From positions 26,602 through 90,601 of the forward strand of contig NZ_JAASHM010000012.1 of NCBI RefSeq assembly GCF_019734195.1: a DNA stretch of 64,000 nt. Reading direction: 5' to 3'. Below, in pieces: positions 1 to 64,000 of this stretch (the first letter of the stretch is position 1; the number at the start of each line of letters is the position of its first letter). The notes below the pieces were generated by a model that did no database searches, was not told where the DNA came from, and was given only the letters and a program-made list of their open reading frames with translations. Made by a program: the position numbers and the translations under genes. The DNA comes from Clostridium sp. K13. Lineage in GTDB: Bacteria; Bacillota; Clostridia; Clostridiales; Clostridiaceae.

Positions 1-3000
1 GCAAATGGAAATTCAGTTGTTATTGTACCAAAAGGTGAAGAAAAGAAAGTTATAAAGGTTAGATTCATTAAAGATGACGAAACTAAATACGAAAACTGGG
101 GATTCTGGACATGGTATCCTGGTGAAGGTGGAAGATTTGTTGAATTTGATTATGTAGATAAAGAAGGAGCATATTCTTTATTAGAATTGCCTGTAGGTGT
201 AAATTCAGGTGAGTTTGGAATTATAGTTAAACAAGGTCAAGATTGGAGTAATAAAGCAACTGGGGATTTAAAATATGAAATTTCAGAATTAAATAATGAT
301 AATAATGAAATTGTTGTAACTTACGGTGAAAAAGAAAAGCCAAAGAGTGTTGAACAAAGAGCATTTATAAAGAATTATGAAAATCTTACTGTAAACACTC
401 ATTATAAAAGAAATAAAAAAGATTATGATAACTGGAATTTATGGACATGGTTAGAGGCAGTAGAAGGAGCAGAAGGAGAAAAAGTAGAGTTTACTTCAGA
501 AGATAGCTACGGAAAAGTAGCAACTAAAGTATATGAAAATTTAGTTAATGATAACAAGGTAGGTTTCATTGTTAAGAGAACAGAAGGAGACAATGAATGG
601 GCTGAAAAAGATGTAGATAGTAATAGATTTATTGATTTAAGACATGTAGCTAATGATGGAACATTAGATATATACGTAGGTCAAGGTAAAGAAACATTTA
701 GTTATCATTCACCAGTAGCTTCCAAGGAGATAACTGATTTAGATGGACAGGTTAATGGTGATATGTTATACCATAATACTTGGGAGAGTCTTTACAAATA
801 TCCATTTGGAGCAGTTGAAGAAGGAACTGATGTAACAGTTAGAATGCATGCTCAAAAGGGTGATTTACAATATGCTAGAGTATTAGTTAGAAATACAAAT
901 ACTAACAGATCAGATCTTTACAATATGGAAAAAGTGTCTACTATAACAGTAGATGAAGAAGAGGTTGATATATGGGAAGCAACATTTACTCCAGATGAAA
1001 TAGGAGTTTATGGATATAAATTTATTGCTGGTGATGGAGATACAGCAAAATATTACGTTGAAGATGGTTATGAAGGTAAAACTGGAACTGTTGGAGACAA
1101 GAATGGACTATTCTTCCAATTAACAGTTTATGATAAAGATTATCAAACTCCTGATTGGATGAAAGAAGCAGTTGTATATCAAATATTCCCAGATAGATTC
1201 AATAACGGGAATACTTCTAACGATGATGCAAAAACAAATGCAAGAGGAGAAGAGCCTATTGAAGTACCAGAATCATGGAATTCACTTCCTGATAATCCTA
1301 GATTAGGTGAAAAGAATATGTCTGATATAGATGGTGGATATTCTGGAGATGGAATATGGTCAAATGATTTCTTTGGTGGAGATATTAAGGGAATTCAAGA
1401 AAAATTAGATTATTTACAAGGCTTAGGTGTTAATACATTATATTTAAATCCAATTTCTATGGCAGCATCAAATCACAAATATGATGCAACAGATTATAAA
1501 TCTTTAGACCCTATGTTTGGAACTGAAGAAGAATTTAAGTCATTTACTAAGGAATTAAAGAGTAGAGGAATGCACTTAATTGTTGATGGTGTATTTAACC
1601 ATGTAGGTGATGATTCAATTTATTTTGATAGATATGGTAAATATGATACTGTTGGTGCTTATGAATATTGGGAATATGTATATGACAAAATGAATAATGA
1701 AGGATTAACAGAAGAAACTGCTATGACTAAAGCTGATGATTATTTTGTTAAATCTGGACAAGTATTTAGTGAAGAAAAGTGGCACTTATGGTTCAATATT
1801 AAAAATTCTAAAGTTGATGTTGGAACAACAAATGAAAGATATGATTATCAAGGCTGGTGGGGATATGATTCATTACCAGAATTTAAATCATTAACTAAAG
1901 ATGAAGCTATTGAATTAGGATTAGCAAGTGCAAGTGATGAGTTTGTTAATAAATCTAGTGAATGGAATAATAAAGAATTAGTTGATTATATCTATAAAGA
2001 TGAAGATTCAGTGGCTAAACAATGGATTGATTGGGGAGCAGATGGATGGAGACTAGATGTTGCTAACGAAGTTGATACTGTTTTCTGGAATGACTTTAGA
2101 GAAGTTATGAAGGAACATAATGAAGACACACTTATTTTAGGTGAAATATGGGATGATGCTTCAAAGTACTTTGTTGGTGATCAATATGATTCTGTAATGA
2201 ACTATAGAATTAGAGCAGCTTTAATTGATTATTTAAAAAATGGTAATGCTACTAGATTAAATGATACATTAATGGCTGTTTACGAAGATTATCCAGAAGA
2301 AGCATTTTATGCATTAATGAATTTAATGGGATCACATGACGTTGCAAGAGCTATATATGTACTAGGTGGCGGAGTAGATTCAGAAGAAAGAGCTGAATTT
2401 AGTGATTATGATAAAGCTTTAGGAAAACAAAGATTAAAGCTTGCAGCTTTATTTGAATTTGGATATGCAGGAGCACCTACTATTTATTATGGAGATGAAG
2501 CTAGTGTTACAGGTTCTAAGGATCCAGATTGTAGAAGAACTTATCCATGGGGAAATGAAGATGAATCATTAGTAAGCTTCTATGAGGCTATTGGATCAGT
2601 TAGAGAAAATAATAAAGAGTTATTCTCTTATGGAGATTTAACAACTTTATATACTGGAGCTGAAGGGGTGTATGTTTATGGAAGAAGCTATGAAGATGAA
2701 CATGCAATAGTTGCTATTAATCCTACAAATACTGATGCAAAAGTAACTATAGATTTAAAAGAGTTTACTGGAAATGGCACAAAATTTATTGATGGATTAG
2801 ATTCTTCATATAAAGTAACAGTAAAAGATGGAAAGGCTGAAATTACTATTCCTTCAATGACAGGAAGAATGATGACAAGCACTAATGTTATAAAATTACC
2901 AGATTCAGTTAATAAGGTTACAGGTACAGAAGGTAATGGAGAAGTAACTTTAAAATGGGATGCTGTAAAAGATGCTAAGGAATATAAAATTTATTATTCA

Positions 3001-4932
3001 AGCTTTAAGGGTAGCTTAAAAACAGAAGTAAAGACAGTAGAAAATACTGAAGCTACAATTGATGGGCTAGTAAATGGTAATAGATTATATTTTGCAGTAA
3101 GTGTAATAGATAAAGAGGGAAATGAGTCAGTTCTAACTTGGAGTGATGAATTAACTCCTCATTCAAAAATTACATGGTTTGGAAATCTAAGTGATGTAAA
3201 AGTAGATAAAGTTGATATTTCAACACCAATAAATGTTAATGCTGAAGTTTTCATAGAAAATATTTCTAATGAGGAAGGTGTTTCAGCAGGTTTAGTTGGA
3301 AGATTATTAGTTAAGTATCCAGGAGATAAGGAATTTACAGTAGTTAAAGCAAATTACTCTGGTGAGGCTGGAAACAATGATATGTTTACTGCTTCATTTA
3401 TAGCAAATAAGTCTGGAAAATATGAATATAAATATGAATTTACTACAAAAGGAACTTATGGATTTAATGATGAAAATTCAGTAAGCTATACAGAAGTGAA
3501 AGTATTTGAATTATCATCAGTTGAAGATGGGATTCCAGCAGAGGCAATAGAACTTAAAACTCCAGAGGAACAATCAGGAGAAGTTAATTTAAATTGGAGT
3601 GTTGTTGGAACAAATAATATTACTTTATATGAAATTGTAAGAAATGGAGTTGTTGTTGCAAGAATTCAAGATGGTTCTATAGTATCTTATAAGGATACGG
3701 ATGTTAGAAATAAAACAGAATATAAATATGAAGTAATAGCATATACAAATGGAGGAAACTCTGTTAAATCAAATGAGGTTACTGTTACTCCAGATTTAGT
3801 AATGGTAGAAGTAACATTTAAATTACATGCACCTTCATATACTCCTCTTGATGCAACTATAACTATGCCAGGAGTAATGAATGGATGGGACGTTAATTCA
3901 TGGGAAATGAGTAGAAATGGTGCAGTTACTGCTGACTGGACTTATACTATTTCAGTTTTAGAAGGTGAAACAATAGAGTATAAGTATGTTAAAGGTGGAG
4001 AATGGAATCAAGAAGCATTAATGAATTACTCAAATCCAAAAGCAGCAAATCAAAGTAAGTATGGATGTACAACTGGTGAAGGTGGAAATGAAAAAATCAC
4101 TGTTGTAAATCAAGGTGATGGAAAAATGTTAGTTGAAAATGAAGTGGTAAGATGGAAGGATATGCCTGTAGTTGTTTTAGACCCTTCAAATGGAAGCTAT
4201 ACTAAAAATGAAAGTATTACTGTTAGAGGTAATTCAATGTTAGATCCTAATTTAACAATAAATGGTGAAGCTGTAGCTGTTGATGAAAATGGTAACTTTG
4301 CACATGAGGTAAAATTAAATGTTGGTAAAAATAATATAGCAATTCATATTGAACCAACTGAAGAAAATAAAAATAATCCTGATATATTTAACAATAATGC
4401 AGAAGCTATAGGTTTTGCAACTAAGGATTTAGAATTAGAAATTACTAGATTAGGAGAAGGGGAAGAAATTCAAGCTCCAGTAATCAATGTAGAGGATAAG
4501 GTTATTAAATTAGGTGATACTTTTAATCCTTTCCATGGAGTAACAGCAATTGATTCTTTAGGTAATGATATTACTGAAAGATTAGAAATTGTGGAGAACA
4601 CTGTTGATACATCAAAAGAAGGAGAATATAAGGTTAGATATAAAGTTGTTGATGATAACGGCAGAGAAACATCTAAGGAAATAAGGGTAACTGTAATAAA
4701 TGATGAAGAGGTTGAAGTGCCAGGTGATGGTGATGATTCCGATAAGCCAGGAGTTGATATTAAACCAGATGGTGGAAATCAAAATGGTAATAATAGCAAC
4801 AATAATAATAACAAACCAGGAAATATACCTCAAACAGGAGGAACTAATACAATTTACTATGTAATTATTGCATTAGTATTAGTTGCTGGAGGAGTATATT
4901 TTATAGTAAAAGGTAAGAAAAAAGTAAATTAA
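1..4932 (+). CDS. Cell-wall-anchored GH13 alpha-amylase/neopullulanase, 5' partial
   Basis: The frame is open from the first base, so the gene begins upstream; the first in-window start-like codon, TTG at 187, is internal. Numbering visible codons: two CBM41 (pullulanase-associated) starch-binding modules at about 18-90 and 123-210; an N-terminal Ig/CBM34-like domain; a GH13 barrel from about 385 with DGVFNH (528), DGWRLD carrying the nucleophile Asp686, acid/base Glu715 in GEIW, and SHD with Asp780. Two Fn3-like domains (966-1050, 1180-1265), a CBM20/48-like starch-binding domain (1270-1370) and a DUF5011 Ig-like domain (1490-1570) follow. The end is an N/G-rich linker, IPQTGG (1609-1614), a membrane helix and KGKKK, a sortase signal. 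The WWGYDSLPEF segment resembles neopullulanase/cyclomaltodextrinase rather than classical pullulanase, whose YNWGYDP motif I do not see. Expected role: extracellular degradation of starch, glycogen or pullulan at the cell surface. Exact specificity is inferred. Confidence 0.93.
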   Translation, partial: ANGNSVVIVPKGEEKKVIKVRFIKDDETKYENWGFWTWYPGEGGRFVEFDYVDKEGAYSLLELPVGVNSGEFGIIVKQGQDWSNKATGDLKYEISELNNDNNEIVVTYGEKEKPKSVEQRAFIKNYENLTVNTHYKRNKKDYDNWNLWTWLEAVEGAEGEKVEFTSEDSYGKVATKVYENLVNDNKVGFIVKRTEGDNEWAEKDVDSNRFIDLRHVANDGTLDIYVGQGKETFSYHSPVASKEITDLDGQVNGDMLYHNTWESLYKYPFGAVEEGTDVTVRMHAQKGDLQYARVLVRNTNTNRSDLYNMEKVSTITVDEEEVDIWEATFTPDEIGVYGYKFIAGDGDTAKYYVEDGYEGKTGTVGDKNGLFFQLTVYDKDYQTPDWMKEAVVYQIFPDRFNNGNTSNDDAKTNARGEEPIEVPESWNSLPDNPRLGEKNMSDIDGGYSGDGIWSNDFFGGDIKGIQEKLDYLQGLGVNTLYLNPISMAASNHKYDATDYKSLDPMFGTEEEFKSFTKELKSRGMHLIVDGVFNHVGDDSIYFDRYGKYDTVGAYEYWEYVYDKMNNEGLTEETAMTKADDYFVKSGQVFSEEKWHLWFNIKNSKVDVGTTNERYDYQGWWGYDSLPEFKSLTKDEAIELGLASASDEFVNKSSEWNNKELVDYIYKDEDSVAKQWIDWGADGWRLDVANEVDTVFWNDFREVMKEHNEDTLILGEIWDDASKYFVGDQYDSVMNYRIRAALIDYLKNGNATRLNDTLMAVYEDYPEEAFYALMNLMGSHDVARAIYVLGGGVDSEERAEFSDYDKALGKQRLKLAALFEFGYAGAPTIYYGDEASVTGSKDPDCRRTYPWGNEDESLVSFYEAIGSVRENNKELFSYGDLTTLYTGAEGVYVYGRSYEDEHAIVAINPTNTDAKVTIDLKEFTGNGTKFIDGLDSSYKVTVKDGKAEITIPSMTGRMMTSTNVIKLPDSVNKVTGTEGNGEVTLKWDAVKDAKEYKIYYSSFKGSLKTEVKTVENTEATIDGLVNGNRLYFAVSVIDKEGNESVLTWSDELTPHSKITWFGNLSDVKVDKVDISTPINVNAEVFIENISNEEGVSAGLVGRLLVKYPGDKEFTVVKANYSGEAGNNDMFTASFIANKSGKYEYKYEFTTKGTYGFNDENSVSYTEVKVFELSSVEDGIPAEAIELKTPEEQSGEVNLNWSVVGTNNITLYEIVRNGVVVARIQDGSIVSYKDTDVRNKTEYKYEVIAYTNGGNSVKSNEVTVTPDLVMVEVTFKLHAPSYTPLDATITMPGVMNGWDVNSWEMSRNGAVTADWTYTISVLEGETIEYKYVKGGEWNQEALMNYSNPKAANQSKYGCTTGEGGNEKITVVNQGDGKMLVENEVVRWKDMPVVVLDPSNGSYTKNESITVRGNSMLDPNLTINGEAVAVDENGNFAHEVKLNVGKNNIAIHIEPTEENKNNPDIFNNNAEAIGFATKDLELEITRLGEGEEIQAPVINVEDKVIKLGDTFNPFHGVTAIDSLGNDITERLEIVENTVDTSKEGEYKVRYKVVDDNGRETSKEIRVTVINDEEVEVPGDGDDSDKPGVDIKPDGGNQNGNNSNNNNNKPGNIPQTGGTNTIYYVIIALVLVAGGVYFIVKGKKKVN

Positions 4933-4953
4933 ATTATTTAATAAGCTAATATT

Positions 4954-4995
4954 ATAATGCCAATAGGATTATTTCTTATTGGCATTATTTTTTTA
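4954..4995 (+). terminator. Rho-independent terminator after the GH13 gene
   Basis: A 12-bp stem (left arm 4954-4965, right arm 4977-4988) is followed by a seven-T run. It lies 22 bp after the stop codon. Confidence 0.88.
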
Positions 4996-5045
4996 TTATG
5001 ATAATAAAATTAAAATTAAAATTAAAATTAATTCACTAAAAGTTA

Positions 5046-5059
5046 AGTAAACGTTTATA
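5046..5059. promoter_or_regulatory. cre-like palindrome upstream of the surface protease
   Basis: The core TAAACGTTTA is a perfect palindrome with central CG. It matches the CcpA cre consensus TGWNANCGNTNWCA except at two positions. It lies about 135 bp upstream of the protease start. A CcpA role is inference; the AT-rich background makes a chance match possible. Confidence 0.25.
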
Positions 5060-5191
5060 TAGTGGTGAAGTTTACATAATATATTGTAAAAAAATAAGAA
5101 AAATACTGATAAACACTTGATGAATAGAAACAAAAGGTAGACAATAAATACAATATATATAAATATATTGAAATAAAAAGGTGGATATTAG

Positions 5192-8100
5192 ATGAAAAAA
5201 AGAAATTTTAAATTTATGTCCATTGTTATGACTGCAATTATGTCTATAACATTATTGGCATCAAACAAAGGTACGGAAGCAAAGGCATATACTTTAGAGA
5301 AAAGTAAAAATGCTAGAAAAACATTATTAGAAAATTTGGAAAGTAAAATTTTAAATGGGGACAAATTTTCAAATGTGGAAGTATTAGAAGTAGATAATGA
5401 AAACTCAACATTAGATGAATTAGGTAATCCAGAAGAAAGAGTAAGAGTAATAGTTGAGTTAAATGATACTCCAGCAACTTTAATGTTAGAGGATGGAGAA
5501 CAACCAACAGAAGAGTTGATTGAGAAGGTAAAAGAAGCACAAATACCTATTCAAGAAGAAGTAATGAATGAAACTGGAGAAGAAGTTAGACATACCTTCG
5601 GAAATCTTATTAATGGATTTTCTATAGAGGTAAAAAGAAAGGATATAGAAAAAATTGAAGAGGTTGATGGAGTAGCAAGGGTTAAAGAAGTAAAGATTTA
5701 TTATCCTGATGTAAACTCCGCTAAAGAATTTACTGAAGCTTTAAGTGTTTGGAATGATTATGGATATAAAGGTGAAGGATTAGTAGTATCAGTAATAGAT
5801 ACAGGGATTGATCCAAGTCATAAGGATATGAAGTTAACAGATTCATCAAAAGCTAAGTTAAATGAAGAAAATACTAATATAGGACTAGGAAAGTTTTATA
5901 CTGATAAAGTTCCATATGGATATAACTTTGCAGATGAAAATGATGAAATTTTAGATATCGGTGGTAGTATGCATGGGATGCACGTTGCAGGGATAGTTGC
6001 TGCAAATGCTTCACAAGAGGAAGTTAATAACAATGCAGGTGTACAAGGTGTTGCACCAGAGGCACAAGTACTTGCTATGAAAGTATTTACCAATAATCCT
6101 GAAATAGAAGGAGCATTTTCAGATGATATAATAGCAGCATTAGAAGCATCAGTTGAATTAGATGCTGATATTATAAATATGTCTCTAGGTTCTACAGCAG
6201 GGTATAGAGATGCAGAAGATCCAGAACAAGTTGCTATAAAGAATGCAACAGATGATGGTGTTATTTGTGTAGTTTCAGCAGGAAACTCTGCTACATCATT
6301 AGATCCTTATATAGTAAGCGGAGTAAGTGATACGGCAGTTGTTGGTTCACCAGGACTTGCAAGTGATGCACTACAAGTTGCTAGTAGTGAAAACTCTGTA
6401 ATTACTTTACCAGCTTTAGAAGCCAATATTGGAAGTGAAACAAAATTAATAGGATACACTCAATGTGATGTTAATCCTATGGAAGTTTTTCCTTCAGATA
6501 AAAGTTTAAGCTTAGTAGATTGTGGCTTTGGTAATCCAGAAGATTTTGAAGGAAAAGATTTAACCGGAAAAGTTGCATTAATAAGTAGAGGTGAAATTAC
6601 TTTTGTTGAAAAGCAAATAAATGCACAAGCTGCTGGGGCAAGTGCGGTAATTGTTTATAATAATGTAGCTAATTCAGCTCATATTAATATGGCTAGTGAT
6701 AATAGTATTAAAATACCTGTAGTATTTATTACAAAGGAAGATGCAGATCTTTTAAAAGGTGCTCCATTAAGTGAAGCTACAATTTCATTTAAAGGAGAGG
6801 TTGTTAATATAGCAAATCCACAAGCAACATTAATGTCAGATTTTACATCATGGGGACCAGCACCTAATTTAGAGTTTGCTCCTCAAATTACAGCAGCAGG
6901 TGGAAATATTTACTCAACTTTAAATAATAATAGTTATGGCTCTATGAGTGGTACATCAATGTCCTCACCACATGTTGCAGGTGCTACAGCATTAATTATT
7001 CAAGGATTAAAAGATAATGGAATAGAACTTGAAGGAAGAGAATTAGTTGAGTTTGTTAAGAAGACAATTATAAATACTGCAGAAACTTTAACTGAAAAAA
7101 ATGCTTTGGAGGAAGAAAATATTCCATATTCACCTAGAAGGCAAGGTTCAGGAATGATTCAGGCTAAAGAAGCAATAAAGAATAGAGTTTTAGTTACTGA
7201 TGAAAGCGGACAAGCTACAGTTTCTTTAAAGGAAATAGGAAATACAACATCATTTAAGTTAACTTTAACTAATTATAGTGATAAGGAAGAAAAGTATACA
7301 GTAGAATCATTAGGTGATGTATTAACTGCATTTACTCCTACTATGATTGGTGGAAATATAGTTGGAGTTATGGCTTTTGATACAGTATTAGAAGGTGCAA
7401 GCTTAACATTTGATAGTAATAAAGTTACAGTTCCTGCTAATGGATCAGTTAATATAACTGTTACATTAAATGTAGAAGAAGGAACTGTATCAAACAACTT
7501 TGTAGAAGGATTTATTAAATTTATTGCAGAAGATGAAGATACACCATCATTAGTAGTTCCTTATATGGGGTATTATGGTGATTGGAGTGCAGAAACTATA
7601 ATAGATGGAGTTGCATGGGATAATGAAGTAATAGTATCACCAAGTTTTGCAGCAACAGAAATTTTAGGAGAATATAATTATGCAGGGTATGTTGGAAGAG
7701 ATGAAGCAGGAAATGTTATCATAGATTCAGATAAAATTGCTATTTCACCAAATGAGGATGAATTAGGAGATGAATTCTTCCCGGCCTTATATTTCTTAAG
7801 AAATGCAAAGGAAATTTCAGTTGACTTATTAGATGAAAATGGAGACGTAATTGCTAAAAATGTTTCTGCTGGAGTTGATTTTAGAAAGAAAGTACTTAGT
7901 AGTACAGGTGGATCATCAGCATCAGTATATAATGATATAGCTTGGGATGGTAAAGTATATAATAAACAAACTGGTAGTGAAGAAGTAGCAGAAGAAGGAC
8001 AATATTATTTAAATTACAAAGCTAAAGTTGATGGGGATAATACTGATTATCAAAACTTCATTATGCCAGTTAAAATTGATTTAACAGCAATAGACGTTAA

Positions 8101-8203
8101 TTTACTATCTAATATAAAATCAGAAACATCAAATTATAAGCTAGAATTAAATTTTGATGGTGAATTAGAAAATGGTAATTTAAACAATTACTTATTGCAG
8201 TAA
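5192..8203 (+). CDS. Secreted S8 subtilisin-like (lactocepin/C5a-peptidase type) serine protease, frame-0 part
   Basis: The protein has a signal peptide (about residues 1-31), an I9-type propeptide (about 70-170) and a peptidase S8 domain. The catalytic triad is visible: Asp203 in VIDTGID, His261 in HGMHVAG and Ser589 in GTSMSSPHVAG, with oxyanion Asn365 in SAGNS. A PA insertion (about 400-530) sits between His and Ser, and an Fn3_5-like domain follows (about 670-790), the order of lactocepins and streptococcal C5a peptidases. The ATG follows AAAAAGGTGG at good spacing. The frame stops at 8203 in the middle of a domain, while homologous-looking sequence continues in the -1 frame to an IPKTGG anchor. 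As annotated, this 1003-aa product would be secreted but not wall-anchored. It is either a frameshift mutation, a sequencing error, or programmed frameshifting (see 8179-8185). Role: extracellular proteolysis for peptide supply or virulence-type cleavage. Confidence 0.9.
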   Translation: MKKRNFKFMSIVMTAIMSITLLASNKGTEAKAYTLEKSKNARKTLLENLESKILNGDKFSNVEVLEVDNENSTLDELGNPEERVRVIVELNDTPATLMLEDGEQPTEELIEKVKEAQIPIQEEVMNETGEEVRHTFGNLINGFSIEVKRKDIEKIEEVDGVARVKEVKIYYPDVNSAKEFTEALSVWNDYGYKGEGLVVSVIDTGIDPSHKDMKLTDSSKAKLNEENTNIGLGKFYTDKVPYGYNFADENDEILDIGGSMHGMHVAGIVAANASQEEVNNNAGVQGVAPEAQVLAMKVFTNNPEIEGAFSDDIIAALEASVELDADIINMSLGSTAGYRDAEDPEQVAIKNATDDGVICVVSAGNSATSLDPYIVSGVSDTAVVGSPGLASDALQVASSENSVITLPALEANIGSETKLIGYTQCDVNPMEVFPSDKSLSLVDCGFGNPEDFEGKDLTGKVALISRGEITFVEKQINAQAAGASAVIVYNNVANSAHINMASDNSIKIPVVFITKEDADLLKGAPLSEATISFKGEVVNIANPQATLMSDFTSWGPAPNLEFAPQITAAGGNIYSTLNNNSYGSMSGTSMSSPHVAGATALIIQGLKDNGIELEGRELVEFVKKTIINTAETLTEKNALEEENIPYSPRRQGSGMIQAKEAIKNRVLVTDESGQATVSLKEIGNTTSFKLTLTNYSDKEEKYTVESLGDVLTAFTPTMIGGNIVGVMAFDTVLEGASLTFDSNKVTVPANGSVNITVTLNVEEGTVSNNFVEGFIKFIAEDEDTPSLVVPYMGYYGDWSAETIIDGVAWDNEVIVSPSFAATEILGEYNYAGYVGRDEAGNVIIDSDKIAISPNEDELGDEFFPALYFLRNAKEISVDLLDENGDVIAKNVSAGVDFRKKVLSSTGGSSASVYNDIAWDGKVYNKQTGSEEVAEEGQYYLNYKAKVDGDNTDYQNFIMPVKIDLTAIDVNLLSNIKSETSNYKLELNFDGELENGNLNNYLLQ
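8179..8185 (+). other. Candidate -1 ribosomal slippery heptamer T TTA AAC
   Basis: In the protease frame the codons read AAT TTA AAC, so TTTAAAC falls exactly in X XXY YYZ phase. The -1 frame has a stop at 8176-8178 just upstream and frame 0 stops at 8201-8203, so any frame change must occur in this short overlap. I see no strong Shine-Dalgarno-like stimulator upstream and no strong stem-loop just downstream, which weakens the programmed interpretation. In DNA this AT-rich, chance occurrence of some slippery heptamer in the overlap is not negligible. Confidence 0.45.
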
Positions 8204-9864
8204 ATGGTGAAGTATTAAATGATGAAACATTAGCAAATGGAGTTGTTGATGGAGATAAGTTTGCTATTGATTTAACATTAGTTGATAATGCTGTTAATAC
8301 TATAGAAGTTTTAACAATGGACAATGCTTACAATATTGGTGATGACGAATTTAATGTTGCTGTTGGAGAAAGTGAAGCAAGTGTTAAATTAGTTAATTTC
8401 CCAGATGCAGATTATTTAGATAGTACTGAATTGGTAGTAGAAGGTGTTTACTCTGGACCGGTAGATAAAATATTAATTAATGGAGAAGAGCCAGATACTA
8501 AAGAAAATGGAAAGTTCACTAAAGTAGTAACTCTTGAAGAAGGGGAAAATACTGTTAAGTTTTATGCAACAGATATTTCAGGTAAAGTAATAGCTAATTA
8601 TGGACATAAAGTATATTGTGATATTACAGCACCAACTTTAAATGTTTTTGAACCAATTGTTGGGGAAGATGGAGTTTTAGTTACAGCTAATGATTCAGTT
8701 ATAGTAAAGGGTTCAGTATCTGATAAGTCAGAAGGTTATTCTTTATATTTAAACGGTGAAAAGAAAATGACAGTTGTACTAAGTGGAAGTAATGAAGAAA
8801 GTAACTATAGAGAATTTGAATATGAAGTTCCTGTTGTAGATGAGGATATAATAACATTAAAGGCAGTAGATTTAGTTGGACATGAAACAATTAAACAAAT
8901 AAAAGTAAAAGTAGATAAGACTATACCTACTATAAATATTGAAGGTGTTGAAAATAATAGAGTTTACAATCAAAATGTAAAGCCTGAAATATCAGTTAAT
9001 CCAGAAGATGCTACATTTACAGCAACTTTAAGTGGAAAATCTTATGATTTAGAGGAAATAACTGAAGAAGGAGTTTACCAGTTAGTAATTACAGCTATAG
9101 GTATTAACGGAGTAGAAAATAACTCAGTTATAAACTTTACTATAGATAAAACAGCTCCAATTATAACAGTAAATGGATTAGAAAATGGTAAGATATATGA
9201 TACAGATGTAATACCAAATATAAAAGTAGAAGAAGCAGCAACAGTTTCAATTAAATTAAATGGTGAAGATTATGATAAAGCAGCAATAAGTGAAGAAGGT
9301 AAGTATGAATTTATAATCAAAGCTGTAGATGAAGCAGGTAATGAAACTGAAGTAGTATATAATTTTGAGATAGATAAAACTGCTCCAGAAGTTACTGTTG
9401 AGGGTGTTATAGATGGTATGAAGTATGATAAAGTAGTGAAACCAATTATAACAGTTGATGAAGATACAGAGTTAGTAATGACTTTAAATGGAGAAGATTA
9501 TATTGGAAATGAAATAAAGGCTGAAGGTAATTATGTATTAAAAATAGTTGCTACAGATAGAGCAGGAAATGTAACTGAAGTAGAATTAGAATTTTCAATT
9601 AAATATCCAGGTTCTTCAAATGAAAATCCAACTCCGACACCAACACCAAATCCAGGAACAGGCAGTGGAACAGGTTCAGGAGTAGTAAATGATGATAAAA
9701 ATAATATAGATAAGGGGAATGGAAACAAAGGTAATGGAAGTAATAATATAATTACTACAATACCTAAAACAGGAGGAACTAATAGTATTTACGTTATAGC
9801 AGCAGCATTATTATTAGTAGGTAGTGGAATATTTATGGAATCTAAAAAGAAAAGAAGTAAGTAG
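8179..9864 (+). CDS. C-terminal Ig-like and LPXTG anchor region of the S8 protease, -1 frame continuation
   Basis: This frame is open from 8179. Its first ATG (8317) has no ribosome binding site, so it is unlikely to be translated independently. It continues the protease C-terminus: about three roughly 77-residue Ig-like repeats, each opening with DKT(A/I)P and carrying I-x-V-x-G-(V/L)-x-(N/D)-G motifs, then a Pro/Thr and Gly/Ser-rich wall-spanning linker, IPKTGG, a membrane helix and a KKKRSK tail (sortase signal). With a -1 shift at or near 8179-8198, the fused product would be about 1557 residues, a normal size for a wall-anchored lactocepin. If the shift is a fixed mutation, this part is a dead 3' fragment and the protease is released from the cell. 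Confidence 0.8.
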   Translation, partial: FKQLLIAVNGEVLNDETLANGVVDGDKFAIDLTLVDNAVNTIEVLTMDNAYNIGDDEFNVAVGESEASVKLVNFPDADYLDSTELVVEGVYSGPVDKILINGEEPDTKENGKFTKVVTLEEGENTVKFYATDISGKVIANYGHKVYCDITAPTLNVFEPIVGEDGVLVTANDSVIVKGSVSDKSEGYSLYLNGEKKMTVVLSGSNEESNYREFEYEVPVVDEDIITLKAVDLVGHETIKQIKVKVDKTIPTINIEGVENNRVYNQNVKPEISVNPEDATFTATLSGKSYDLEEITEEGVYQLVITAIGINGVENNSVINFTIDKTAPIITVNGLENGKIYDTDVIPNIKVEEAATVSIKLNGEDYDKAAISEEGKYEFIIKAVDEAGNETEVVYNFEIDKTAPEVTVEGVIDGMKYDKVVKPIITVDEDTELVMTLNGEDYIGNEIKAEGNYVLKIVATDRAGNVTEVELEFSIKYPGSSNENPTPTPTPNPGTGSGTGSGVVNDDKNNIDKGNGNKGNGSNNIITTIPKTGGTNSIYVIAAALLLVGSGIFMESKKKRSK

Positions 9865-9867
9865 TTT

Positions 9868-9900
9868 AAAGAACATGCCTCTTTAGGGGTGTGTTCTTTT
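9868..9900 (+). terminator. Terminator after the protease anchor region
   Basis: AAAGAACA pairs with TGTTCTTT around a GCC/GGG inner stem, and the stem ends in TTTT. It follows the TAG stop directly. Confidence 0.75.
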
Positions 9901-10114
9901 GCTATAAATAAATATAAGTTTAACATAAAGTTAGAATGAATTTTACAATTGATTATTATAATTAATTATATAATTAGCTTTGACAGAGAAGTATTATATA
10001 AAATAAAAATACGAATATTATATAGAAAAATATATAAAATAATTTACCTTTTTTAATATATGTAATAAAATATAGATAAATAAAGTAAGTATATTTCAAA
10101 TTAGGGGGGAAGGT

Positions 10115-11254
10115 ATGAAAAATCTAAAGAAGAATATTATTCCAATTGTAGGAGTGATTATATGTAGCTTGATATTGATAAGTTTATCAAAGTTTATATT
10201 TAAAGGTGGATTTTTAGCTGATAAGTATAATAAGGGAATGGAATATTATAAAGGTGAGGTAGTGGAGGTTCTTGAAGAGAACTTACAAGAGGATGAATTT
10301 TTAGAAAATGTTCAAGTTGGATTTCAGACAGTATTAGTACAACTAAAAGATGGACCATTAAAGGGACAAGAGTATGAAATTGGCAATCCAGTAAGTAGGC
10401 TTTACAATATAAAAGTAAAAGAAGGAACTAAGGTAATTGTAGGTTGTTATGAAAGTAACGGAGAAAATGTATTTACCATATTTAGTTATAATAGAAGTAA
10501 TATAATTTATATATTAGTTGCAATATTTGCTTTAATAGTAATAATAATAGGTGGAGTTAAAGGAGTTAAGTCATTAGTATCATTAATTTTTACATTAGTT
10601 TGTTGTGTATACTTAATGTTGCCATTACTTCTTAAAGGGGTAAGTCCTATTATTGCAGGAATTTTAATGGCTATATTAAGTATTACTGTTACATTATTAT
10701 TAGTTTCAGGTATGAATAAAAAAACATTTACTGCAATATTAGGAACAGTTTCTGGTGTTGTTATTGCAGGAATTATAGCTTATGTATTTGGAAAGTTAAG
10801 TTATCTTTCAGGAATTACTATGGAGGATGCTGAAAGTTTAATGTATATAGCAGAAGATACGGGGTTAAAGATTACTGGATTGATGTTTACTGGGATATTA
10901 GTTGCTTCGTTAGGAGCAGTAATGGATGTAGCTATGTCAATTTCATCATCTATATTTGAAATTAATAGTATAAATGATAAGGTTACATTTAAGGAGCTAT
11001 TTAAAAGTGCTATGAATATTGGTAAAGATATTATTGGTACAATGACTAACACCTTAATTTTAGCTTTTGCAGGTGGATCTTTAAGTGTTTTAATATTAAT
11101 ATATTCTTCATCTATGCCTTATAATAAAATGATAAATTTAGATGTATTAGGTACAGAGGTTATACAAGGATTAGCCGGTAGCATAGGGATAGTTTTAGCG
11201 GTGCCGATTACAGCATTAATAGGATGTTATTTATGTAAATCGAACAAGAGTTAA
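10115..11254 (+). CDS. YibE/F-family polytopic membrane protein
   Basis: A signal-anchor helix (about residues 10-30) precedes an extracytoplasmic domain (about 35-125) with a beta-rich segment (GEVVEVLEEN, VQLKDGPLKGQEYEI). About seven hydrophobic helices follow from residue 130 to the end. The GGVKGVKSL loop and the GAVMDVAMSISS segment are typical of YibE/F (PF07907). The biochemical role of the family is not established. The start follows a very purine-rich site (GGGGGGAAGG) at 7-8 nt. The gene is monocistronic, with a terminator on each side. It sits between two LPXTG protein genes, but nothing in the sequence ties it to surface anchoring. Confidence 0.9.
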   Translation: MKNLKKNIIPIVGVIICSLILISLSKFIFKGGFLADKYNKGMEYYKGEVVEVLEENLQEDEFLENVQVGFQTVLVQLKDGPLKGQEYEIGNPVSRLYNIKVKEGTKVIVGCYESNGENVFTIFSYNRSNIIYILVAIFALIVIIIGGVKGVKSLVSLIFTLVCCVYLMLPLLLKGVSPIIAGILMAILSITVTLLLVSGMNKKTFTAILGTVSGVVIAGIIAYVFGKLSYLSGITMEDAESLMYIAEDTGLKITGLMFTGILVASLGAVMDVAMSISSSIFEINSINDKVTFKELFKSAMNIGKDIIGTMTNTLILAFAGGSLSVLILIYSSSMPYNKMINLDVLGTEVIQGLAGSIGIVLAVPITALIGCYLCKSNKS

Positions 11255-11268
11255 ATAAAAAAATAGTT

Positions 11269-11316
11269 ATAAAAGAGGTTTTAAATATATTTATTTATAT
11301 TTAGAACCTCTTTTAT
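11269..11316 (+). terminator. Terminator after the YibE/F gene
   Basis: A long stem of about 19 bp (AAAAGAGGTT paired with AACCTCTTTT, extended by an A/T stem) surrounds a short loop. The T-run forms part of the right arm. Confidence 0.8.
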
Positions 11317-11542
11317 TATAATAATTGGCAAATTTTGCGTACTAAAAATAAAGCTTATAGAAATACGGACAAATTTTATTGAAAAAAATAAAAATAAAAA
11401 TATTTTTGGTAAAAATTAAATAAAATAATAAATATAATGGTAAAAAATACATAAAAGATGAAAAAAGTCGAATAAAACTATATAGGAATTATAAAAAAAC
11501 ATAAAAAATATTAAAATTAGCAAAAATTTAACATAAAAAGAC
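11317..11542. other. Gene-free AT-rich gap upstream of the PHP/OB surface protein
   Basis: This is the middle of a 356-bp gap between stop and start. It is mostly poly-A/T-rich sequence with no open frame that has a ribosome binding site. The only supported elements are the terminator on its left and the promoter on its right. Confidence 0.5.
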
Positions 11543-11571
11543 TTCAAAACGTTCGTGTCTTATGCTAGAAT
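11543..11571 (+). promoter_or_regulatory. Sigma-A type promoter of the PHP/OB surface protein
   Basis: TTCAAA and TAGAAT are separated by 17 bp, with an extended -10 TGC directly before TAGAAT. A GTTCGT hexamer occurs twice, at 11551-11556 inside the spacer and at 11575-11580 at the expected start site. That arrangement would suit a repressor, but this is inference. The start codon is 40 bp further on. Confidence 0.5.
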
Positions 11572-11610
11572 AATGTTCGTAAGAAAACATCCAAAAATAG
11601 GGGGATAAAA

Positions 11611-14600
11611 ATGAAAAATAAAAAGTTAATTGCTTTAGTAATGGCTGCAACTATGTCAATTGGTTTAATAACGCCAAAATCGCAAATTACATATGCTAGC
11701 GCTATTCAAACAGCACAGGAATCAGTAAGTTCAGAACAAGAAGAAGTGCTTGTACTTGAAGAAAATTTTGCGGGGAATAAAGATAGTGTAAATGCTATAA
11801 ACGATGGTTGGACATTTAGTAGAGAATTAGGTGGATATGACTCAAATGGTAATTATAACACTTTACCATCAGTTGGGTTAGGTAAAGGAACTTCAAGTGG
11901 AAAAATAGATGTTATTTCAACTCCAAAGTTTACTTTAGAGAATGAAGGGAAGTTAAGTTTTTACTTAAAGAGTCAAGGTATTAAAGCCGATTCTACATCA
12001 GCATTTGTAGTAAAAGGATTTAATGCTAATGGAGAAATTACTTTTGAAGAAGCATTTGATGCTGCTAAGTTATCTGAATATACTGTAGTAAAAGAGGTTA
12101 ATATTGCGAGTATTCCTTCAGAAACTACAAATATAAATTTTGAATATACAAAAAATGTTGGGAATCTTACTTTTGATGATGTAAGACTTACTTGTGAAAA
12201 ATCTGAAGCTATTGAGGGAGTAACATTCATCAATAAAGCAAAAGAATTAAATGATGGTGAAGAAACAACAATAAGAGGAGTAGTTTCATTTAATGACAGA
12301 AATAAAACACTTCATGTTCAAGATAAAACAGGTGCTATAGCTATTTCAAATAAAAATAGTAGTATAGATCTTTCAGGATTTGTTAAAGGTGATGAAATAG
12401 AAATAACAGGAACACTTGATACTTATAGTAAATTAAGACAAGTACAGGCTACAGAAATTAAGGCTATAAGTAAAAAAGGTGAACCTACACCAAAGCTATT
12501 AACTATAAAAGAGTTAAAAGAAAGTAATTATGATTCTTACTATGTAGAAATAAAGGGTGCTGTATTAGATACAAGTGCAAAAACATTAACTCAAGGTGAT
12601 GATGTTTTAGATATATACTTTATACCAAGTGGATTAGAAGTTTCTACAGGCGATACAGTAGATGTAGTTGGAACTGTAGGAAGATATAATGATACTGTTC
12701 AAATTTATGGATCATCTTGTTCTTTCACAAAAGTAGAAGCTGAAACTCCAGATGTACCAGAAGAACCAGAAGTAGATAAATTTGGACCAACTGTAGTTAA
12801 GGTTACTCCAGGAAATTCAGCTAATTTAGGTGAAAACAGAAGACCAGAAATAACTGCTACATTTGAAGATGAATCCGGTGTGGATATGAATACTGTTAAA
12901 GTTACATTTAATGGGGAAGATGTTACATCTAGTTTAGTTAAAGAAGAAAATACAGTTAAGTATTTAGTTAATAAAGATTTAGCTGATGGAAAATATACTG
13001 TTAAAGTTGAAGTTAATGATACATTAGGAAACTTAACTACTAAAGTGTGGAAATTTACAGTTGGTACTGTAGAAAGTAATCTTTATTTTGGACAACTTCA
13101 CTCACATACAAACCTTTCAGATGGACAAGGTACAATAGATGAAGCTTATACTTATGCTAGAGATAATGCAAATGTTGATTTCATAGCTGTTACAGATCAT
13201 AGTAACTGGTTTGATAATGATACATCAGCTAATATGGGGGATGGATCTGTAAGTGAAGAGTGGAAATTAGGATTAGCTACTGCTGACAAGTATAATAAAG
13301 ATGGCGAATTTGCAGCTATATATGGTTATGAAATGACATGGTCAGGTTCAACAGGTGGATATGGACATATAAATACATTTAACACACCTGGATTCGAAAC
13401 TAGAACAAATAAAAATATGAATTTAAAGAATTACTATGAAACATTAAAGAAATATCCAGAGTCTTTATCTCAATTAAACCATCCAGGTAAAACTTTTGGT
13501 AACTTTAGTGATTATGCACATTATGATGTAGCTATTGATGAAGTAGTTACTTTAATAGAAGTTGGTAATGGTGAAGGAGCTATAAGAAGTTCAGGATATT
13601 TCCCATCATATGAAGAGTATACAAGAGCTCTTGATAAGGGATGGCATGTATCTCCTACAAATAACCAAGATAACCATAAAGGTAAATGGGGTAATGCTAA
13701 TACTGCAAGAACAGTAGTTGAAGCATCAGAGCTTACAAGAGAAGCTGTTTATGAAGCTATTAGTGAAAGAAGAACTTATGCTACAGAAGATGAAAATTTA
13801 AGAATTTCATATACTGTAAATGGAAGCACTATGGGATCAATTTTAGATGATACAGATGCATTAGAATTTAATATAAATGTAGAAGATATTGATTCAGGAG
13901 ATAACATTAAGAAAATCTCAATTATTGGAGATGGTGGTAAGGTTGTAAAGTCTATAGACAATATAAATTCTACAGAAAAACAATGGACATTTACTTTAGA
14001 CAATAATGTAAGTTCATATTACTATGTAAGAGTTGATCAAGCAGACCAAGATATCGCGGTAACTGCACCTATATGGGTTGGTGAAAGAGAAAATGTTGGA
14101 ATAGAATCAATTGATTGTGATACAGAACTTGTAGTAGAAAATGAAAAAATTAATATTGATACTACTATTTATAACAATGAAGCTACAGAATTAACAGACG
14201 TTAAAGTTGAATTCTATATTGATGGAGCTACTGAACCAGTAGTAAGCACTATTGAAAATATTGGATCTGCTTCAACAGGAACTGCTACATTAAGCCATAG
14301 TTTTGAGGCTGCTGGTGAGCATAAAATAGATGTAGTTGTTAAAGCAAATGTAAATGGAAATGAAAGAGAGTTTAAAGGTAGCATAGATATTAAAGTATCT
14401 AAAGCTAGTGCTGTTTCAAAGGTAGTTATTGATGGAGCTCATCAAAACCAATATGTAAATGGAGATTACGCAGGAAAAATGACTACACTTACAGGTTTAA
14501 TGACTCAAAATGGAATTAAATCTATATTAAATACTGAACCAATTACAGATGAAACTTTAGAAGGTGTATCATTATTAATACTTTCAGACCCTCAAAGTAC

Positions 14601-16092
14601 AAATAAGGATTCATATGGATTAACTCCTCAAAAATATAGTGAAGATGAATTAGCAGCTATAGCTAAGTTTGCAAAAAATGGTGGTAATATAGTAATTACA
14701 TCAAAAGCAGACTATGGTGATGGTGTAGGAGAATATGGAAATGCAGCACAAGGAAATTCAGTTCTTGAGGCAATTGGAGCTAATATAAGATTTAATGATG
14801 ACCAAGCTACAGATGATGTAGAAAATGGTGGTCAAAGTTATAGATTATACTTTAATGACTATAATACTGAAAGTGAATGGTTAAAGGATGTTGATACAAG
14901 TAAAAATTATAGCTTCTATAGTGGTTCAACATTAGTTATGCCTGAAAATACTAATAATATTGAAGTTTTAGTAAGAGGTCATGAAACTACTTATGGTAAT
15001 GATGCAGATAAAAAGGGAGACAATACTCCAGTAGGACAAGGTGAAGTTGTAGGTCTTGCAGTTGAAACACTTGAAAGTGGTTCTAAAGTATTTGTTTCAG
15101 GAGCTACATTCTTCTCAGATTTCGAAATTGATGGATATGTATATTCAAACTTTGATATAACAAGTAAAGTATTAAGAGAATTAGCACCAACTCCACAGTT
15201 ACCAGTTAGTAAAATTGCTGATGTAAGAGTGGATTTAGATGGAGATAATAATCCAGATAGATTTGGTGAAACAGTAGTTGTTGAAGGTTATGTTACTGCA
15301 GCATCTAATGCAGCAGCAAAAGGAAATTCTTTCTTTGATGTAATTTATGTACAAGATGAAACAGCTGGACTTACTGTCTTTGGTGTATCATCAACAGAAG
15401 TTAAATTAGGTCAAAAGGTAAGACTTACAGGTAAGGTATCTTCATATTTAGGTGATGCACAAATTGCTTTAAACAATGAAGAATTTGATTTAGAAATAAT
15501 TGATACTAATATTAATTTAGTTAATCCAACTAAGCTTTCTACTGCAGATAGTATGCTTGAAGAAAAAGAAGGGTTATTAGTTGAAGTAGCTGGTAAAGTA
15601 ACAAGAATAGAAGGTCAAAATATTTATGTTAATGATGGAACTGGTGAAGCGAGAGTTTACACAGAAGGATATATTGGAAGTAGTGCAAATCCAGGTGTAG
15701 CTGATGAGTGGAAGTCAAGAATTAAAGTTGGAGACAAGGTTTCAGCTATAGGTCTTGCATCAGAAGATCCAGAAGGTCATAGATTAAGAGTTAGAGATTC
15801 AGCAGAAATAGTTGTTTTAGAAGATGATGAAGAAAATCAAAAGCCGGAAGAACCAGATGTTGATGTTAAACCAGAAGAGCCAGGTGTTGATGTTAAGCCA
15901 GAAGGTGGAAATGGATCAGAAAATGGTTCAGGCTCAAATAATGGATCAGGCACAAACAATGGTTCAAATAATAATGGAACAACAAATTTACCTAACACTG
16001 GTGGGGTTAATTCAACTATTTATGTAGTAGTAGCTATTATCGTAGTAGCTGCAGGTGCAATAGTGTTATTTAAGAAAAAGGGTAAAAAATAA
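11611..16092 (+). CDS. LPXTG-anchored multidomain PHP metallohydrolase with OB-fold domains
   Basis: A signal peptide (about 1-30) is followed by a jelly-roll, carbohydrate-binding-like domain (about 45-190) and OB-fold segments (about 200-375) of the type found in secreted YhcR-like nucleases. An Ig-like domain (390-490) comes next. A PHP/CehA-type metallohydrolase domain (about 490-790) opens with QLHSHTNLSDG (His497, His499), continues with VTDHS, and has QLNHPGK and NNQDNHKG further along. A CARDB-like domain (830-925), a DUF4350/ThuA-like Rossmann domain (935-1180) and one or two more OB folds (1195-1400) follow. The end is an acidic P/E/D linker, a Gly/Ser/Asn linker, LPNTGG at 1460, a membrane helix and KKKGKK. 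GGGGGA lies 7 nt before the ATG. It is probably an extracellular phosphoesterase; OB folds next to the PHP domain suggest nucleic-acid or nucleotide substrates, which is inference. Carbohydrate-linked phosphate esters are an alternative. Confidence 0.88.
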   Translation: MKNKKLIALVMAATMSIGLITPKSQITYASAIQTAQESVSSEQEEVLVLEENFAGNKDSVNAINDGWTFSRELGGYDSNGNYNTLPSVGLGKGTSSGKIDVISTPKFTLENEGKLSFYLKSQGIKADSTSAFVVKGFNANGEITFEEAFDAAKLSEYTVVKEVNIASIPSETTNINFEYTKNVGNLTFDDVRLTCEKSEAIEGVTFINKAKELNDGEETTIRGVVSFNDRNKTLHVQDKTGAIAISNKNSSIDLSGFVKGDEIEITGTLDTYSKLRQVQATEIKAISKKGEPTPKLLTIKELKESNYDSYYVEIKGAVLDTSAKTLTQGDDVLDIYFIPSGLEVSTGDTVDVVGTVGRYNDTVQIYGSSCSFTKVEAETPDVPEEPEVDKFGPTVVKVTPGNSANLGENRRPEITATFEDESGVDMNTVKVTFNGEDVTSSLVKEENTVKYLVNKDLADGKYTVKVEVNDTLGNLTTKVWKFTVGTVESNLYFGQLHSHTNLSDGQGTIDEAYTYARDNANVDFIAVTDHSNWFDNDTSANMGDGSVSEEWKLGLATADKYNKDGEFAAIYGYEMTWSGSTGGYGHINTFNTPGFETRTNKNMNLKNYYETLKKYPESLSQLNHPGKTFGNFSDYAHYDVAIDEVVTLIEVGNGEGAIRSSGYFPSYEEYTRALDKGWHVSPTNNQDNHKGKWGNANTARTVVEASELTREAVYEAISERRTYATEDENLRISYTVNGSTMGSILDDTDALEFNINVEDIDSGDNIKKISIIGDGGKVVKSIDNINSTEKQWTFTLDNNVSSYYYVRVDQADQDIAVTAPIWVGERENVGIESIDCDTELVVENEKINIDTTIYNNEATELTDVKVEFYIDGATEPVVSTIENIGSASTGTATLSHSFEAAGEHKIDVVVKANVNGNEREFKGSIDIKVSKASAVSKVVIDGAHQNQYVNGDYAGKMTTLTGLMTQNGIKSILNTEPITDETLEGVSLLILSDPQSTNKDSYGLTPQKYSEDELAAIAKFAKNGGNIVITSKADYGDGVGEYGNAAQGNSVLEAIGANIRFNDDQATDDVENGGQSYRLYFNDYNTESEWLKDVDTSKNYSFYSGSTLVMPENTNNIEVLVRGHETTYGNDADKKGDNTPVGQGEVVGLAVETLESGSKVFVSGATFFSDFEIDGYVYSNFDITSKVLRELAPTPQLPVSKIADVRVDLDGDNNPDRFGETVVVEGYVTAASNAAAKGNSFFDVIYVQDETAGLTVFGVSSTEVKLGQKVRLTGKVSSYLGDAQIALNNEEFDLEIIDTNINLVNPTKLSTADSMLEEKEGLLVEVAGKVTRIEGQNIYVNDGTGEARVYTEGYIGSSANPGVADEWKSRIKVGDKVSAIGLASEDPEGHRLRVRDSAEIVVLEDDEENQKPEEPDVDVKPEEPGVDVKPEGGNGSENGSGSNNGSGTNNGSNNNGTTNLPNTGGVNSTIYVVVAIIVVAAGAIVLFKKKGKK

Positions 16093-16145
16093 TAAATAAA
16101 TAAAATAGTAGTATATAAAAATATGCTTAAACTATGATATGCAAA

Positions 16146-16184
16146 TAAGGTATGATTTCTTTTTTTAGGAATCATACCTTTTTA
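16146..16184 (+). terminator. Terminator after the PHP/OB surface protein
   Basis: AAGGTATGATTTC pairs with GGAATCATACCTT around a T-rich loop, followed by TTT. It may also serve the minus-strand gene ending at 16219, since the left arm is preceded by A-rich sequence. Confidence 0.75.
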
Positions 16185-16218
16185 ATGTATTAATTAATAA
16201 AATTTTTATTTGATACAC

Positions 16219-16407
16219 TTAAATTATATCTACCTTTTTCAACTTATCTTTTACTTCAAATAATCTACTTTCCAAAGTATCAATTTTAGAAGAAAGTCGT
16301 TCCCTTTCTGAAGTGTTATTAGTTTTACTTAGTTTACTATTTAAATTATCTATATCCGTAGCAAGTGAAATAATTTCTAGTGTATACTCCCATGCACTTT
16401 TACTCAT
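16219..16407 (-). CDS. Small coiled-coil protein (62 aa), paralog of the 58674-58868 gene
   Basis: The ATG is preceded on the minus strand by a perfect AAGGAGGA at 7-8 nt, so this small gene is very probably translated. The protein is charged and helical, with heptad-like leucines (LNSKL, LSSKIDTLESRLFEVKDKL) and no membrane segment or cysteine. It aligns over its whole length with the 64-aa product of 58674-58868, sharing SKL-x-K, S-E-R-E and L-x-x-(K/R)-I-D-x-L. The family is unknown to me. A small regulator or a binding partner is possible but not supported beyond the coiled coil. Confidence 0.75.
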   Translation of the reverse strand: MSKSAWEYTLEIISLATDIDNLNSKLSKTNNTSERERLSSKIDTLESRLFEVKDKLKKVDII

Positions 16408-16446
16408 AAGTTAAATCCTCCTTAAATAAAAATCTAATAATATACT

Positions 16447-16587
16447 ATGAAAGAAATAATTAAAAATAACCATTTTTATTTAAAAACTTTGTTTAAAATT
16501 AATGAAAACTATATAAAACAAGAAAAATATGATGAAATATTAGCAAATAGAAATAATTTTATAAATATTAAAGAATATAAATTGTGA
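16447..16587 (+). CDS. Possible 46-aa ORF without a ribosome binding site
   Basis: An intact ATG-to-TGA frame with protein-like codon use (N, K, Y and I rich: KQEKYDEIL, NRNNFINIKEYKL) lies divergent from the small coiled-coil gene. The sequence before the ATG (ATATACT) holds no Shine-Dalgarno. It may be a remnant of a larger gene or a chance frame in AT-rich DNA. From 16588 to 16784 I see only AT-rich sequence and the upstream region of the next gene. Confidence 0.22.
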   Translation: MKEIIKNNHFYLKTLFKINENYIKQEKYDEILANRNNFINIKEYKL

Positions 16588-16784
16588 AAAAACAAAGAAT
16601 AAATTAAATAATATATTAAAAAAATATTTGTTTTCATATCATTGTTAAAAAATATACAAAAAAATCAAAAAAACTCTTTACTATTCCTGAGCGAAGTAGT
16701 ATGATTTAATTAAGGAAAACAATTATTAATTAAAAACTAATATTAATAAATGAAATATCTATGTTCTTTTAGGAGGAATTTGTA

Positions 16785-18116
16785 ATGAAAATAGTAGTAG
16801 TTGGATGTACACATGCAGGGACAGCTGCAGTAGTTAATTTAAAGGAACTTCACCCAGAAAGTGAAATTACAATATATGAAAAAAATGATAATCTATCATT
16901 CTTATCATGTGGAATAGCTTTAAATGTTGGAGGAGTAATCAAGGAAACTAAAAATCTTTTCTATAACTCACCAGAAAACATTGCTAAAATGGGTGTAGTA
17001 ACTAATATGAAACATGAAGTTTTAGACATAGACTTTGATAATAAAACTTTAAAAGTTAAAAATCTTTTAACAAATGAAGAGTTTGAAGATAATTACGATA
17101 AATTAGTTTTAACATTAGGATCATGGCCAATAGTTCCAAGATTTGAAGGTGGAGACTTAGAAAATATTTTATTATGTAAGAATCATGACCATGCAATTGA
17201 AATAATAGAAAAATCTAAAGATGCTAAAAATGTAGTTATAATTGGAGCTGGATACATTGGTGTTGAACTTGTAGAAGCATTTGAAATGCAAGGTAAGAAA
17301 GTTACATTAATAGATGCAGAAGAAAGAATTATGGCTAAATATCTTGATAAAGAATTCACAGATATAGCTGAAAAAGAGTTTGCTGATAGAGGAGTAAATT
17401 TAGTTTTAGGTGAAAAAGTTTCTAAGTTCGAAGGCAAAAATGGAAAAGTAACAAAGGTTGTTACTAACAATGGAAGCTATGAAGGCGATTTAGTTGTATT
17501 ATGTATTGGATTTGCTCCAAACACTAAACTTGTTCAAGGTAAATTAGATACACTACCAAATGGAGCTATAATAATAGATGAATACATGAGAACTAGTAAA
17601 GAAGACGTATTTGCTGCTGGGGATTGTTGTGTAGTAACTTATAATCCAGCTCACGATACAAGATATATTCCACTTGCAACAAATGCAGTAAGAATGGGTA
17701 CTTTAGTAGCTAGAAATATAGTAAAGCCAACTCTTAAGTACATGGGAACTCAAGGTACTTCAGGAATTAAAATTTATGAAAAATGTATAGCTTCAACAGG
17801 ATTAACTGAAGATGTTGCAAAAGCTACTACTAAAATGAATGTTGGATCAGTATCATTAACTGATAACTACAGACCAGAATTTATGCCAACTTACTTACCA
17901 GCTACTGTTAAGATAGTATTTGATAAAGATACTAGAAGAGTAATTGGAGGACAAATAGTTTCTGATATAGATTTAACTCAATTTATGAATACTTTATCAG
18001 TAGTTATTCAAAATGAAATGACAATAGAAGAATTAGCAATGACAGATTTCTTCTTCCAACCACACTTTAATAAACCATGGAGCATTTTAAATGCAGTTGC
18101 ATTAAAAGCTTTATAA
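16785..18116 (+). CDS. NADH oxidase / CoA-disulfide reductase family flavoprotein
   Basis: At 443 aa this has the expected size for the family. It shows an FAD-binding GxxxAG-type turn at the N-terminus (VVGCTHAGTAA), the redox cysteine Cys42 in SFLSCGIAL, an NAD(P)H Rossmann motif (VIIGAGYIGVEL, about 152-163), the second FAD motif (FAAGDCC, about 277) and a C-terminal dimerisation domain. The single active-site Cys42 is shared by water-forming NADH oxidases (Nox), NADH peroxidases and CoA-disulfide reductases, and the sequence alone does not separate them. In an anaerobe it would remove oxygen with NADH or keep low-molecular-weight thiols reduced. AGGAGG lies 8 nt before the ATG. It is monocistronic with its own terminator. 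Confidence 0.9.
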   Translation: MKIVVVGCTHAGTAAVVNLKELHPESEITIYEKNDNLSFLSCGIALNVGGVIKETKNLFYNSPENIAKMGVVTNMKHEVLDIDFDNKTLKVKNLLTNEEFEDNYDKLVLTLGSWPIVPRFEGGDLENILLCKNHDHAIEIIEKSKDAKNVVIIGAGYIGVELVEAFEMQGKKVTLIDAEERIMAKYLDKEFTDIAEKEFADRGVNLVLGEKVSKFEGKNGKVTKVVTNNGSYEGDLVVLCIGFAPNTKLVQGKLDTLPNGAIIIDEYMRTSKEDVFAAGDCCVVTYNPAHDTRYIPLATNAVRMGTLVARNIVKPTLKYMGTQGTSGIKIYEKCIASTGLTEDVAKATTKMNVGSVSLTDNYRPEFMPTYLPATVKIVFDKDTRRVIGGQIVSDIDLTQFMNTLSVVIQNEMTIEELAMTDFFFQPHFNKPWSILNAVALKAL

Positions 18117-18121
18117 TAACT

Positions 18122-18154
18122 AAAAGGTAATCTAGAAATAGATTACCTTTTTTT
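18122..18154 (+). terminator. Terminator after the NADH oxidase gene
   Basis: AAAAGGTAATCTA and TAGATTACCTTTT form a 13-bp stem with a GAAA tetraloop, followed by a T-run. Confidence 0.92.
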
Positions 18155-18222
18155 ATTAAGTTTTTTAAATTTTTGTTATATTAGTAAAAGATTAATAGTA
18201 ATATTGTAAAAGGAGGTGACAA

Positions 18223-19521
18223 ATGAGAAATAAGTATATTCAGTTTGTAATAATGATTATAGCAATATTTCTAGTTACTGGGGTGGTGCTAAAAATAAAG
18301 ATAGATAAAATTAATAATAATTCAAAAATTAATAATCAAAGTATAGATAGCAATGAAAGTGAAGGTGAAGAAATTATAGCTAATAAATTTTTAGAGGATG
18401 GTGAAATGAGAGGTGTATGGTTATCTACAGTAAGCAATTTAGATTGGCCTGAAATTAGTAGCTATAAGAATAGTAAAGTTCAGCAAGAAATGTTAAAAGA
18501 AAAATTTGATTTCATAGAAGAACAAAATATGAATACAATATTTTTTCAAGTCAGGCCAATGGGAGATGCATTTTATAAATCTAATTATGCAGCATGGTCA
18601 AAATATTTAACTGGGAGTTTGGGAGAAGACCCTGGGTATGACCCCCTTGAATTTGCTATTAATGAAGCTCATAAAAGAGGCTTAGAGCTTCAAGCATGGT
18701 TTAATCCTTTTAGAATAGATAGTAATTCTGCAGGTTTTAATATGGATAATTATATTAATGAGCTGCCAGAACAATCACCATTAAAAAATAATTCAAATTG
18801 GATTGTAAAATATAATAATTATCATTATCTTGATGTAGGAATACCAGAGGTTAGAGAATATGTAATAGATACAATTATAGAAGTTGTAAAAAATTATAAT
18901 ATTGATGGGGTTGTATTAGATGATTATTTTTATCCATATCCTTCAGGTGGATTAGAATTTCCTGATGATAATACATATGAAAAGTATGGTGAAGGATTTA
19001 ATTCAAAGGAAGAATGGAGAAGAAATAATGTTAATTGTTTTATAAGTGAGTTATATAAAAAGATTAAAGAAACTAATACGGAAGTTAAGTTTGGTGTTAG
19101 TCCATTTGGAATATGGAGAAATGGAGAATCTTTAGGAGGAAGTAATACAAGTGGTTTAAGTAGCTATGATAATGTATATGTAGATTCAAGGAAATGGATT
19201 CAAGAAGGTTGGATTGATTATATTATTCCTCAAATATATTGGCAATTTGATTATAGTGCAGCTCCATATGCAACGCTTGTTGACTGGTGGGCTAAACAAG
19301 TTGAAAATACTAATGTTCAATTATATATTGGGCATGCAGCCTATAAAATAAATGATTCAACCTATGGTGAGTCATGGCTTAATGAAAATGAAGTAATAAA
19401 TCAAATCCGATATTCTAGGGGAAATTCAAATGTAAAAGGAAGTTGTTTCTTTAGATTAAAGACTTTAGAGGAAAATAGGATAGGCTTTACAGATGAATTG
19501 AGAGAGTTATATAAAAGATAA
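18223..19521 (+). CDS. GH10-like (DUF187, PF02638) extracellular glycosidase
   Basis: The opening MRGVWLSTVSNLDWP (residue about 62 onward) is the hallmark of the DUF187/GHL10 family, and the TIM-barrel motifs follow: IFFQVRPMGDAFY, LQAWFNPFR, IDGVVLDDYFYP and IDYIIPQIYWQ. An N-terminal hydrophobic helix (about 8-25) directs the protein to the membrane or cell exterior. These enzymes are linked to cleavage of peptidoglycan-type or other amino-sugar glycans after removal of stem peptides; the substrate here is not determined. AAAGGAGGTGA is placed ideally before the ATG. It is transcribed alone; the palindrome 55 bp after its stop has no T-run. Confidence 0.9.
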   Translation: MRNKYIQFVIMIIAIFLVTGVVLKIKIDKINNNSKINNQSIDSNESEGEEIIANKFLEDGEMRGVWLSTVSNLDWPEISSYKNSKVQQEMLKEKFDFIEEQNMNTIFFQVRPMGDAFYKSNYAAWSKYLTGSLGEDPGYDPLEFAINEAHKRGLELQAWFNPFRIDSNSAGFNMDNYINELPEQSPLKNNSNWIVKYNNYHYLDVGIPEVREYVIDTIIEVVKNYNIDGVVLDDYFYPYPSGGLEFPDDNTYEKYGEGFNSKEEWRRNNVNCFISELYKKIKETNTEVKFGVSPFGIWRNGESLGGSNTSGLSSYDNVYVDSRKWIQEGWIDYIIPQIYWQFDYSAAPYATLVDWWAKQVENTNVQLYIGHAAYKINDSTYGESWLNENEVINQIRYSRGNSNVKGSCFFRLKTLEENRIGFTDELRELYKR

Positions 19522-19574
19522 ATTTTATTTTTGTTTTAAAGTTAGTTTTATAAATGTTTATTAGTAACTATAGA

Positions 19575-19622
19575 AATCTGTTATACTAAATTGTTGGTAA
19601 CAACAATTTAGTATAACAGATT
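19575..19622. repeat. 22-bp perfect inverted repeat, copy 1 of a conserved palindrome
   Basis: The arms 19575-19596 and 19601-19622 are perfect complements around a GTAA loop. The 18-nt arm core TGTTATACTAAATTGTTG recurs exactly at 55680-55697 with loop CTAA. Both copies lie 3' of paralogous IS1595-like genes, here 165 bp past the stop of the 19787-20713 gene. No T-run follows on either strand, so it is not a typical terminator. Confidence 0.9.
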
Positions 19623-19703
19623 CTAATATAGCTTAGGGTAATATATTAGAATGGAAGGCTTAAAGAGAAAATGAGAATGTAAGAAATGATAAAAAAATTT
19701 GAG

Positions 19704-19769
19704 ATATAAATTTAGGTATAGCGAATAAGCTAGAATTAATATTAAAAAAACTAGCTTGTAAATTTATAT
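19704..19769 (-). other. Nested inverted repeats downstream of IS1595-like copy 1
   Basis: ATATAAATTT (19704-19713) pairs with AAATTTATAT (19760-19769), and inside them AAGCTAG (19727-19733) pairs with CTAGCTT (19751-19757). On the minus strand this folds in the 3' region of the 19787-20713 mRNA and could act as a weak terminator or 3'-end stabiliser. There is no clear T-tail. Confidence 0.4.
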
Positions 19770-19786
19770 TATAAAAAATAAACTTA

Positions 19787-20713
19787 TTATATAAGTATCG
19801 TTTTAAATTTTATGTTTTTCCAAGATATATAGGTAGTTAGATTTGGAGCTAAGTAATCTTTATTTTTTAATTTATTAATTAGATTATTTTCTTTATTAAG
19901 TTCAAAGTTATTTTTATATTCAAATAATCTCCAATATAAATAGTGATCTAAGTATTTACTTGCAACACCATGAAATTTTGAAAGCCAATTTACAGTATTA
20001 ATAGAATATTTTATATCAATATAATTTTTAGGAATTTTTGTTGCTTTAGCTTTATTTATTTCATTAAATGCTTGAGAAAATATTTTTAGACGTCCATCAA
20101 TTAATCCAACTACATATGAATGTTTATCTAAACGTGGAATAAGATTATCCCTAATTTCATAAAATCCAAAAAAGTTTCTTGCAGCAAAGATTGGAATTAT
20201 ATCAATAGAATCATTTACCGCATTGATAATTGTTATTTCATCTCTTTTATCATAAGGAATATCTCTAGAACCTTTAAAATTTTCTGTTATAATCATTTTA
20301 GTCAATTCAACATATGAAGTTATTTTTTCAATATAATGTTGGTTTTTAAAATCAAATAAGAATCTATGTCTCCAGAAAAAGGCTGTAACAATTGTAATAT
20401 TTAATTTATTTGCACATTCTCTTAATGTTAATCCTTTATTTAAAAGATCAAAGTATTTACTATAATTTTCTTTGAATTTTTTAGAATAGCGAAATTTATT
20501 ATAAATTTCTTTAGTAAAGGTTTTACCACACAAATCATTTTTACACTTGTATCTTTGAAGTTTTTTATACATACCATATTTGATAAAATCTTTATTATCA
20601 CAATATGGACATTTTTCTATTTTACAATTACTATTTTTAGAACTTTTACAACAAGAGTTAGCTATATTTTTATTAGAATTATAATTCATTAGAGTTTTAT
20701 AAAAATTAATCAC
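19787..20713 (-). CDS. IS1595-like, transposase-derived zinc-ribbon/HTH protein, copy 1
   Basis: An InsA-type zinc ribbon (CPYC...CKNDLCG, about 35-65) is followed by an HTH segment (LTLRECANKLNITIVTAFFWRHR) as in IS1595/ISXO2-family transposases, and a C-terminal WLSKFHGVASKYLDHYL motif matching the end of that family's core. Where IS1595 enzymes carry the first catalytic Asp (typically DETY), this protein has VELTKMIITENFKGSRD, so the DDE/DDN site looks incomplete; LIDGRLK may keep the second Asp. The GTG start follows GGTGA at 6 nt. The copy at 54543-55478 is closely similar along the whole length, roughly two-thirds identical by eye. No flanking terminal repeats or duplicated target are visible, so it looks domesticated rather than an active IS. 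See the palindrome at 19575. Confidence 0.8.
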   Translation of the reverse strand: MINFYKTLMNYNSNKNIANSCCKSSKNSNCKIEKCPYCDNKDFIKYGMYKKLQRYKCKNDLCGKTFTKEIYNKFRYSKKFKENYSKYFDLLNKGLTLRECANKLNITIVTAFFWRHRFLFDFKNQHYIEKITSYVELTKMIITENFKGSRDIPYDKRDEITIINAVNDSIDIIPIFAARNFFGFYEIRDNLIPRLDKHSYVVGLIDGRLKIFSQAFNEINKAKATKIPKNYIDIKYSINTVNWLSKFHGVASKYLDHYLYWRLFEYKNNFELNKENNLINKLKNKDYLAPNLTTYISWKNIKFKTILI

Positions 20714-20814
20714 ATTTCATCACCAATTGTAATTATGGTCATATTAATATAATTCTAAACTTAAAAAGTAGAGGCATAAATATTTATATTTATATTTATC
20801 ATAGATAAAAATAA

Positions 20815-20876
20815 AAAAAGAAATAATATATAACAGAAAAAACTTTAATAATTCTGTAAATATAATATTTCTTTTT
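20815..20876 (-). terminator. Terminator of the molybdate-type regulator
   Basis: A long A/T hairpin: AAAAAGAAATA pairs with TATTTCTTTTT, with an inner ACAGAA/TTCTGT stem. On the minus strand it ends in a T-rich run just past the regulator stop. Confidence 0.65.
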
Positions 20877-20892
20877 GATAAATTAAATTTCT

Positions 20893-21870
20893 TTAAGTGG
20901 TAGCCATGATTTTTCCAAGATCTTTTAAATCATAGCCTCCAATACCGTATAGTTCATTTTTGAATTTTTCAGAGGATAATATAGAAAGTATATTTTGATA
21001 AATAGGATTATTTAAATCACTTTTCTTTATAATTAAATCATATCTTTCAGTTTGAAGTGGAATAAAATCTATAGTTTCAACTTGCATAGAAGCTTTTTTA
21101 TTTCCCAGACCTACATTAGCATCACCACGTCCCACTGTACTTGCAACAGCTAAGTGAGAATTTTCTTCATTATAATAACCATTTATAGAGTTTGGATCAA
21201 TATTAAGCAATCTAAGTTTTTCATCTAATAGTACCCTTACCCCACTACCTTTTTCCCTGTTAATAAATTTTATATTCTTATTAGTTAAATCCTCAAATGA
21301 GTTTATATTTAAGGGATTACCTTTTGCAACATAAAATCCTTGTAATCTATATGCTAAATTTACAAGAATACAAGGAGTGCCTGGTAATAGTCTTTTAACA
21401 TAATCAAAATTATAGCTATCATTATCACCATCCCAAAGATGACAGGAGGCTATAGAAACTTTATTATTATATAAATCATATAAACCGTTATAACTTCCCT
21501 TGTAAGAACGAAGGATAGTGTAGTCAGGTAAAATTTCTTCTATGTATCTTGCTAAAACATCTAATAAAATATCTTGACCAGAAATAATTATTTCAGAATT
21601 AGTTGGATTATTTAGTGAGATATTATTAGTAGTAATATTTGAAATATTATTATTTAATGAATTATTAATTATATTACGATTAATAGATGGTTTAGAGTTA
21701 GATTTTTGATTATTAATATATTCTTCAACATCATGCATATCTATCCTAATTTTTTTACCAATTTTATAACTAGGTAATTCACCACGTTTAATAAGTTCGT
21801 AGACTGTATTTTTAGTTATTTTAAGTAACTCTGAAACTTCTAATGGAGTTAAAGAAGATTTTAAGTTCAT
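20893..21870 (-). CDS. HTH regulator with periplasmic-binding-like domain, probable molybdate/tungstate regulator
   Basis: An excisionase-type helix-turn-helix (HTH_17: LTPLEVSELLKITKNTVYEL, GELPSYKIGKKIRI, about residues 7-55) is joined by an Asn/Ser-rich linker (about 58-95) to a substrate-binding domain of the PBP_like type (PF12727, about 95-320) with motifs SIASCHLWDGD, EKGSGVRVLLDE and VGRGDANVGLG. Such proteins are one-component regulators related to ModE-type systems. It is transcribed away from modA, and the 160-bp shared region carries repeated sites. AGGAGGGAT lies before its ATG on the minus strand. The long Asn-rich linker is unusual but fits a flexible tether. Ligand identity is inferred from context. 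Confidence 0.82.
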   Translation of the reverse strand: MNLKSSLTPLEVSELLKITKNTVYELIKRGELPSYKIGKKIRIDMHDVEEYINNQKSNSKPSINRNIINNSLNNNISNITTNNISLNNPTNSEIIISGQDILLDVLARYIEEILPDYTILRSYKGSYNGLYDLYNNKVSIASCHLWDGDNDSYNFDYVKRLLPGTPCILVNLAYRLQGFYVAKGNPLNINSFEDLTNKNIKFINREKGSGVRVLLDEKLRLLNIDPNSINGYYNEENSHLAVASTVGRGDANVGLGNKKASMQVETIDFIPLQTERYDLIIKKSDLNNPIYQNILSILSSEKFKNELYGIGGYDLKDLGKIMATT

Positions 21871-21990
21871 AGTATCCCTCCTTAATATTAAGATAATTTT
21901 AACATTAAAAGAAAAGTAATTCTATATTTGAATTAAATAGATTGATATAAAAGGTATATTATGATAATATTTTATTGTATCAAACATAAC

Positions 21991-22025
21991 AAAACGTGAT
22001 AAAAAATAATAAAACATGATTAAAA
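21991..22025. promoter_or_regulatory. Direct repeats in the regulator-modA intergenic region, candidate operator
   Basis: AAAACGTGATAAAA (21991) and AAAACATGATTAAAA (22011) are repeated with a 20-bp period, two helical turns. A partly inverted TATCAAAC lies just upstream at 21979. The site is between the divergent regulator and modA and overlaps the modA leader. Binding by the adjacent HTH protein is inferred. Confidence 0.4.
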
Positions 22026-22047
22026 TAGAATGGTGGGAGAGTGTAAA

Positions 22048-22845
22048 ATGTTAAAAAAGACAAAATGGATATCGATGTTATTATGTTGTAGCTTATTAAT
22101 GGTTGGATGTACTACAAAAAGTAATGATGATGTCACAAATGAAAAGAAGGAACCAGTAGAATTAAGTATTTCAGCGGCAGCAAGTTTAAAAGAAGTAATG
22201 GCTGACTTAGAAACAGAATATAAAAAGAGTAATGAAAATGTTACTTTAGTTGTAAATTATGGTTCATCAGGATCTCTTCAACAACAAATAGAGCAAGGAG
22301 CACCTTGTGATTTATTCATTTCAGCAGGACAAAAGCAAATGAAAGCTTTAAAAGATGGTGGATTATTATTAGATGATACAACTAAAGATTTAGTAGAAAA
22401 TTCTTTAGTACTTGTAGCAGCTAATGGAGTTGAAATTAACAGCTTTGATGATTTAAAGAGTGATAAAGTTACTCATATAGCTGTTGGAGAACCAGAAAGT
22501 GTACCAGCAGGTAAGTATGCAGATGAAGTTTTAACAAATACAGGAATAAAAGATAGTATTTCAGATAAATTAGTTTTTGCAAAAGATGTTAAAGAAGTTT
22601 TAGCATGGGTTGCATCTGGTAATGCAGATGTAGGATTTGTATACTTAAGTGATGCATTAAGCAGTGATAGTGTATCTATCGTAGAAAATGTTGATGAAGT
22701 TAATGATCATTCACCAATTACTTATCCAGTATCAGTAATAAAGGCTTCAAATAATATTGATGAAGCAAAGAAATTTGAAGATTTCTTATTTACTGATGAA
22801 GCACAAAAAATATTTGAAAAGTACGGATATAAAGTGAATTCTTAG
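22048..22845 (+). CDS. modA: Molybdate ABC transporter substrate-binding lipoprotein ModA
   Basis: A lipoprotein signal ends in LLMVGC (Cys21). The mature part has ModA-family motifs: LSISAAASLKEVM, NYGSSGSLQQQIEQGAPCDLFISAG, AVGEPESVPAGKYADEVL and ITYPVSVIKAS. It binds molybdate or tungstate outside the cell and passes it to ModB. I chose ATG 22048 because GGTGGGAGA lies 7 nt upstream; the in-frame ATG at 22030 would overlap that site and put extra residues before the signal. It is first in modA-modB-modC. The 139-bp gap to modB holds conserved-looking hairpins. Confidence 0.95.
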   Translation: MLKKTKWISMLLCCSLLMVGCTTKSNDDVTNEKKEPVELSISAAASLKEVMADLETEYKKSNENVTLVVNYGSSGSLQQQIEQGAPCDLFISAGQKQMKALKDGGLLLDDTTKDLVENSLVLVAANGVEINSFDDLKSDKVTHIAVGEPESVPAGKYADEVLTNTGIKDSISDKLVFAKDVKEVLAWVASGNADVGFVYLSDALSSDSVSIVENVDEVNDHSPITYPVSVIKASNNIDEAKKFEDFLFTDEAQKIFEKYGYKVNS

Positions 22846-22846
22846 T

Positions 22847-22874
22847 TTCAGTTGGAGTATAAACTCCAATTGAA
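22847..22874 (+). other. Hairpin after modA
   Basis: A 12-bp stem (TTCAGTTGGAGT with ACTCCAATTGAA, one G-U pair) closes an ATAA loop immediately after the modA stop. There is no T-run, so it is more likely an mRNA 3' stabiliser or processing signal than a terminator. It would allow modA to be expressed above modB and modC. Confidence 0.55.
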
Positions 22875-22885
22875 GATTAGAATTT

Positions 22886-22947
22886 CTTATCTAGGAGTGT
22901 GAGGTTGTTAACTCTATAGAGTTAATAACTACTAGCTATCAGATAAG
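22886..22947 (+). ncRNA. Structured element in the modA-modB gap, candidate cis-regulatory RNA
   Basis: An outer stem CTTATCT/AGATAAG (22886-22892 with 22941-22947) encloses AGT/ACT and an 11-bp stem GTTGTTAACTC/GAGTTAATAAC with a TATA loop (22904-22929). It sits 38 bp before modB. It could be a relative of Moco/Tuco-type elements or simply an intercistronic RNase barrier; I cannot match it to a riboswitch consensus. Confidence 0.35.
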
Positions 22948-22984
22948 TCTGTAGAGTAATAAAAAGAAGGTAAGGTTATAAGTT

Positions 22985-23662
22985 ATGGATTTTTCACCTT
23001 TATGGATATCGCTTAAAACAGCATTTCTTGCAACCATTATAACTTCAATAATAGGGATTTTTATATCTTATAAAATGGATAATTATAAAGGAAGAGGTAG
23101 AGGATTCATTGATGGAATCTTTACTCTTCCTCTAATATTACCTCCTACTGTTATTGGGTTTTTCTTATTACTACTTTGTGGTAAGAATGGATTTGTAGGA
23201 AAGATTTTCATGAGTTTCAATAAAAATATTATATTTAGCTGGAGTGCAACAGTTATAGCAGCAACTGTAGTTGCATTTCCAATGATGTATAGAACATGTC
23301 GTTCTGCATTTGAGCAAATAGATAAAAATATGATTTCTGCTGCAAGAACACTAGGATTAAGTGAAACTAAGATATTTTTTAAAATTGCAATTCCACTTGC
23401 ATGGCCAGGTATAATTGGAGGATTAGTACTAAGCTTTGCAAGAGCATTAGGAGAATTTGGGGCAACATTAATGATAGCAGGAAATATACCTGGAAGAACT
23501 CAAACTATGCCAGTTGCAATATTCTTTGCTGTTGAAGGTGGGGATATGAATAAGGCTATGCTTTGGGTTTTAATTATAGTAGCAATTTCATTTATAATGA
23601 TATTTTTATTAAATTACTGGTGTGACACTCAACAAAAGTTAATAGGTAATAGGGGGAGATAA
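22985..23662 (+). CDS. modB: Molybdate ABC transporter permease ModB
   Basis: A 225-aa permease with about five or six hydrophobic helices and the binding-protein-dependent permease EAA loop, seen here as AARTLGLSETKIFFKIAIPLAWPGI (about 119-143), plus RALGEFGATLMIAGNIPGRT, which is characteristic of ModB/CysT-type proteins. It forms the membrane channel with ModC and receives substrate from ModA. GAAGGTAAGG precedes the ATG. The stop codon is two bases from the modC start, which suggests translational coupling. Confidence 0.95.
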   Translation: MDFSPLWISLKTAFLATIITSIIGIFISYKMDNYKGRGRGFIDGIFTLPLILPPTVIGFFLLLLCGKNGFVGKIFMSFNKNIIFSWSATVIAATVVAFPMMYRTCRSAFEQIDKNMISAARTLGLSETKIFFKIAIPLAWPGIIGGLVLSFARALGEFGATLMIAGNIPGRTQTMPVAIFFAVEGGDMNKAMLWVLIIVAISFIMIFLLNYWCDTQQKLIGNRGR

Positions 23663-23664
23663 AA

Positions 23665-24717
23665 TTGAGTTTATTTATAGATATTAAAAAAGGGTTATCT
23701 TCCTTTAATTTAGATGTTTCAATGAAAAGTAAAGGTGGTATTATAGGATTTTTAGGGGCATCAGGTTCAGGTAAAAGTATGACACTTAAATGCATTGCAG
23801 GGCTTGAAAAAGCTGATAAAGGTAAAATAATAATAAATGATAAAGTTCTTTTTGATTCAGAAAATAAAATAAATATAAAGACTAAAGATAGAAAAGTAGG
23901 ATTTTTATTTCAAAATTATGCTTTATTTCCTCATATGACTATAAAAAATAATATTGAAATAGGACTAGATAAAACAAGTAAGGACGAGAAAAATAAGTTA
24001 TCAGCTAATTATATTAAAAAATTTGGATTAGAAGGGTTAGAAAATAGATATCCTTGGCAGCTTTCAGGTGGTCAACAGCAAAGAGTAGCTCTGGCAAGAG
24101 CTTTAATAACATCGCCAGATATATTACTTCTTGATGAACCATTTTCAGCATTAGATAATCATTTAAGGGCTAATATGGAAAGAGAACTTGTAGAAATATT
24201 AAAAGATTATGATGGAACAGTAGTGTTTGTAACTCATGATATAGCAGAAGCTTATAGAGTTTGTGATAAAATAATAGTTTTTGATAGTGGAAAAGCAAGT
24301 GAAATCAGAGAAAAGAGTATTTTGTTTGAAAAACCATTAAGTTTGGCAGAAGCTAAAATTACTGGATGTAAAAATATATCAAAGGCTAAAAGATTAAATA
24401 GTGATTACATATTAGCTGAAGAATGGAATTTAAAATTAAAAGTTTTAGATGATAGTGTAGATATTAGATATATTGCTATAAGGTCTCATAACATTAAATT
24501 GTTTAATGATAAAGAAAATGAAAGCGTGAACGTCTTTAATATGATTATTGAAAATATAGTTGAAAATCCTTTTGATTATACTTTATATATAAAAGAAGTT
24601 AATTCTTCTAATGTTAATTTAATTAATTTTACTATTTCAAAAGAAAAAATGAAGTTTAAAATTAATGATATAATAAAAGTAAGTTTCCAGGAAAAATATA
24701 TGTTTACTTTTAAGTAA
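23665..24717 (+). CDS. modC: Molybdate ABC transporter ATP-binding protein ModC
   Basis: The ABC ATPase domain covers about 1-230: Walker A GASGSGKSM, Q-loop LFQNYALFPHMT, signature LSGGQQQRVALARA, Walker B ILLLDEPFSALD and H-loop VTHD. The C-terminal 120 residues are a TOBE/MopI-like regulatory region (YIAIRSHNIKLF is the usual beginning of that part). The TTG start is supported by GGGGGAG at 7 nt and by the 2-nt gap after modB. At 350 aa it is a normal ModC length. Confidence 0.93.
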   Translation: MSLFIDIKKGLSSFNLDVSMKSKGGIIGFLGASGSGKSMTLKCIAGLEKADKGKIIINDKVLFDSENKINIKTKDRKVGFLFQNYALFPHMTIKNNIEIGLDKTSKDEKNKLSANYIKKFGLEGLENRYPWQLSGGQQQRVALARALITSPDILLLDEPFSALDNHLRANMERELVEILKDYDGTVVFVTHDIAEAYRVCDKIIVFDSGKASEIREKSILFEKPLSLAEAKITGCKNISKAKRLNSDYILAEEWNLKLKVLDDSVDIRYIAIRSHNIKLFNDKENESVNVFNMIIENIVENPFDYTLYIKEVNSSNVNLINFTISKEKMKFKINDIIKVSFQEKYMFTFK

Positions 24718-24745
24718 AATTATTAAATGAAAAGTTTTAAAATAG

Positions 24746-24777
24746 CTTAGGTATATTATATATATCTAAGTTTTTTT
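24746..24777 (+). terminator. Terminator of modABC
   Basis: CTTAGGTATAT pairs with ATATATCTAAG, followed by seven T residues, 29 bp after the modC stop. Confidence 0.88.
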
Positions 24778-24870
24778 AAAATGAAAAGTTCATAGTAGAT
24801 TTTTAATTAGACTTAGAGTTTGTATGTTATAATAAAAAATGTGAGAAGAGTAGAGGGTTGAGGTGATAAA

Positions 24871-25485
24871 ATGTATAAGAATATTATTTTTGATTTAGGA
24901 AATGTAGTTTTAGATTATAATCCTATAGCATATTTAAAGGATAAATTAAATGATGAAAAATCCGAGAAAATTGCTTTAGAAAATATTTTTAAAAGTGAAG
25001 AATGGCCAATGTTAGATAGGGGTGTTATAACAGAAGAAGAGGCAATAGAACGAATAGTTAATAGAGATATAAATAATAAAGAGATTATTGAAATAGCATT
25101 TAAGGATTGGTATGTTATGTTAAATCCATTAAAGGATACAGTGGATCTTATAAATGAGCTTAAGAGTAATGGATATAAATTATATTATCTATCTAACTTC
25201 CATTCAAGGGCTTTTGAATATGTTACAAAAAATAATGAAGTTTTTAAAGCGTTTAATGGAGGTGTTGTTTCATTTAGGGAGAAACTACTAAAGCCAGAAA
25301 GAGATATTTATATAAAAATTTTAAATGATTATGATTTAAAAGCAGAAGAATGTATTTTTATTGATGACGTTCTTGAAAATGTTCAGGGTGCAAATAAAGA
25401 AGGTATTAAGGGAATTCACTTTAAGAACATTAAAGAGTTAAGAGAAGAATTAAATACATGTGGTGTTTTAAATACAGAAGAGTAA
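24871..25485 (+). CDS. HAD-superfamily phosphatase (YihX-like)
   Basis: Motif I is FDLGNVVLDYN, the variant of YihX/glucose-1-phosphatase-like HAD-IA enzymes in which DLG replaces the usual DxD. Motif II is YLSNF, motif III is the Lys in LLKPERDIY, and motif IV is CIFIDDVLENVQGA. The 204-aa length fits a HAD with an alpha-helical C1 cap. It would hydrolyse a small phosphate ester; the substrate is unknown, though sugar phosphates are common in this subgroup. GAGGTGA precedes the ATG. It begins a likely operon with cutC (13-bp gap) and the hydrolase gene. Confidence 0.88.
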   Translation: MYKNIIFDLGNVVLDYNPIAYLKDKLNDEKSEKIALENIFKSEEWPMLDRGVITEEEAIERIVNRDINNKEIIEIAFKDWYVMLNPLKDTVDLINELKSNGYKLYYLSNFHSRAFEYVTKNNEVFKAFNGGVVSFREKLLKPERDIYIKILNDYDLKAEECIFIDDVLENVQGANKEGIKGIHFKNIKELREELNTCGVLNTEE

Positions 25486-25498
25486 TGGAGGAAAAACT

Positions 25499-26125
25499 AT
25501 GAGCATTTTATTAGAAGCTTGTGTTGGTTGTTATGAAGAGGCTAAAAGAGCAGAAATACAAGGAGCAGATAGAATAGAGTTATGTGATAACTTAGGAGAA
25601 GGTGGGACAACTCCTTCTTATGGAACTATACATTTAGCAAAGAAAAATATTAATATCCCTATTGCAGTAATAATAAGACCTAGAGGTGGGGATTTTGTTT
25701 ATTCAAATGATGAGTTTGAAATAATGAAAAAAGATATAAAGCTTTGTAAAGAAATAGGTGTTGAAACCGTTGTATTTGGTATATTAAATAAGGACAATAC
25801 TATTGATATTGAAAGAACAAGAGAATTAGTAGAGTTATCAAATGGATTAAAGATTACCTTCCATATGGCTTTTGATGAAATAGATGATAAGATGGAAGCT
25901 TTAGAGCAACTTATTTCAATGGGTATTAATAGAGTACTGACTAAAGGTTCTAAAACATGTGCTGAAGATGGGAAGAATGTATTAAAAGAGCTTGTAGAAA
26001 AAAGTTCAGAAAGAATAACAATTTTAGTTGGTGGTGGAGTTACTTATAAAAATTATAAAGAACTTGCTAAAGATATAAAATGTGTTGAAATGCATGGAAG
26101 TAAAATTGTTGGAAGTTTAAAGTAA
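25499..26125 (+). CDS. cutC: CutC family protein
   Basis: The TIM-barrel CutC motifs are clear: LLEACVGCYEEA, GADRIELCDNLGEGGTTPS, VIIRPRGGDFVYS, FHMAFDE and RVLTKGS. The 208-aa protein is slightly shorter than the E. coli enzyme. CutC was named for copper homeostasis, but a direct copper role is doubtful and its true activity is unclear. GGAGG precedes the ATG closely. It is probably co-transcribed with the upstream HAD gene. Confidence 0.93.
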   Translation: MSILLEACVGCYEEAKRAEIQGADRIELCDNLGEGGTTPSYGTIHLAKKNINIPIAVIIRPRGGDFVYSNDEFEIMKKDIKLCKEIGVETVVFGILNKDNTIDIERTRELVELSNGLKITFHMAFDEIDDKMEALEQLISMGINRVLTKGSKTCAEDGKNVLKELVEKSSERITILVGGGVTYKNYKELAKDIKCVEMHGSKIVGSLK

Positions 26126-26164
26126 ATTAAACTCTTCCCATGTGGAAACCTAAAGGAGGTATTT

Positions 26165-26929
26165 ATGGCATATTATTTTTCTAAGGATGGTTCAAAAATT
26201 TCATATAAAGTTTTTGGAAAAGGTCCAGCACTTTTATTAGTTCATGGAATGGGAAATCGTAAGGAACTCTGGGAAGAAACTGGATGGATAGACTTATTGA
26301 AAGATTTTTTTACAGTTATAACTATTGATATTAGGGGAAATGGGCAAAGTGATAAATCATATGAAGTTGACTTTTATGATTATAGTAAAATATTAGAGGA
26401 TATAGATACTTTAATTACAAAGTTAGGATTCACAGAATTTAATTGCTTTGGACATTCTTATGGAGCTACTATTGGTTTGCAGCTTTGTAAGTACAATAAG
26501 AAGTTAAATAAATGTATTTGTGCAGGAACAACCTTTGGAGATAAATTTTTCAAGGAAGTAATTCCTATGTGGATAAAAAAATATGAAAAGTATGAATATA
26601 TGAAAAAAAATAATAAATTTGATACTAAAGAATTATCAAAAGAAGATATTGATTGGATTAAAAATACAGATTTAAATCTTAATATATCTCAAATGAAGGC
26701 TTGGATAAATTGGGATGGCATTAATCCAAGTGATATAAATTGTAAACTTACGATTTATTCAGGTAGTAACGATAATCCTATTGTTTTAGAAAATATCAAA
26801 GAAAATATAGATAGTATTAAAACGTATGGTGTTAAATATAAAATATTTGACAATTTAAATCATTTAGAATTAGTTAGTAAAATAGATATTGTTTCACCAT
26901 TTGTTTTAGATTTTTTAGTTAATAATTAA
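26165..26929 (+). CDS. Alpha/beta-fold hydrolase
   Basis: A typical alpha/beta hydrolase: oxyanion-hole segment LLLVHGMGNRKELW (about 24-38), DIRGNGQSDKS, nucleophile elbow GHSYGA (Ser about 97), and a C-terminal catalytic His in NHLEL. An acidic residue near SGSNDNPI would normally complete the triad. The substrate is not deducible. AAAGGAGG lies 5-6 nt before the ATG. It shares a bidirectional terminator with the convergent GNAT gene. Confidence 0.9.
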   Translation: MAYYFSKDGSKISYKVFGKGPALLLVHGMGNRKELWEETGWIDLLKDFFTVITIDIRGNGQSDKSYEVDFYDYSKILEDIDTLITKLGFTEFNCFGHSYGATIGLQLCKYNKKLNKCICAGTTFGDKFFKEVIPMWIKKYEKYEYMKKNNKFDTKELSKEDIDWIKNTDLNLNISQMKAWINWDGINPSDINCKLTIYSGSNDNPIVLENIKENIDSIKTYGVKYKIFDNLNHLELVSKIDIVSPFVLDFLVNN

Positions 26930-26930
26930 T

Positions 26931-26962
26931 AAAAAGCCTCAGTGATAAAGCTGGGGCTTTTT
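26931..26962. terminator. Bidirectional terminator between the hydrolase and GNAT genes
   Basis: AAAAAGCCTCAG pairs with CTGGGGCTTTTT (one wobble), with A-run and T-run flanks on both sides. It serves both convergent genes. Confidence 0.88.
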
Positions 26963-26979
26963 AGATATTTAGATTAATT

Positions 26980-27405
26980 TTATAATGCTTTTTTAAAGAA
27001 TATCTCTCCAACACCATCATCATTAATTCCACATAGCATTCCACATTCAACAAATCCCATTTTTAAATGCCATTTTTGAGGTCTTAGTGCATCAGTCATT
27101 GTTGAACTTAGAAGAGTATCTTGTCCATTGTTTCTTAAGTATTCTTCTAAGAACGTTAACATAGATTTTCCTACTCCAGAAGCTCTAAAGTCATTTTTAA
27201 TAACTATATAGCTTATAAATGGAAGATGAGTCCATATGTACTCAATTTTTAAACAACCAATAACTTCATTATTACTTTCAGCAACAATAACTTCCTTCAT
27301 AGAAATTTTATTTTTGATTGTATCGATGTTTTTATGTAAGTCTAACTCAACACAACTGTCTAAATCGTTAATTTCTGCAAATCTAATTTTTAAATCCATA
27401 TTCAA
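26980..27405 (-). CDS. GNAT family N-acetyltransferase
   Basis: A 141-aa protein with GNAT topology: N-terminal IRFAEINDLDSCVEL, the beta4 strand ISYIVIKNDFRASGVGKSML containing the acetyl-CoA pyrophosphate loop (R-A-S-G-V-G-K), and a C-terminal RPQKWHLKMGFVECG motif. The acceptor is unknown. It is monocistronic and convergent with the hydrolase gene. On the minus strand the ATG is preceded by AGGGATTGAAT, a moderate ribosome binding site. Confidence 0.87.
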   Translation of the reverse strand: MNMDLKIRFAEINDLDSCVELDLHKNIDTIKNKISMKEVIVAESNNEVIGCLKIEYIWTHLPFISYIVIKNDFRASGVGKSMLTFLEEYLRNNGQDTLLSSTMTDALRPQKWHLKMGFVECGMLCGINDDGVGEIFFKKAL

Positions 27406-27494
27406 TCCCTGCCTTAAATTATAACATTTACCACTAAATAATTATAAAATATATCTATAGAATTTAAAAGCTAAATAAAAAAATTAATATAAAA

Positions 27495-27522
27495 GTTACA
27501 TCATAATTTATATTAATGTAAC
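27495..27522. promoter_or_regulatory. Inverted repeat upstream of the yjjI promoter
   Basis: GTTACAT and ATGTAAC are perfect complements separated by 14 bp. They end two bases before the -35 element, the usual place for an activator site. The regulator is unknown. The sequence differs from the Rex consensus TTGTTAA-N4-TTAACAA. Confidence 0.45.
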
Positions 27523-27524
27523 AA

Positions 27525-27553
27525 TGGAACATAAGTATTTATTATGATATACT
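27525..27553 (+). promoter_or_regulatory. Promoter of yjjI-yjjW
   Basis: TGGAAC and TATACT are 17 bp apart with an extended -10 TGA directly upstream of TATACT. This is 36 bp before the yjjI start. Confidence 0.55.
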
Positions 27554-27588
27554 CTAAGCGTACAAAAGATAACTTATGAGGTGATACT

Positions 27589-29070
27589 ATGAATGGAGTA
27601 GAAAAAATAATTAAGGATGTTACCTTAACATATGAGCAAAAGGTATTATCATTAGCAAGATATGCAGAAAATAGTGTAAGGGTATTAAATATATCTGAAG
27701 ATACAGAAAAGCTAAGAGAAGAAGGTATTATATGTGATTTATTTGAAGGAAATGTTCCTTATAGACCTAGATACATATTACCTGATTACGAAAAATTTAT
27801 GAAGGAAGGTTGTAAGTTCTTAGAACTGTCTCCAGCAACAAATATATGGGAAGCTACAACTAATTTATTAATTATGTACAAGCATGTTCCTTCAATAACA
27901 TCAATGCCAGTTTATATTGGTAATATAGATTATTTATTAGAACCTTTTATAGTAGATGAAGAAGAAGCAAAACTTGCAATAAGACTATTCTTAACTCAAT
28001 TAGATAGGACTATAACAGATTCTTTCTGCCATGGGAATCTAGGACCAAAACCAACTAAGGCAGCTAAAATTATATTAGAAGTTGAAAGAGAACTAGAAAA
28101 TGCAATTCCGAATCTTACTTTAAAATATAATGAAGAAACTCCTGATGATTTAGCAATAGAAGCAATTAAGACAGCTTTAATTACTGCAAAACCAAGCTTT
28201 GCTAATGATAAAATGTTTAGTAATGATTTAGGAAACTATGGAATAGCAAGTTGCTATAATGGACTGCATGTTGGGGGAGGAGCACATACTTTAGTAAGAA
28301 TGAGATTATCTAATGTTGCAGAAACAGCAGATAGTATAGAAGATTTCTTTGATAACAAGCTTCCACATGCAATGAGATGTATGGCAGAGTATATTAATGA
28401 AAGAATTAGATACATAGTAGAAGAAAGTACTTTCTTTGAAACTAATTTCTTAGTTAAAGAAGGTTTTATTAATAAAGATAGATTTACATCCATGTTTGGA
28501 TTAGTGGGTTTAGCTGAATGTGTAAATATATTACTTAAGGCCGAAAGACTTGAAGATAAATTTGGACATTCACAAGCTGCAGATGATTTAGGTGTTAGAA
28601 TAATGGACTTTATGGAAGAGTTTATTAATAACTTTGAAAGTAAGCATTGTAAAGTTACAAATGAAAGATTATTGCTTCATGCGCAAGTTGGTATTGGAGA
28701 TGATATAAATATTAGTCCAGGTTCAAGAATTCCAATAGGAGAAGAACCAGAATTATGGAAGCATTTAAAACAAACTGCAAGATTCCATAAATATTTTCCA
28801 TCAGGTGTTGGAGATATATTCCCATTTGAAATAAATGCAATGAATAATCCAGAATTTATTTTAAATATTATTCAAGGAGCATTTAAAGAAGGGATGAGAT
28901 ATTTCTCTCTTTACTCTTCAGATGCTGATGTAATTAGAATAACGGGATATTTAGTTAAGAAAAGTGAAATTGAAAAATTAAATAGAGGAGAAGCAACTCT
29001 TCAAGATACAGTTGTTCTAGGGCAAGGTCAAGTTAATAACGGAAAAGTTCTTGAAAGAATGGTAAGATAA
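27589..29070 (+). CDS. yjjI: YjjI-family glycyl-radical enzyme
   Basis: A short glycyl-radical enzyme (493 aa) of the YjjI/DUF3029 type. The active-site cysteine is Cys222 in IASCYNGLHVGGG, and the glycyl-radical site is Gly453 in VIRITGY, matching R-(V/I)-x-G-Y. It requires a radical-SAM activase, and the next gene overlaps its stop by one base (TAATG), the same pairing as yjjI-yjjW in enterobacteria. The reaction catalysed by YjjI is unknown. GAGGTGA lies 8 nt before the ATG. The enzyme is oxygen sensitive and therefore fits an anaerobe. Confidence 0.9.
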   Translation: MNGVEKIIKDVTLTYEQKVLSLARYAENSVRVLNISEDTEKLREEGIICDLFEGNVPYRPRYILPDYEKFMKEGCKFLELSPATNIWEATTNLLIMYKHVPSITSMPVYIGNIDYLLEPFIVDEEEAKLAIRLFLTQLDRTITDSFCHGNLGPKPTKAAKIILEVERELENAIPNLTLKYNEETPDDLAIEAIKTALITAKPSFANDKMFSNDLGNYGIASCYNGLHVGGGAHTLVRMRLSNVAETADSIEDFFDNKLPHAMRCMAEYINERIRYIVEESTFFETNFLVKEGFINKDRFTSMFGLVGLAECVNILLKAERLEDKFGHSQAADDLGVRIMDFMEEFINNFESKHCKVTNERLLLHAQVGIGDDINISPGSRIPIGEEPELWKHLKQTARFHKYFPSGVGDIFPFEINAMNNPEFILNIIQGAFKEGMRYFSLYSSDADVIRITGYLVKKSEIEKLNRGEATLQDTVVLGQGQVNNGKVLERMVR

Positions 29071-29903
29071 TGGTTGGTTATATTAATAAGATAATACCAT
29101 TTAGTCCAGTTGATGGACCAGGGAATAGAACTGCAATTTTTCTTCAAGGATGTAACTTTAATTGTATTTATTGTCATAACCCAGAAACTATAAATATATG
29201 TAGTAATTGTGGATTATGTAAAGCTAAATGTCCTACAAAAGCTATAGATATTATAGAGGGTTTAGTTATATGGAATAAAGATAAATGCTGTAATTGTGAT
29301 GAATGTATTAAAACCTGCCAAAATAGCAGTAGTCCTAAAATACAAAGGCTTACTGCAGATGAGGTAATAAATGAAATATTAAATTATAGACCATTTATTC
29401 AGGGGATAACAGTATCAGGTGGAGAATGTACCTTGCAAGAAAATTTTATAATAGAACTATTTACTAAGGCAAAGGATATAGGACTTACTTGTTTTATTGA
29501 TAGCAATGGATCAAAAAACTTTAGTGAAATGAAGGAGTTGTTAGAGCTCTGTGATGGAGTTATGTTAGATGTAAAATGCTTTGAAAATAATGAGCATAAA
29601 AAATATATTAACTTTAATAATTCAAATGTATTAAATAATTTAGAGTTTTTGGCGTCCATTAATAAGTTGTATGAGGTAAGAACAGTAGTTGTTCCTGAGA
29701 TATTTAATAATGAAGAAACGGTAAGAGAAGTTTCTAAAGTAATTTTTAAGTATAATTCAAACATTAGATATAAGATTATTTCTTTTAGAAAATATGGTGT
29801 AAGAAAAGAATTTAGTCATTTAAAAAGTCCAGAAAGTGAATATATTCAAGAACTAAAGGATATATCTAAACAAATGGGTTGCAATAATATAATAATTGTG
29901 TAG
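29070..29903 (+). CDS. yjjW: YjjW-family glycyl-radical enzyme activase (radical SAM)
   Basis: The radical-SAM motif C-x3-C-x2-C is at Cys28, Cys32 and Cys35 (QGCNFNCIYCHN). It is followed by a ferredoxin-like insert with two CxxCxxCxxxC-type clusters (about 42-92), then the GGE motif in TVSGGECTLQ and the SAM-binding strands. It generates the glycyl radical on YjjI by hydrogen abstraction. The ATG overlaps the yjjI stop codon by one base, so the two are translationally coupled. The 277-aa length is usual for YjjW. Confidence 0.92.
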   Translation: MVGYINKIIPFSPVDGPGNRTAIFLQGCNFNCIYCHNPETINICSNCGLCKAKCPTKAIDIIEGLVIWNKDKCCNCDECIKTCQNSSSPKIQRLTADEVINEILNYRPFIQGITVSGGECTLQENFIIELFTKAKDIGLTCFIDSNGSKNFSEMKELLELCDGVMLDVKCFENNEHKKYINFNNSNVLNNLEFLASINKLYEVRTVVVPEIFNNEETVREVSKVIFKYNSNIRYKIISFRKYGVRKEFSHLKSPESEYIQELKDISKQMGCNNIIIV

Positions 29904-29943
29904 TATAATAGATATATAAAATTATAGAAAAGGAACAATTATT

Positions 29944-30351
29944 ATGATATACGAATTAACAGTACATAAATTAGGAAAATTATTAAAAGAACTTTCTAAT
30001 GAGTATAATATAAACTTATTAGTTAAAAGAAAATTAAGCGGTGGATTTATTACTATAACAGGTGAAGTTGATGTAGAATATTTCCCAACAGAACAAAAGA
30101 CTATAAAAGGTAATAACATAATTGGCTTAAAAGTTAAAAATAGCACTGGAGAAGCTGATTTAAAAATTACAGGAATTAAGGATTCATTATTTAAAGTTGA
30201 AGTTGCTCCATCTAGATTAAAGGAAGTTAATATTGGTGGATTATCTATGGATAAAGTTAAAGAAAGTAAAGAAGAATGTAAAGTTAGAGTAGATGAAGAT
30301 TTAATTTTTACAGTTCCTGCACCTTATGAAATAGTTGAAAAATTAATATAA
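29944..30351 (+). CDS. Hypothetical protein downstream of yjjW
   Basis: I do not recognise this 135-aa protein. It has no signal peptide, membrane helix or cysteine cluster apart from a single Cys. It alternates beta-like stretches (SGGFITITGEVDVEYF, GNNIIGLKVKN) with charged segments. AAGGAAC precedes the ATG at 8 nt. It starts 40 bp after yjjW and is followed by a terminator, so it is probably the last gene of the yjjI-yjjW transcript, which makes a link with that enzyme system possible but unproven. Confidence 0.7.
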   Translation: MIYELTVHKLGKLLKELSNEYNINLLVKRKLSGGFITITGEVDVEYFPTEQKTIKGNNIIGLKVKNSTGEADLKITGIKDSLFKVEVAPSRLKEVNIGGLSMDKVKESKEECKVRVDEDLIFTVPAPYEIVEKLI

Positions 30352-30374
30352 TACCTTATGGTTAGTTTAGTATT

Positions 30375-30402
30375 AGTGGCAGGCTTAGCTTGCCACTTTT
30401 TT
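30375..30402 (+). terminator. Terminator after the yjjI-yjjW-hypothetical operon
   Basis: AGTGGCA and TGCCACT form the stem around GGCTTAGCT, followed by TTTTTT. Confidence 0.9.
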
Positions 30403-30460
30403 GTTATTATTCCATTTGTGATATAATTAAAGTTAATAAATATTTAGGAGGGTAACTTTT

Positions 30461-31471
30461 ATGAGAGTTGCTGATATGCATTGTGATACAATTGGAGCTA
30501 TTTATGAAAATAAACTTTTAGGAAATGTTTATAATTTAAAAGATAATAATCTTCATATTGATATAAAGAAAATGAAGAAGGCTGATTATTTTCTACAAAA
30601 TTTTGCAATGTTTATAGATATTAAAAAATATAAAAATCCTTATAAGACATTAAATGAAATGATAGATATTTATTATGAGGAACTTAGTAAAAATAAGGAA
30701 TATATAGAGCCAGTTTATAATTATAAGGATATATTAAAGTGTGAAAGAGATGGTAAAATAGCAGCTTTATTAACGATAGAAGATTCAGGTGCATTAGAAT
30801 GTAAGATTGAGAGATTACAAGAAGTTTATGATAGAGGAGTTAGACTTATAACTTTAACATGGAATTATCCTAATGGAGTAGGTTATCCCAATATTAAACT
30901 TAAGGTGGATGAAAATGGGAATGTATTAGAAAAGTCAGACTTAAGTATTGTGAATAGTGAAAATGGATTAACAAAGTTTGGGATAGAGTTAGTTAAAAGT
31001 ATGGAGGATATGGGTATAATAGTAGATGTTTCACATTTATCAGATGGTGGTTTTTATGATGTTCTAAAATATACAAAGAAGCCTTTTGTAGCAAGTCATA
31101 GTAATGCTAGAAGTATTTCTAATGTTGCAAGAAATTTAAGTGATGAGATGATAAAAAAACTTGCAGAGAGAGGTGGATTAACAGGAATAAACTTTTGTTC
31201 AAATTTTATTCAGCCAACACCTTATAAAGAACCAACCTTTACTTATATAGATGATATTGTAAAGCATATAAAGCATATAAAAAATGTTGGTGGTATAAAT
31301 TCAATTGCATTAGGCAGTGATTTTGATGGAATATCAAGCACATTAGAACTTGTAGATGGATCATATATGCAATTATTAGCAGAAGCATTATTAAAAAATA
31401 AATTTACTTATGAAGAGGTTGAAAAAATATTTTATAAGAATTTATTAAATTTATATAAGGAGCTATTATAA
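30461..31471 (+). CDS. Membrane dipeptidase family (M19) zinc dipeptidase
   Basis: The renal dipeptidase signature motifs are present: ADMHCDTIG (zinc His and Asp), ALLTIEDSGALE, RGVRLITLTWN, VDVSHLSDGGFYDVL, ASHSNARSI and IALGSDFDGISS. The 336-aa length is normal. It would hydrolyse dipeptides, including some with D-residues, in the cytosol; no signal peptide is seen. AGGAGGGTAA precedes the ATG. The following patatin gene begins 40 bp later, so the two may be co-transcribed. Confidence 0.93.
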   Translation: MRVADMHCDTIGAIYENKLLGNVYNLKDNNLHIDIKKMKKADYFLQNFAMFIDIKKYKNPYKTLNEMIDIYYEELSKNKEYIEPVYNYKDILKCERDGKIAALLTIEDSGALECKIERLQEVYDRGVRLITLTWNYPNGVGYPNIKLKVDENGNVLEKSDLSIVNSENGLTKFGIELVKSMEDMGIIVDVSHLSDGGFYDVLKYTKKPFVASHSNARSISNVARNLSDEMIKKLAERGGLTGINFCSNFIQPTPYKEPTFTYIDDIVKHIKHIKNVGGINSIALGSDFDGISSTLELVDGSYMQLLAEALLKNKFTYEEVEKIFYKNLLNLYKELL

Positions 31472-31511
31472 GATTAATGAATTCTCTGAATATTGAAAGG
31501 CGTGAGAGTTT

Positions 31512-32474
31512 ATGATTGATATTCATAATTTATTTGATTTAAATATTGGATTAGTTCTTGCTGGGGGAGGAGCTAAAGGTGCTTATGAAGCTGGTGTATT
31601 TAAGGCTCTTTGGGAGCTTGATATAATAAGAAGAGTAAATGTAGTATCAGGGGTATCTATAGGAGCAATTAATGGATTAATGCTTTCTATGAATAATGGA
31701 AATGTTATGGATAAAAGCTGGTCTGATATTAGCTATTCTAGGTTTATTAATAATGAAAATAGAGTAAGAGATATAAAAATAAGTGAGTTTATAAAAAAAG
31801 CTAAAAGTGCAGAGAAAGGAATAAAGATAGCAGAACTGTTTAATAGAAATGATATAGGATTATTATCTCAAAGTGGAATAAGAAGTTTTATTGAAGATTA
31901 TGTAGACTTTGATATTATTAGAGAAAGTAATAAAATACTTTATGCCTGTGCTTACAATATTGATTTACAAAGGCCAGAATATTTTAAACTAAGTGATTAT
32001 AGTAATGAAGAAGCTTTAGATATATGTATAGCTTCTTGTGCGGTACCATATTTATTTAAGCCAATTACAATAAAAAATCATAGGTATGCAGATGGTGGAA
32101 TTAATAATCCTCAATATAAAGTTCAAAATGCAGATAATGTACCTATAGCGCCATTAAAAAAATATAATTGTGATATTATAATAGTTGTACATTTATCTTA
32201 TAAGCAGCCAATAAATAGAGAGGGATTTGAAAATTCTAATATTATAGAAATATATCCTTCAACACAATTAGAGTTAATAGATGGTATTGGAACATTGAAT
32301 ATAAGACAAAGTGTACTAAATCAGCATATAGAGCTAGGTTATAGAGATGCTTTAACAGTACTTTCACCAATGATTATAGATATGCTAAAGGGAAAACAAA
32401 TAGATAAATTAATTAAAAAGCATGAAGAATATAATGAAGAACTATTAAATAAAAATAGACATTCTATAATTTGA
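31512..32474 (+). CDS. Patatin-like phospholipase
   Basis: The patatin features are GGGAKGAYEAG (glycine-rich oxyanion loop, about 20-30), the nucleophile elbow GVSIGA (Ser about 50) and the catalytic Asp in DGGINNP (about 193). The protein is 320 aa with no signal peptide. It is predicted to be a serine lipid acyl hydrolase related to YjjU/RssA-type proteins; the substrate is unknown. The ribosome binding site is weak (AAAGGCGTGAGAG). Confidence 0.9.
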   Translation: MIDIHNLFDLNIGLVLAGGGAKGAYEAGVFKALWELDIIRRVNVVSGVSIGAINGLMLSMNNGNVMDKSWSDISYSRFINNENRVRDIKISEFIKKAKSAEKGIKIAELFNRNDIGLLSQSGIRSFIEDYVDFDIIRESNKILYACAYNIDLQRPEYFKLSDYSNEEALDICIASCAVPYLFKPITIKNHRYADGGINNPQYKVQNADNVPIAPLKKYNCDIIIVVHLSYKQPINREGFENSNIIEIYPSTQLELIDGIGTLNIRQSVLNQHIELGYRDALTVLSPMIIDMLKGKQIDKLIKKHEEYNEELLNKNRHSII

Positions 32475-32479
32475 ATTTT

Positions 32480-32524
32480 AATATTGATATGATAGCTTTT
32501 AAAGAGTATCATATCAATATTTTA
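32480..32524 (+). terminator. Terminator after the patatin gene
   Basis: A 15-bp perfect stem (AATATTGATATGATA with its complement at 32507-32521) is followed by TTT. Confidence 0.8.
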
Positions 32525-32562
32525 TAAATATAAAATATTGAAATAAAGGTAGGAAACAAAGG

Positions 32563-33180
32563 ATGGAAGAAAATAATTTAGAACTTGATTTAAATAAATT
32601 AAATGGAAAAGAAATTTTAGAAAATGTATTTGGAAAGGAGTTAAACTCTAAGAAAAGTATTTTAGAAGTTATAGAGATAATAAAACCATTAGCTAAAGAA
32701 GCTTTAGATGCTGATAAGGTTCAAGAAGTATACACTATAATTTATAAGAGTATAGAAGAAATGAATACTATAGTAAAAGCTAACACTATTATGTATTTAA
32801 AAAATCAGTTAAAAGGTGCTATTGGAAAATATGTTGAAAATAAGGATCCTAAAGAAATGAACTATTTCTTAGAATTTTTTAAGGAAGCTTACCCACCTAA
32901 TAATAGAAGAGTTGGATATACAAGAGTAATAAATGATTTTAGTAAAATTACTAATGAACAAATTTGGGAAACATTAACTTATATAAATAGAGTTGTTATT
33001 AAGACAAAAAGAAGATTAGGTGAAGAGGAAAAGCAAGATATTATCAAGAATATTAATGGTTTACTTAAATCTGGAAAAATTGAATACATAAATCAAGTTA
33101 AGAGTTTAGAAAAATTATTAGTTGCATTAAATGTTAAAGTTGTTAGCTATAAAGAAGGATTTAAACTTAAAAACAGATAA
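32563..33180 (+). CDS. Conserved-looking hypothetical protein, 205 aa
   Basis: A soluble, highly charged and mostly alpha-helical protein without signal, membrane helix or cysteine. I see no catalytic motif. AGGAAACAAAGG precedes the ATG. It ends 27 bp before truA and is probably co-transcribed with it, but no role in tRNA modification can be read from the sequence. Confidence 0.75.
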   Translation: MEENNLELDLNKLNGKEILENVFGKELNSKKSILEVIEIIKPLAKEALDADKVQEVYTIIYKSIEEMNTIVKANTIMYLKNQLKGAIGKYVENKDPKEMNYFLEFFKEAYPPNNRRVGYTRVINDFSKITNEQIWETLTYINRVVIKTKRRLGEEEKQDIIKNINGLLKSGKIEYINQVKSLEKLLVALNVKVVSYKEGFKLKNR

Positions 33181-33207
33181 AAATATATAAGAAAAGAGAG
33201 ATGAATC

Positions 33208-33957
33208 ATGAGAAATATAAGAATGACAATACAATACGATGGATCAAGATATAAAGGATGGCAAAAACAAAATATAAAAGGAACAAGTGTTTCAACTATA
33301 CAAGATAAAATTGAAAAAGTACTATCTAAAATGACAGGAGAAGAAATACAAGTTATTGGTTGTGGAAGAACTGATACTGGAGTTCATGCTGATAATTATA
33401 CAGCAAACTTTAAAACTAACAGTGAAAAAAAGCTTCCTGAAATGTCTAAATACTTACATCAGTTTTTACCTGAAGATATTTCAGTAACATCTTTAAGAGA
33501 AGTTAGTGATAGATTTCACTCAAGATTAAATGTAATATCTAAAACTTATGTATACACTATTGATAATAATAAGTTTGCAAATGTATTTTTAAAAAAATAT
33601 GCTTATCATGTTGAGGGACAATTAAATATAGAAAAAATGAGAGAAGCAAGTAAATACTTAATAGGAACTCATGATTTTAAGAGCTTTAGTGGCGTAAAAG
33701 ATAAGTCTAAGAAATCAACAGTAAGAACTATAAACTACATAGATATAACAGAAAGCAATAATATTATTAAGATTGAGTATAATGGTAATGGATTCTTATT
33801 AAATATGGTTAGAATCTTAAGTGGAACATTAATAAAGGTTGCAAAAGGTGAAATAGAACCTATAAAAGTAAAAGAATTATTAGGGGATAAAAATAGAAGT
33901 GATTTAGCGGAAAAAGCTCCAGCAAAAGGTCTTTGTATGAAAGAAGTAAAATATTAA
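33208..33957 (+). CDS. truA: tRNA pseudouridine(38-40) synthase TruA
   Basis: Family motifs are clear: [15 protein letters not shown] near the N-terminus and the catalytic Asp56 in [11 protein letters not shown], followed by [16 protein letters not shown] and [17 protein letters not shown]. The 249-aa length is normal. It converts uridines 38-40 of the tRNA anticodon arm to pseudouridine. GAGAGATG precedes the ATG. Clostridia carry more than one TruA paralog, so this copy may not be the only one. Confidence 0.95.
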
Positions 33958-34070
33958 AAATTTTTTTTCTGCAATTAACATAAAAGATGTACTCTTAATA
34001 TACTAATAAATATAAGGTATTTAAAGTGCCTTTAATAATATTAGGAATAAATTGAGGGTGTGAAAAATAG

Positions 34071-34850
34071 ATGAATATGGATTTTCATGTCCATGGATTA
34101 CTAAGTAAAAGAAAAGATTTTAATAAAGAGTTTTTTATGAACGAAATATACTTTGCAAAAAGTAATGGGCTAAATGGTATAATTCTTTGTGAACATTTTA
34201 ATGCGAAAGATTTTCTTAATATTTATGATTTTTTAGAGAAAAATTTTACTTATGAAGGAGATAGATATATTGTTGATGATATATCAGTATTTCCTGCAAT
34301 GGAAGTTAATATTAAAAATAAAGGTCATGTAATTTTAACTGGGGATAGAGATGGAATAATTAATCTTTATGATGTATTAATGGAATTTAGAGAGAAAGAT
34401 AACTTAATAGAATTAGAAGAGTTATTAGATCAAGCTGATATTTTTAATTTATTAAAGATTGGAGCACATCCCTGTAGAAGAGGACATAAATTATGTAATC
34501 AGCCTCATGAATTATTAAAAAGATTAGATGCCTTAGATTTGAATGGAAAAGATATATTTAAAAAAGGTGAGAGTGTGGCAAGAGATGAAGTAATCAATTT
34601 ATCTCAAGAGTTAGGACTTAATATTATAACAGGTAGTGATAGTCATACTCCATTACAATTAGGTGGAATATATACAAGATTAAACAAAGAGTGTTCAACT
34701 GTAAAGGAAATAAAAGATTGTATCATAAAGGGAGAATATACAATTGAGATAAAGGATGAATTAAACTTTAAAATATTTTCTTCTAAAATATTAAAACGTT
34801 ATTTATTAAAATCTCAAACATACGATAAAACTACAGATTTTAAAATTTAA
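34071..34850 (+). CDS. PHP-domain protein
   Basis: The protein carries PHP-type metal-ligand motifs: DFHVHG at the very N-terminus, CEHF, AHPCRRGH and GSDSHTP near the C-terminus. Compared with histidinol phosphatases and YciV-type phosphoesterases it is shorter and keeps the core ligands. A phosphoesterase is likely, with unknown substrate. GAGGGTGTG precedes the ATG. Three separate PHP-domain genes occur in this window (11611, 34071, 55941); they are not close paralogs. Confidence 0.8.
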   Translation: MNMDFHVHGLLSKRKDFNKEFFMNEIYFAKSNGLNGIILCEHFNAKDFLNIYDFLEKNFTYEGDRYIVDDISVFPAMEVNIKNKGHVILTGDRDGIINLYDVLMEFREKDNLIELEELLDQADIFNLLKIGAHPCRRGHKLCNQPHELLKRLDALDLNGKDIFKKGESVARDEVINLSQELGLNIITGSDSHTPLQLGGIYTRLNKECSTVKEIKDCIIKGEYTIEIKDELNFKIFSSKILKRYLLKSQTYDKTTDFKI

Positions 34851-34862
34851 ATTATATATTTC

Positions 34863-34965
34863 AGAGCTATCTTTTAGTATAATATATTAAAATATAGCTC
34901 TAAGTGATGCTCCAAATTTTAATTTGGTTAGCAGAACTTACACCTACCACTGAAAGGAGTAGTGT
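34863..34965 (+). ncRNA. Structured leader upstream of the TPR gene, candidate cis-regulatory RNA
   Basis: Three successive hairpins: AGAGCTAT/ATAGCTCT (34863-34901); a composite helix AAGT/ACTT, GCT/AGC and CCAAATT/AATTTGG with an internal GAT/AGA loop (34902-34939); and CAC-C-TAC/GTA-GTG around CACTGAAAGGA (34941-34965). The middle helix resembles kinked, purine-rich internal loops of structured RNAs. The element lies about 100 bp before a TPR gene start. I cannot assign it to a known riboswitch class. Confidence 0.35.
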
Positions 34966-35061
34966 GTTTTAGATGGATGCTATAAATTTTAAAAGTATAA
35001 GTTAATTATATAAATTTATGGCAAGAATAATAATAAAATATTTTAGATAAGGAAGATAAAA

Positions 35062-35940
35062 ATGGAGAATATAGAAGAAATATTTAACGAAATATTAGTG
35101 TATGATGTCCAGGAAGCACTAAAATATAGTAGTGATGGATTTAAAAAAAGTGGAAATCCAGAATATTTAATTTATACTGCTCATGGATATTTAGTTCAAG
35201 GCTTTTATGAAGATGCAATAGCAGCTGTAGATTTAGCCTTTGAGCTAGGATGCGATTACTTTGTGTATGGATATAACGTTAAAGGAGAAGCATTACTTAA
35301 TTTAGGCCTTTATGTAGAAAGTAGAAGATGCTTTGAAAGAGTTACAAAAGAAGAGCCAGAACAATATTTAGCAAATACTTTTTTAATTGAACTTGACATA
35401 AGAGAGAGTTTATATGAAGATGCAATTAATAAGTGTGTTGATTATATGGAAAACTTTGAGTGTGATAATAAGCAGTTATCAGATTTAAAATGTATTATTG
35501 GATGGACATATTTAGTAAATTTAAACAATCCAGAAATAGCTAAAGAAGCATTTATAGAATCTATAGAAGCTAATGAAAACTGTGGAAGATCATACACTGG
35601 TTTAGGAGTATATGAGGCTAATTATAAAAGGTTCGAAGAAGCAATTGAATATTTCAATAAAGCAATAGAAATAAATGAAGATGATGGAGAAAATTATTTT
35701 GGAATAGCAATTTGTAATAAGGAACTTAATAATTTTGATGTGGTAGAAGAATATTTAGTTAAAGCAAATGCATTAGAGCCAGAAGATAATAGAATAATTG
35801 AAGAATATGCTTTTGAATTATTGAGACAAGAAAGAAATAAAGATGCAATTGAGTATTTTAAAGAAGTTTTAAGAGAAAATCCTAATAATATAGAGATTAA
35901 GAATTTAATTTTAGAATTAGAGAAAATTGACGAAATTTAA
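35062..35940 (+). CDS. TPR-repeat protein
   Basis: The 292-aa protein is built of about seven to eight tetratricopeptide repeats, with typical A-x-x-x-(F/Y) and A-I-x-x-(A/F) positions (for example YEDAINKCVDYM, FEEAIEYFNKAIEINEDDGENYF, AIEYFKEVLRENPNN). It is acidic, with no signal or membrane helix, so it is a cytosolic protein-interaction scaffold. The partner is unknown. AAGGAAGA precedes the ATG. The long structured upstream region suggests post-transcriptional control. Confidence 0.88.
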   Translation: MENIEEIFNEILVYDVQEALKYSSDGFKKSGNPEYLIYTAHGYLVQGFYEDAIAAVDLAFELGCDYFVYGYNVKGEALLNLGLYVESRRCFERVTKEEPEQYLANTFLIELDIRESLYEDAINKCVDYMENFECDNKQLSDLKCIIGWTYLVNLNNPEIAKEAFIESIEANENCGRSYTGLGVYEANYKRFEEAIEYFNKAIEINEDDGENYFGIAICNKELNNFDVVEEYLVKANALEPEDNRIIEEYAFELLRQERNKDAIEYFKEVLRENPNNIEIKNLILELEKIDEI

Positions 35941-35952
35941 TGTACATATTAA

Positions 35953-35987
35953 ATGGCAAATAGATTTAAAGTAAATCTATTTGCCAT
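35953..35987. terminator. Shared hairpin between convergent TPR and DUF1540 genes
   Basis: A 15-bp perfect stem (ATGGCAAATAGATTT and complement) with a 5-nt loop lies in the convergent gap. T-runs are weak on both strands. Confidence 0.6.
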
Positions 35988-36005
35988 AAAATTTATATAT
36001 GAATA

Positions 36006-36317
36006 TTATTTTTCATAACTTTCACAACAAGTTTCAGTATATATGTTAGCACGAGAGCCTGAAACGTTTATAGATGAAAGAGTACAATTACAATTTTCAT
36101 TATGTGTACATTCAGTTGCTTTACATATTAAGCAGTCACAAGAACCACTACTATTAGTGTTATTTGTTAAATCACTATAGTGTCTTCTATCTAAAAATGA
36201 CCCACAACAAGTATCGTTATCAGTACAAGATGTGCTACCTATATCAACACGATTAGAATAACATACACCTTCTTTATTATGAGAACAATTATTTACATCA
36301 CAATTAATTTTTTGCAT
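36006..36317 (-). CDS. DUF1540 cysteine-rich protein
   Basis: Two DUF1540 units, residues about 3-40 and 58-100, each with a CxxxxCxHNxxxxC pattern (INCDVNNCSHNKEGVC; CLICKATECTHNENC) and a trailing CC. The regularly spaced cysteines suggest metal binding. DUF1540 genes are common in Clostridia; some are linked to sporulation, and function is unknown. On the minus strand AAAGGAGA precedes the ATG. It lies 26 bp after the rubrerythrin gene on the same strand, which suggests co-transcription and a redox or metal-related role (inference). Confidence 0.88.
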   Translation of the reverse strand: MQKINCDVNNCSHNKEGVCYSNRVDIGSTSCTDNDTCCGSFLDRRHYSDLTNNTNSSGSCDCLICKATECTHNENCNCTLSSINVSGSRANIYTETCCESYEK

Positions 36318-36343
36318 TTATAAATCTCCTTTCAAAAATAGAA

Positions 36344-36886
36344 TTAGCTAAAATATCTATCTAATAATCCTTTAAAGGCTCTTCCATGTCTAGCTTCATC
36401 TTTACACATTTCATGAACTGTATCATGAATAGCATCTAAGTTATGTTGTTTAGCTAAAGTTGCAAGTTTTTTCTTTCCATCACATGCACCAAATTCAGCT
36501 TCAACTCTTGCACTTAAATTAGCTTTACTACTTGCAGTAACCACTTCACCTAAAATTTCAGCAAATTTACTAGCATGATCAGCTTCTTCATAAGCAATTC
36601 TCTTATAAGCTTCAGCTATTTCAGGATATCCTTCACGATCAGCTACACGAGACATAGCTAAGTACATACCAACTTCAGTACATTCACCATTAAAGTTAGC
36701 TCTTAATCCCTCAATAATTTCTGGATCTATGCCATCACATATACCTATTCTATGTTCATCAGCCCATTGCAATTCGCCACTCATTTCTTCGAATTTGCTA
36801 GCTGGAGCTTTACAGATTGGACATACTTCTGGTGGAGCATCTCCTTCATGTACATAACCACATACTGTACAAATAAATTTTTTCAT
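36344..36886 (-). CDS. Reverse rubrerythrin (rubredoxin domain N-terminal)
   Basis: The order is rubredoxin first ([23 protein letters not shown], residues about 6-30) and ferritin-like diiron domain second, with E-x-x-H motifs ([17 protein letters not shown]). This is the reverse-rubrerythrin arrangement known from Clostridium acetobutylicum, where such proteins act as oxygen-inducible NADH-dependent peroxidases/oxidases. Here too it would detoxify oxygen and peroxide. AGGAGG precedes the ATG on the minus strand. It is co-directional with the DUF1540 gene. Confidence 0.93.
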
Positions 36887-37060
36887 CGATATAACCTCCT
36901 ACATAATTTATATTTAAAGTAATAATTACATTTTATAGTATTACTCACAAAAAAATAAATATTCTAAGAATAATTATTGTAGAAAAAGTAAATAATGTTT
37001 GACTTTTATTCAGAATATATATAACATAAAAAGATAACATAGGTGCAAAAGGAGATACAT

Positions 37061-37708
37061 ATGGCAAAAGACAATAGCGGAAGTGAAAATTTTCACTACA
37101 ATAATATAGAGAAAAAAGATAAAAATTTTATGTACAAAAACTTTAAAAGAAGTAACTGTTATAACTGTAATTTTTCAAATTCAAATTTTAATTTCGCGAC
37201 TTTTAGAGGAGCACATTTTAAAACTTGTAGTTTTATGAAAGGGACTTTTGAAGGAACTGAATTTATTGGAACTAATTTAAAAAATAGTAAGTTTAAAAAT
37301 GCAAAGTTCAAAAATGCTATTTTTGAAGGAGCAAATTTAGACGGTGCAGATTTTAAAGATGCAACATTTGAAAATACTATATTCTTAGGATGTAAATTAG
37401 AAAAAGTAAGAAATTTTAATGCAGAAAGTAATGGTGTAAGAATATTTGATGGTATGCCAGAAATAAGCATAAGCACAGAATTAGAAGAAGCATTAAATAA
37501 TTTAATGGAAAATAAATTTGTTAAAGATTCTAGAATTTTTGATACTAAAGATGGTAATATTAATACTTTAACATTAATGATACTTAATGAAAACTTTAGT
37601 GAAGAAGAATTAATTAAGGGATTTAATGACATAAAATCTCAAATAGATAGAGATTTTTATACTATTAGCTACATTATAAGACTTATTAAGAAAGTAATAG
37701 CAGAATAA
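37061..37708 (+). CDS. Pentapeptide-repeat protein
   Basis: From about residue 25 to 120 the protein repeats the A(N/D)(L/F)xx pentapeptide (CNFSNSNFNFATFRGAHF, FIGTNLKNSKFKNAKF, FEGANLDGADFKDATF), which forms a right-handed quadrilateral helix. The C-terminal 90 residues are helical and non-repetitive. No membrane segment is seen. Some such proteins mimic DNA and protect gyrase, but this one is not recognisably Qnr-like. I chose ATG 37061 because AAGGAGAT lies 4-5 nt upstream; the upstream in-frame GTG at 37043 precedes that site. Confidence 0.85.
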   Translation: MAKDNSGSENFHYNNIEKKDKNFMYKNFKRSNCYNCNFSNSNFNFATFRGAHFKTCSFMKGTFEGTEFIGTNLKNSKFKNAKFKNAIFEGANLDGADFKDATFENTIFLGCKLEKVRNFNAESNGVRIFDGMPEISISTELEEALNNLMENKFVKDSRIFDTKDGNINTLTLMILNENFSEEELIKGFNDIKSQIDRDFYTISYIIRLIKKVIAE

Positions 37709-37714
37709 ATATAA

Positions 37715-37757
37715 ATATGCTCCTCAAGTAGATTAAAATGAGGAGCATATTTTTTTA
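37715..37757. terminator. Bidirectional terminator between the pentapeptide and YtaF genes
   Basis: ATATGCTCCTCA pairs with TGAGGAGCATAT, followed by seven T residues on the plus strand. It overlaps the last bases of the minus-strand YtaF gene. Confidence 0.85.
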
Positions 37758-38390
37758 TAGCAACTGGAATATTCCCATAGCTATAATTATTATAGCTGAT
37801 ATTAAATCAGAATACTTACCAAAAATTTCAGATAAGAAGCTGTTACCAATCTTAAGACCTACTATTAATATTAGTATACTAAATAAAAATGTAAAAAGTG
37901 TAGTAAGAGGAATACTAATTCCAGACATACTTGCACCAAGTCCTAAAGCAAAATTATTTATGCTAAGTGCTAATGCTAGTGAAATAGCCTCCTTAAGTTC
38001 AATATTACCTGAACCATCTGCATCAGCAGTTTTATTATGAGTTAATATATCATCATAATGTAATGATTCAATAATATCATTATTTTCTTTAGCTGAAGTT
38101 AGTTTACTTCTTTTTAAATTTCTTTGTTCTTTATAAAAATCAAATGTCATAAATAAACCAACAATAATTAAAAGAATTGCACCAATATAGTTGCAAATAT
38201 ATATTGGGATAAATTCGCTTAAAATAGCACCTAAAACCATTGAAAGGAAGGTGCCTAAAGTAACAATTAATGCAATTATTATATTAATAGAAAACTTAAT
38301 CTTTATTTTCTTTATTCCATAAGCAATTCCAATTATTAAGCTGTCTAAACTTGCGGAAAATGCTAATAAAATAGACGCAAAAATATGCAT
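37755..38390 (-). CDS. ytaF: YtaF-family membrane protein (MntP-like)
   Basis: About six membrane helices in two homologous halves, opening FASILLAFSASLDSLIIGIAYGIKKIKI and, in the second half, NNFALGLGASMSGI. The S-x-D-(S/N) repeated acidic motif is shared with MntP manganese-efflux proteins. The central loop is charged (about 75-125). YtaF is annotated as a sporulation membrane protein, with a divalent-metal efflux role suspected. The minus-strand ribosome binding site is AAGGAGC. It is divergent from the ABC transporter genes. Confidence 0.87.
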   Translation of the reverse strand: MHIFASILLAFSASLDSLIIGIAYGIKKIKIKFSINIIIALIVTLGTFLSMVLGAILSEFIPIYICNYIGAILLIIVGLFMTFDFYKEQRNLKRSKLTSAKENNDIIESLHYDDILTHNKTADADGSGNIELKEAISLALALSINNFALGLGASMSGISIPLTTLFTFLFSILILIVGLKIGNSFLSEIFGKYSDLISAIIIIAMGIFQLL

Positions 38391-38536
38391 ATGCCGCTCC
38401 TTATATATTTATTATACTAATTAGTATATTCAAACCTAAAAACTTCGTTACTTAGACAAAAAATGATACACAAGGTTAACGAAATATGTAAATTTAAAAT
38501 AATGTATGAACAAAGGTTAAAAAATTTTCATATTTC

Positions 38537-38565
38537 TTGTAGGTATAAATTAAGTAGTGTATACT
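38537..38565 (+). promoter_or_regulatory. Promoter of the ABC exporter operon
   Basis: TTGTAG and TATACT are separated by 17 bp. It lies 38 bp before the TTG start of the ATPase gene. Confidence 0.5.
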
Positions 38566-38603
38566 GATGACATATAAGAGGTACTAATGGAGGAGATACA
38601 TAG

Positions 38604-39308
38604 TTGAAAAAATATATAGAGTTTAGAGATGTTAAGAAAAAGTATAAGATGGGGGAAGTAGAAATTGATGCTTTAGGAGGCGTTGATTTTTCTGTAAATA
38701 AAGGAGAGTTTGTCATAATTGCCGGGGCAAGTGGTGCTGGTAAAAGTACTATCTTAAATATTTTAGGTGGAATGGATACGGTATCATCAGGAAAGGTTAT
38801 TGTAGATAATAATGAGATAAGTAAGTATTCTCAAAAAGACTTAATAACATATAGAAGATATGATATAGGATTTGTATTTCAATTTTATAATTTAGTTCAA
38901 AATCTTACTGCAAGGGAAAATGTTGAATTAGCAACACAGATATCTAAAAAGCCATTAGATATTGATAAAGTTTTAGACTCTGTAGGATTAAAAGATAGAA
39001 AAAATAACTTTCCATCTCAGCTATCAGGAGGAGAACAGCAGAGAGTGGCAATAGCAAGGGCGATAGCAAAGAATCCTAAGTTATTACTATGTGATGAACC
39101 AACAGGGGCATTAGATTATAATACAGGTAAAGCAATATTAAAATTACTTCAAGATACATGTAGAAAAGAAGGCGTTACAGTAATAATAATTACACATAAT
39201 TTAGCTTTAACACCTATGGGGGATAAAGTTATTGAAGTTAAAAATGGTAAGATACAAAAAATTACTTTAAATGAAAATCCAGTTCCAGTGGAAAGGATTG
39301 AATGGTAA
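38604..39308 (+). CDS. ABC transporter ATP-binding protein (MacB/LolD type)
   Basis: A 234-aa ATPase with Walker [11 protein letters not shown]-loop [13 protein letters not shown], signature [14 protein letters not shown], Walker [13 protein letters not shown] and H-loop ITHN. The PTGALD motif and small size are typical of LolD/MacB/BceA-type ATPases that pair with FtsX-like permeases. The TTG start is supported by GGAGGAG at 8 nt. The next gene overlaps by 7 nt, so the two act as one exporter. Confidence 0.92.
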
Positions 39309-42300
39309 TTATGAAAACTACATTATGGAAAGATATATTTAGAGATATAAATAAATCAAAGGGAAGATTCTTTTCAATTGCATCAATTATTGCGTTAGGG
39401 GTAATGCTTTTTACAGGTGTTAAAGTTGCACCAACGGATATGAAAGCAACAGCAGATAAGTATTATGATGATTACAACTTAATGGATTTAAGAGTGATAT
39501 CAACTTTAGGATTAACTGATGATGATGTAAAAGATATAAATAGTATCAATGGAGTTGAAGGTGTTGAGGCAGCAAAAAGTTTAGATGTTGTATCAAAATT
39601 TGGTTCAGATGAATTTGTAATTAGAATGCACAGCCTTCCAAATGAGGATGTAAATAATAATAATGATAACTATATAAATAGATTAAATATTATTGATGGA
39701 AGAATGCCAGAAAAGCAGGGAGAATGTGTTATTGGAAGAATGAATTTTGGAGGCTTAGATATAAAGATAGGAGATAAGCTTACAGTTAATTCAGGAACTG
39801 ATAATAATATAAGTGATAGTCTTGAAACTAATGAGTATAAGGTTGTAGGTATAGTAGAAACTCCATATTATTTAAGTGATAATATAGGAAGTAGCAGTAT
39901 TGGAAGTGGTAGTGCAAAACTATATATGTTTGTAAATGAAGATAACTTTAAAAGTGAAGTATATACTGATATTTATGTAACTGTTAAAAACACTAAAGAG
40001 TTAAATTCTTATGATGATAAATATTTTAATGTAGTAGATAAAGTTTCAGATTCTATAGAAAATATGTCAGAGGTTATAGTAAACAGAAGATATAACGAAA
40101 TTAAAAATGCAGCAAATGAAGAGTTGCTTAAAGGAAAAAAAGAATATGAAACAAAGAAAAGTGAAGTTGAAGCTAAGTTAGCGGATGCGGAAAATGAAAT
40201 CGAAAGTTCAAAGAAAAAACTTGCTGAAGGTGAGCAAGAACTTAATAATAAAAAAGCAGAAATGGAAAGTACAATAAAATCAGCTAAAGAGCAATTAATT
40301 GTAGCAGAAAATGAATTAAATCAAAAAGAAGATGAATTAAATCAGGGTATAGAAAAATTTAATGCTGCTAAAGTAATAGCTCAGCAGGAATTTGAAAAAG
40401 CAGACAAGACTATTACTGATACACAAAAATATATAGATACTTTAATAAGTCAAAAATCAGCTTTAGAAGAAAGTTTAAATAATGAGAATTTAACTGAAGA
40501 AGATAAGGTTGGTATTCAAACTCAAATAACTACACTAGATGTAATAATAAATGAAAGTACTGATAAGCTTAATGCTGGAAAAGTAGAGCTTCAAAATAAA
40601 AAGAATGAATTAGAAGCTCAAGAAAATAACTTAAATTCAGCTAAAATTCAAATACAAGAAGGTAGAAATAAGCTTAATCAGTCTAAGAAGGATTTAGAAA
40701 GTTCTAAAAAAGAAGGAAATGCGCAAATTGAAGCAGCACTTCAGGAAATTACAAATGGAAAAGAGCAGTTAGCAGAAGGTGAAAAAGAGCTAGAAGAAAA
40801 TAAGAAAAAGGCAGAAGAAGAACTTTCAAAAGCAGAAGAAGATATAAAAGAAGCTGAAAATGAAATAGCAAAAATTGAAAAGCCAGAGCTTTATGTCTTA
40901 GATAGAAAATCACATTACTCTTATGTAGATTATGAAAATAATGCTAAAAGTATTGATAAGTTATCAAATGTTTTCCCAGTATTTTTCTTTATAGTAGCTG
41001 CACTAGTTTGTTTAACAACAATGACTAGGATGGTAGATGAACAGAGAGTAAATATAGGAACGCTAAAAGCCTTAGGATATGATAAAGGAAGTATAGCTAA
41101 GAAATTTATTGTTTATGCGCTATTTGCAAGTTTAATAGGATGTATAGTTGGGGTTTCATTAGGATTTACAATATTACCAACTATAATATTTGAAGCATAT
41201 GGAATAATGTATATTCTTCCTAAGATGAAGTATGTATTAGATATTCCATTAGCAATAATAGTTTTTGTAGTAGCAATAGGTGTAACTACATTATCAGCTT
41301 ATACTGCTTGTAGAATAGAGCTTATAGAAGTACCATCAATGCTAATGAGACCTAAAGCTCCAAAAGAAGGAAAACGTATCTTATTAGAAAGAATTCCTTT
41401 TATATGGAATAGGTTTAATTTTACTGGAAAAGTAACTGTAAGAAATATTTTTAGATATAAAAAGAGATTTTTAATGACGGTTATTGGCATTGCAGGAAGT
41501 ACAGCTTTATTACTTACAGGTTTTGGTTTAAAAGATTCTATAAAAACTATTGTAAATAAGCAATATGGAGAGTTAACAAAATATCAGATATCTGCAAATT
41601 TAGAAGGAAATATAAATAAAGAACAAGAAAATGCAGTGTCAGGTTTTTTATCTAATAATACTAATATAGAAGATTTCACTTTTATAAGAACAGAGAGTGG
41701 AGAAGCAAGATTTAATGATGTAACTAAAGATGTTAGCTTTATAGTTACAGATGAAGGAAAAAACTTTGATGAATTTGAACATTTACAAAATAGAAAAAGC
41801 AAGGAAACAATCTATTTACCTACAGATGGAATTGCTATAACAGAAAAACTTGCAAAATTGCTAAATGTTAAAGTTGGAGATGAAATAGAGCTTAAAGATA
41901 ATAATGATAATAAAGCACAAGCAAAGGTTAGTGAAATAGTAGAACATTATATAAATCATTATATTTATATTGATTCTAATTATTATAATTCTATCTTCAA
42001 TAGAACTCCAAAGGAAAATAGTATATTTATTAAATTAGTAAATGAGGATACAGCATATGAGGTATCAAACAATTTAATAAATATGGATGGAATTGCAGGA
42101 ATAGTAAGTAATAATTCTATAAAGACAAGTTTTTCTGATACAATTAAATCTTTAGATTTAGTAGTAATAGTAATGATATTATGTGCAGGAGCATTATCAT
42201 TTATAGTTTTATATAATCTTACAAATGTTAACATTTCAGAACGTATAAGAGAAATAGCAACAATTAAGGTATTAGGATTTTATGATAAGGAAGTTTCAGC

Positions 42301-42553
42301 ATATATATTTAGGGAAAATATATTATTAACAGTTATAGGAACTCTTGCAGGATTACTTTTAGGTGTAGCCTTCCATAGATTTATAATGGTAACTGTTGAA
42401 ATGGAATACGTTATGTTTGGAAGACAAATAGATATTGTGAGCTTTATTATGGCTACTGGATTAACTATAATTTTCTCATTATTAGTAAATTGGGTTATGT
42501 ACTATAAACTTAAAAAAGTAGAAATGGTTGAATCTTTAAAATCAGTAGATTAA
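39302..42553 (+). CDS. FtsX-like ABC permease with large extracytoplasmic coiled coil
   Basis: A 1083-aa permease. An N-terminal helix (about 19-40) precedes a MacB-like extracytoplasmic domain (about 45-265), then a roughly 270-530 stretch of charged coiled coil (ELLKGKKEYETKKSE, ENEIESSKKKLAEGEQ), then three helices of a first FtsX core (about 560-680). A second half repeats the layout: a helix (about 725), extracytoplasmic domain (740-935) and a second FtsX core (about 945-1075). The ATG at 39302 overlaps the ATPase stop. The coiled-coil layout resembles Gram-positive permeases of the YhaP/PrsW-less antimicrobial-sensing type only loosely; cargo is unknown. Candidate roles are export of lipid or peptide or mechanical transmission to the cell wall. 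Confidence 0.9.
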   Translation: MVIMKTTLWKDIFRDINKSKGRFFSIASIIALGVMLFTGVKVAPTDMKATADKYYDDYNLMDLRVISTLGLTDDDVKDINSINGVEGVEAAKSLDVVSKFGSDEFVIRMHSLPNEDVNNNNDNYINRLNIIDGRMPEKQGECVIGRMNFGGLDIKIGDKLTVNSGTDNNISDSLETNEYKVVGIVETPYYLSDNIGSSSIGSGSAKLYMFVNEDNFKSEVYTDIYVTVKNTKELNSYDDKYFNVVDKVSDSIENMSEVIVNRRYNEIKNAANEELLKGKKEYETKKSEVEAKLADAENEIESSKKKLAEGEQELNNKKAEMESTIKSAKEQLIVAENELNQKEDELNQGIEKFNAAKVIAQQEFEKADKTITDTQKYIDTLISQKSALEESLNNENLTEEDKVGIQTQITTLDVIINESTDKLNAGKVELQNKKNELEAQENNLNSAKIQIQEGRNKLNQSKKDLESSKKEGNAQIEAALQEITNGKEQLAEGEKELEENKKKAEEELSKAEEDIKEAENEIAKIEKPELYVLDRKSHYSYVDYENNAKSIDKLSNVFPVFFFIVAALVCLTTMTRMVDEQRVNIGTLKALGYDKGSIAKKFIVYALFASLIGCIVGVSLGFTILPTIIFEAYGIMYILPKMKYVLDIPLAIIVFVVAIGVTTLSAYTACRIELIEVPSMLMRPKAPKEGKRILLERIPFIWNRFNFTGKVTVRNIFRYKKRFLMTVIGIAGSTALLLTGFGLKDSIKTIVNKQYGELTKYQISANLEGNINKEQENAVSGFLSNNTNIEDFTFIRTESGEARFNDVTKDVSFIVTDEGKNFDEFEHLQNRKSKETIYLPTDGIAITEKLAKLLNVKVGDEIELKDNNDNKAQAKVSEIVEHYINHYIYIDSNYYNSIFNRTPKENSIFIKLVNEDTAYEVSNNLINMDGIAGIVSNNSIKTSFSDTIKSLDLVVIVMILCAGALSFIVLYNLTNVNISERIREIATIKVLGFYDKEVSAYIFRENILLTVIGTLAGLLLGVAFHRFIMVTVEMEYVMFGRQIDIVSFIMATGLTIIFSLLVNWVMYYKLKKVEMVESLKSVD

Positions 42554-42564
42554 TAAAGTATAAT

Positions 42565-42607
42565 AAAGAGTTGTATTAATGTATGTTATATATTAATACA
42601 ACTCTTT
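42565..42607. terminator. Terminator between the ABC exporter and the convergent AraC gene
   Basis: AAAGAGTTGTATTAAT pairs with ATTAATACAACTCTTT (16 bp) in the convergent gap. The T-tail is weak on both strands. Confidence 0.8.
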
Positions 42608-42614
42608 AATCTTA

Positions 42615-43514
42615 TTATTTATTAATATGGCAATTTATATTTCTAAACTCTTTAGGTGTTAAATTATATTTTCTTTTAAATAATTTATTAAAATATGATA
42701 AATTATCAAAGCCAACTTCTAAAGAAATATCCATTATTGGATTATTAGTAGAGGTTAATAAAATAGATGATTTTTCAAGTCTTAAATTATTAATATATTG
42801 TATACAGGTTAATCCAATATGTTTTTTGAAAAAGCGCATAAAGTGATATTCGCTATATTCACAAAGTTCAGATAAGGTATTTATAGAAATATCTTCAGAA
42901 TAATGTTCATTTATATAATTTAAAGCTAATTTAATTTTATCAGTATTACTAATTGTAATAGGATTTTTATTTTTTTGTTTTTCTATTAAATTATTTTTAT
43001 AAAGTAATGAAAAGAATTTAAAAAGCAAGGATTTTAATTCAAGCTCATAAGCTATATCTTTTTCATAATAACAATATATTATATTTTCAATAGCATTAAA
43101 TATTTTTTTATAACACTCAATATTATCCTGTATAATTATTGGCAATTCATGTTCATGATTTAATATTGGAGCAATATATTTAAGTAATGCTCCATCTGTA
43201 TCATAACTTTTAAGCATATTTATATTAAATACAAAAGAGGCCCAAGTCATAGTTTTATCTAAAATAGATGTGAAAGAATGTATCTTTTGTGGACCAACGA
43301 TTAAAATATCACCTTTATTTATAACAAATGAATTTAAATCAACTCTATAATCACAGCTTCCATCTAAAACTATAATAACTTCAATTTCTTCATGCCAATG
43401 AGTTGCAATTGAAGGAAAGCTTGGACTAAGTGTACCCTTATAAATTGAAAAGGGGAGTATAAAGTCTCCATGTGTAGCATTTTCTTTTAAGTTTATAAAA
43501 TTTAAATTATCCAT
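42615..43514 (-). CDS. AraC-family regulator with cupin sensor
   Basis: An N-terminal cupin domain (HWHEEIEVIIVLDGSCDYRV, about 34-60 from the chosen start) and a C-terminal AraC HTH pair (INTLSELCEYSEYHFMRFFKK; ISLEVGFDNLSYFNKLFKR; the conserved NLTPKEFR ending). The start at 43514 is chosen because AGGAGAT lies 5-6 nt before it on the minus strand; the longer frame to 43565 has no such site. It is divergent from the GH31 gene, so it likely controls this enzyme in response to a sugar. Confidence 0.9.
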   Translation of the reverse strand: MDNLNFINLKENATHGDFILPFSIYKGTLSPSFPSIATHWHEEIEVIIVLDGSCDYRVDLNSFVINKGDILIVGPQKIHSFTSILDKTMTWASFVFNINMLKSYDTDGALLKYIAPILNHEHELPIIIQDNIECYKKIFNAIENIIYCYYEKDIAYELELKSLLFKFFSLLYKNNLIEKQKNKNPITISNTDKIKLALNYINEHYSEDISINTLSELCEYSEYHFMRFFKKHIGLTCIQYINNLRLEKSSILLTSTNNPIMDISLEVGFDNLSYFNKLFKRKYNLTPKEFRNINCHINK

Positions 43515-43604
43515 ATAATCTCCTAGTGTAGCAGTATTGTTATATAAAATGTTTGTATATTGCAAGTATTATACTTCTTTTAATAATATAATAACATTAT
43601 AATT

Positions 43605-43624
43605 ACATTTTTAAAATAAAATGT
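43605..43624. promoter_or_regulatory. Inverted repeat in the AraC-GH31 divergent region
   Basis: ACATTTT and AAAATGT are perfect complements spaced by 6 bp, 30 bp before the GH31 start. It is a candidate site for a regulator; the AT-rich context weakens the case. Confidence 0.3.
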
Positions 43625-43653
43625 TGTATAAGTGAATAAAAGGGGATTATATT

Positions 43654-45990
43654 ATGTTTGGGAAGATACTGAATTATGAAGTTGAGAAAAACAAAGTTTT
43701 AGTAAACTATGAAAATATTAAATGTACGGTAACTTTAGTAAATGAAAGAGTTATTAATTTCTTTTTGCCATTACATAGAGAAGAGAGAAATTCTAAGGCT
43801 GTTGAAAACGTATTAGATAATGAAGTAGAATTTAAAGTTAAATATGATAATGAAATTTTAAATATAAAAACACAAGTTTTAAGTATAGATATTTATGATG
43901 ATTTTAAAGTTGATATATATGATCTAAATGGTAAGATTTTATGTAGAGATTATAGAGGTAAAAGGGAACCTTTTAGAAGATTAGGTGCTAATTCTACTTT
44001 AGCAGCGGAAGAAGGACATAAGCTAGAAGGTCATGAAGAATATAAGGTTTATGTATCTAAGATTATGGAAGAAGATATGTATTTTTATGGACTTGGAGAA
44101 AGAACAGGTTCATTAAATAAAAAAGGATATCATTATAGAAATTGGAATACTGATGATCCTACTCCTCATGGAGAAACATATGCACAGTTATATAAATCAA
44201 TTCCTTTTTTAATTACATTAAAAGATGGGAATGCATCTGGTATTTTCTTTGATAATCATTTTGAAAGTCATTTTGATATGGGAAAAGAAAATTCTAACTA
44301 CTACTATTTTGGTGCTATGGAAGGAAATATAGATTATTATTTTATGTATGGGCCTACAATTAAAGATGTTGTTAATGAATACACTAATTTAACTGGAAAA
44401 ACTCCATTACCGCAATTATGGACACTTGGATATCAGCAATGTAGATGGTCTTACGCACCCCAAGAAAGAGCTATGGAAATTGCAAAATCTTTTAGAGAAA
44501 AAGATATTCCATGTGATACTATTTATTTAGATATTGATTATATGGATGGATTTAGAGTTTTTACATGGGATAATAAAAAGTTTGAAAATCCAAAAGAGTT
44601 TTTAAATGAATTAAAAGAAATGGGCTTTAAGGTAGTTACAATTATTGACCCAGGAGTGAAGGTAGATAAAGGCTATAAGATTTATGATGAAGGCTTAAAA
44701 GAAGGACATTTTGCAACTGATAAAGATGGGATAGTTTATAAAAATTGCGTTTGGCCAGGGGATTCTGTTTTCCCAGATTTTATGAATTCTAAAACAAGAG
44801 AATGGTGGGCTGGAAACCAAAAAATAATGATGGACTTAGGTGTTGCAGGAATATGGAATGATATGAATGAGCCTGCTAGCTTTAATGGGCCATTACCTGA
44901 TGATGTTATGTTTAATAACGATGGTACTTTAGTTACTCATAAGGAAATTCATAATGTTTATGGACATATGATGGATAAAGCTACTTATGAAGGAATTAAG
45001 AAAGCTACAAATAAGAGACCATTTGTAGTGACGAGAGCTTGTTATGCAGGAACTCAAAAATATGCTACAGTTTGGACTGGTGATAATCAAAGTACATGGG
45101 AGCATTTAAGAATGTCATTACCTATGTTAATGAATTTAGGTTTAAGCGGAATGTCATTCTGTGGTACTGATGTAGGTGGATTTGGACATGATTGTACTCC
45201 AGAGCTTTTAAGTAGATGGGTACAAGTTGGAGCATTCACACCATTGTTTAGAAATCATTCAACTATTGGCAGTAGGGAGCAAGAACCATGGGCTTTTGAT
45301 AAAACTACAGAAGATATAAATAGAAAGTATATTAAATTAAGATATAAGTTAATTCCATATTTGTACGATATGATGTATAAATGTGAAAATAGTGGAGAAC
45401 CAATAATAAGACCTTTATTATTTAATTACCAAAATGATAAAAAGACTTATGAAATAAATGATGAGTTTAATTTTGGAGATAGTATTTTAGTAGCTCCAGT
45501 TGTAGAACAAGGTTCAAGGCATAGATTAGTTTATTTGCCTAAGGGAAATAATTGGATTGATTATTGGACTGGAGAAGAACATAAAGGTGGTCAGTATATA
45601 ATTAAAGAAGCACCTTTAGATATTTGTCCAATATTTATAAAAGCTTTATCTATAATACCAACAGGTAAAGAGCAAAACTATATTGGAGAAACTAGTGATG
45701 ATATATTAACATTAAATATATATTTAGGAAAAGAGCCTGGAGAAAGCACATATACTCATATATTAGATGATGGAGAAAGCTTTGAATATAGAGATGGTAA
45801 ATTAAATAAATATACTATTAGATTAGTATCTAAAGAAGATATAAGAATAGAATTAAAAGAAAATATAGGATATTCAAAAAAATATAATAAAGTAAAAATA
45901 ATTTTTAATAATTTTGAGCATACTAAAAGAGTATTCTTCAATGATAAAATAATTGAAGTTAAAGAAAATGAGTTTTTAGTAGAAGTGTAA
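43654..45990 (+). CDS. GH31 alpha-glucosidase
   Basis: A 778-aa GH31 enzyme without a signal peptide. The nucleophile is Asp403 in IWNDMNEPA. Other family motifs: FYGLGERTG (N-terminal beta-sandwich), CRWSYAP, IPCDTIYLDIDYMDG, VWTGDNQSTWEHLRMSLPM (containing the acid/base Asp), and GTDVGGF. It would cleave terminal alpha-linked glucose from oligosaccharides, inside the cell, consistent with products of the surface GH13 enzyme. AAAAGGGG precedes the ATG. The divergent AraC gene is its likely regulator. Confidence 0.94.
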   Translation: MFGKILNYEVEKNKVLVNYENIKCTVTLVNERVINFFLPLHREERNSKAVENVLDNEVEFKVKYDNEILNIKTQVLSIDIYDDFKVDIYDLNGKILCRDYRGKREPFRRLGANSTLAAEEGHKLEGHEEYKVYVSKIMEEDMYFYGLGERTGSLNKKGYHYRNWNTDDPTPHGETYAQLYKSIPFLITLKDGNASGIFFDNHFESHFDMGKENSNYYYFGAMEGNIDYYFMYGPTIKDVVNEYTNLTGKTPLPQLWTLGYQQCRWSYAPQERAMEIAKSFREKDIPCDTIYLDIDYMDGFRVFTWDNKKFENPKEFLNELKEMGFKVVTIIDPGVKVDKGYKIYDEGLKEGHFATDKDGIVYKNCVWPGDSVFPDFMNSKTREWWAGNQKIMMDLGVAGIWNDMNEPASFNGPLPDDVMFNNDGTLVTHKEIHNVYGHMMDKATYEGIKKATNKRPFVVTRACYAGTQKYATVWTGDNQSTWEHLRMSLPMLMNLGLSGMSFCGTDVGGFGHDCTPELLSRWVQVGAFTPLFRNHSTIGSREQEPWAFDKTTEDINRKYIKLRYKLIPYLYDMMYKCENSGEPIIRPLLFNYQNDKKTYEINDEFNFGDSILVAPVVEQGSRHRLVYLPKGNNWIDYWTGEEHKGGQYIIKEAPLDICPIFIKALSIIPTGKEQNYIGETSDDILTLNIYLGKEPGESTYTHILDDGESFEYRDGKLNKYTIRLVSKEDIRIELKENIGYSKKYNKVKIIFNNFEHTKRVFFNDKIIEVKENEFLVEV

Positions 45991-46060
45991 AATAACAAAG
46001 TTAATCTTACAATCTCAAAATTTAGATTGTAATTTTATAAATTTCCACCTTAAATTCAAA

Positions 46061-46110
46061 TATAAAGTAGATTCATAACAAATTGCTTATGAACTACTTT
46101 ATATTTTTTT
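46061..46110 (+). terminator. Terminator after the GH31 gene
   Basis: TATAAAGTAG pairs with CTACTTTATA, extended by TCATAA/TTATGA, and is followed by seven T residues. A smaller hairpin TTACAATCT/AGATTGTAA lies upstream at 46004-46030. Confidence 0.85.
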
Positions 46111-46147
46111 GTTTTAAAATAATAAACTAATAGTCTTACTATTTCTA

Positions 46148-46176
46148 TTAACGTTAATTAAAACTTGTGATATAAT
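46148..46176 (+). promoter_or_regulatory. Promoter of the SNF2 helicase gene
   Basis: TTAACG and TATAAT are 17 bp apart, with an extended -10 TGA before TATAAT. The start codon is 35 bp downstream. Confidence 0.55.
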
Positions 46177-46210
46177 AATTTAATTAATTAGATGATAATG
46201 AGGTGAAAAG

Positions 46211-49200
46211 GTGAATTTAAAGAAATTATTAGATAGTGTATTAGCCTTAGGATCTAATATTAGCATAAAAGAAGGAAAAGATATTTATAAGAATAGATTA
46301 GTATCAAATTTAACTAGTAAAAAGATTAATGATATTTATCATATATATTCAAGAGTTACAGAAGATGATAATAGTAAGACGTATAGTTGTCATATTAAGT
46401 ATAATTTGAAAACTGAAAAGGTGTTAGGGGCAACGTGTACATGTAGTACCTATGAAGAATTCTCTAAGCATAAGCATAATTATATTTGTAAACATATTGT
46501 TGCAAGTATATTTTATTTTTATATTGTGGCTAAAAATAAGATAAAGAAAATAGCAAAAGAAAATCCTACAACAAGTAGGAATAAAGAAAATAAGGTGGGG
46601 TTTGAAAAGAAATTATTAAATTTAGATTTGGATATTAAAAGAAGTGATACAAATGAGTTTGATGTTCAAATTAGGATAGGAGAAAATAATACTTACTTAG
46701 TACCTAAAATTAGTGAATTTTTAAAGTGTAAAGAAGTAAAGGGTCATTTAAGAATTAATGGAGAATTTTTATATAACTCTACTTCTATGATATTTAGTGA
46801 ACAAGATGAAAGACTTTTAAATTATATACATATGAATTTAAATAATTTTAAAGTTGTAGAAGGAAAGACTTTAAGAATAAGTGAAGCTTATATAGAGGAT
46901 TTATTAAAGCTAATAAGTGATAATAAAAAGGTTAAGTTAAATTATAATTATATAAATTATGAAAGCTATATTATAAAAGATGATATACCATTATCTTTTA
47001 CTGTAAAACTTGACTTAAATAAAATAATATTAACAACTAAAAAGAAGCTACCAATTCCTTTAAATGATAATTTTACTGTGTTTTTAAATGATAGAAAAAT
47101 TTATCTACCAACTGAAAATCAAGTGAAAAACTATAGGGTAATATATAGTAAATTAAAGCAAGAAGGGAAAATAGAATATCCTAAAAATGAAGCTTCTATA
47201 GTTAGTTTATTTAAATTATTAAGTAACATAAGTAATGATATATTACTTGGAGATGGCATAAAACATCTTTGTAGAAATTGTTATAAGATTAAATCCTTAT
47301 TTAAAAATGAAAATAATGAGATTAAATGTAAAGTTACTATTGATTACTTTGGAAAAATAATAAATATATTAGATAAAAATGTTGAGTGTTTCTTAAGAGA
47401 TAATTATTTTGAAGAAGAAATTGCAATGAAGCTTGAGAGGTATAGATTTATAAAAAAGGGAACAGAATTTATATTTATTGGTGATGATGAAGAACGCTAT
47501 GATTTTTTTACTAATGGAATACAGTTTTTTAAAAGTTTTTCTCGATTAGAATTTTCAAAAAGCTTTAATGAGGCCTCTCTTATTGGAAGTAGTGATATTC
47601 ACGCCATATTTGAAGGGGAAGGAGAGAATCTTACATTTAAATATGATATAGATGGTATAGATTATAGTGAGTATGCAAAAATACTACAAAGCTTAAGTGA
47701 GGATAGAGATTTTTATAAAACTAAAAAAGGAAGAATCTTAGATTTAAGAGATTTAGGAATAAATAATTTCTTTAATATTATTGATAATCTTATGTATAGT
47801 GAAGATCTATATGATGGTATATTAGATGTTGATAAAAGTAAGGCATTATTTATAGAAGATAGTATTAAAAATAATAATTTAATATTTATAAGGGGAGCAG
47901 AAGTTTTAAATATTGTTTCTAAGAAACTTGAAAGTAGAACCATAGAAGAAGTTAATGAGATAGAAGGATTAAATGGTGTTTTAAGAGGTTATCAGCTTAT
48001 TGGTGTAAATTATTTGTTAGCACTAAGTGAAATGAATTTTGGTGGAATATTAGCAGATGAAATGGGGCTTGGAAAAACTATTCAGATAATTGCATTTTTA
48101 TTATGTCAAAAAGGTAAAAAATCATTAGTGGTTACTCCAACCTCACTTATATATAACTGGAAGGAAGAATTTGAAAAATTTGCACCTGACTTAAATGTTG
48201 GAATTATTCATGGAAGTAAGAGTATTAGAAATAAGGTATTAGATAATAAAGATGAATATGATGTTCTTATAACTACTTATGGAACAATTAAAAATGATAT
48301 ATCTTTTTATAAAAATGAGATTTTTGACTATTGTATTATAGATGAGGCACAAAATATAAAGAATCCAAAAGCTCAAAATACTAAGATTATAAAGGAAATA
48401 AAAGCAAAGGTGAAATTTGCATTAACAGGAACTCCTATAGAAAATTCATTAATTGAATTATGGTCAATATTTGATTTTATAATGCCTAAATATTTATTTG
48501 ATGAAAAGAAGTTTAAGCAAAAGTTTGTTAATAGAACTGAAATGGAAATTGATGAGTTAAAGTCTTTAATAAACCCATTTATACTAAGAAGATTAAAAAG
48601 AGATGTTATAACAGAACTTCCTGAAAAGATTGAAAAGAAATATTATGTTTCAATGACTACAGAACAAAAATTGGCCTATAAAAATTATATGAAGGAAGTA
48701 AAGCTTAAATTAAAAACTGGAGAAGATGATAATATAACAATTTTCTCTTATTTAACTAGACTAAGGCAATTATGTCAGGATCCTATTTTAGTTAATAAAG
48801 ATTACACTGGTGATAGTGGAAAGTTAAATGTTGCATTAGAAATAATAGATGAGGTTATAAAAGAAAATAATAAAATATTAGTATTTTCTCAATTTACTTC
48901 AGTACTTAAAAAAATAGAAGAAGAATTAAATGAAAGAAAAATAGTTAATAAATATTTAGACGGTTCTACTAGCGCAAAAGAAAGAGTAAGACTTGTAGCA
49001 GAGTTTAATGAAAGTAATGAGCCAGGTGTATTCTTGATTTCTTTAAAGGCTGGAGGAACAGGACTTAACTTAACATCAGCTAAATTTGTTATGCATATGG
49101 ACCCATGGTGGAATCCTGCAATAGAAGATCAAGCAACAGATAGAGCCCATAGAATCGGACAAAAAAATGTTGTAGAAGTAATTAAACTTATAGCAAAGGA

Positions 49201-49336
49201 CACAATTGAAGAAAAAGTTATACAGCTGCAAGAAGAAAAAAGAGAAATAATAAATAGTGTTATGAGTGATGATAGTTTAAATATAAATAATATTTCTAAA
49301 TTAACTAATGATGAGATATTAGATTTATTTAAATAA
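46211..49336 (+). CDS. SNF2-family helicase with SWIM zinc finger
   Basis: The 1041-aa protein begins with a SWIM zinc finger (CTCSTYEEF...YICKHIVASIF, about 75-100: CxC then CxH). A poorly conserved helicase-associated middle region follows, then a Swi2/Snf2 ATPase (about 590-1040): Walker A ADEMGLGKT, DEAQ box IIDEAQNIKN, SALTGTPIEN, and the C-terminal SLKAGGTGLNLTSA and DRAHRIGQ motifs. Bacterial proteins of this layout (HepA/RapA relatives) remodel nucleoprotein or RNA polymerase complexes; the target here is unknown. The GTG start at 46211 follows GAGGTGAAAAG. It is monocistronic. Confidence 0.92.
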   Translation: MNLKKLLDSVLALGSNISIKEGKDIYKNRLVSNLTSKKINDIYHIYSRVTEDDNSKTYSCHIKYNLKTEKVLGATCTCSTYEEFSKHKHNYICKHIVASIFYFYIVAKNKIKKIAKENPTTSRNKENKVGFEKKLLNLDLDIKRSDTNEFDVQIRIGENNTYLVPKISEFLKCKEVKGHLRINGEFLYNSTSMIFSEQDERLLNYIHMNLNNFKVVEGKTLRISEAYIEDLLKLISDNKKVKLNYNYINYESYIIKDDIPLSFTVKLDLNKIILTTKKKLPIPLNDNFTVFLNDRKIYLPTENQVKNYRVIYSKLKQEGKIEYPKNEASIVSLFKLLSNISNDILLGDGIKHLCRNCYKIKSLFKNENNEIKCKVTIDYFGKIINILDKNVECFLRDNYFEEEIAMKLERYRFIKKGTEFIFIGDDEERYDFFTNGIQFFKSFSRLEFSKSFNEASLIGSSDIHAIFEGEGENLTFKYDIDGIDYSEYAKILQSLSEDRDFYKTKKGRILDLRDLGINNFFNIIDNLMYSEDLYDGILDVDKSKALFIEDSIKNNNLIFIRGAEVLNIVSKKLESRTIEEVNEIEGLNGVLRGYQLIGVNYLLALSEMNFGGILADEMGLGKTIQIIAFLLCQKGKKSLVVTPTSLIYNWKEEFEKFAPDLNVGIIHGSKSIRNKVLDNKDEYDVLITTYGTIKNDISFYKNEIFDYCIIDEAQNIKNPKAQNTKIIKEIKAKVKFALTGTPIENSLIELWSIFDFIMPKYLFDEKKFKQKFVNRTEMEIDELKSLINPFILRRLKRDVITELPEKIEKKYYVSMTTEQKLAYKNYMKEVKLKLKTGEDDNITIFSYLTRLRQLCQDPILVNKDYTGDSGKLNVALEIIDEVIKENNKILVFSQFTSVLKKIEEELNERKIVNKYLDGSTSAKERVRLVAEFNESNEPGVFLISLKAGGTGLNLTSAKFVMHMDPWWNPAIEDQATDRAHRIGQKNVVEVIKLIAKDTIEEKVIQLQEEKREIINSVMSDDSLNINNISKLTNDEILDLFK

Positions 49337-49492
49337 TGATAATAATATAGTTTTATACTAAGAAAGTTTTAGTGGTAGCCAGTAGCTTGCCACTTAATTT
49401 CTATTTTAAGTCTAATAAATTAAGTTGTTATGATATAATAGAATAAAAATACAATTAAACTATTAATAGACAATTATAAGATGGAGGAGAAA

Positions 49493-50533
49493 ATGAGTAA
49501 AGAAGTTAGCATTGATAGAGGATTTTTATTAAAAACAGCTAAGGAAATATTAGAGTTTAATAGTCCAACAGGGTTTTGTTTTGAAATAATGGATAGAATA
49601 GAAGGGATAATTAAACCTTTTGGGTATAAGTTCGAGAGAAATAATAAAGGTTGTGGAATAATAACTGTAGAAGGTGAAAGCGCAGAAAAAACCATAGGAC
49701 TTTGTGCGCATGTTGATACTTTAGGAGCAATGGTAAGATCTATAACACCAAGTGGAACATTAAAATTTACTGTTTTGGGAGGACCAATACTACCTACATT
49801 AGATAGTGAATATTGTATAATTAGAACTAGAGATGGTAGGGAATATACTGGAACATTTTTAAGTACTAGTCCAGCGGCTCATGTTTTTGAGGATAGCAAA
49901 TCTAAGCTTAGAGATGAAAAAAACATGGAAGTTAGAATAGATGAAGTTGTTAAGTCTAAAGAAGATGTTTTAAACTTAGGAATTTGTCCTGGAGATTTTA
50001 TATTTATTGATCCAAAGACTACTATAACAGAAAGTGGATTTATTAAATCAAGATTTATAGATGATAAAGGAAGTGTTGCTGCAATACTTGCTCTATTAGA
50101 AACAATGCATAGAGAAAATTTAAAACCAAAACATACTGTAAAAATTATTATCTCAACATATGAAGAAGTAGGACATGGTTCAGCATCTATTCCAGAAGAT
50201 ATTACTGAAATGATTGCAGTTGATATGGGCTGTATTGGAGAAGATTTATCTTGTAATGAATATCAAGTTTCAATTTGTGCTAAGGATTCTAGTGGGCCAT
50301 ATGATTTTAACATGACTACAGAATTAGTTAACTTAGCAAAGAATAATAATATTGATTATGCAGTAGACATATATCCTATGTATGGGTCAGATGTAAGTGC
50401 TGCATTAAGAGCAGGAAATGATATTAGAGGAGCTCTTATCGGTCCTGGAGTTCATGCATCTCATGGAATGGAAAGAACACATGTAAATGCACTTGAAAAT
50501 ACAATTAAGTTATTGGCGTTATATTTAATATAA
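49493..50533 (+). CDS. M42-family metallopeptidase (glutamyl aminopeptidase type)
   Basis: Family motifs with metal ligands: GLCAHVDTLGAMV, KSRFIDDKGSVAA, YEEVGHGSAS (catalytic EE), VDMGCIG and HASHGMERTHV. The 346-aa length is typical of tetrahedral M42 aminopeptidases. It removes N-terminal residues from peptides in the cytosol. I chose ATG 49493 because GGAGGAG lies 3-5 nt upstream; an in-frame ATG at 49481 lies just before that site. Confidence 0.93.
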   Translation: MSKEVSIDRGFLLKTAKEILEFNSPTGFCFEIMDRIEGIIKPFGYKFERNNKGCGIITVEGESAEKTIGLCAHVDTLGAMVRSITPSGTLKFTVLGGPILPTLDSEYCIIRTRDGREYTGTFLSTSPAAHVFEDSKSKLRDEKNMEVRIDEVVKSKEDVLNLGICPGDFIFIDPKTTITESGFIKSRFIDDKGSVAAILALLETMHRENLKPKHTVKIIISTYEEVGHGSASIPEDITEMIAVDMGCIGEDLSCNEYQVSICAKDSSGPYDFNMTTELVNLAKNNNIDYAVDIYPMYGSDVSAALRAGNDIRGALIGPGVHASHGMERTHVNALENTIKLLALYLI

Positions 50534-50626
50534 GTAAAAATATATTAAGATGAATATTCTTTTTAAGATTTTGCTAATATATTAATTTTATAATATATTA
50601 TAAGAAGGGGGTGATAAAAAGAATAG

Positions 50627-50737
50627 AATAAAAATTTAAAGTATTTTGATGAAGTTGAAAATAAAAAAAATCTAGTTTACGAAAAAGAAGTTGTTATTGT
50701 ATTAAACTATAAAAGTAAAGGTTTTAGTAAGACTTAA
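50627..50737 (+). pseudogene. Possible short gene remnant
   Basis: A 36-codon frame with no start codon and coding-like content (KYFDEVENKKNLVYEKEVV, then VLNYKSKGF) ends in TAA at 50735. An AAGGGGGTG site lies upstream at 50605 but is out of frame with it. This could be the C-terminus of a decayed gene. From 50714 onward the sequence can form two alternative hairpins built from GTTTTAGTAA/TTACTAAAAC and AATAGTTTTA/TAAAACTATT. Confidence 0.25.
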
Positions 50738-50772
50738 AGAATAGTTTTACTAAAACTATTAAGGGATAGGTG

Positions 50773-51309
50773 ATGAATAATATTATGTATGAATATAAGT
50801 TAGATATAAGTGAAGAAAATAAGGAGCTTTATAAAAGTGTATACAAAAGAACTACTATATTTAGACTGGCTATATTAGTATTAATAAATTGTATTATATT
50901 AGGAACCTTATTATTTTTATATTTTTCACTAATATTAAAAAGATATTTAAAAGTTTTTATGATAGTAATATTAATTTCTATTTTAATAGAAGTTATAGCT
51001 TTTATTTTGGTTTCGAAAAAACGAGTTAAGTCTATAGTAAATAGAATAAATAGTAATTGTATTAATATTGATTTTTATGAAGAGGGAATTAAAATTATTG
51101 AAGATGATATAGAGAAAGTTATTAAATGGAATGCAATTAATGCTGTATACGTAAATAAGGACTATATAACTTTTAATTATAGTATAACTTTATTTAAAGA
51201 AAATACTTTTTTATTTAAAGGTTTTGATGTTTCTAGAGATGAAATAATAAATGAAGTTAAAAAGTATAAGAGTGTAAAGGAAGTAGGAGGTGTTAAAAGT
51301 GGAGATTAA
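50773..51309 (+). CDS. YcxB-like membrane protein, 178 aa
   Basis: Two membrane helices (about residues 30-52 and 58-78) are followed by a soluble C-terminal domain with a PH-like beta pattern (INIDFYEEGIKIIEDDIEKVIKWNAINAVY), as in the YcxB-type proteins. The function of the family is unknown. An in-frame GTG at 50770 is adjacent; ATG 50773 fits the upstream GGGATAGG. It overlaps the next gene, a larger relative, by 11 bp, so they form an operon and perhaps a complex. Confidence 0.78.
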   Translation: MNNIMYEYKLDISEENKELYKSVYKRTTIFRLAILVLINCIILGTLLFLYFSLILKRYLKVFMIVILISILIEVIAFILVSKKRVKSIVNRINSNCINIDFYEEGIKIIEDDIEKVIKWNAINAVYVNKDYITFNYSITLFKENTFLFKGFDVSRDEIINEVKKYKSVKEVGGVKSGD

Positions 51310-52354
51310 ATATAGTTCTTTAAAGAATAGTATAAGTATAAGAGAGTATATTAAATATGTTTTAGATAATAACATAGAAGCAAAAGATTATAGAAAAATT
51401 AATTACATACCTGCATTAATAAATATTATTTTAATATTATCTGCTATTTTTTATATATTTTATGATAGTAATATTATTAAAATTTTAATTTTAATAATAT
51501 TAATTATGTTACTTTACATATTTGTTGGATATTTTATTAGTAAGATAATAGGGAAAAAAACAATAATTAAAAAATTTAGTGATTCAAATAGCGAAGTTTA
51601 TATAAAAATTGAAAATGATATTATTATTTCTAAAAATGAATATGGATCAGTTAAATTTCCAGTAAGAAAAATAGAGACTATTCACCTATTAAGGTATGGA
51701 TTAATATTAGCTACTGAGCATAATAAAATTAAAGTATTTATTCCTAAGCAAGAACTACCATTAGAGTTAAGTGAATTTATAGATAAGTTTAGAAAAGTAA
51801 ATGACAAATTAATTATAGTAAATAAAAATGAGAGTTTTAAGAAAAAAGTACTGTTGATTATAATAAATAGTATTGTTGTACTAGCTATATCTATTATTAT
51901 AGGTGTAAGTTTAGGCAAATATAGTTATAATTTTAAATATCATGTTAAAAACTTAATCTTATCAGAAGATTTAATAAAAACCACAGAAGAAACAAGAGGT
52001 GGCAATATATATCAAAGTGAAAATCATAATGTAGAAATATACTTTCCAAAAGGATGGAAGAATAAATACGGAATAGAAGATACTGAAGAATGTATTAATG
52101 TATATTACTTAACTAATGGGAAAAAAGATGATGAGGCAATGTTATTATTTAAATTTATAGAAAGTGATAAGGTGAAAAACTCAAAGGAGTTTAATATTTA
52201 TAAATATGTAACCTTTGATAATGATATGTTTTATGAAATACTTACTCCAAAGGTAGTAGAAATTCCAAAAGATGATAAAGAAATTAAGAAAGAATATACT
52301 AATATGTATAATGTTTTTGATGTACTATCATTTAAAAAACTTAATAAATCTTAA
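51299..52354 (+). CDS. YcxB-like membrane protein, 351 aa
   Basis: Two membrane helices (about 38-75) precede a YcxB-like domain (about 80-170: SEVYIKIENDIIISKNEYGSVKFPVRKIETIHLL), as in its upstream neighbour. A third helix (about 183-205) leads to an additional extracytoplasmic domain. The GTG at 51299 is chosen because AGGAGG at 51285-51290 lies 8 nt upstream; the frame open from 51290 starts inside that site. Function unknown. Confidence 0.75.
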   Translation: MEIKYSSLKNSISIREYIKYVLDNNIEAKDYRKINYIPALINIILILSAIFYIFYDSNIIKILILIILIMLLYIFVGYFISKIIGKKTIIKKFSDSNSEVYIKIENDIIISKNEYGSVKFPVRKIETIHLLRYGLILATEHNKIKVFIPKQELPLELSEFIDKFRKVNDKLIIVNKNESFKKKVLLIIINSIVVLAISIIIGVSLGKYSYNFKYHVKNLILSEDLIKTTEETRGGNIYQSENHNVEIYFPKGWKNKYGIEDTEECINVYYLTNGKKDDEAMLLFKFIESDKVKNSKEFNIYKYVTFDNDMFYEILTPKVVEIPKDDKEIKKEYTNMYNVFDVLSFKKLNKS

Positions 52355-52433
52355 TTTTATTTCAAAATAAATTAGAATTACTTAAAATAGACAGGTTAAT
52401 ATGAATATTAGCTTCTACAATAATGTTAAATAG

Positions 52434-52517
52434 TCAATAAGATTAATTGCAGTAATTGGAGGAGCGTTGATTATTTTAGGGGTTTATGTTTCAGAAAATA
52501 AGAATAAAGAAGAATAA
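52434..52517 (+). pseudogene. Remnant C-terminus of a DMT/EamA-type transporter
   Basis: A 27-codon frame without start reads LIAVIGGALIILGVYVSENKNKEE and stop; this hydrophobic glycine-rich helix and polar tail is typical of the last helix of EamA/DMT transporters. A stop codon at 52431 breaks the frame upstream, and no intact gene precedes it. A strong terminator at 52582 remains. The rest of the 396-bp gap shows nothing else. Confidence 0.5.
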
Positions 52518-52581
52518 TAAATGGCAAATTAAAAATAAATTTAAAAAGATAATAAAATGTAAAATATTTACAAAATATCCA

Positions 52582-52618
52582 ATAGCTGATATAATTTTCT
52601 TATATCAGCTATTTTTTT
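52582..52618 (+). terminator. Terminator downstream of the transporter remnant
   Basis: ATAGCTGATATAA and TTATATCAGCTAT form a 13-bp perfect stem followed by TTTTTT. It may serve the YcxB-like operon too. Confidence 0.92.
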
Positions 52619-52750
52619 GTCAATTAAGTTACTTTATTTGATTTCAATTATAAACTTTAGTATTAAATTTAATAAGCTACATTTCTATTAATAGGTATAA
52701 GCACACATGTACATAAATAATATCTATAAATTATAAAAAGGGGTTTTACA

Positions 52751-54415
52751 ATGGGGAAAAGAATAAAAATACTTATATTAATGGGAATGACAATGAGTTT
52801 AATATCTTGTGTACTAGCAAGTAAAATGGTAAATAATGAAGAAAAAGCTAATAAGATTGCTTTAATAAATAATATACAAGAGGATGAAGAAATAGAAGTT
52901 TACGAAAATGAAGAGGAAGAATTAAAAGTAGAAGAGTTAATAGAGGTAAAGAGAGAAATTGAAGCAATAGATTTAGAGCCTAATATTAATATAAATTATA
53001 ATTATGAAGTTATTGGTGATAGAAATATTTGCTCAGATATTTTATTTACAGATAAATATTCCAGCTTGGAGGGAATACCTACTTTTAGAGGAAATAATTT
53101 TAGAAATACTGCTTCTTATGGAGTAAGTAAAATATCAAGAAAAGAATTAAATGTTAAGTGGAAGACTACAACGTCTTTTAGTTCATGGGGTGGAGGAGCC
53201 GGATGGACAGGACAACCGGCAATTATAAAATGGAATGAAGATTTAAAGAACTCCATGAATATAGATGAGAAATTTAAAAGTCAAGCTAATTTCACTGAAG
53301 TTATGTATGCATCCTTAGATGGAAAGGTATACTTTTTAGATTTAAAAAGTGGAGAGCAAAGCAGAAATACTATTAAGGTAGGAAATCCTATAAAAGGTAG
53401 CTTATCTATAGATTCAAGAGAGATACCTATGCTTTATGTAGGAGAAGGTATTGATGAAGGTGGAACAACTGGATTTAATATTTACAGTTTAATTGATGGA
53501 AGTAGTTTATATGAAATTAATGGGTATGATGATTATGCATATAGGGGATGGCCAGCTTTTGATTCTTCAGCATTAATATATCCAGAAGGTGATATAGTTA
53601 TTGAAGCTGGAGAAAATGGGATTTTGTATATAATAAAGTTGAATACAAATTATGATAGGGAAAATAATACTGTATCAATAAATCCAGAAACTTTAAAGTA
53701 TAGATATTATACTGGAGATAGTTATGGAAGATTAGGAATTGAAAATAGTGTAGTAGCATATGCAAATTTATTGTATTTTGCAGATAACAATGGAGAAATA
53801 CATTGTATAGATTTGAGAAAAATGGAACCGATGTGGATAGTAGAAGGATTAGATGATATAGATGCAACTATAACTCTTGAAGAGGAAGATGGAGTTCCAT
53901 ATTTATATATTGGGGATGAGGTTGATCATCAAGGAATAATAGGAACATCTACAATTAGAAAAATTAATGGTCTAAGTGGAGAAGTAGTTTGGAAGAATGA
54001 ATTTACATGTGAATCCGTTGTTGGTGGAGATGCTACTAATGGAGGTATTTTAGCTACAAATGTCATAGGAAAAAATAATATATCTGATTTAGTTATTTTT
54101 TCTCTTGCAAGATATGATGGATTTAGTAGTGGGGCTGTTATTGCAATGAGTAAAAGTACAGGAGAAGTAGTGTGGGAAACTAAAGTGAACAATTATCTAT
54201 GGTCATCTCCAGTTGATTTTTATGATGAAGATGGTAATGGATATATAATTCAATGTGACTCTGCAGGTAATATGTTCTTAATTGATGGTAGAACTGGAAT
54301 TATACTAAATACTATAACTTTAGATGCAAACATAGAAGCATCACCAACTATATATGAAGATATGATAGTTATAGCTACACGTGGGGGAAGTATTTATGGA
54401 ATAGAAATAAGATAA
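52751..54415 (+). CDS. PQQ-like beta-propeller lipoprotein
   Basis: An N-terminal lipoprotein signal with lipobox-like LISC (Cys about 20) is followed by an acidic linker (about 30-80) and a WD/PQQ-type beta-propeller (about 100-554) with repeated blade motifs: YASLDGKVYFLDLKSGEQ, YFADNNGEIHCIDLRKME and VWETKVNNYLWSSPVDF. The quinone-binding residues of PQQ dehydrogenases are not evident, so it is likely a structural or ligand-binding propeller like those near BamB or surface adhesins. AAAAAGGGG precedes the ATG. It is monocistronic. Confidence 0.87.
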   Translation: MGKRIKILILMGMTMSLISCVLASKMVNNEEKANKIALINNIQEDEEIEVYENEEEELKVEELIEVKREIEAIDLEPNININYNYEVIGDRNICSDILFTDKYSSLEGIPTFRGNNFRNTASYGVSKISRKELNVKWKTTTSFSSWGGGAGWTGQPAIIKWNEDLKNSMNIDEKFKSQANFTEVMYASLDGKVYFLDLKSGEQSRNTIKVGNPIKGSLSIDSREIPMLYVGEGIDEGGTTGFNIYSLIDGSSLYEINGYDDYAYRGWPAFDSSALIYPEGDIVIEAGENGILYIIKLNTNYDRENNTVSINPETLKYRYYTGDSYGRLGIENSVVAYANLLYFADNNGEIHCIDLRKMEPMWIVEGLDDIDATITLEEEDGVPYLYIGDEVDHQGIIGTSTIRKINGLSGEVVWKNEFTCESVVGGDATNGGILATNVIGKNNISDLVIFSLARYDGFSSGAVIAMSKSTGEVVWETKVNNYLWSSPVDFYDEDGNGYIIQCDSAGNMFLIDGRTGIILNTITLDANIEASPTIYEDMIVIATRGGSIYGIEIR

Positions 54416-54542
54416 TTAGTGAGTATAAAGGTTTTAGTAGTTAAAGAAAAATATATATTAAGTTTTATAAAGAAGTTTTAAAAATAATATAATAAATGTT
54501 TAAAATTATTTTCACTTGTTAATAATTGCAGATGGTGATAAT

Positions 54543-55478
54543 ATGAATAACGTTTATAAAATATTAATGAAAACTTCTAATAAAAAAATAATATCAGATC
54601 CTAATTTAAATGTATGGAAAAATAGAAAATCAAAAGTAAAAATAATAAACAAATGTCCATATTGTGAAGCTCAAGATATTATTAAATATGGAATGTATAA
54701 AAGTAATCAGAGGTATAAATGCAAAGATGAGCAGTGTGGAAGAACTTTTACTAGTGAATTTTATAATGAATTTAGATATTCTAAAAAATTTAAGGAAAAC
54801 TGTGATAAGTATTTTGAGCTTTTAAATAATGGCCTTACTATAAGAGAGTGTGCAACTAAATTAAATATTACAACTGTTACAGCATTTTTCTGGAGACATC
54901 GTTTATTATATGATATAAAATGTAAAAATTATATAGAAAAAATAAATTCCTATGTAGAATTAACTAAGATGATTGTACGTGAAAATTTTAAAGGCTCAAG
55001 AGAGATTTATGAAGAAAAAAGAGATTCAATTATAGTTATTAATGCTGTAAATGAATCTCTTGATATAATGCCAATTATTGCAGCTCGAAATTTTCTTGGT
55101 TTTTATGAAATAAGAGATAATCTTATTCCCAAATTAGATAAAAGAGCATATGTAGTAGGATTAATTGATGGAAGACTTAAAACTTTTGCTAAGGCATTTA
55201 ATGAAATAAATAAAGTTGAAATTAGAGAAAATAATGGGGAAAATATTGATATAAGATATTCTATAAAGACTTTAAAGTGGTTATCTAAATTTAGAGGAGT
55301 TGCAACTAAATATTTAGAAAATTATTTAGCATGGAGACTATTTGAGTATAAAAGTAGTTTTGAAATAAAAAAAGAGGTACTTGGAATTGAAAAGATAGAA
55401 AATAATGAGTGCTTAAAGCAGAAAATTAATACATATATTTCTTGGAAAAATATAAAGTCAACAAAACTGGAAGCTTAA
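54543..55478 (+). CDS. IS1595-like, transposase-derived zinc-ribbon/HTH protein, copy 2
   Basis: It aligns end to end with the 19787-20713 protein: zinc ribbon CPYC...CKDEQCG, HTH LTIRECATKLNITTVTAFFWRHR, a conserved GFYEIRDNLIPKLDK segment, LIDGRLKTFAKAFNEIN and WLSKFRGVATKYLENYLAWRLFEY. The position of the first IS1595 catalytic Asp reads VELTKMIVRENFKGSRE, again without Asp. Similarity is highest in the core and lost in the first 30 and last 40 residues. The start ATG 54543 is chosen because GGTGATA lies just upstream, as at the paralog, rather than the longer frame from 54516. A palindrome nearly identical to that of copy 1 lies 201 bp after the stop. A terminator separates them. Confidence 0.8.
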   Translation: MNNVYKILMKTSNKKIISDPNLNVWKNRKSKVKIINKCPYCEAQDIIKYGMYKSNQRYKCKDEQCGRTFTSEFYNEFRYSKKFKENCDKYFELLNNGLTIRECATKLNITTVTAFFWRHRLLYDIKCKNYIEKINSYVELTKMIVRENFKGSREIYEEKRDSIIVINAVNESLDIMPIIAARNFLGFYEIRDNLIPKLDKRAYVVGLIDGRLKTFAKAFNEINKVEIRENNGENIDIRYSIKTLKWLSKFRGVATKYLENYLAWRLFEYKSSFEIKKEVLGIEKIENNECLKQKINTYISWKNIKSTKLEA

Positions 55479-55532
55479 AAGTTTCTAAAGAAAAAACGAG
55501 AGTATATATTTTTATAGAGTAATTTAATGGTT

Positions 55533-55570
55533 GGCCATTATTTTAATGTTAATAATGGTCTATTTGTTTT
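55533..55570 (+). terminator. Terminator after IS1595-like copy 2
   Basis: GGCCATTATT pairs with AATAATGGTC (one wobble) around an 8-nt loop, followed by TATTTGTTTT. Confidence 0.7.
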
Positions 55571-55679
55571 ATATAAATATATATTTGATAAAAAATTTCT
55601 GAACATAATTAAAATAAAAATATTAAATATTTTAAAGTAACTTAGGGGGAAATTTATGCTAAGTGAGTATATATTAATA

Positions 55680-55719
55680 TGTTATACTAAATTGTTGCTA
55701 ACAACAATTTAGTATAACA
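55680..55719. repeat. 18-bp perfect inverted repeat, copy 2 of the conserved palindrome
   Basis: The arms 55680-55697 and 55702-55719 are perfect complements around CTAA. The arm TGTTATACTAAATTGTTG is identical to copy 1 at 19579-19596; only the first loop base and the outer flank differ. It lies beyond the terminator of the IS1595-like gene, so it is more likely a DNA site than part of its mRNA. It sits between two convergent genes, as does copy 1. Confidence 0.9.
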
Positions 55720-55833
55720 GACTCATATAGTGATTAATGATATACTTTATAGGTAATACTATATCAATTATTTATAAAAGGGAATGATTAAATTTTCCGT
55801 ATGTATTGTTAATAAAGATAAATAAAGAATAAT

Positions 55834-55862
55834 AAAAAACACAGTAAATTCTGTGTTTTTTT
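55834..55862. terminator. Bidirectional terminator near the PHP phosphatase gene
   Basis: AAAACACAG pairs with CTGTGTTTT around TAAATT, with A- and T-runs on both sides. It mainly serves the minus-strand gene ending at 55941. Confidence 0.85.
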
Positions 55863-55940
55863 ATTAACATTATAATAGTACTTAAAAGTGAAATTATAGT
55901 AAATAACTATTATAACTTTCGAAAATAAATATATATAAAA

Positions 55941-56669
55941 TTATAAATCTTGTAGTCTATCTTTAGATTTTAGATGGGCAATTAATTTGTCAGGATCATT
56001 CATAATAAGATCCTCAGGCATGTTGATTTTTTTAAATAATTCAATTCCTTTATTAAAATCACCTATTTTAGTATTAAAATGTGCATCAGACGTTAAAATT
56101 ACTTTTGTACCATATTCTTTACAAAGAAGGGCAACTTTTTCACAATTAACATCACTTCCAACTCTTGATGACCCAGAAAGAGAACTATTATTTATTTCAA
56201 TCATTATATTTTTTTCTTTTGCCTTTTTAACAATTGCGTCATAATCAAGTTCATAATTAGGATTTCCAAGATGACCTAATATCTCAACTTTTTCATATTT
56301 ATCCATAACATTTAAAATTGCCATAGTATTTTCTTTTTTTGTTTTAGGTCTAAAAACTGGTTCATGGAATGATGTAATCATGTAGTCTAAATGTTTCATT
56401 CCATCTTCGGGTAAATCAATATTTCCATCTATATCTAAAATGTTTGCTTCACAACCTCTAAGAATAATTACATTATTAATAATTCTAGGAACAGTTTTTA
56501 AGTTTCCAAAATACCAATAATGAGGTGCGCCAGGCATTGAAGGTGCATGATCAGATGTACCTAATATTTTAATTCCCTTCTTAGCACAGTAATCTATATT
56601 TTCCATAAGAGTTGTATATGCATGTCCGCTTACTATTGTATGTGTATGCAAATCAGATAAGTAATTCAT
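55941..56669 (-). CDS. PHP-domain phosphatase (YcdX-like)
   Basis: PHP metal-ligand motifs in order: LHTHTIVSGHA, GTSDHAPSM, EANILD, ILGHLGNP, EINNSS and TSDAHF. This pattern and length (242 aa) match the YcdX-type PHP phosphatases. It would hydrolyse a phosphate ester with a trinuclear zinc-type site; substrate unknown. The start at 56669 is chosen because AAGGAGAT lies 5-6 nt upstream on the minus strand; a longer frame reaches 56732 without one. Confidence 0.88.
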   Translation of the reverse strand: MNYLSDLHTHTIVSGHAYTTLMENIDYCAKKGIKILGTSDHAPSMPGAPHYWYFGNLKTVPRIINNVIILRGCEANILDIDGNIDLPEDGMKHLDYMITSFHEPVFRPKTKKENTMAILNVMDKYEKVEILGHLGNPNYELDYDAIVKKAKEKNIMIEINNSSLSGSSRVGSDVNCEKVALLCKEYGTKVILTSDAHFNTKIGDFNKGIELFKKINMPEDLIMNDPDKLIAHLKSKDRLQDL

Positions 56670-56997
56670 AAAAATCTCCTTTTGATATGTTATTTTAGAA
56701 TTATGTAGCAATAATTTAATATTGCTTAGCACTTATTTATTAGTATATTTATTTTTGTGTTAAACTTCAACAAAATAAATGTTAATATCGTTAAAAATAT
56801 GTTTAAATTCTGATTAATATGAGATGCTAATAATAAAGAAGAAAATAGATGATTTAGCAATTTAGTGCGATAAAGCGAAATTTCTATGTGATAAAATATT
56901 CAAAAAAATCATATATAATAGATAAATTATAAGAAGGTTTTATGAATAAATTTTAATAAAATAATAAAATAATTATAAAATTGTGAAAAATATCTAA
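56670..56997. other. Gene-free gap upstream of the permease gene
   Basis: Apart from the ribosome binding site and start region of the minus-strand PHP gene at its left edge, I see only AT-rich sequence. GCGATAAAGCGAAAT and GTGATAAAATATTC near 56868-56910 look vaguely repeated but I cannot support a function. Confidence 0.4.
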
Positions 56998-57026
56998 TGG
57001 AAAATGTAAAAAGAATCTAGTATAAT
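56998..57026 (+). promoter_or_regulatory. Promoter of the APC permease gene
   Basis: TGGAAA and a perfect TATAAT are separated by 17 bp, 71 bp before the start codon. Confidence 0.5.
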
Positions 57027-57096
57027 ATATTATGTTGTAAAATTCGACAAATATACTTGAAGATTATTGTAAATTTATACGAAGGAGGAAATTTTT

Positions 57097-58617
57097 ATGA
57101 GTAATAAAAAAGGTAAATTAACTTTAGTAGCACTAATACTTATGATTTTTACATCAGTATTTGGATTTACTAATATTCCAAGAGCCTTTTTCCTTATGGG
57201 ATATTCAGCTATTCCATGGTATATATTTGGAGCTATATGCTTCTTTATACCATATGCATTTATGATGGCTGAATTTGGTTCAGCATTTAAGGAAGAAAAG
57301 GGTGGAATTTATTCTTGGATGCAACATTCAGTAGGGAGAAAGTTTGCATTTATAGGAACATTTATGTGGTTTGCTTCATACATAGTTTGGATGGTAAGTG
57401 TATCATCTTCTATATGGGTTCCACTTTCTAATTTAATTTTTGGAGCAGATAAAACTGGAACTTGGTCATTATTTGGATTAAGCTCTTCACAAACTTTAGG
57501 TGTTTTAGGTGTAATTTTTGTTATATTAATCACTTTCTTATCATCAAAAGGTATGAATAGTATATCTAAAGTTGCATCTGTAGGTGGAATATTTGTAACT
57601 AGTGCAAATGTAATCTTAATAGTAGGTGCATTAATAGTATTTTTTGCTAATGGATTTAAAGCTGCACAACCAATAAATTTAGCACAATTTACAAATTCAC
57701 CAAATCCAGCTTATGGATCAATTTTAGCAGTATTAGGATTCTTAGTTTTTGCTATCTTTGCTTATGGTGGCTTAGAAACTGTAGGTGGTCTTGTTGACCA
57801 AACTGAAAATGCTAATATTACATTCCCAAGAGGAATTAAAATTTCTGCAATTGTTATTGGTGTTGGATATTCTTTAGCTATTTTAATGGTTGGTTTATTT
57901 ACTAACTGGCAAGCTGTGTTATCTTCACCAGATGTAAGTATGGCAAATGTAGCTTATGTAGTTATCAAGAATTTAGGAGTTCAATTAGGAGATGTTTTTG
58001 GACTTTCTGCATCAGCTGCTGAAATAATGGGAGTTTGGTTTGCAAGATATATTGGATTAGCAATGTTCTTAGCATTACTTGGAGCATTCTTTACATTAAT
58101 CTACTCTCCATTAAAACAATTAATAGAAGGTACACCAAAAGAAATATGGCCAGAAAAATGGACTAAAATAAATGATAATGGTATGCCAGTTAATGCAATG
58201 TGGATTCAATGTATTGCTGTTGTTGCTATAATAATAGCAGCTGTTTTAACAGGTGGAAAATCATCTAAGCTTTTAGATTACTTAATATTAATGGGTAATG
58301 TTGCTATGACTATTCCAACAATGTTCTTAGCAGTTGCATTTATATACTTTAAGAAAAATGATAGTATAAATAAGCCTTTCATATTCTTTAATAGTAAGAA
58401 GGTTGCAACTATATGGGCAATAATCGTTACAGCTACTGTTGGTTTTGCTAATATATTTACTATTTTACAACCAGCAATTGAAAGTAAGGATTATATTTCT
58501 ACAGGATTCCAATTAGCAGGTCCAATAGTATTTGGATTAATAGCATTTTTCTTAATTACTAGATATGAAAAGAAATATGGAAATAATGATATAGATTCGC
58601 AAGATAAAATTGCATAA
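57097..58617 (+). CDS. yjeM: APC-family amino-acid permease (YjeM-like)
   Basis: About 12-13 membrane helices in 506 aa. The start TLVALILMIFTSVFGFTNIPRAFFLMGYSAIPWY is close to the YjeM/glutamate:GABA antiporter branch of the APC superfamily, and the segment GGLETVGGLVDQTENANITFPRG fits helix 6 and its following loop. The substrate is unknown; amino acids or amines are expected. AAGGAGGAA precedes the ATG. It is monocistronic. Confidence 0.87.
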   Translation: MSNKKGKLTLVALILMIFTSVFGFTNIPRAFFLMGYSAIPWYIFGAICFFIPYAFMMAEFGSAFKEEKGGIYSWMQHSVGRKFAFIGTFMWFASYIVWMVSVSSSIWVPLSNLIFGADKTGTWSLFGLSSSQTLGVLGVIFVILITFLSSKGMNSISKVASVGGIFVTSANVILIVGALIVFFANGFKAAQPINLAQFTNSPNPAYGSILAVLGFLVFAIFAYGGLETVGGLVDQTENANITFPRGIKISAIVIGVGYSLAILMVGLFTNWQAVLSSPDVSMANVAYVVIKNLGVQLGDVFGLSASAAEIMGVWFARYIGLAMFLALLGAFFTLIYSPLKQLIEGTPKEIWPEKWTKINDNGMPVNAMWIQCIAVVAIIIAAVLTGGKSSKLLDYLILMGNVAMTIPTMFLAVAFIYFKKNDSINKPFIFFNSKKVATIWAIIVTATVGFANIFTILQPAIESKDYISTGFQLAGPIVFGLIAFFLITRYEKKYGNNDIDSQDKIA

Positions 58618-58626
58618 TTGATAAAA

Positions 58627-58658
58627 AAAGAGCAACCTTGAATTTAAGGTTGCTCTTT
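58627..58658. terminator. Shared terminator of the permease and the small coiled-coil gene
   Basis: AAAGAGCAACCTT pairs with AAGGTTGCTCTTT around GAATTT. The T-run is on the minus strand side, so it best serves the minus-strand gene ending at 58674. Confidence 0.85.
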
Positions 58659-58673
58659 AAATTTATGTAATAA

Positions 58674-58868
58674 TTATAGTCCTGTAACTTCAACATCTTC
58701 TAATAGGTGCTTGTACTTTAAAAATTCTGCGTATAAATTATCAATACGTTTTTCTAAAAGTTCTCTTTCAGAAATTTGAGCTACTTTTCTCAATTTAGAT
58801 GTAAGCTTTTGAATTTCCTCATCAATTGACCACATTTCTTTCATAATTTCATAAGCATTACTTTTCAT
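58674..58868 (-). CDS. Small coiled-coil protein (64 aa), paralog of the 16219-16407 gene
   Basis: On the minus strand AGAGGATG lies 6-8 nt before the ATG, supporting translation. The sequence is helical and charged (SIDEEIQKLTSKLRKVAQ, ISERELLEKRIDNLYAEFLK) and shares the SKL-x-K, SERE and (K/R)-I-D-x-L positions with the 62-aa protein at 16219. The two genes are 42 kb apart, both monocistronic and both convergent with a plus-strand gene. No known family recognised. Confidence 0.72.
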   Translation of the reverse strand: MKSNAYEIMKEMWSIDEEIQKLTSKLRKVAQISERELLEKRIDNLYAEFLKYKHLLEDVEVTGL

Positions 58869-59196
58869 AAAATCACATCCTCTTATAAATAATATATAAA
58901 TTTAATCTTAATTTATATATTAATATTATAACATAATCTAAATATAAATACAAAATTATATTAAATAAGTAAAAATATTGATAAATTAATAAAATTAGAA
59001 AAGATAAAAGTAAAAAATAAAAGTTACAAAGGTTTACAGAAAATTTATTGGTAATTATCTCTAAAAAATATTTCAAAAAAATGGAAATATGTTAAAATGT
59101 TAATATAATTAAAGTAAATAGTGCATATTTAGCAAAGACCCATTATATGATAATCATAGTAAAAGATATAATCAAAAATCGGGAGGAAATAAAATA
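58869..59196. other. Gene-free gap upstream of glgA
   Basis: 328 bp of very AT-rich sequence. A 67-codon minus-strand frame here is almost wholly L, I, Y and F with no ribosome binding site and is rejected. The GGGAGGAAA site of glgA is at the right edge. I see no hairpin or repeat worth reporting. Confidence 0.4.
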
Positions 59197-60648
59197 ATGA
59201 AAAATATACTATTTGTAGCATCTGAAAGTGTACCTTTTATAAAGACAGGGGGACTTGCAGATGTTGTAGGATCACTTCCTAAATCATTTCCAAAAGAAGA
59301 ATTTGATGTAAGAGTTATAATACCAAATTATACATGTATTCCATGGCAATATAGAAGTGACTTTAAATATATAACACATTTTTATATGGATTTTGGACAA
59401 GTAAGTAGTAGAGAACATGTAGGAGTTATGACTACTCAATATGATGGAATAACATTTTATTTTATAGATAATCAACATTACTTTGGCGGGGATAAACCCT
59501 ATGGAGATACTAAATTTGATATAGAAAAGTTTTGTTTCTTTAGTAAAGCAGCCTTATCAATTTTACCAAGTATAAACTTTAAACCAGACATAATACATTG
59601 CCATGATTGGCAAACAGGAGTATTACCAGTATATCTTCATACTATCTTTAAAGATAATCACTTCTATGATAACATACGTACTATTATGACAATTCATAAT
59701 TTAAGATTCCAAGGAATTTGGGATGTTGAAACACTTAAGAAAATTACAGGATTCCCTGATTACGTATTTAGACCAACAGATATGGAATATAAAAAAGATG
59801 CCAATATGCTAAAAGGCGGAATGGTATATGCAAACTATATTACAACAGTAAGTAATAGTTATAAAGATGAAATACAAAGTGAATATTATGGAGAAGGACT
59901 AGATGGTGTTGTAAGAGATAAAAATGGAGGATTATTTGGAATATTAAATGGTATAGATTATAATGAATATAATCCTGAAACTGATAATGAGATATTTAAT
60001 AGATATAATGCATATAGCTTTATTGGAAATAAGGCTAAAAATAAGCTAGAATTACAAAGAGAACTAGGTTTAGAGCAAAATGAAAATAAATTTATGATAG
60101 GCTTAATATCAAGATTAACAGATCAAAAGGGAATAGATTTAATTCAAAGAGTTATAGAAGAAGTTGTAGATGATTATACTCAGCTAGTTGTTATAGGAAC
60201 TGGTGATGAGGGATATGAAAATATGTTTAGATATTATGAGTGGAAATTAAAAGGAAAAGTATCAGGAAATATATATTTTTCTAATAATAGAGCTCATAAA
60301 ATATATGCAGCAGCAGATGCTATGCTTGTGCCATCAAGATTTGAACCATGTGGTTTAACTCAATTAATAGCATTAAGATATGGGACAGTTCCTATAGTAA
60401 GAGAAACAGGTGGATTAAAGGATACTGTAGAACCATATAATATATATTCAGACAGTGGAACAGGATTTTCTTTTGCAAATTATAATGCTCACGAGATGCT
60501 TAATACTATAAATTATGCAAAACATATATATTTTGACGAAAGAGCTAAATGGAATGGAATAGCATTTAGAGGAATGAATAAAGATTTTTCATGGAGAAAT
60601 TCAGCAGAAGAATATTCTAAATTATATAGAAGATTAATGGGAGAGTAA
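59197..60648 (+). CDS. glgA: Glycogen synthase GlgA
   Basis: A GT5 glycogen synthase of 483 aa with the ADP-glucose-binding K-T-G-G-L motif at residues 15-19 (ESVPFIKTGGLADVVGSLP), HCHDWQTGVLP, the DQKGIDL segment and the C-terminal E-x7-E region EPCGLTQLIALRYGTVPIVRETGGL. It transfers glucose from ADP-glucose to glycogen. GGGAGGAAAT precedes the ATG. No glgC, glgD, glgB or glgP gene lies beside it, so the rest of the pathway must be elsewhere. Confidence 0.95.
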   Translation: MKNILFVASESVPFIKTGGLADVVGSLPKSFPKEEFDVRVIIPNYTCIPWQYRSDFKYITHFYMDFGQVSSREHVGVMTTQYDGITFYFIDNQHYFGGDKPYGDTKFDIEKFCFFSKAALSILPSINFKPDIIHCHDWQTGVLPVYLHTIFKDNHFYDNIRTIMTIHNLRFQGIWDVETLKKITGFPDYVFRPTDMEYKKDANMLKGGMVYANYITTVSNSYKDEIQSEYYGEGLDGVVRDKNGGLFGILNGIDYNEYNPETDNEIFNRYNAYSFIGNKAKNKLELQRELGLEQNENKFMIGLISRLTDQKGIDLIQRVIEEVVDDYTQLVVIGTGDEGYENMFRYYEWKLKGKVSGNIYFSNNRAHKIYAAADAMLVPSRFEPCGLTQLIALRYGTVPIVRETGGLKDTVEPYNIYSDSGTGFSFANYNAHEMLNTINYAKHIYFDERAKWNGIAFRGMNKDFSWRNSAEEYSKLYRRLMGE

Positions 60649-60667
60649 TTAAAACTTAATATAGAAT

Positions 60668-60786
60668 TTAAGGCATTCTAAAGTTTAGAAGTATCTTTAG
60701 TGTTAATAAAATATATCTAACATTTTATTAAAGCTCCATTAAGTACCCTTAAATGTAAGTAATATTCTAATTATAGAATGTCTTAA
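60668..60786 (+). other. 119-bp element bounded by 13-bp inverted repeats downstream of glgA
   Basis: TTAAGGCATTCTA (60668-60680) pairs with TAGAATGTCTTAA (60774-60786) with one wobble, enclosing about 93 nt that contain an AATAAAAT/ATTTTATT hairpin. It might be a 3'-UTR structure or a small inverted-repeat element. I see no second copy. Confidence 0.35.
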
Positions 60787-60789
60787 TAT

Positions 60790-60833
60790 AAAATAAAGTC
60801 ACAATATATTTATAGACTGTGACTTTATTTTAT
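60790..60833. terminator. Bidirectional terminator between glgA and the DUF362 gene
   Basis: AAAATAAAGTCACA pairs with TGTGACTTTATTTT, with A- and T-runs on both sides, directly at the 3' end of the minus-strand gene. Confidence 0.88.
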
Positions 60834-60834
60834 A

Positions 60835-61944
60835 TTAAATTTCAATTAATTCATAATTTTGAGTTCCGATGCCAAGTTTCTCAGCATGTTCTAAACATAC
60901 TTCCCAATTAGTGTCAGGGTGAGTGTTTTTAAAATGATCATTGTGAATATGAGGTTGTTTAGCTAAAAAACTTTCGTTGATTACTGTTTGCTTATTTGCC
61001 ATATCAGCACAAGCTTTATCTAAAGCAACAGGATCAAAGGATGCAAACATACCTACGTTAGGAATAATAGCAGCATCATTTTCAGAGTGACAATCACAGT
61101 TAGGTGAAACGTCAATAACAAAACTAATATGAAAATGTGGCTTATCATGTATTACAGCATAAGAATATTCAGCTATCTTTTTATTTAGTATATCATTAGC
61201 TTCATAAGAAGTAGGTGCAATTGCATCAAAATTACATACACCTATACAACGTCCACATCCAACACATTTATTTTGATTTATATGAGATTTTCTGCTTTCA
61301 TTAAATGAAATAGCAGAATGAGCACAGATTTTAGCGCAAGCACTACATCCCACACATTTATCAATATCAACTTCAGGTTTACCATTACTATGCATTTCCA
61401 TTTTGCCAGCTCTAGATCCACACCCCATGCCGATATTCTTAAGAGCACCACCAAAACCAGTTGCTTCATGACCTTTAAAATGATTCATAGAAATGAAAAT
61501 ATCAGAATCCATAATAGCTCTTCCTATTTTTGCTTCTTTGACATATTCACCACAGCTTATAGTAACTAATGTTTCGTCAGTTCCCTTTAATCCATCAGCA
61601 ATAATGACATGACAGCCAGTAGAAAATGGAGTATAACCGTTTTCGTAAGCTGCATCTAAGTGATCTAAAGCATTTTTTCTTCTTCCAACATAAAGTGTAT
61701 TGCAATCAGTTAAAAATACTTTTCCACCATTTTCTTTAATTAAATCAACAATAACTTTAGAATAATTTGGACGAAGATAAGCTAAATTACCAGGTTCACC
61801 AAAGTGGATTTTTATTGCAGTAAATTTATCTTTAAAATTTAAAGATTCAATGCCAGCTTTTTTTACTAACCTTTCTAATTTATTTAATAGGTTCATATTT
61901 CCGTTTGTACGTAAATTAGTAAAATATACTTTAGATTTTTCCAA
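60835..61944 (-). CDS. DUF362 protein with two 4Fe-4S ferredoxin domains
   Basis: An N-terminal DUF362 domain (about 1-190: IKIHFGEPGNLAYLRPNY, FLTDCNTLYVGRR, ISMNHFKGHEATGFGGALKN) is followed by two CxxCxxCxxxC clusters (CVGCSACAKIC and CVGCGRCIGVC, about 205-245) and a further DUF362 segment. The family is common in anaerobes and is a predicted iron-sulfur electron carrier or redox enzyme with unknown partner. On the minus strand AAGGAGG lies before the ATG. It is monocistronic. Confidence 0.9.
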   Translation of the reverse strand: MEKSKVYFTNLRTNGNMNLLNKLERLVKKAGIESLNFKDKFTAIKIHFGEPGNLAYLRPNYSKVIVDLIKENGGKVFLTDCNTLYVGRRKNALDHLDAAYENGYTPFSTGCHVIIADGLKGTDETLVTISCGEYVKEAKIGRAIMDSDIFISMNHFKGHEATGFGGALKNIGMGCGSRAGKMEMHSNGKPEVDIDKCVGCSACAKICAHSAISFNESRKSHINQNKCVGCGRCIGVCNFDAIAPTSYEANDILNKKIAEYSYAVIHDKPHFHISFVIDVSPNCDCHSENDAAIIPNVGMFASFDPVALDKACADMANKQTVINESFLAKQPHIHNDHFKNTHPDTNWEVCLEHAEKLGIGTQNYELIEI

Positions 61945-62047
61945 GATTAAAACCTCCTTAATTCTCTTTAAAAATTATACCACCTAAAATTGTAACATAA
62001 TGAAATAAAATACAATATACATTTAAATAAATTATGAATATAAAAAC

Positions 62048-62089
62048 TTAAGATTTGATGTATATATAAGTTAAAACATCAAATCTTAA
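62048..62089 (-). terminator. Terminator of the 62092-62673 membrane protein gene
   Basis: TTAAGATTTGATGT pairs with ACATCAAATCTTAA (14 bp). On the minus strand it is followed by GTTTTTA. Confidence 0.8.
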
Positions 62090-62091
62090 AA

Positions 62092-62673
62092 TTATTTTGA
62101 AGAGTTATTTTTTATAGAATTACTAGAATGACCTAATAAAAATCCAACACAACTGCTAATTAAATCCCTAAATTGGATTACTGTAGGACTTGTGCCAGAT
62201 GGGATTAGGTTGAAGTTGTTACCTATAATTAAGCAAAGTAATGATATAATACATACAGTTAATGCAATTAGAATTTGTAAAGTTTTATTACAAATATATT
62301 CTTTAACTTTCTTATTATTAATTTTAAAAGGAAGTTCATCTGTAGAACATATTGAATCATCTGAATCATTAGAATGCTCAATATCATCATCATTTTTACT
62401 AAGAGGTACTACAATACCAGAATTTCTACTTTTTATAACTTCATTTTTTAAAAAGTTTTCACTAAGAAAATAGCCAAAAATTGCAGCAACGGATGTACGA
62501 ATTATTACATTTATGGATATTGAATTAGAATTAGTTGGTTCAGGGGTAAACAAGTTAAAAATACATTGAATTAATAAAATAATCATAATTATAATAAGTG
62601 CTTTATCACTAATAGAAATTTCTTTCCAACACTTAATTAAAGCATTTAAAAGATTATTTTTTAATTTTTTCAT
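62092..62673 (-). CDS. Hypothetical four-helix membrane protein
   Basis: Two hydrophobic helices (about 22-42 and 50-75) and two more in the C-terminal half (about 132-155 and 165-185) flank an acidic cytosolic or external segment (KNDDDIEHSNDSDDSICSTDE). I recognise no family. AAGGAGGT lies 9 nt before ATG 62673 on the minus strand; the longer in-frame TTG start directly follows that site and is rejected. It is monocistronic. Confidence 0.7.
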   Translation of the reverse strand: MKKLKNNLLNALIKCWKEISISDKALIIIMIILLIQCIFNLFTPEPTNSNSISINVIIRTSVAAIFGYFLSENFLKNEVIKSRNSGIVVPLSKNDDDIEHSNDSDDSICSTDELPFKINNKKVKEYICNKTLQILIALTVCIISLLCLIIGNNFNLIPSGTSPTVIQFRDLISSCVGFLLGHSSNSIKNNSSK

Positions 62674-62851
62674 AATAAGCAACCTCCTTGTTATAATATA
62701 TTTTATTAAGTTAAGATAATCTATGTTACATAAAATTTATTTATTTATTTAAATAAAAAATAGGATAATGTAGAGTGTTGAAATATATGATATAAAATTA
62801 TAAGATAATGATATAATAATTAGTAATAACAGGTAAGCTTAGGAGGTAAAT

Positions 62852-63478
62852 ATGAAGTTTGATGGTATAATATTTGATTTAGATGGGACTTTATGGGATT
62901 CTACAAAGGAAGTTGCTAAGACATGGAGTATGATAATATCTAAATATAATTTAACTAGAAAAGAAGTAACTGTAGAAGACTTAAAGCCTTGTATGGGAAA
63001 GTTATTAGATGAAATAGCTAAAATTTTACTTCCGGATTTAGACGAAGAAATTCAAATGAAAATTATAAAGGAATGCTGTGAATTCGAAAATGAATACTTA
63101 GGAGAGTTTGGAGCAACTTTATATAATAAATTAGAAGAAACATTAGAAAATCTATCTAAGAATTATAAATTATTTATAGTTAGTAACTGCCAAGATGGAT
63201 ATATTGAAAGCTTTTTTAATTCACATAAATTAGATAAGTATTTTACAGATTATGAATGTCCAGGAAGAACTGGTTTAGCTAAGGCAGAAAATATAAAATT
63301 AGTTGTTGAAAGAAACAATTTAAAAAATCCAGTTTATATAGGGGATACACAAGGTGATGCAAATGCAGCGAAGGCTGCAAATGTTCCATTTATATATGCA
63401 GAATATGGATTTGGAGACGTAGAAAGCTTTGAAGAAAAAATTGAATCTTTTGAAGATTTATTAAATATTATAAACTAA
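62852..63478 (+). CDS. HAD-superfamily phosphatase (phosphoglycolate phosphatase/beta-PGM type)
   Basis: Motif I is FDLDGTLWDS, motif II IVSNCQ, motif III the Lys of LAKAEN, and motif IV YIGDTQGDANAAK. The helical cap and 208-aa length fit HAD-IA enzymes of the Gph type. The substrate is unknown. AGGAGGTAA precedes the ATG. The next small gene begins 12 bp after its stop, with its own ribosome binding site. Confidence 0.9.
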   Translation: MKFDGIIFDLDGTLWDSTKEVAKTWSMIISKYNLTRKEVTVEDLKPCMGKLLDEIAKILLPDLDEEIQMKIIKECCEFENEYLGEFGATLYNKLEETLENLSKNYKLFIVSNCQDGYIESFFNSHKLDKYFTDYECPGRTGLAKAENIKLVVERNNLKNPVYIGDTQGDANAAKAANVPFIYAEYGFGDVESFEEKIESFEDLLNIIN

Positions 63479-63490
63479 GGAGAAAAAAAT

Positions 63491-63688
63491 ATGATAACTA
63501 AAAAGCAACTTAAAGATGATATTATAACTTATGATATTATTAAGTATAAAGATGAAGATGGAAAGATGATTGAATATGTTGAGGTTACTTTAGTAGATAG
63601 AATTATTGATGTATATATGGATACTAGAGAAGTTAACATAGGAATCCTAGCAAATAAAATTTTAGAAGATAATTTATACGAAGAATAA
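63491..63688 (+). CDS. Hypothetical 65-aa protein downstream of the HAD gene
   Basis: A short, acidic protein (YKDEDGKMIEYVEVTLVDRI) with no cysteine or membrane helix. TAAGGAGAAA precedes the ATG, and the gene is 12 bp after the HAD stop, so it is probably co-transcribed. I recognise no family. Confidence 0.65.
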   Translation: MITKKQLKDDIITYDIIKYKDEDGKMIEYVEVTLVDRIIDVYMDTREVNIGILANKILEDNLYEE

Positions 63689-63694
63689 GTTTAT

Positions 63695-63736
63695 AAAATA
63701 GCTATTAGATATATAATATATTTAATAGCTATTTTT
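63695..63736 (+). terminator. Terminator after the 65-aa gene
   Basis: AAAATAGCTATTA pairs with TAATAGCTATTTT, followed by TTAATTTT. It lies just before the ribosome binding site of the next small gene. Confidence 0.75.
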
Positions 63737-63757
63737 AATTTTAAGGAGTATTACTAT

Positions 63758-63922
63758 ATGGATAAATGTTTATTTTGTAAGAAGAGCTTAGAAAAAGAGT
63801 TTTATGAAAATAAGATAGGGAAATTTTGCAATGAAAATCATTACGATGAATATTTAAAAAGTTTAAGTAAGGAAGAATATATAGAATTGCAGCATTCAAT
63901 GTGTGTTTGTAGTGATGATTAA
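63758..63922 (+). CDS. Small zinc-ribbon-like protein, 54 aa
   Basis: An ATG with AAGGAG at a suitable distance opens a 54-codon frame: CLFCKKSL at the start (CxxC), a middle FCNENHYDEY and a terminal CVC. The paired cysteines suggest a zinc knuckle. The gene is too short for usual ORF cutoffs but has a ribosome binding site, protein-like codon use and a hairpin behind it. Function unknown. Confidence 0.6.
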   Translation: MDKCLFCKKSLEKEFYENKIGKFCNENHYDEYLKSLSKEEYIELQHSMCVCSDD

Positions 63923-63929
63923 GAAAAGG

Positions 63930-63960
63930 GGCTGTATCAAAATAACTTTTGATACTAGCC
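63930..63960. repeat. Hairpin GGCT-GTATCAAAA ... AGCC near the window end
   Basis: GTATCAAAA and TTTTGATAC form a 9-bp perfect stem around TAAC, extended by GGCT/AGCC with one bulged T. The GGGGCTGTATCAAAA start resembles ends of several Firmicute insertion sequences; this could be an IS edge lying mostly outside the window. There is no second copy here to confirm it. Confidence 0.4.
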
Positions 63961-63967
63961 GAATAAG

Positions 63968-64000
63968 AAAGGGAGGATTCGAATTCGAATCCTCCCTTTT
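63968..64000 (+). terminator. Perfect palindrome/terminator at the right window edge
   Basis: AAAGGGAGGATTCG and CGAATCCTCCCTTT (14 bp) close around AATT, which is itself self-complementary, so the whole block is palindromic. The T-run is cut by the window end. It may terminate the zinc-ribbon gene. Confidence 0.6.

Follow-up and report, generated by a model that had tools for sequence, protein, structure and literature searches.

Two paralogous genes and their palindromes

The window analyzed here, the whole stretch of 64,000 nucleotides (64 kb) from Clostridium sp. K13, carries two IS1595-derived genes on opposite strands, each accompanied by a palindrome (Table 1). Both genes and both palindromes were found where the initial annotation had placed them, and the window contains four occurrences of the exact arm TGTTATACTAAATTGTTG. 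Four arm matches with up to 3 mismatches were reached in none of 100 dinucleotide shuffles (shuffle mean, 0.37), in line with the claim that chance is an unlikely source of the repeated arm. Both palindromes lie in gaps flanked by convergent genes and that of copy 2 lies beyond the gene's own terminator-like hairpin, as described; for copy 1, the sole terminator-like match is the palindrome itself. Hairpins resembling that of copy 2 were recognized by eye 3' of c23, c44, and c52. The conserved leader of copy 2 would, by inference, comprise a promoter and ribosome site, and the matrix of terminal inverted repeats (TIRs) described below gives no match there. TGTTTAAAAT had raised the suspicion of a TIR upstream of the clade genes, which was discarded because the matrix finds none there, except where the palindrome itself sits upstream. 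Only 35 kb separate the two copies.

Table 1. Features of the two gene-palindrome pairs and their surroundings, in window coordinates
Feature	Position	Strand	Description and basis
Copy 1 (c1, locus A)	19787..20713	-	308 aa, IS1595-derived; GTG start at 20713
Copy 1 palindrome with outer arms	19575..19622	.	Core 19579-19618; matches two fused TIRs; matrix ranks 1 and 3
TIR half-site, exact arm	19579..19596	+	Arm match, TIR matrix
TIR half-site, exact arm	19601..19618	-	Arm match, TIR matrix
TATA box, six bases outside copy 1 core	19569..19572	.	Sequence; TATA here in most of 31 aligned palindromes
Locus A neighbor, HTH_17 and PBP_like	20893..21870	-	Synteny anchor
Other locus A neighbor, GHL10 glycosyl hydrolase-like	18223..19521	+	Synteny anchor
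Copy 2 (c2, locus B)	54543..55478	+	311 aa, IS1595-derived
Copy 2 leader, TGTTTAAAAT..TTGTTAATAAT..GGTGAT	54500..54542	+	Conserved before start codon, by alignment
Copy 2 hairpin, terminator-like	55533..55560	+	Between gene and palindrome
Copy 2 palindrome	55680..55719	.	Matches two fused TIRs; matrix ranks 2 and 7
Exact-arm match in copy 2 palindrome	55680-55697	+	
Exact-arm match in copy 2 palindrome	55702-55719	-	
TATA box, six bases outside copy 2 core	55726..55729	.	Sequence; palindrome alignment

The two proteins are full-length paralogs with 64% identity over 305 aa, and the zinc ribbon ascribed to them is recognized by model NF050000 (35.4 and 40.3 bits; cut-off, 28); scores with the full-length IS1595 model NF033547 stay under its cut-off of 75 bits (38.5 and 40.4 bits). 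In copy 2 the zinc ribbon spans about residues 38 to 71, and an HTH at about residues 81 to 128 is inferred from helices. The structural model of copy 2 predicts an RNase-H-type order of strands and helices at residues 137 to 283, with the first-strand position apparently opposite integrase Asp64, as read from aligned ranges under an ungapped assumption. No credible sequence relatives were found in the PDB, and Foldseek alone gave no match at an E value of 0.001 or better.

Threonine occupies the position of the first catalytic Asp in both copies (Thr141 in copy 2, where Asp209 follows the fourth strand). That Asp is missing from all 21 clade genes and all 21 distant loci, whereas all 7 canonical transposases have it; the canonical third-residue Asn is likewise absent from all 42 noncanonical sequences. 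Database relatives, taken as the best 120 of 176 and the best 120 of 823 matches, give the same picture: the first Asp occurs in none of the 238 listed relatives with a residue at that position, a set made up of the best 120 of 823 profile matches and 118 clade proteins (one of these alignments comprised 102 of the 120 listed matches, chosen by length, and 5 copies of our own). The position holds Thr, Ser, Asn, Gly, Ala, or another residue. These alignments bear out the missing first Asp noted initially, and the intact catalytic residues that would have marked an ordinary insertion sequence were not seen. The protein is predicted to be a noncatalytic member of the DDE lineage. Near the second catalytic position, 230 of 236 residues are a retained Asp, which leaves room for some metal binding.

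Distribution, inheritance, and selection

The genome carrying the window, G000 (4.02 Mb in 92 contigs), contains five intact copies including copy 2, with 49 to 100% identity to the latter, and a sixth, internally deleted copy on contig C52. A loose pattern matched 15 places in this genome, 8 of which are palindromes of the present type with two arms. Each of the six copies has one nearby; of the two others, one lies some 1.2 kb away from the C34 copy and one beyond an MFS-like gene on C52. The arms vary between loci yet mostly pair internally (ATACTAAATTG, ATACAAAAATG, and ATATCAAAATG). The two C34 palindromes (L104:6243 and 8587) flank the gene and a neighbor gene, and their outer arms are nearly identical (86 bp at 94%), which indicates a recent local duplication. 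The deleted C52 copy (L111:10316-10724) keeps a palindrome about 200 bp downstream.

Across 68 genomes of the genus, a relative at an E value of 1e-40 or better is present in 7 and the palindrome in 6, where it occupies 32 places (2 to 8 per positive genome; none with the reversed-pattern control). Five genomes (G000, G009, G027, G040, and G041) have both; G044 and G063 have a 38% relative only, without palindrome; and in G042, a 59% complete genome, two palindromes and no gene were found. The remaining 60 have neither at this threshold, and some of them hold more distant relatives. C. cuniculi and C. saudiense are among the named relatives. The pairing of palindrome and paralog claimed for the window extends to the five genomes, in which a complete palindrome starts within 400 bp of 19 of the 21 intact genes on the same contig. 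The other two genes stop at contig ends, B_G009 inside a palindrome and A_G009 182 bp past the gene; for A_G009, the contig with the next syntenic gene carries a palindrome near its end. There are 31 distinct palindromes, G041:C23:7-46 having been merged with G041:C1:7-46 on the basis of its contig-end position and of flanks matching one G027 site. Twenty-three adjoin a gene copy, a figure that includes those at the truncated C52 copy and at the contig break as well as one at a distance of 1.2 kb, and the other 8 stand apart from any copy; none lies inside an open reading frame of at least 90 aa. Genome-wide scatter of palindromes without the gene, which would have spoken against a paired system, is therefore mostly not seen. 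Draft contigs end at or near palindromes (both ends of G009:C42 and the starts of G041:C1 and C23); palindromes probably break assembly, so draft counts may be lower bounds.

Loci A, B, and C have the same neighbors in three species (G000, G009, and G040), locus A itself being occupied by copy 1 and its counterparts in G009 and G040, and the neighborhood of locus D is partly conserved in the same genomes. Loci E, F, and H are common to the two species G027 and G041, in which the neighbors of locus A are kept with neither gene nor palindrome. At locus A of G042 (L103:6641-6680), a palindrome without gene lies 15 bp from the ortholog of the HTH_17 neighbor, which makes this a naturally occurring locus without the gene. 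Locus D branches apart from the other 18 clade rows in the protein tree (support of 87/84 for those 18), and its palindrome is 5' of the gene, as at E2; at most loci it is 3'. The gene copies are under purifying selection: pairwise Nei-Gojobori dN/dS is 0.14 to 0.34 in 14 ortholog pairs, and among distant relatives it is 0.16 to 0.29 in 15 of 16 pairs, ten of them within G023, with one saturated. Both a conserved locus and purifying selection, as expected of domestication, were therefore found. The proteins of loci A and B share 67 to 71% identity between G000 and G009 or G040, compared to 71 to 99% for the neighbor genes listed, meaning that the protein evolves faster than most of its neighbors, a point against the explanation that we favor below. 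The genes adjoining the sites have no obvious common function in the 7 cases examined.

Origin and movement of the palindrome

The wider superfamily has 31 to 39% identity to the clade. A family-level search found members at an E value of 1e-35 or better in 20 of 206 genomes, clade included, and a profile search gave 823 proteins at 1e-20 or better. At 19 of 21 distant loci (22 before the exclusion of L140, which lacks an open frame), the gene is flanked by inverted repeats such as TGTTTAAAATAAATGTTGGTAAT, many with a CTGT-like box, and no TGTTATA-type palindrome is among those reported within 800 to 900 bp. A matrix was built from 37 of these distant TIRs, none from the clade, picked with a consensus typed from distant elements and hence alike by choice. 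The palindrome arms rank 1, 2, 3, and 7 with this matrix in the 64-kb window, both strands considered. In the background, 10 of 696,600 positions scored above 11 and 2 above 17, figures that still include half-sites of one contig-end palindrome and one array. Since the arms match distant TIRs, the palindrome would consist of a TIR and an inverted TIR without interior, as if two IS1595-like TIRs had been joined inner end to inner end. An independent REP-like tag, as suggested initially, is thus disfavored: the palindrome instead matches the element's own two ends, fused.

Within 800 bp, clade genes have matrix matches on one side only, except E_G041; at D_G000, a second palindrome lies 1.2 kb off. 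In G023, TIR pairs without a gene, whose repeat matches are 48, 58, and 117 bp apart, are plausible intermediates toward the fused palindrome, and all six of the dispersed gene copies examined in this genome lack the first Asp. Around 6.075 to 6.113 Mb of G023, several TIRs, two gene-less TIR pairs, and one gene copy fall within about 37 kb. Canonical IS1595 transposases over the cut-off were found in 3 of 7 genomes examined, with five matches in G000 and four, one with stops, in G040, and none in G023, G009, G027, and G041. One of them, on G000:C64 (L023), has 15-bp inverted repeats GGCTCTGTTTTAAAT on both sides and is a possible helper.

Sequence comparison indicates that one gene-less palindromic unit has moved. 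The solo palindrome on G040:C22 lies within a 124-bp segment (L093:6772-6895) that is absent from G009, where the flanks are continuous; the 8-bp direct repeat TATTTTTT stands on both sides in G040, and one near copy (TATTTCTT) is present in G009. Random 8-mer identity has a frequency of 2.6e-4 in the L093 region, and the junction repeat is the sole identical 8-mer among 36 x 36 flank bases. G027 likewise lacks the palindrome at this site, favoring insertion over loss, and the sites are accordingly not purely domesticated. G040 has canonical IS1595 matches, so a helper is possible there. This unit, in one case, combines the features of a MITE: short, noncoding, with TIRs and a duplication. No 8-bp duplication was found at the window copies. 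A few distant elements have exact 8-mers where their TIRs end (L131, L132, L133, and L141, the first three sharing flanks). Around older palindromes, a few 8-mers with unequal or other offsets (L087, L098, L107, and L111) were taken as chance. No empty site was obtained for the C52 solo palindrome, and relatives match only one side of that at L092.

Single half-sites also occur in direct arrays. In the gap between M18 aminopeptidase and cation-efflux genes, G027 has five tandem half-sites with a period of 37 (L203:8174-8342) and G041 has one palindrome and two half-sites; at a second G041 locus, four half-sites with up to 3 mismatches accompany a palindrome, and the G027 counterpart has one half-site and a palindrome. 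Ten unpaired half-sites with at most 2 mismatches were found in 527 kb examined, all at array loci. In the L203 array, every unit has the arm, then a spacer of six bases and a TATA-like box, the pattern that head-to-tail copying of a binding site would leave. Overall, the direct arrays (L203:8174-8342 and L089:6889 in G027; L098:4527-4584 and L099:4908-5044 in G041) are iteron-like, with a period of 37 to 41 bp, and adjoin or replace solo palindromes. A phage or plasmid origin was rejected, as the exact palindrome pattern had no match in viral contigs; the protein search gave two weak matches in phages and 58 plasmid records, all below 60% identity, the best 20 of the 58 being mostly annotated as IS1595 family transposases, and the half-site array had no plasmid match.

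The first six bases outside the palindrome core are largely locus specific yet complementary between arms in 130 of 186 pairs, a count reached in 0 of 5,000 shuffles of right arms among loci (mean fraction, 0.44); a thinned set of 22 palindromes gave 93 of 132 pairs, again with 0 of 5,000 shuffles. This complementarity could come from hairpin selection, symmetric binding, or template-switch repair. As a point against the explanation favored below, template-switch repair of quasi-palindromes can produce matched outer arms without selection.

Possible roles and relation to known systems

These loci carry a genuine and unusual pairing of a protein with a site, descended from IS1595 and neither a RAYT/REP system nor an intact IS1595 element. 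With a probability of roughly 0.6, we read the palindrome as fused IS1595-like TIRs and the adjoining gene as a transposase descendant that has lost the first Asp and probably binds these repeats instead of cutting them. The palindrome is likely the binding site of the adjoining protein. The zinc ribbon and HTH would read the bipartite half-site TATA-N6-TGTTATA-N2-AAA-N-TGTTG, with a dimer on the palindrome and protein units aligned along the 37-bp arrays; the bound protein could serve as a local regulator, a chromosome-organizing factor, or a mask over the ends. Past movement of palindromic units may have been catalyzed in trans by a canonical IS1595 transposase. Domestication of the descendant would then be partial, and its sites could move, probably with the aid of a helper, so that the domesticated system proposed initially holds in its conserved loci, purifying selection, and missing first Asp and is incomplete in view of the apparent movement of one palindromic unit. 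Against this reading, clade genes mostly lack a far-side TIR, so that the multiplication of gene and palindrome together is not accounted for. We regard as tentative a broader proposal, in which the superfamily shed DDE catalysis and kept its ends, and the clade palindromes and 37-bp arrays are occupied by a noncutting protein that organizes or regulates the chromosome. The sites would remain able to hop through catalysis that is borrowed or unorthodox, and the whole would be a DDE-lineage counterpart of REPtrons.

Could the protein be a working transposase with an unusual active site, in which Asp209 and another acid replace the canonical triad and elements move themselves? The six dispersed G023 copies, all without the Asp, apparently spread after its loss, five of them with dN/dS of 0.19 to 0.29; four of the seven genomes (G023, G009, G027, and G041) have no canonical transposase over the cut-off; and the retained Asp near position 2 and the 8-bp direct repeat point the same way. 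We nevertheless consider it unlikely, since the modeled equivalent of Asp64 is replaced, the third residue is not conserved, and loci A, B, and C are fixed across three species. Truncated transposases of some elements act as repressors, and a protein that represses related active elements by covering their TIRs against canonical IS1595 transposases would be consistent with the outer CTGTTTTAAAT that the canonical G000:C64 TIR shares with some distant-relative TIRs and with the restriction of canonical transposases over the cut-off to 3 of 7 genomes. This role is similarly improbable, as it is the inner part (TGTTGTTA), best conserved here, that differs in the canonical TIR, and G000 and G040 hold their canonical matches besides dead copies.

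A role for the palindrome as the gene's transcription terminator or RNA hairpin seems very unlikely. The copy 1 palindrome is terminator-like in the gene sense, and core mismatches in the 19 gene-linked 3' palindromes show a G-U bias in that sense (6 G-U versus 1 A-C and 1 other), as an RNA hairpin rather than a DNA one would predict, but the outer arms show no such bias (13 G-U and 16 A-C at positions 1 to 12; 6 and 13 at positions 1 to 10). Copy 2 has another terminator-like hairpin ahead of its palindrome, the palindrome is 5' of the gene at D and E2 and gene-less in 8 of 31 cases, and half-site arrays are unpaired arms. Inert relics decaying at random would explain the deleted C52 copy, the palindrome kept without gene in G042, and copy numbers that vary between species; 21 intact copies with dN/dS of 0.14 to 0.34 and complete palindromes at 19 of them make this explanation highly improbable. 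With Rfam gathering cut-offs, five loci yielded only a lysine riboswitch, at L091:11440-11615 near locus H in G027.

IS1595 family elements, whose transposase is of the DDE/DDN type, have 8-bp duplications and terminal repeats, as described in PMC12561309 and PMC8101967. The pair resembles them in its zinc ribbon, HTH, RNase-H-type order, and the 8-bp repeat at one palindromic unit and departs from them in that no listed relative has the first Asp, the third residue lacks conservation, NF033547 stays below cut-off, and clade TIRs are fused and mostly on one side of the gene. According to PMC8266576, TnpA-REP proteins belong to the HUH enzymes, are related to IS200/IS605, and process REP in single-stranded form; REP sequences are high in copy number and may be mobilized. 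Like RAYT/REP as portrayed there, a transposase relative is kept beside extragenic palindromes, with related ones elsewhere (23 of 31 gene linked and 8 elsewhere); unlike it, the protein is DDE-type and predicted noncatalytic, places number 2 to 8 per genome, and the palindrome is made of TIRs. The RAYT parallel drawn initially therefore holds as functional likeness and not as homology, membership being rejected by fold (RNase-H/DDE, not Y1 HUH) and low copy number. The gene-less TIR pairs with short interior in G023 and the 124-bp G040 insertion with its direct repeat resemble MITEs, whereas in the palindromes the interior length is zero, the TIRs form one palindrome, and single half-site arrays occur too. 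CENP-B with its CENP-B boxes, along with other eukaryotic transposase-derived DNA-binding proteins, is a catalytically dead relative with a DNA site; the present protein differs in being bacterial and of an IS1595/Merlin-like superfamily, with a site derived from transposon ends, and no centromeric role is known for it. Among the titles and abstract openings of the openly accessible papers listed, none describes a dead IS1595 family with palindromes.

If correct, the preferred reading of fused TIRs bound by a noncutting descendant would provide a DDE-lineage case in which the path from insertion sequence to protein-site pair reads stepwise from TIR-flanked gene to gene-less TIR pair, fused palindrome, and half-site array. 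A sharp question follows as to how elements lacking the catalytic Asp spread, also through genomes in which no canonical relative exceeds the cut-off. Proteins named from C. saccharoperbutylacetonicum are among the distant relatives; this solvent producer is amenable to cultivation and engineering, which makes tests practical.
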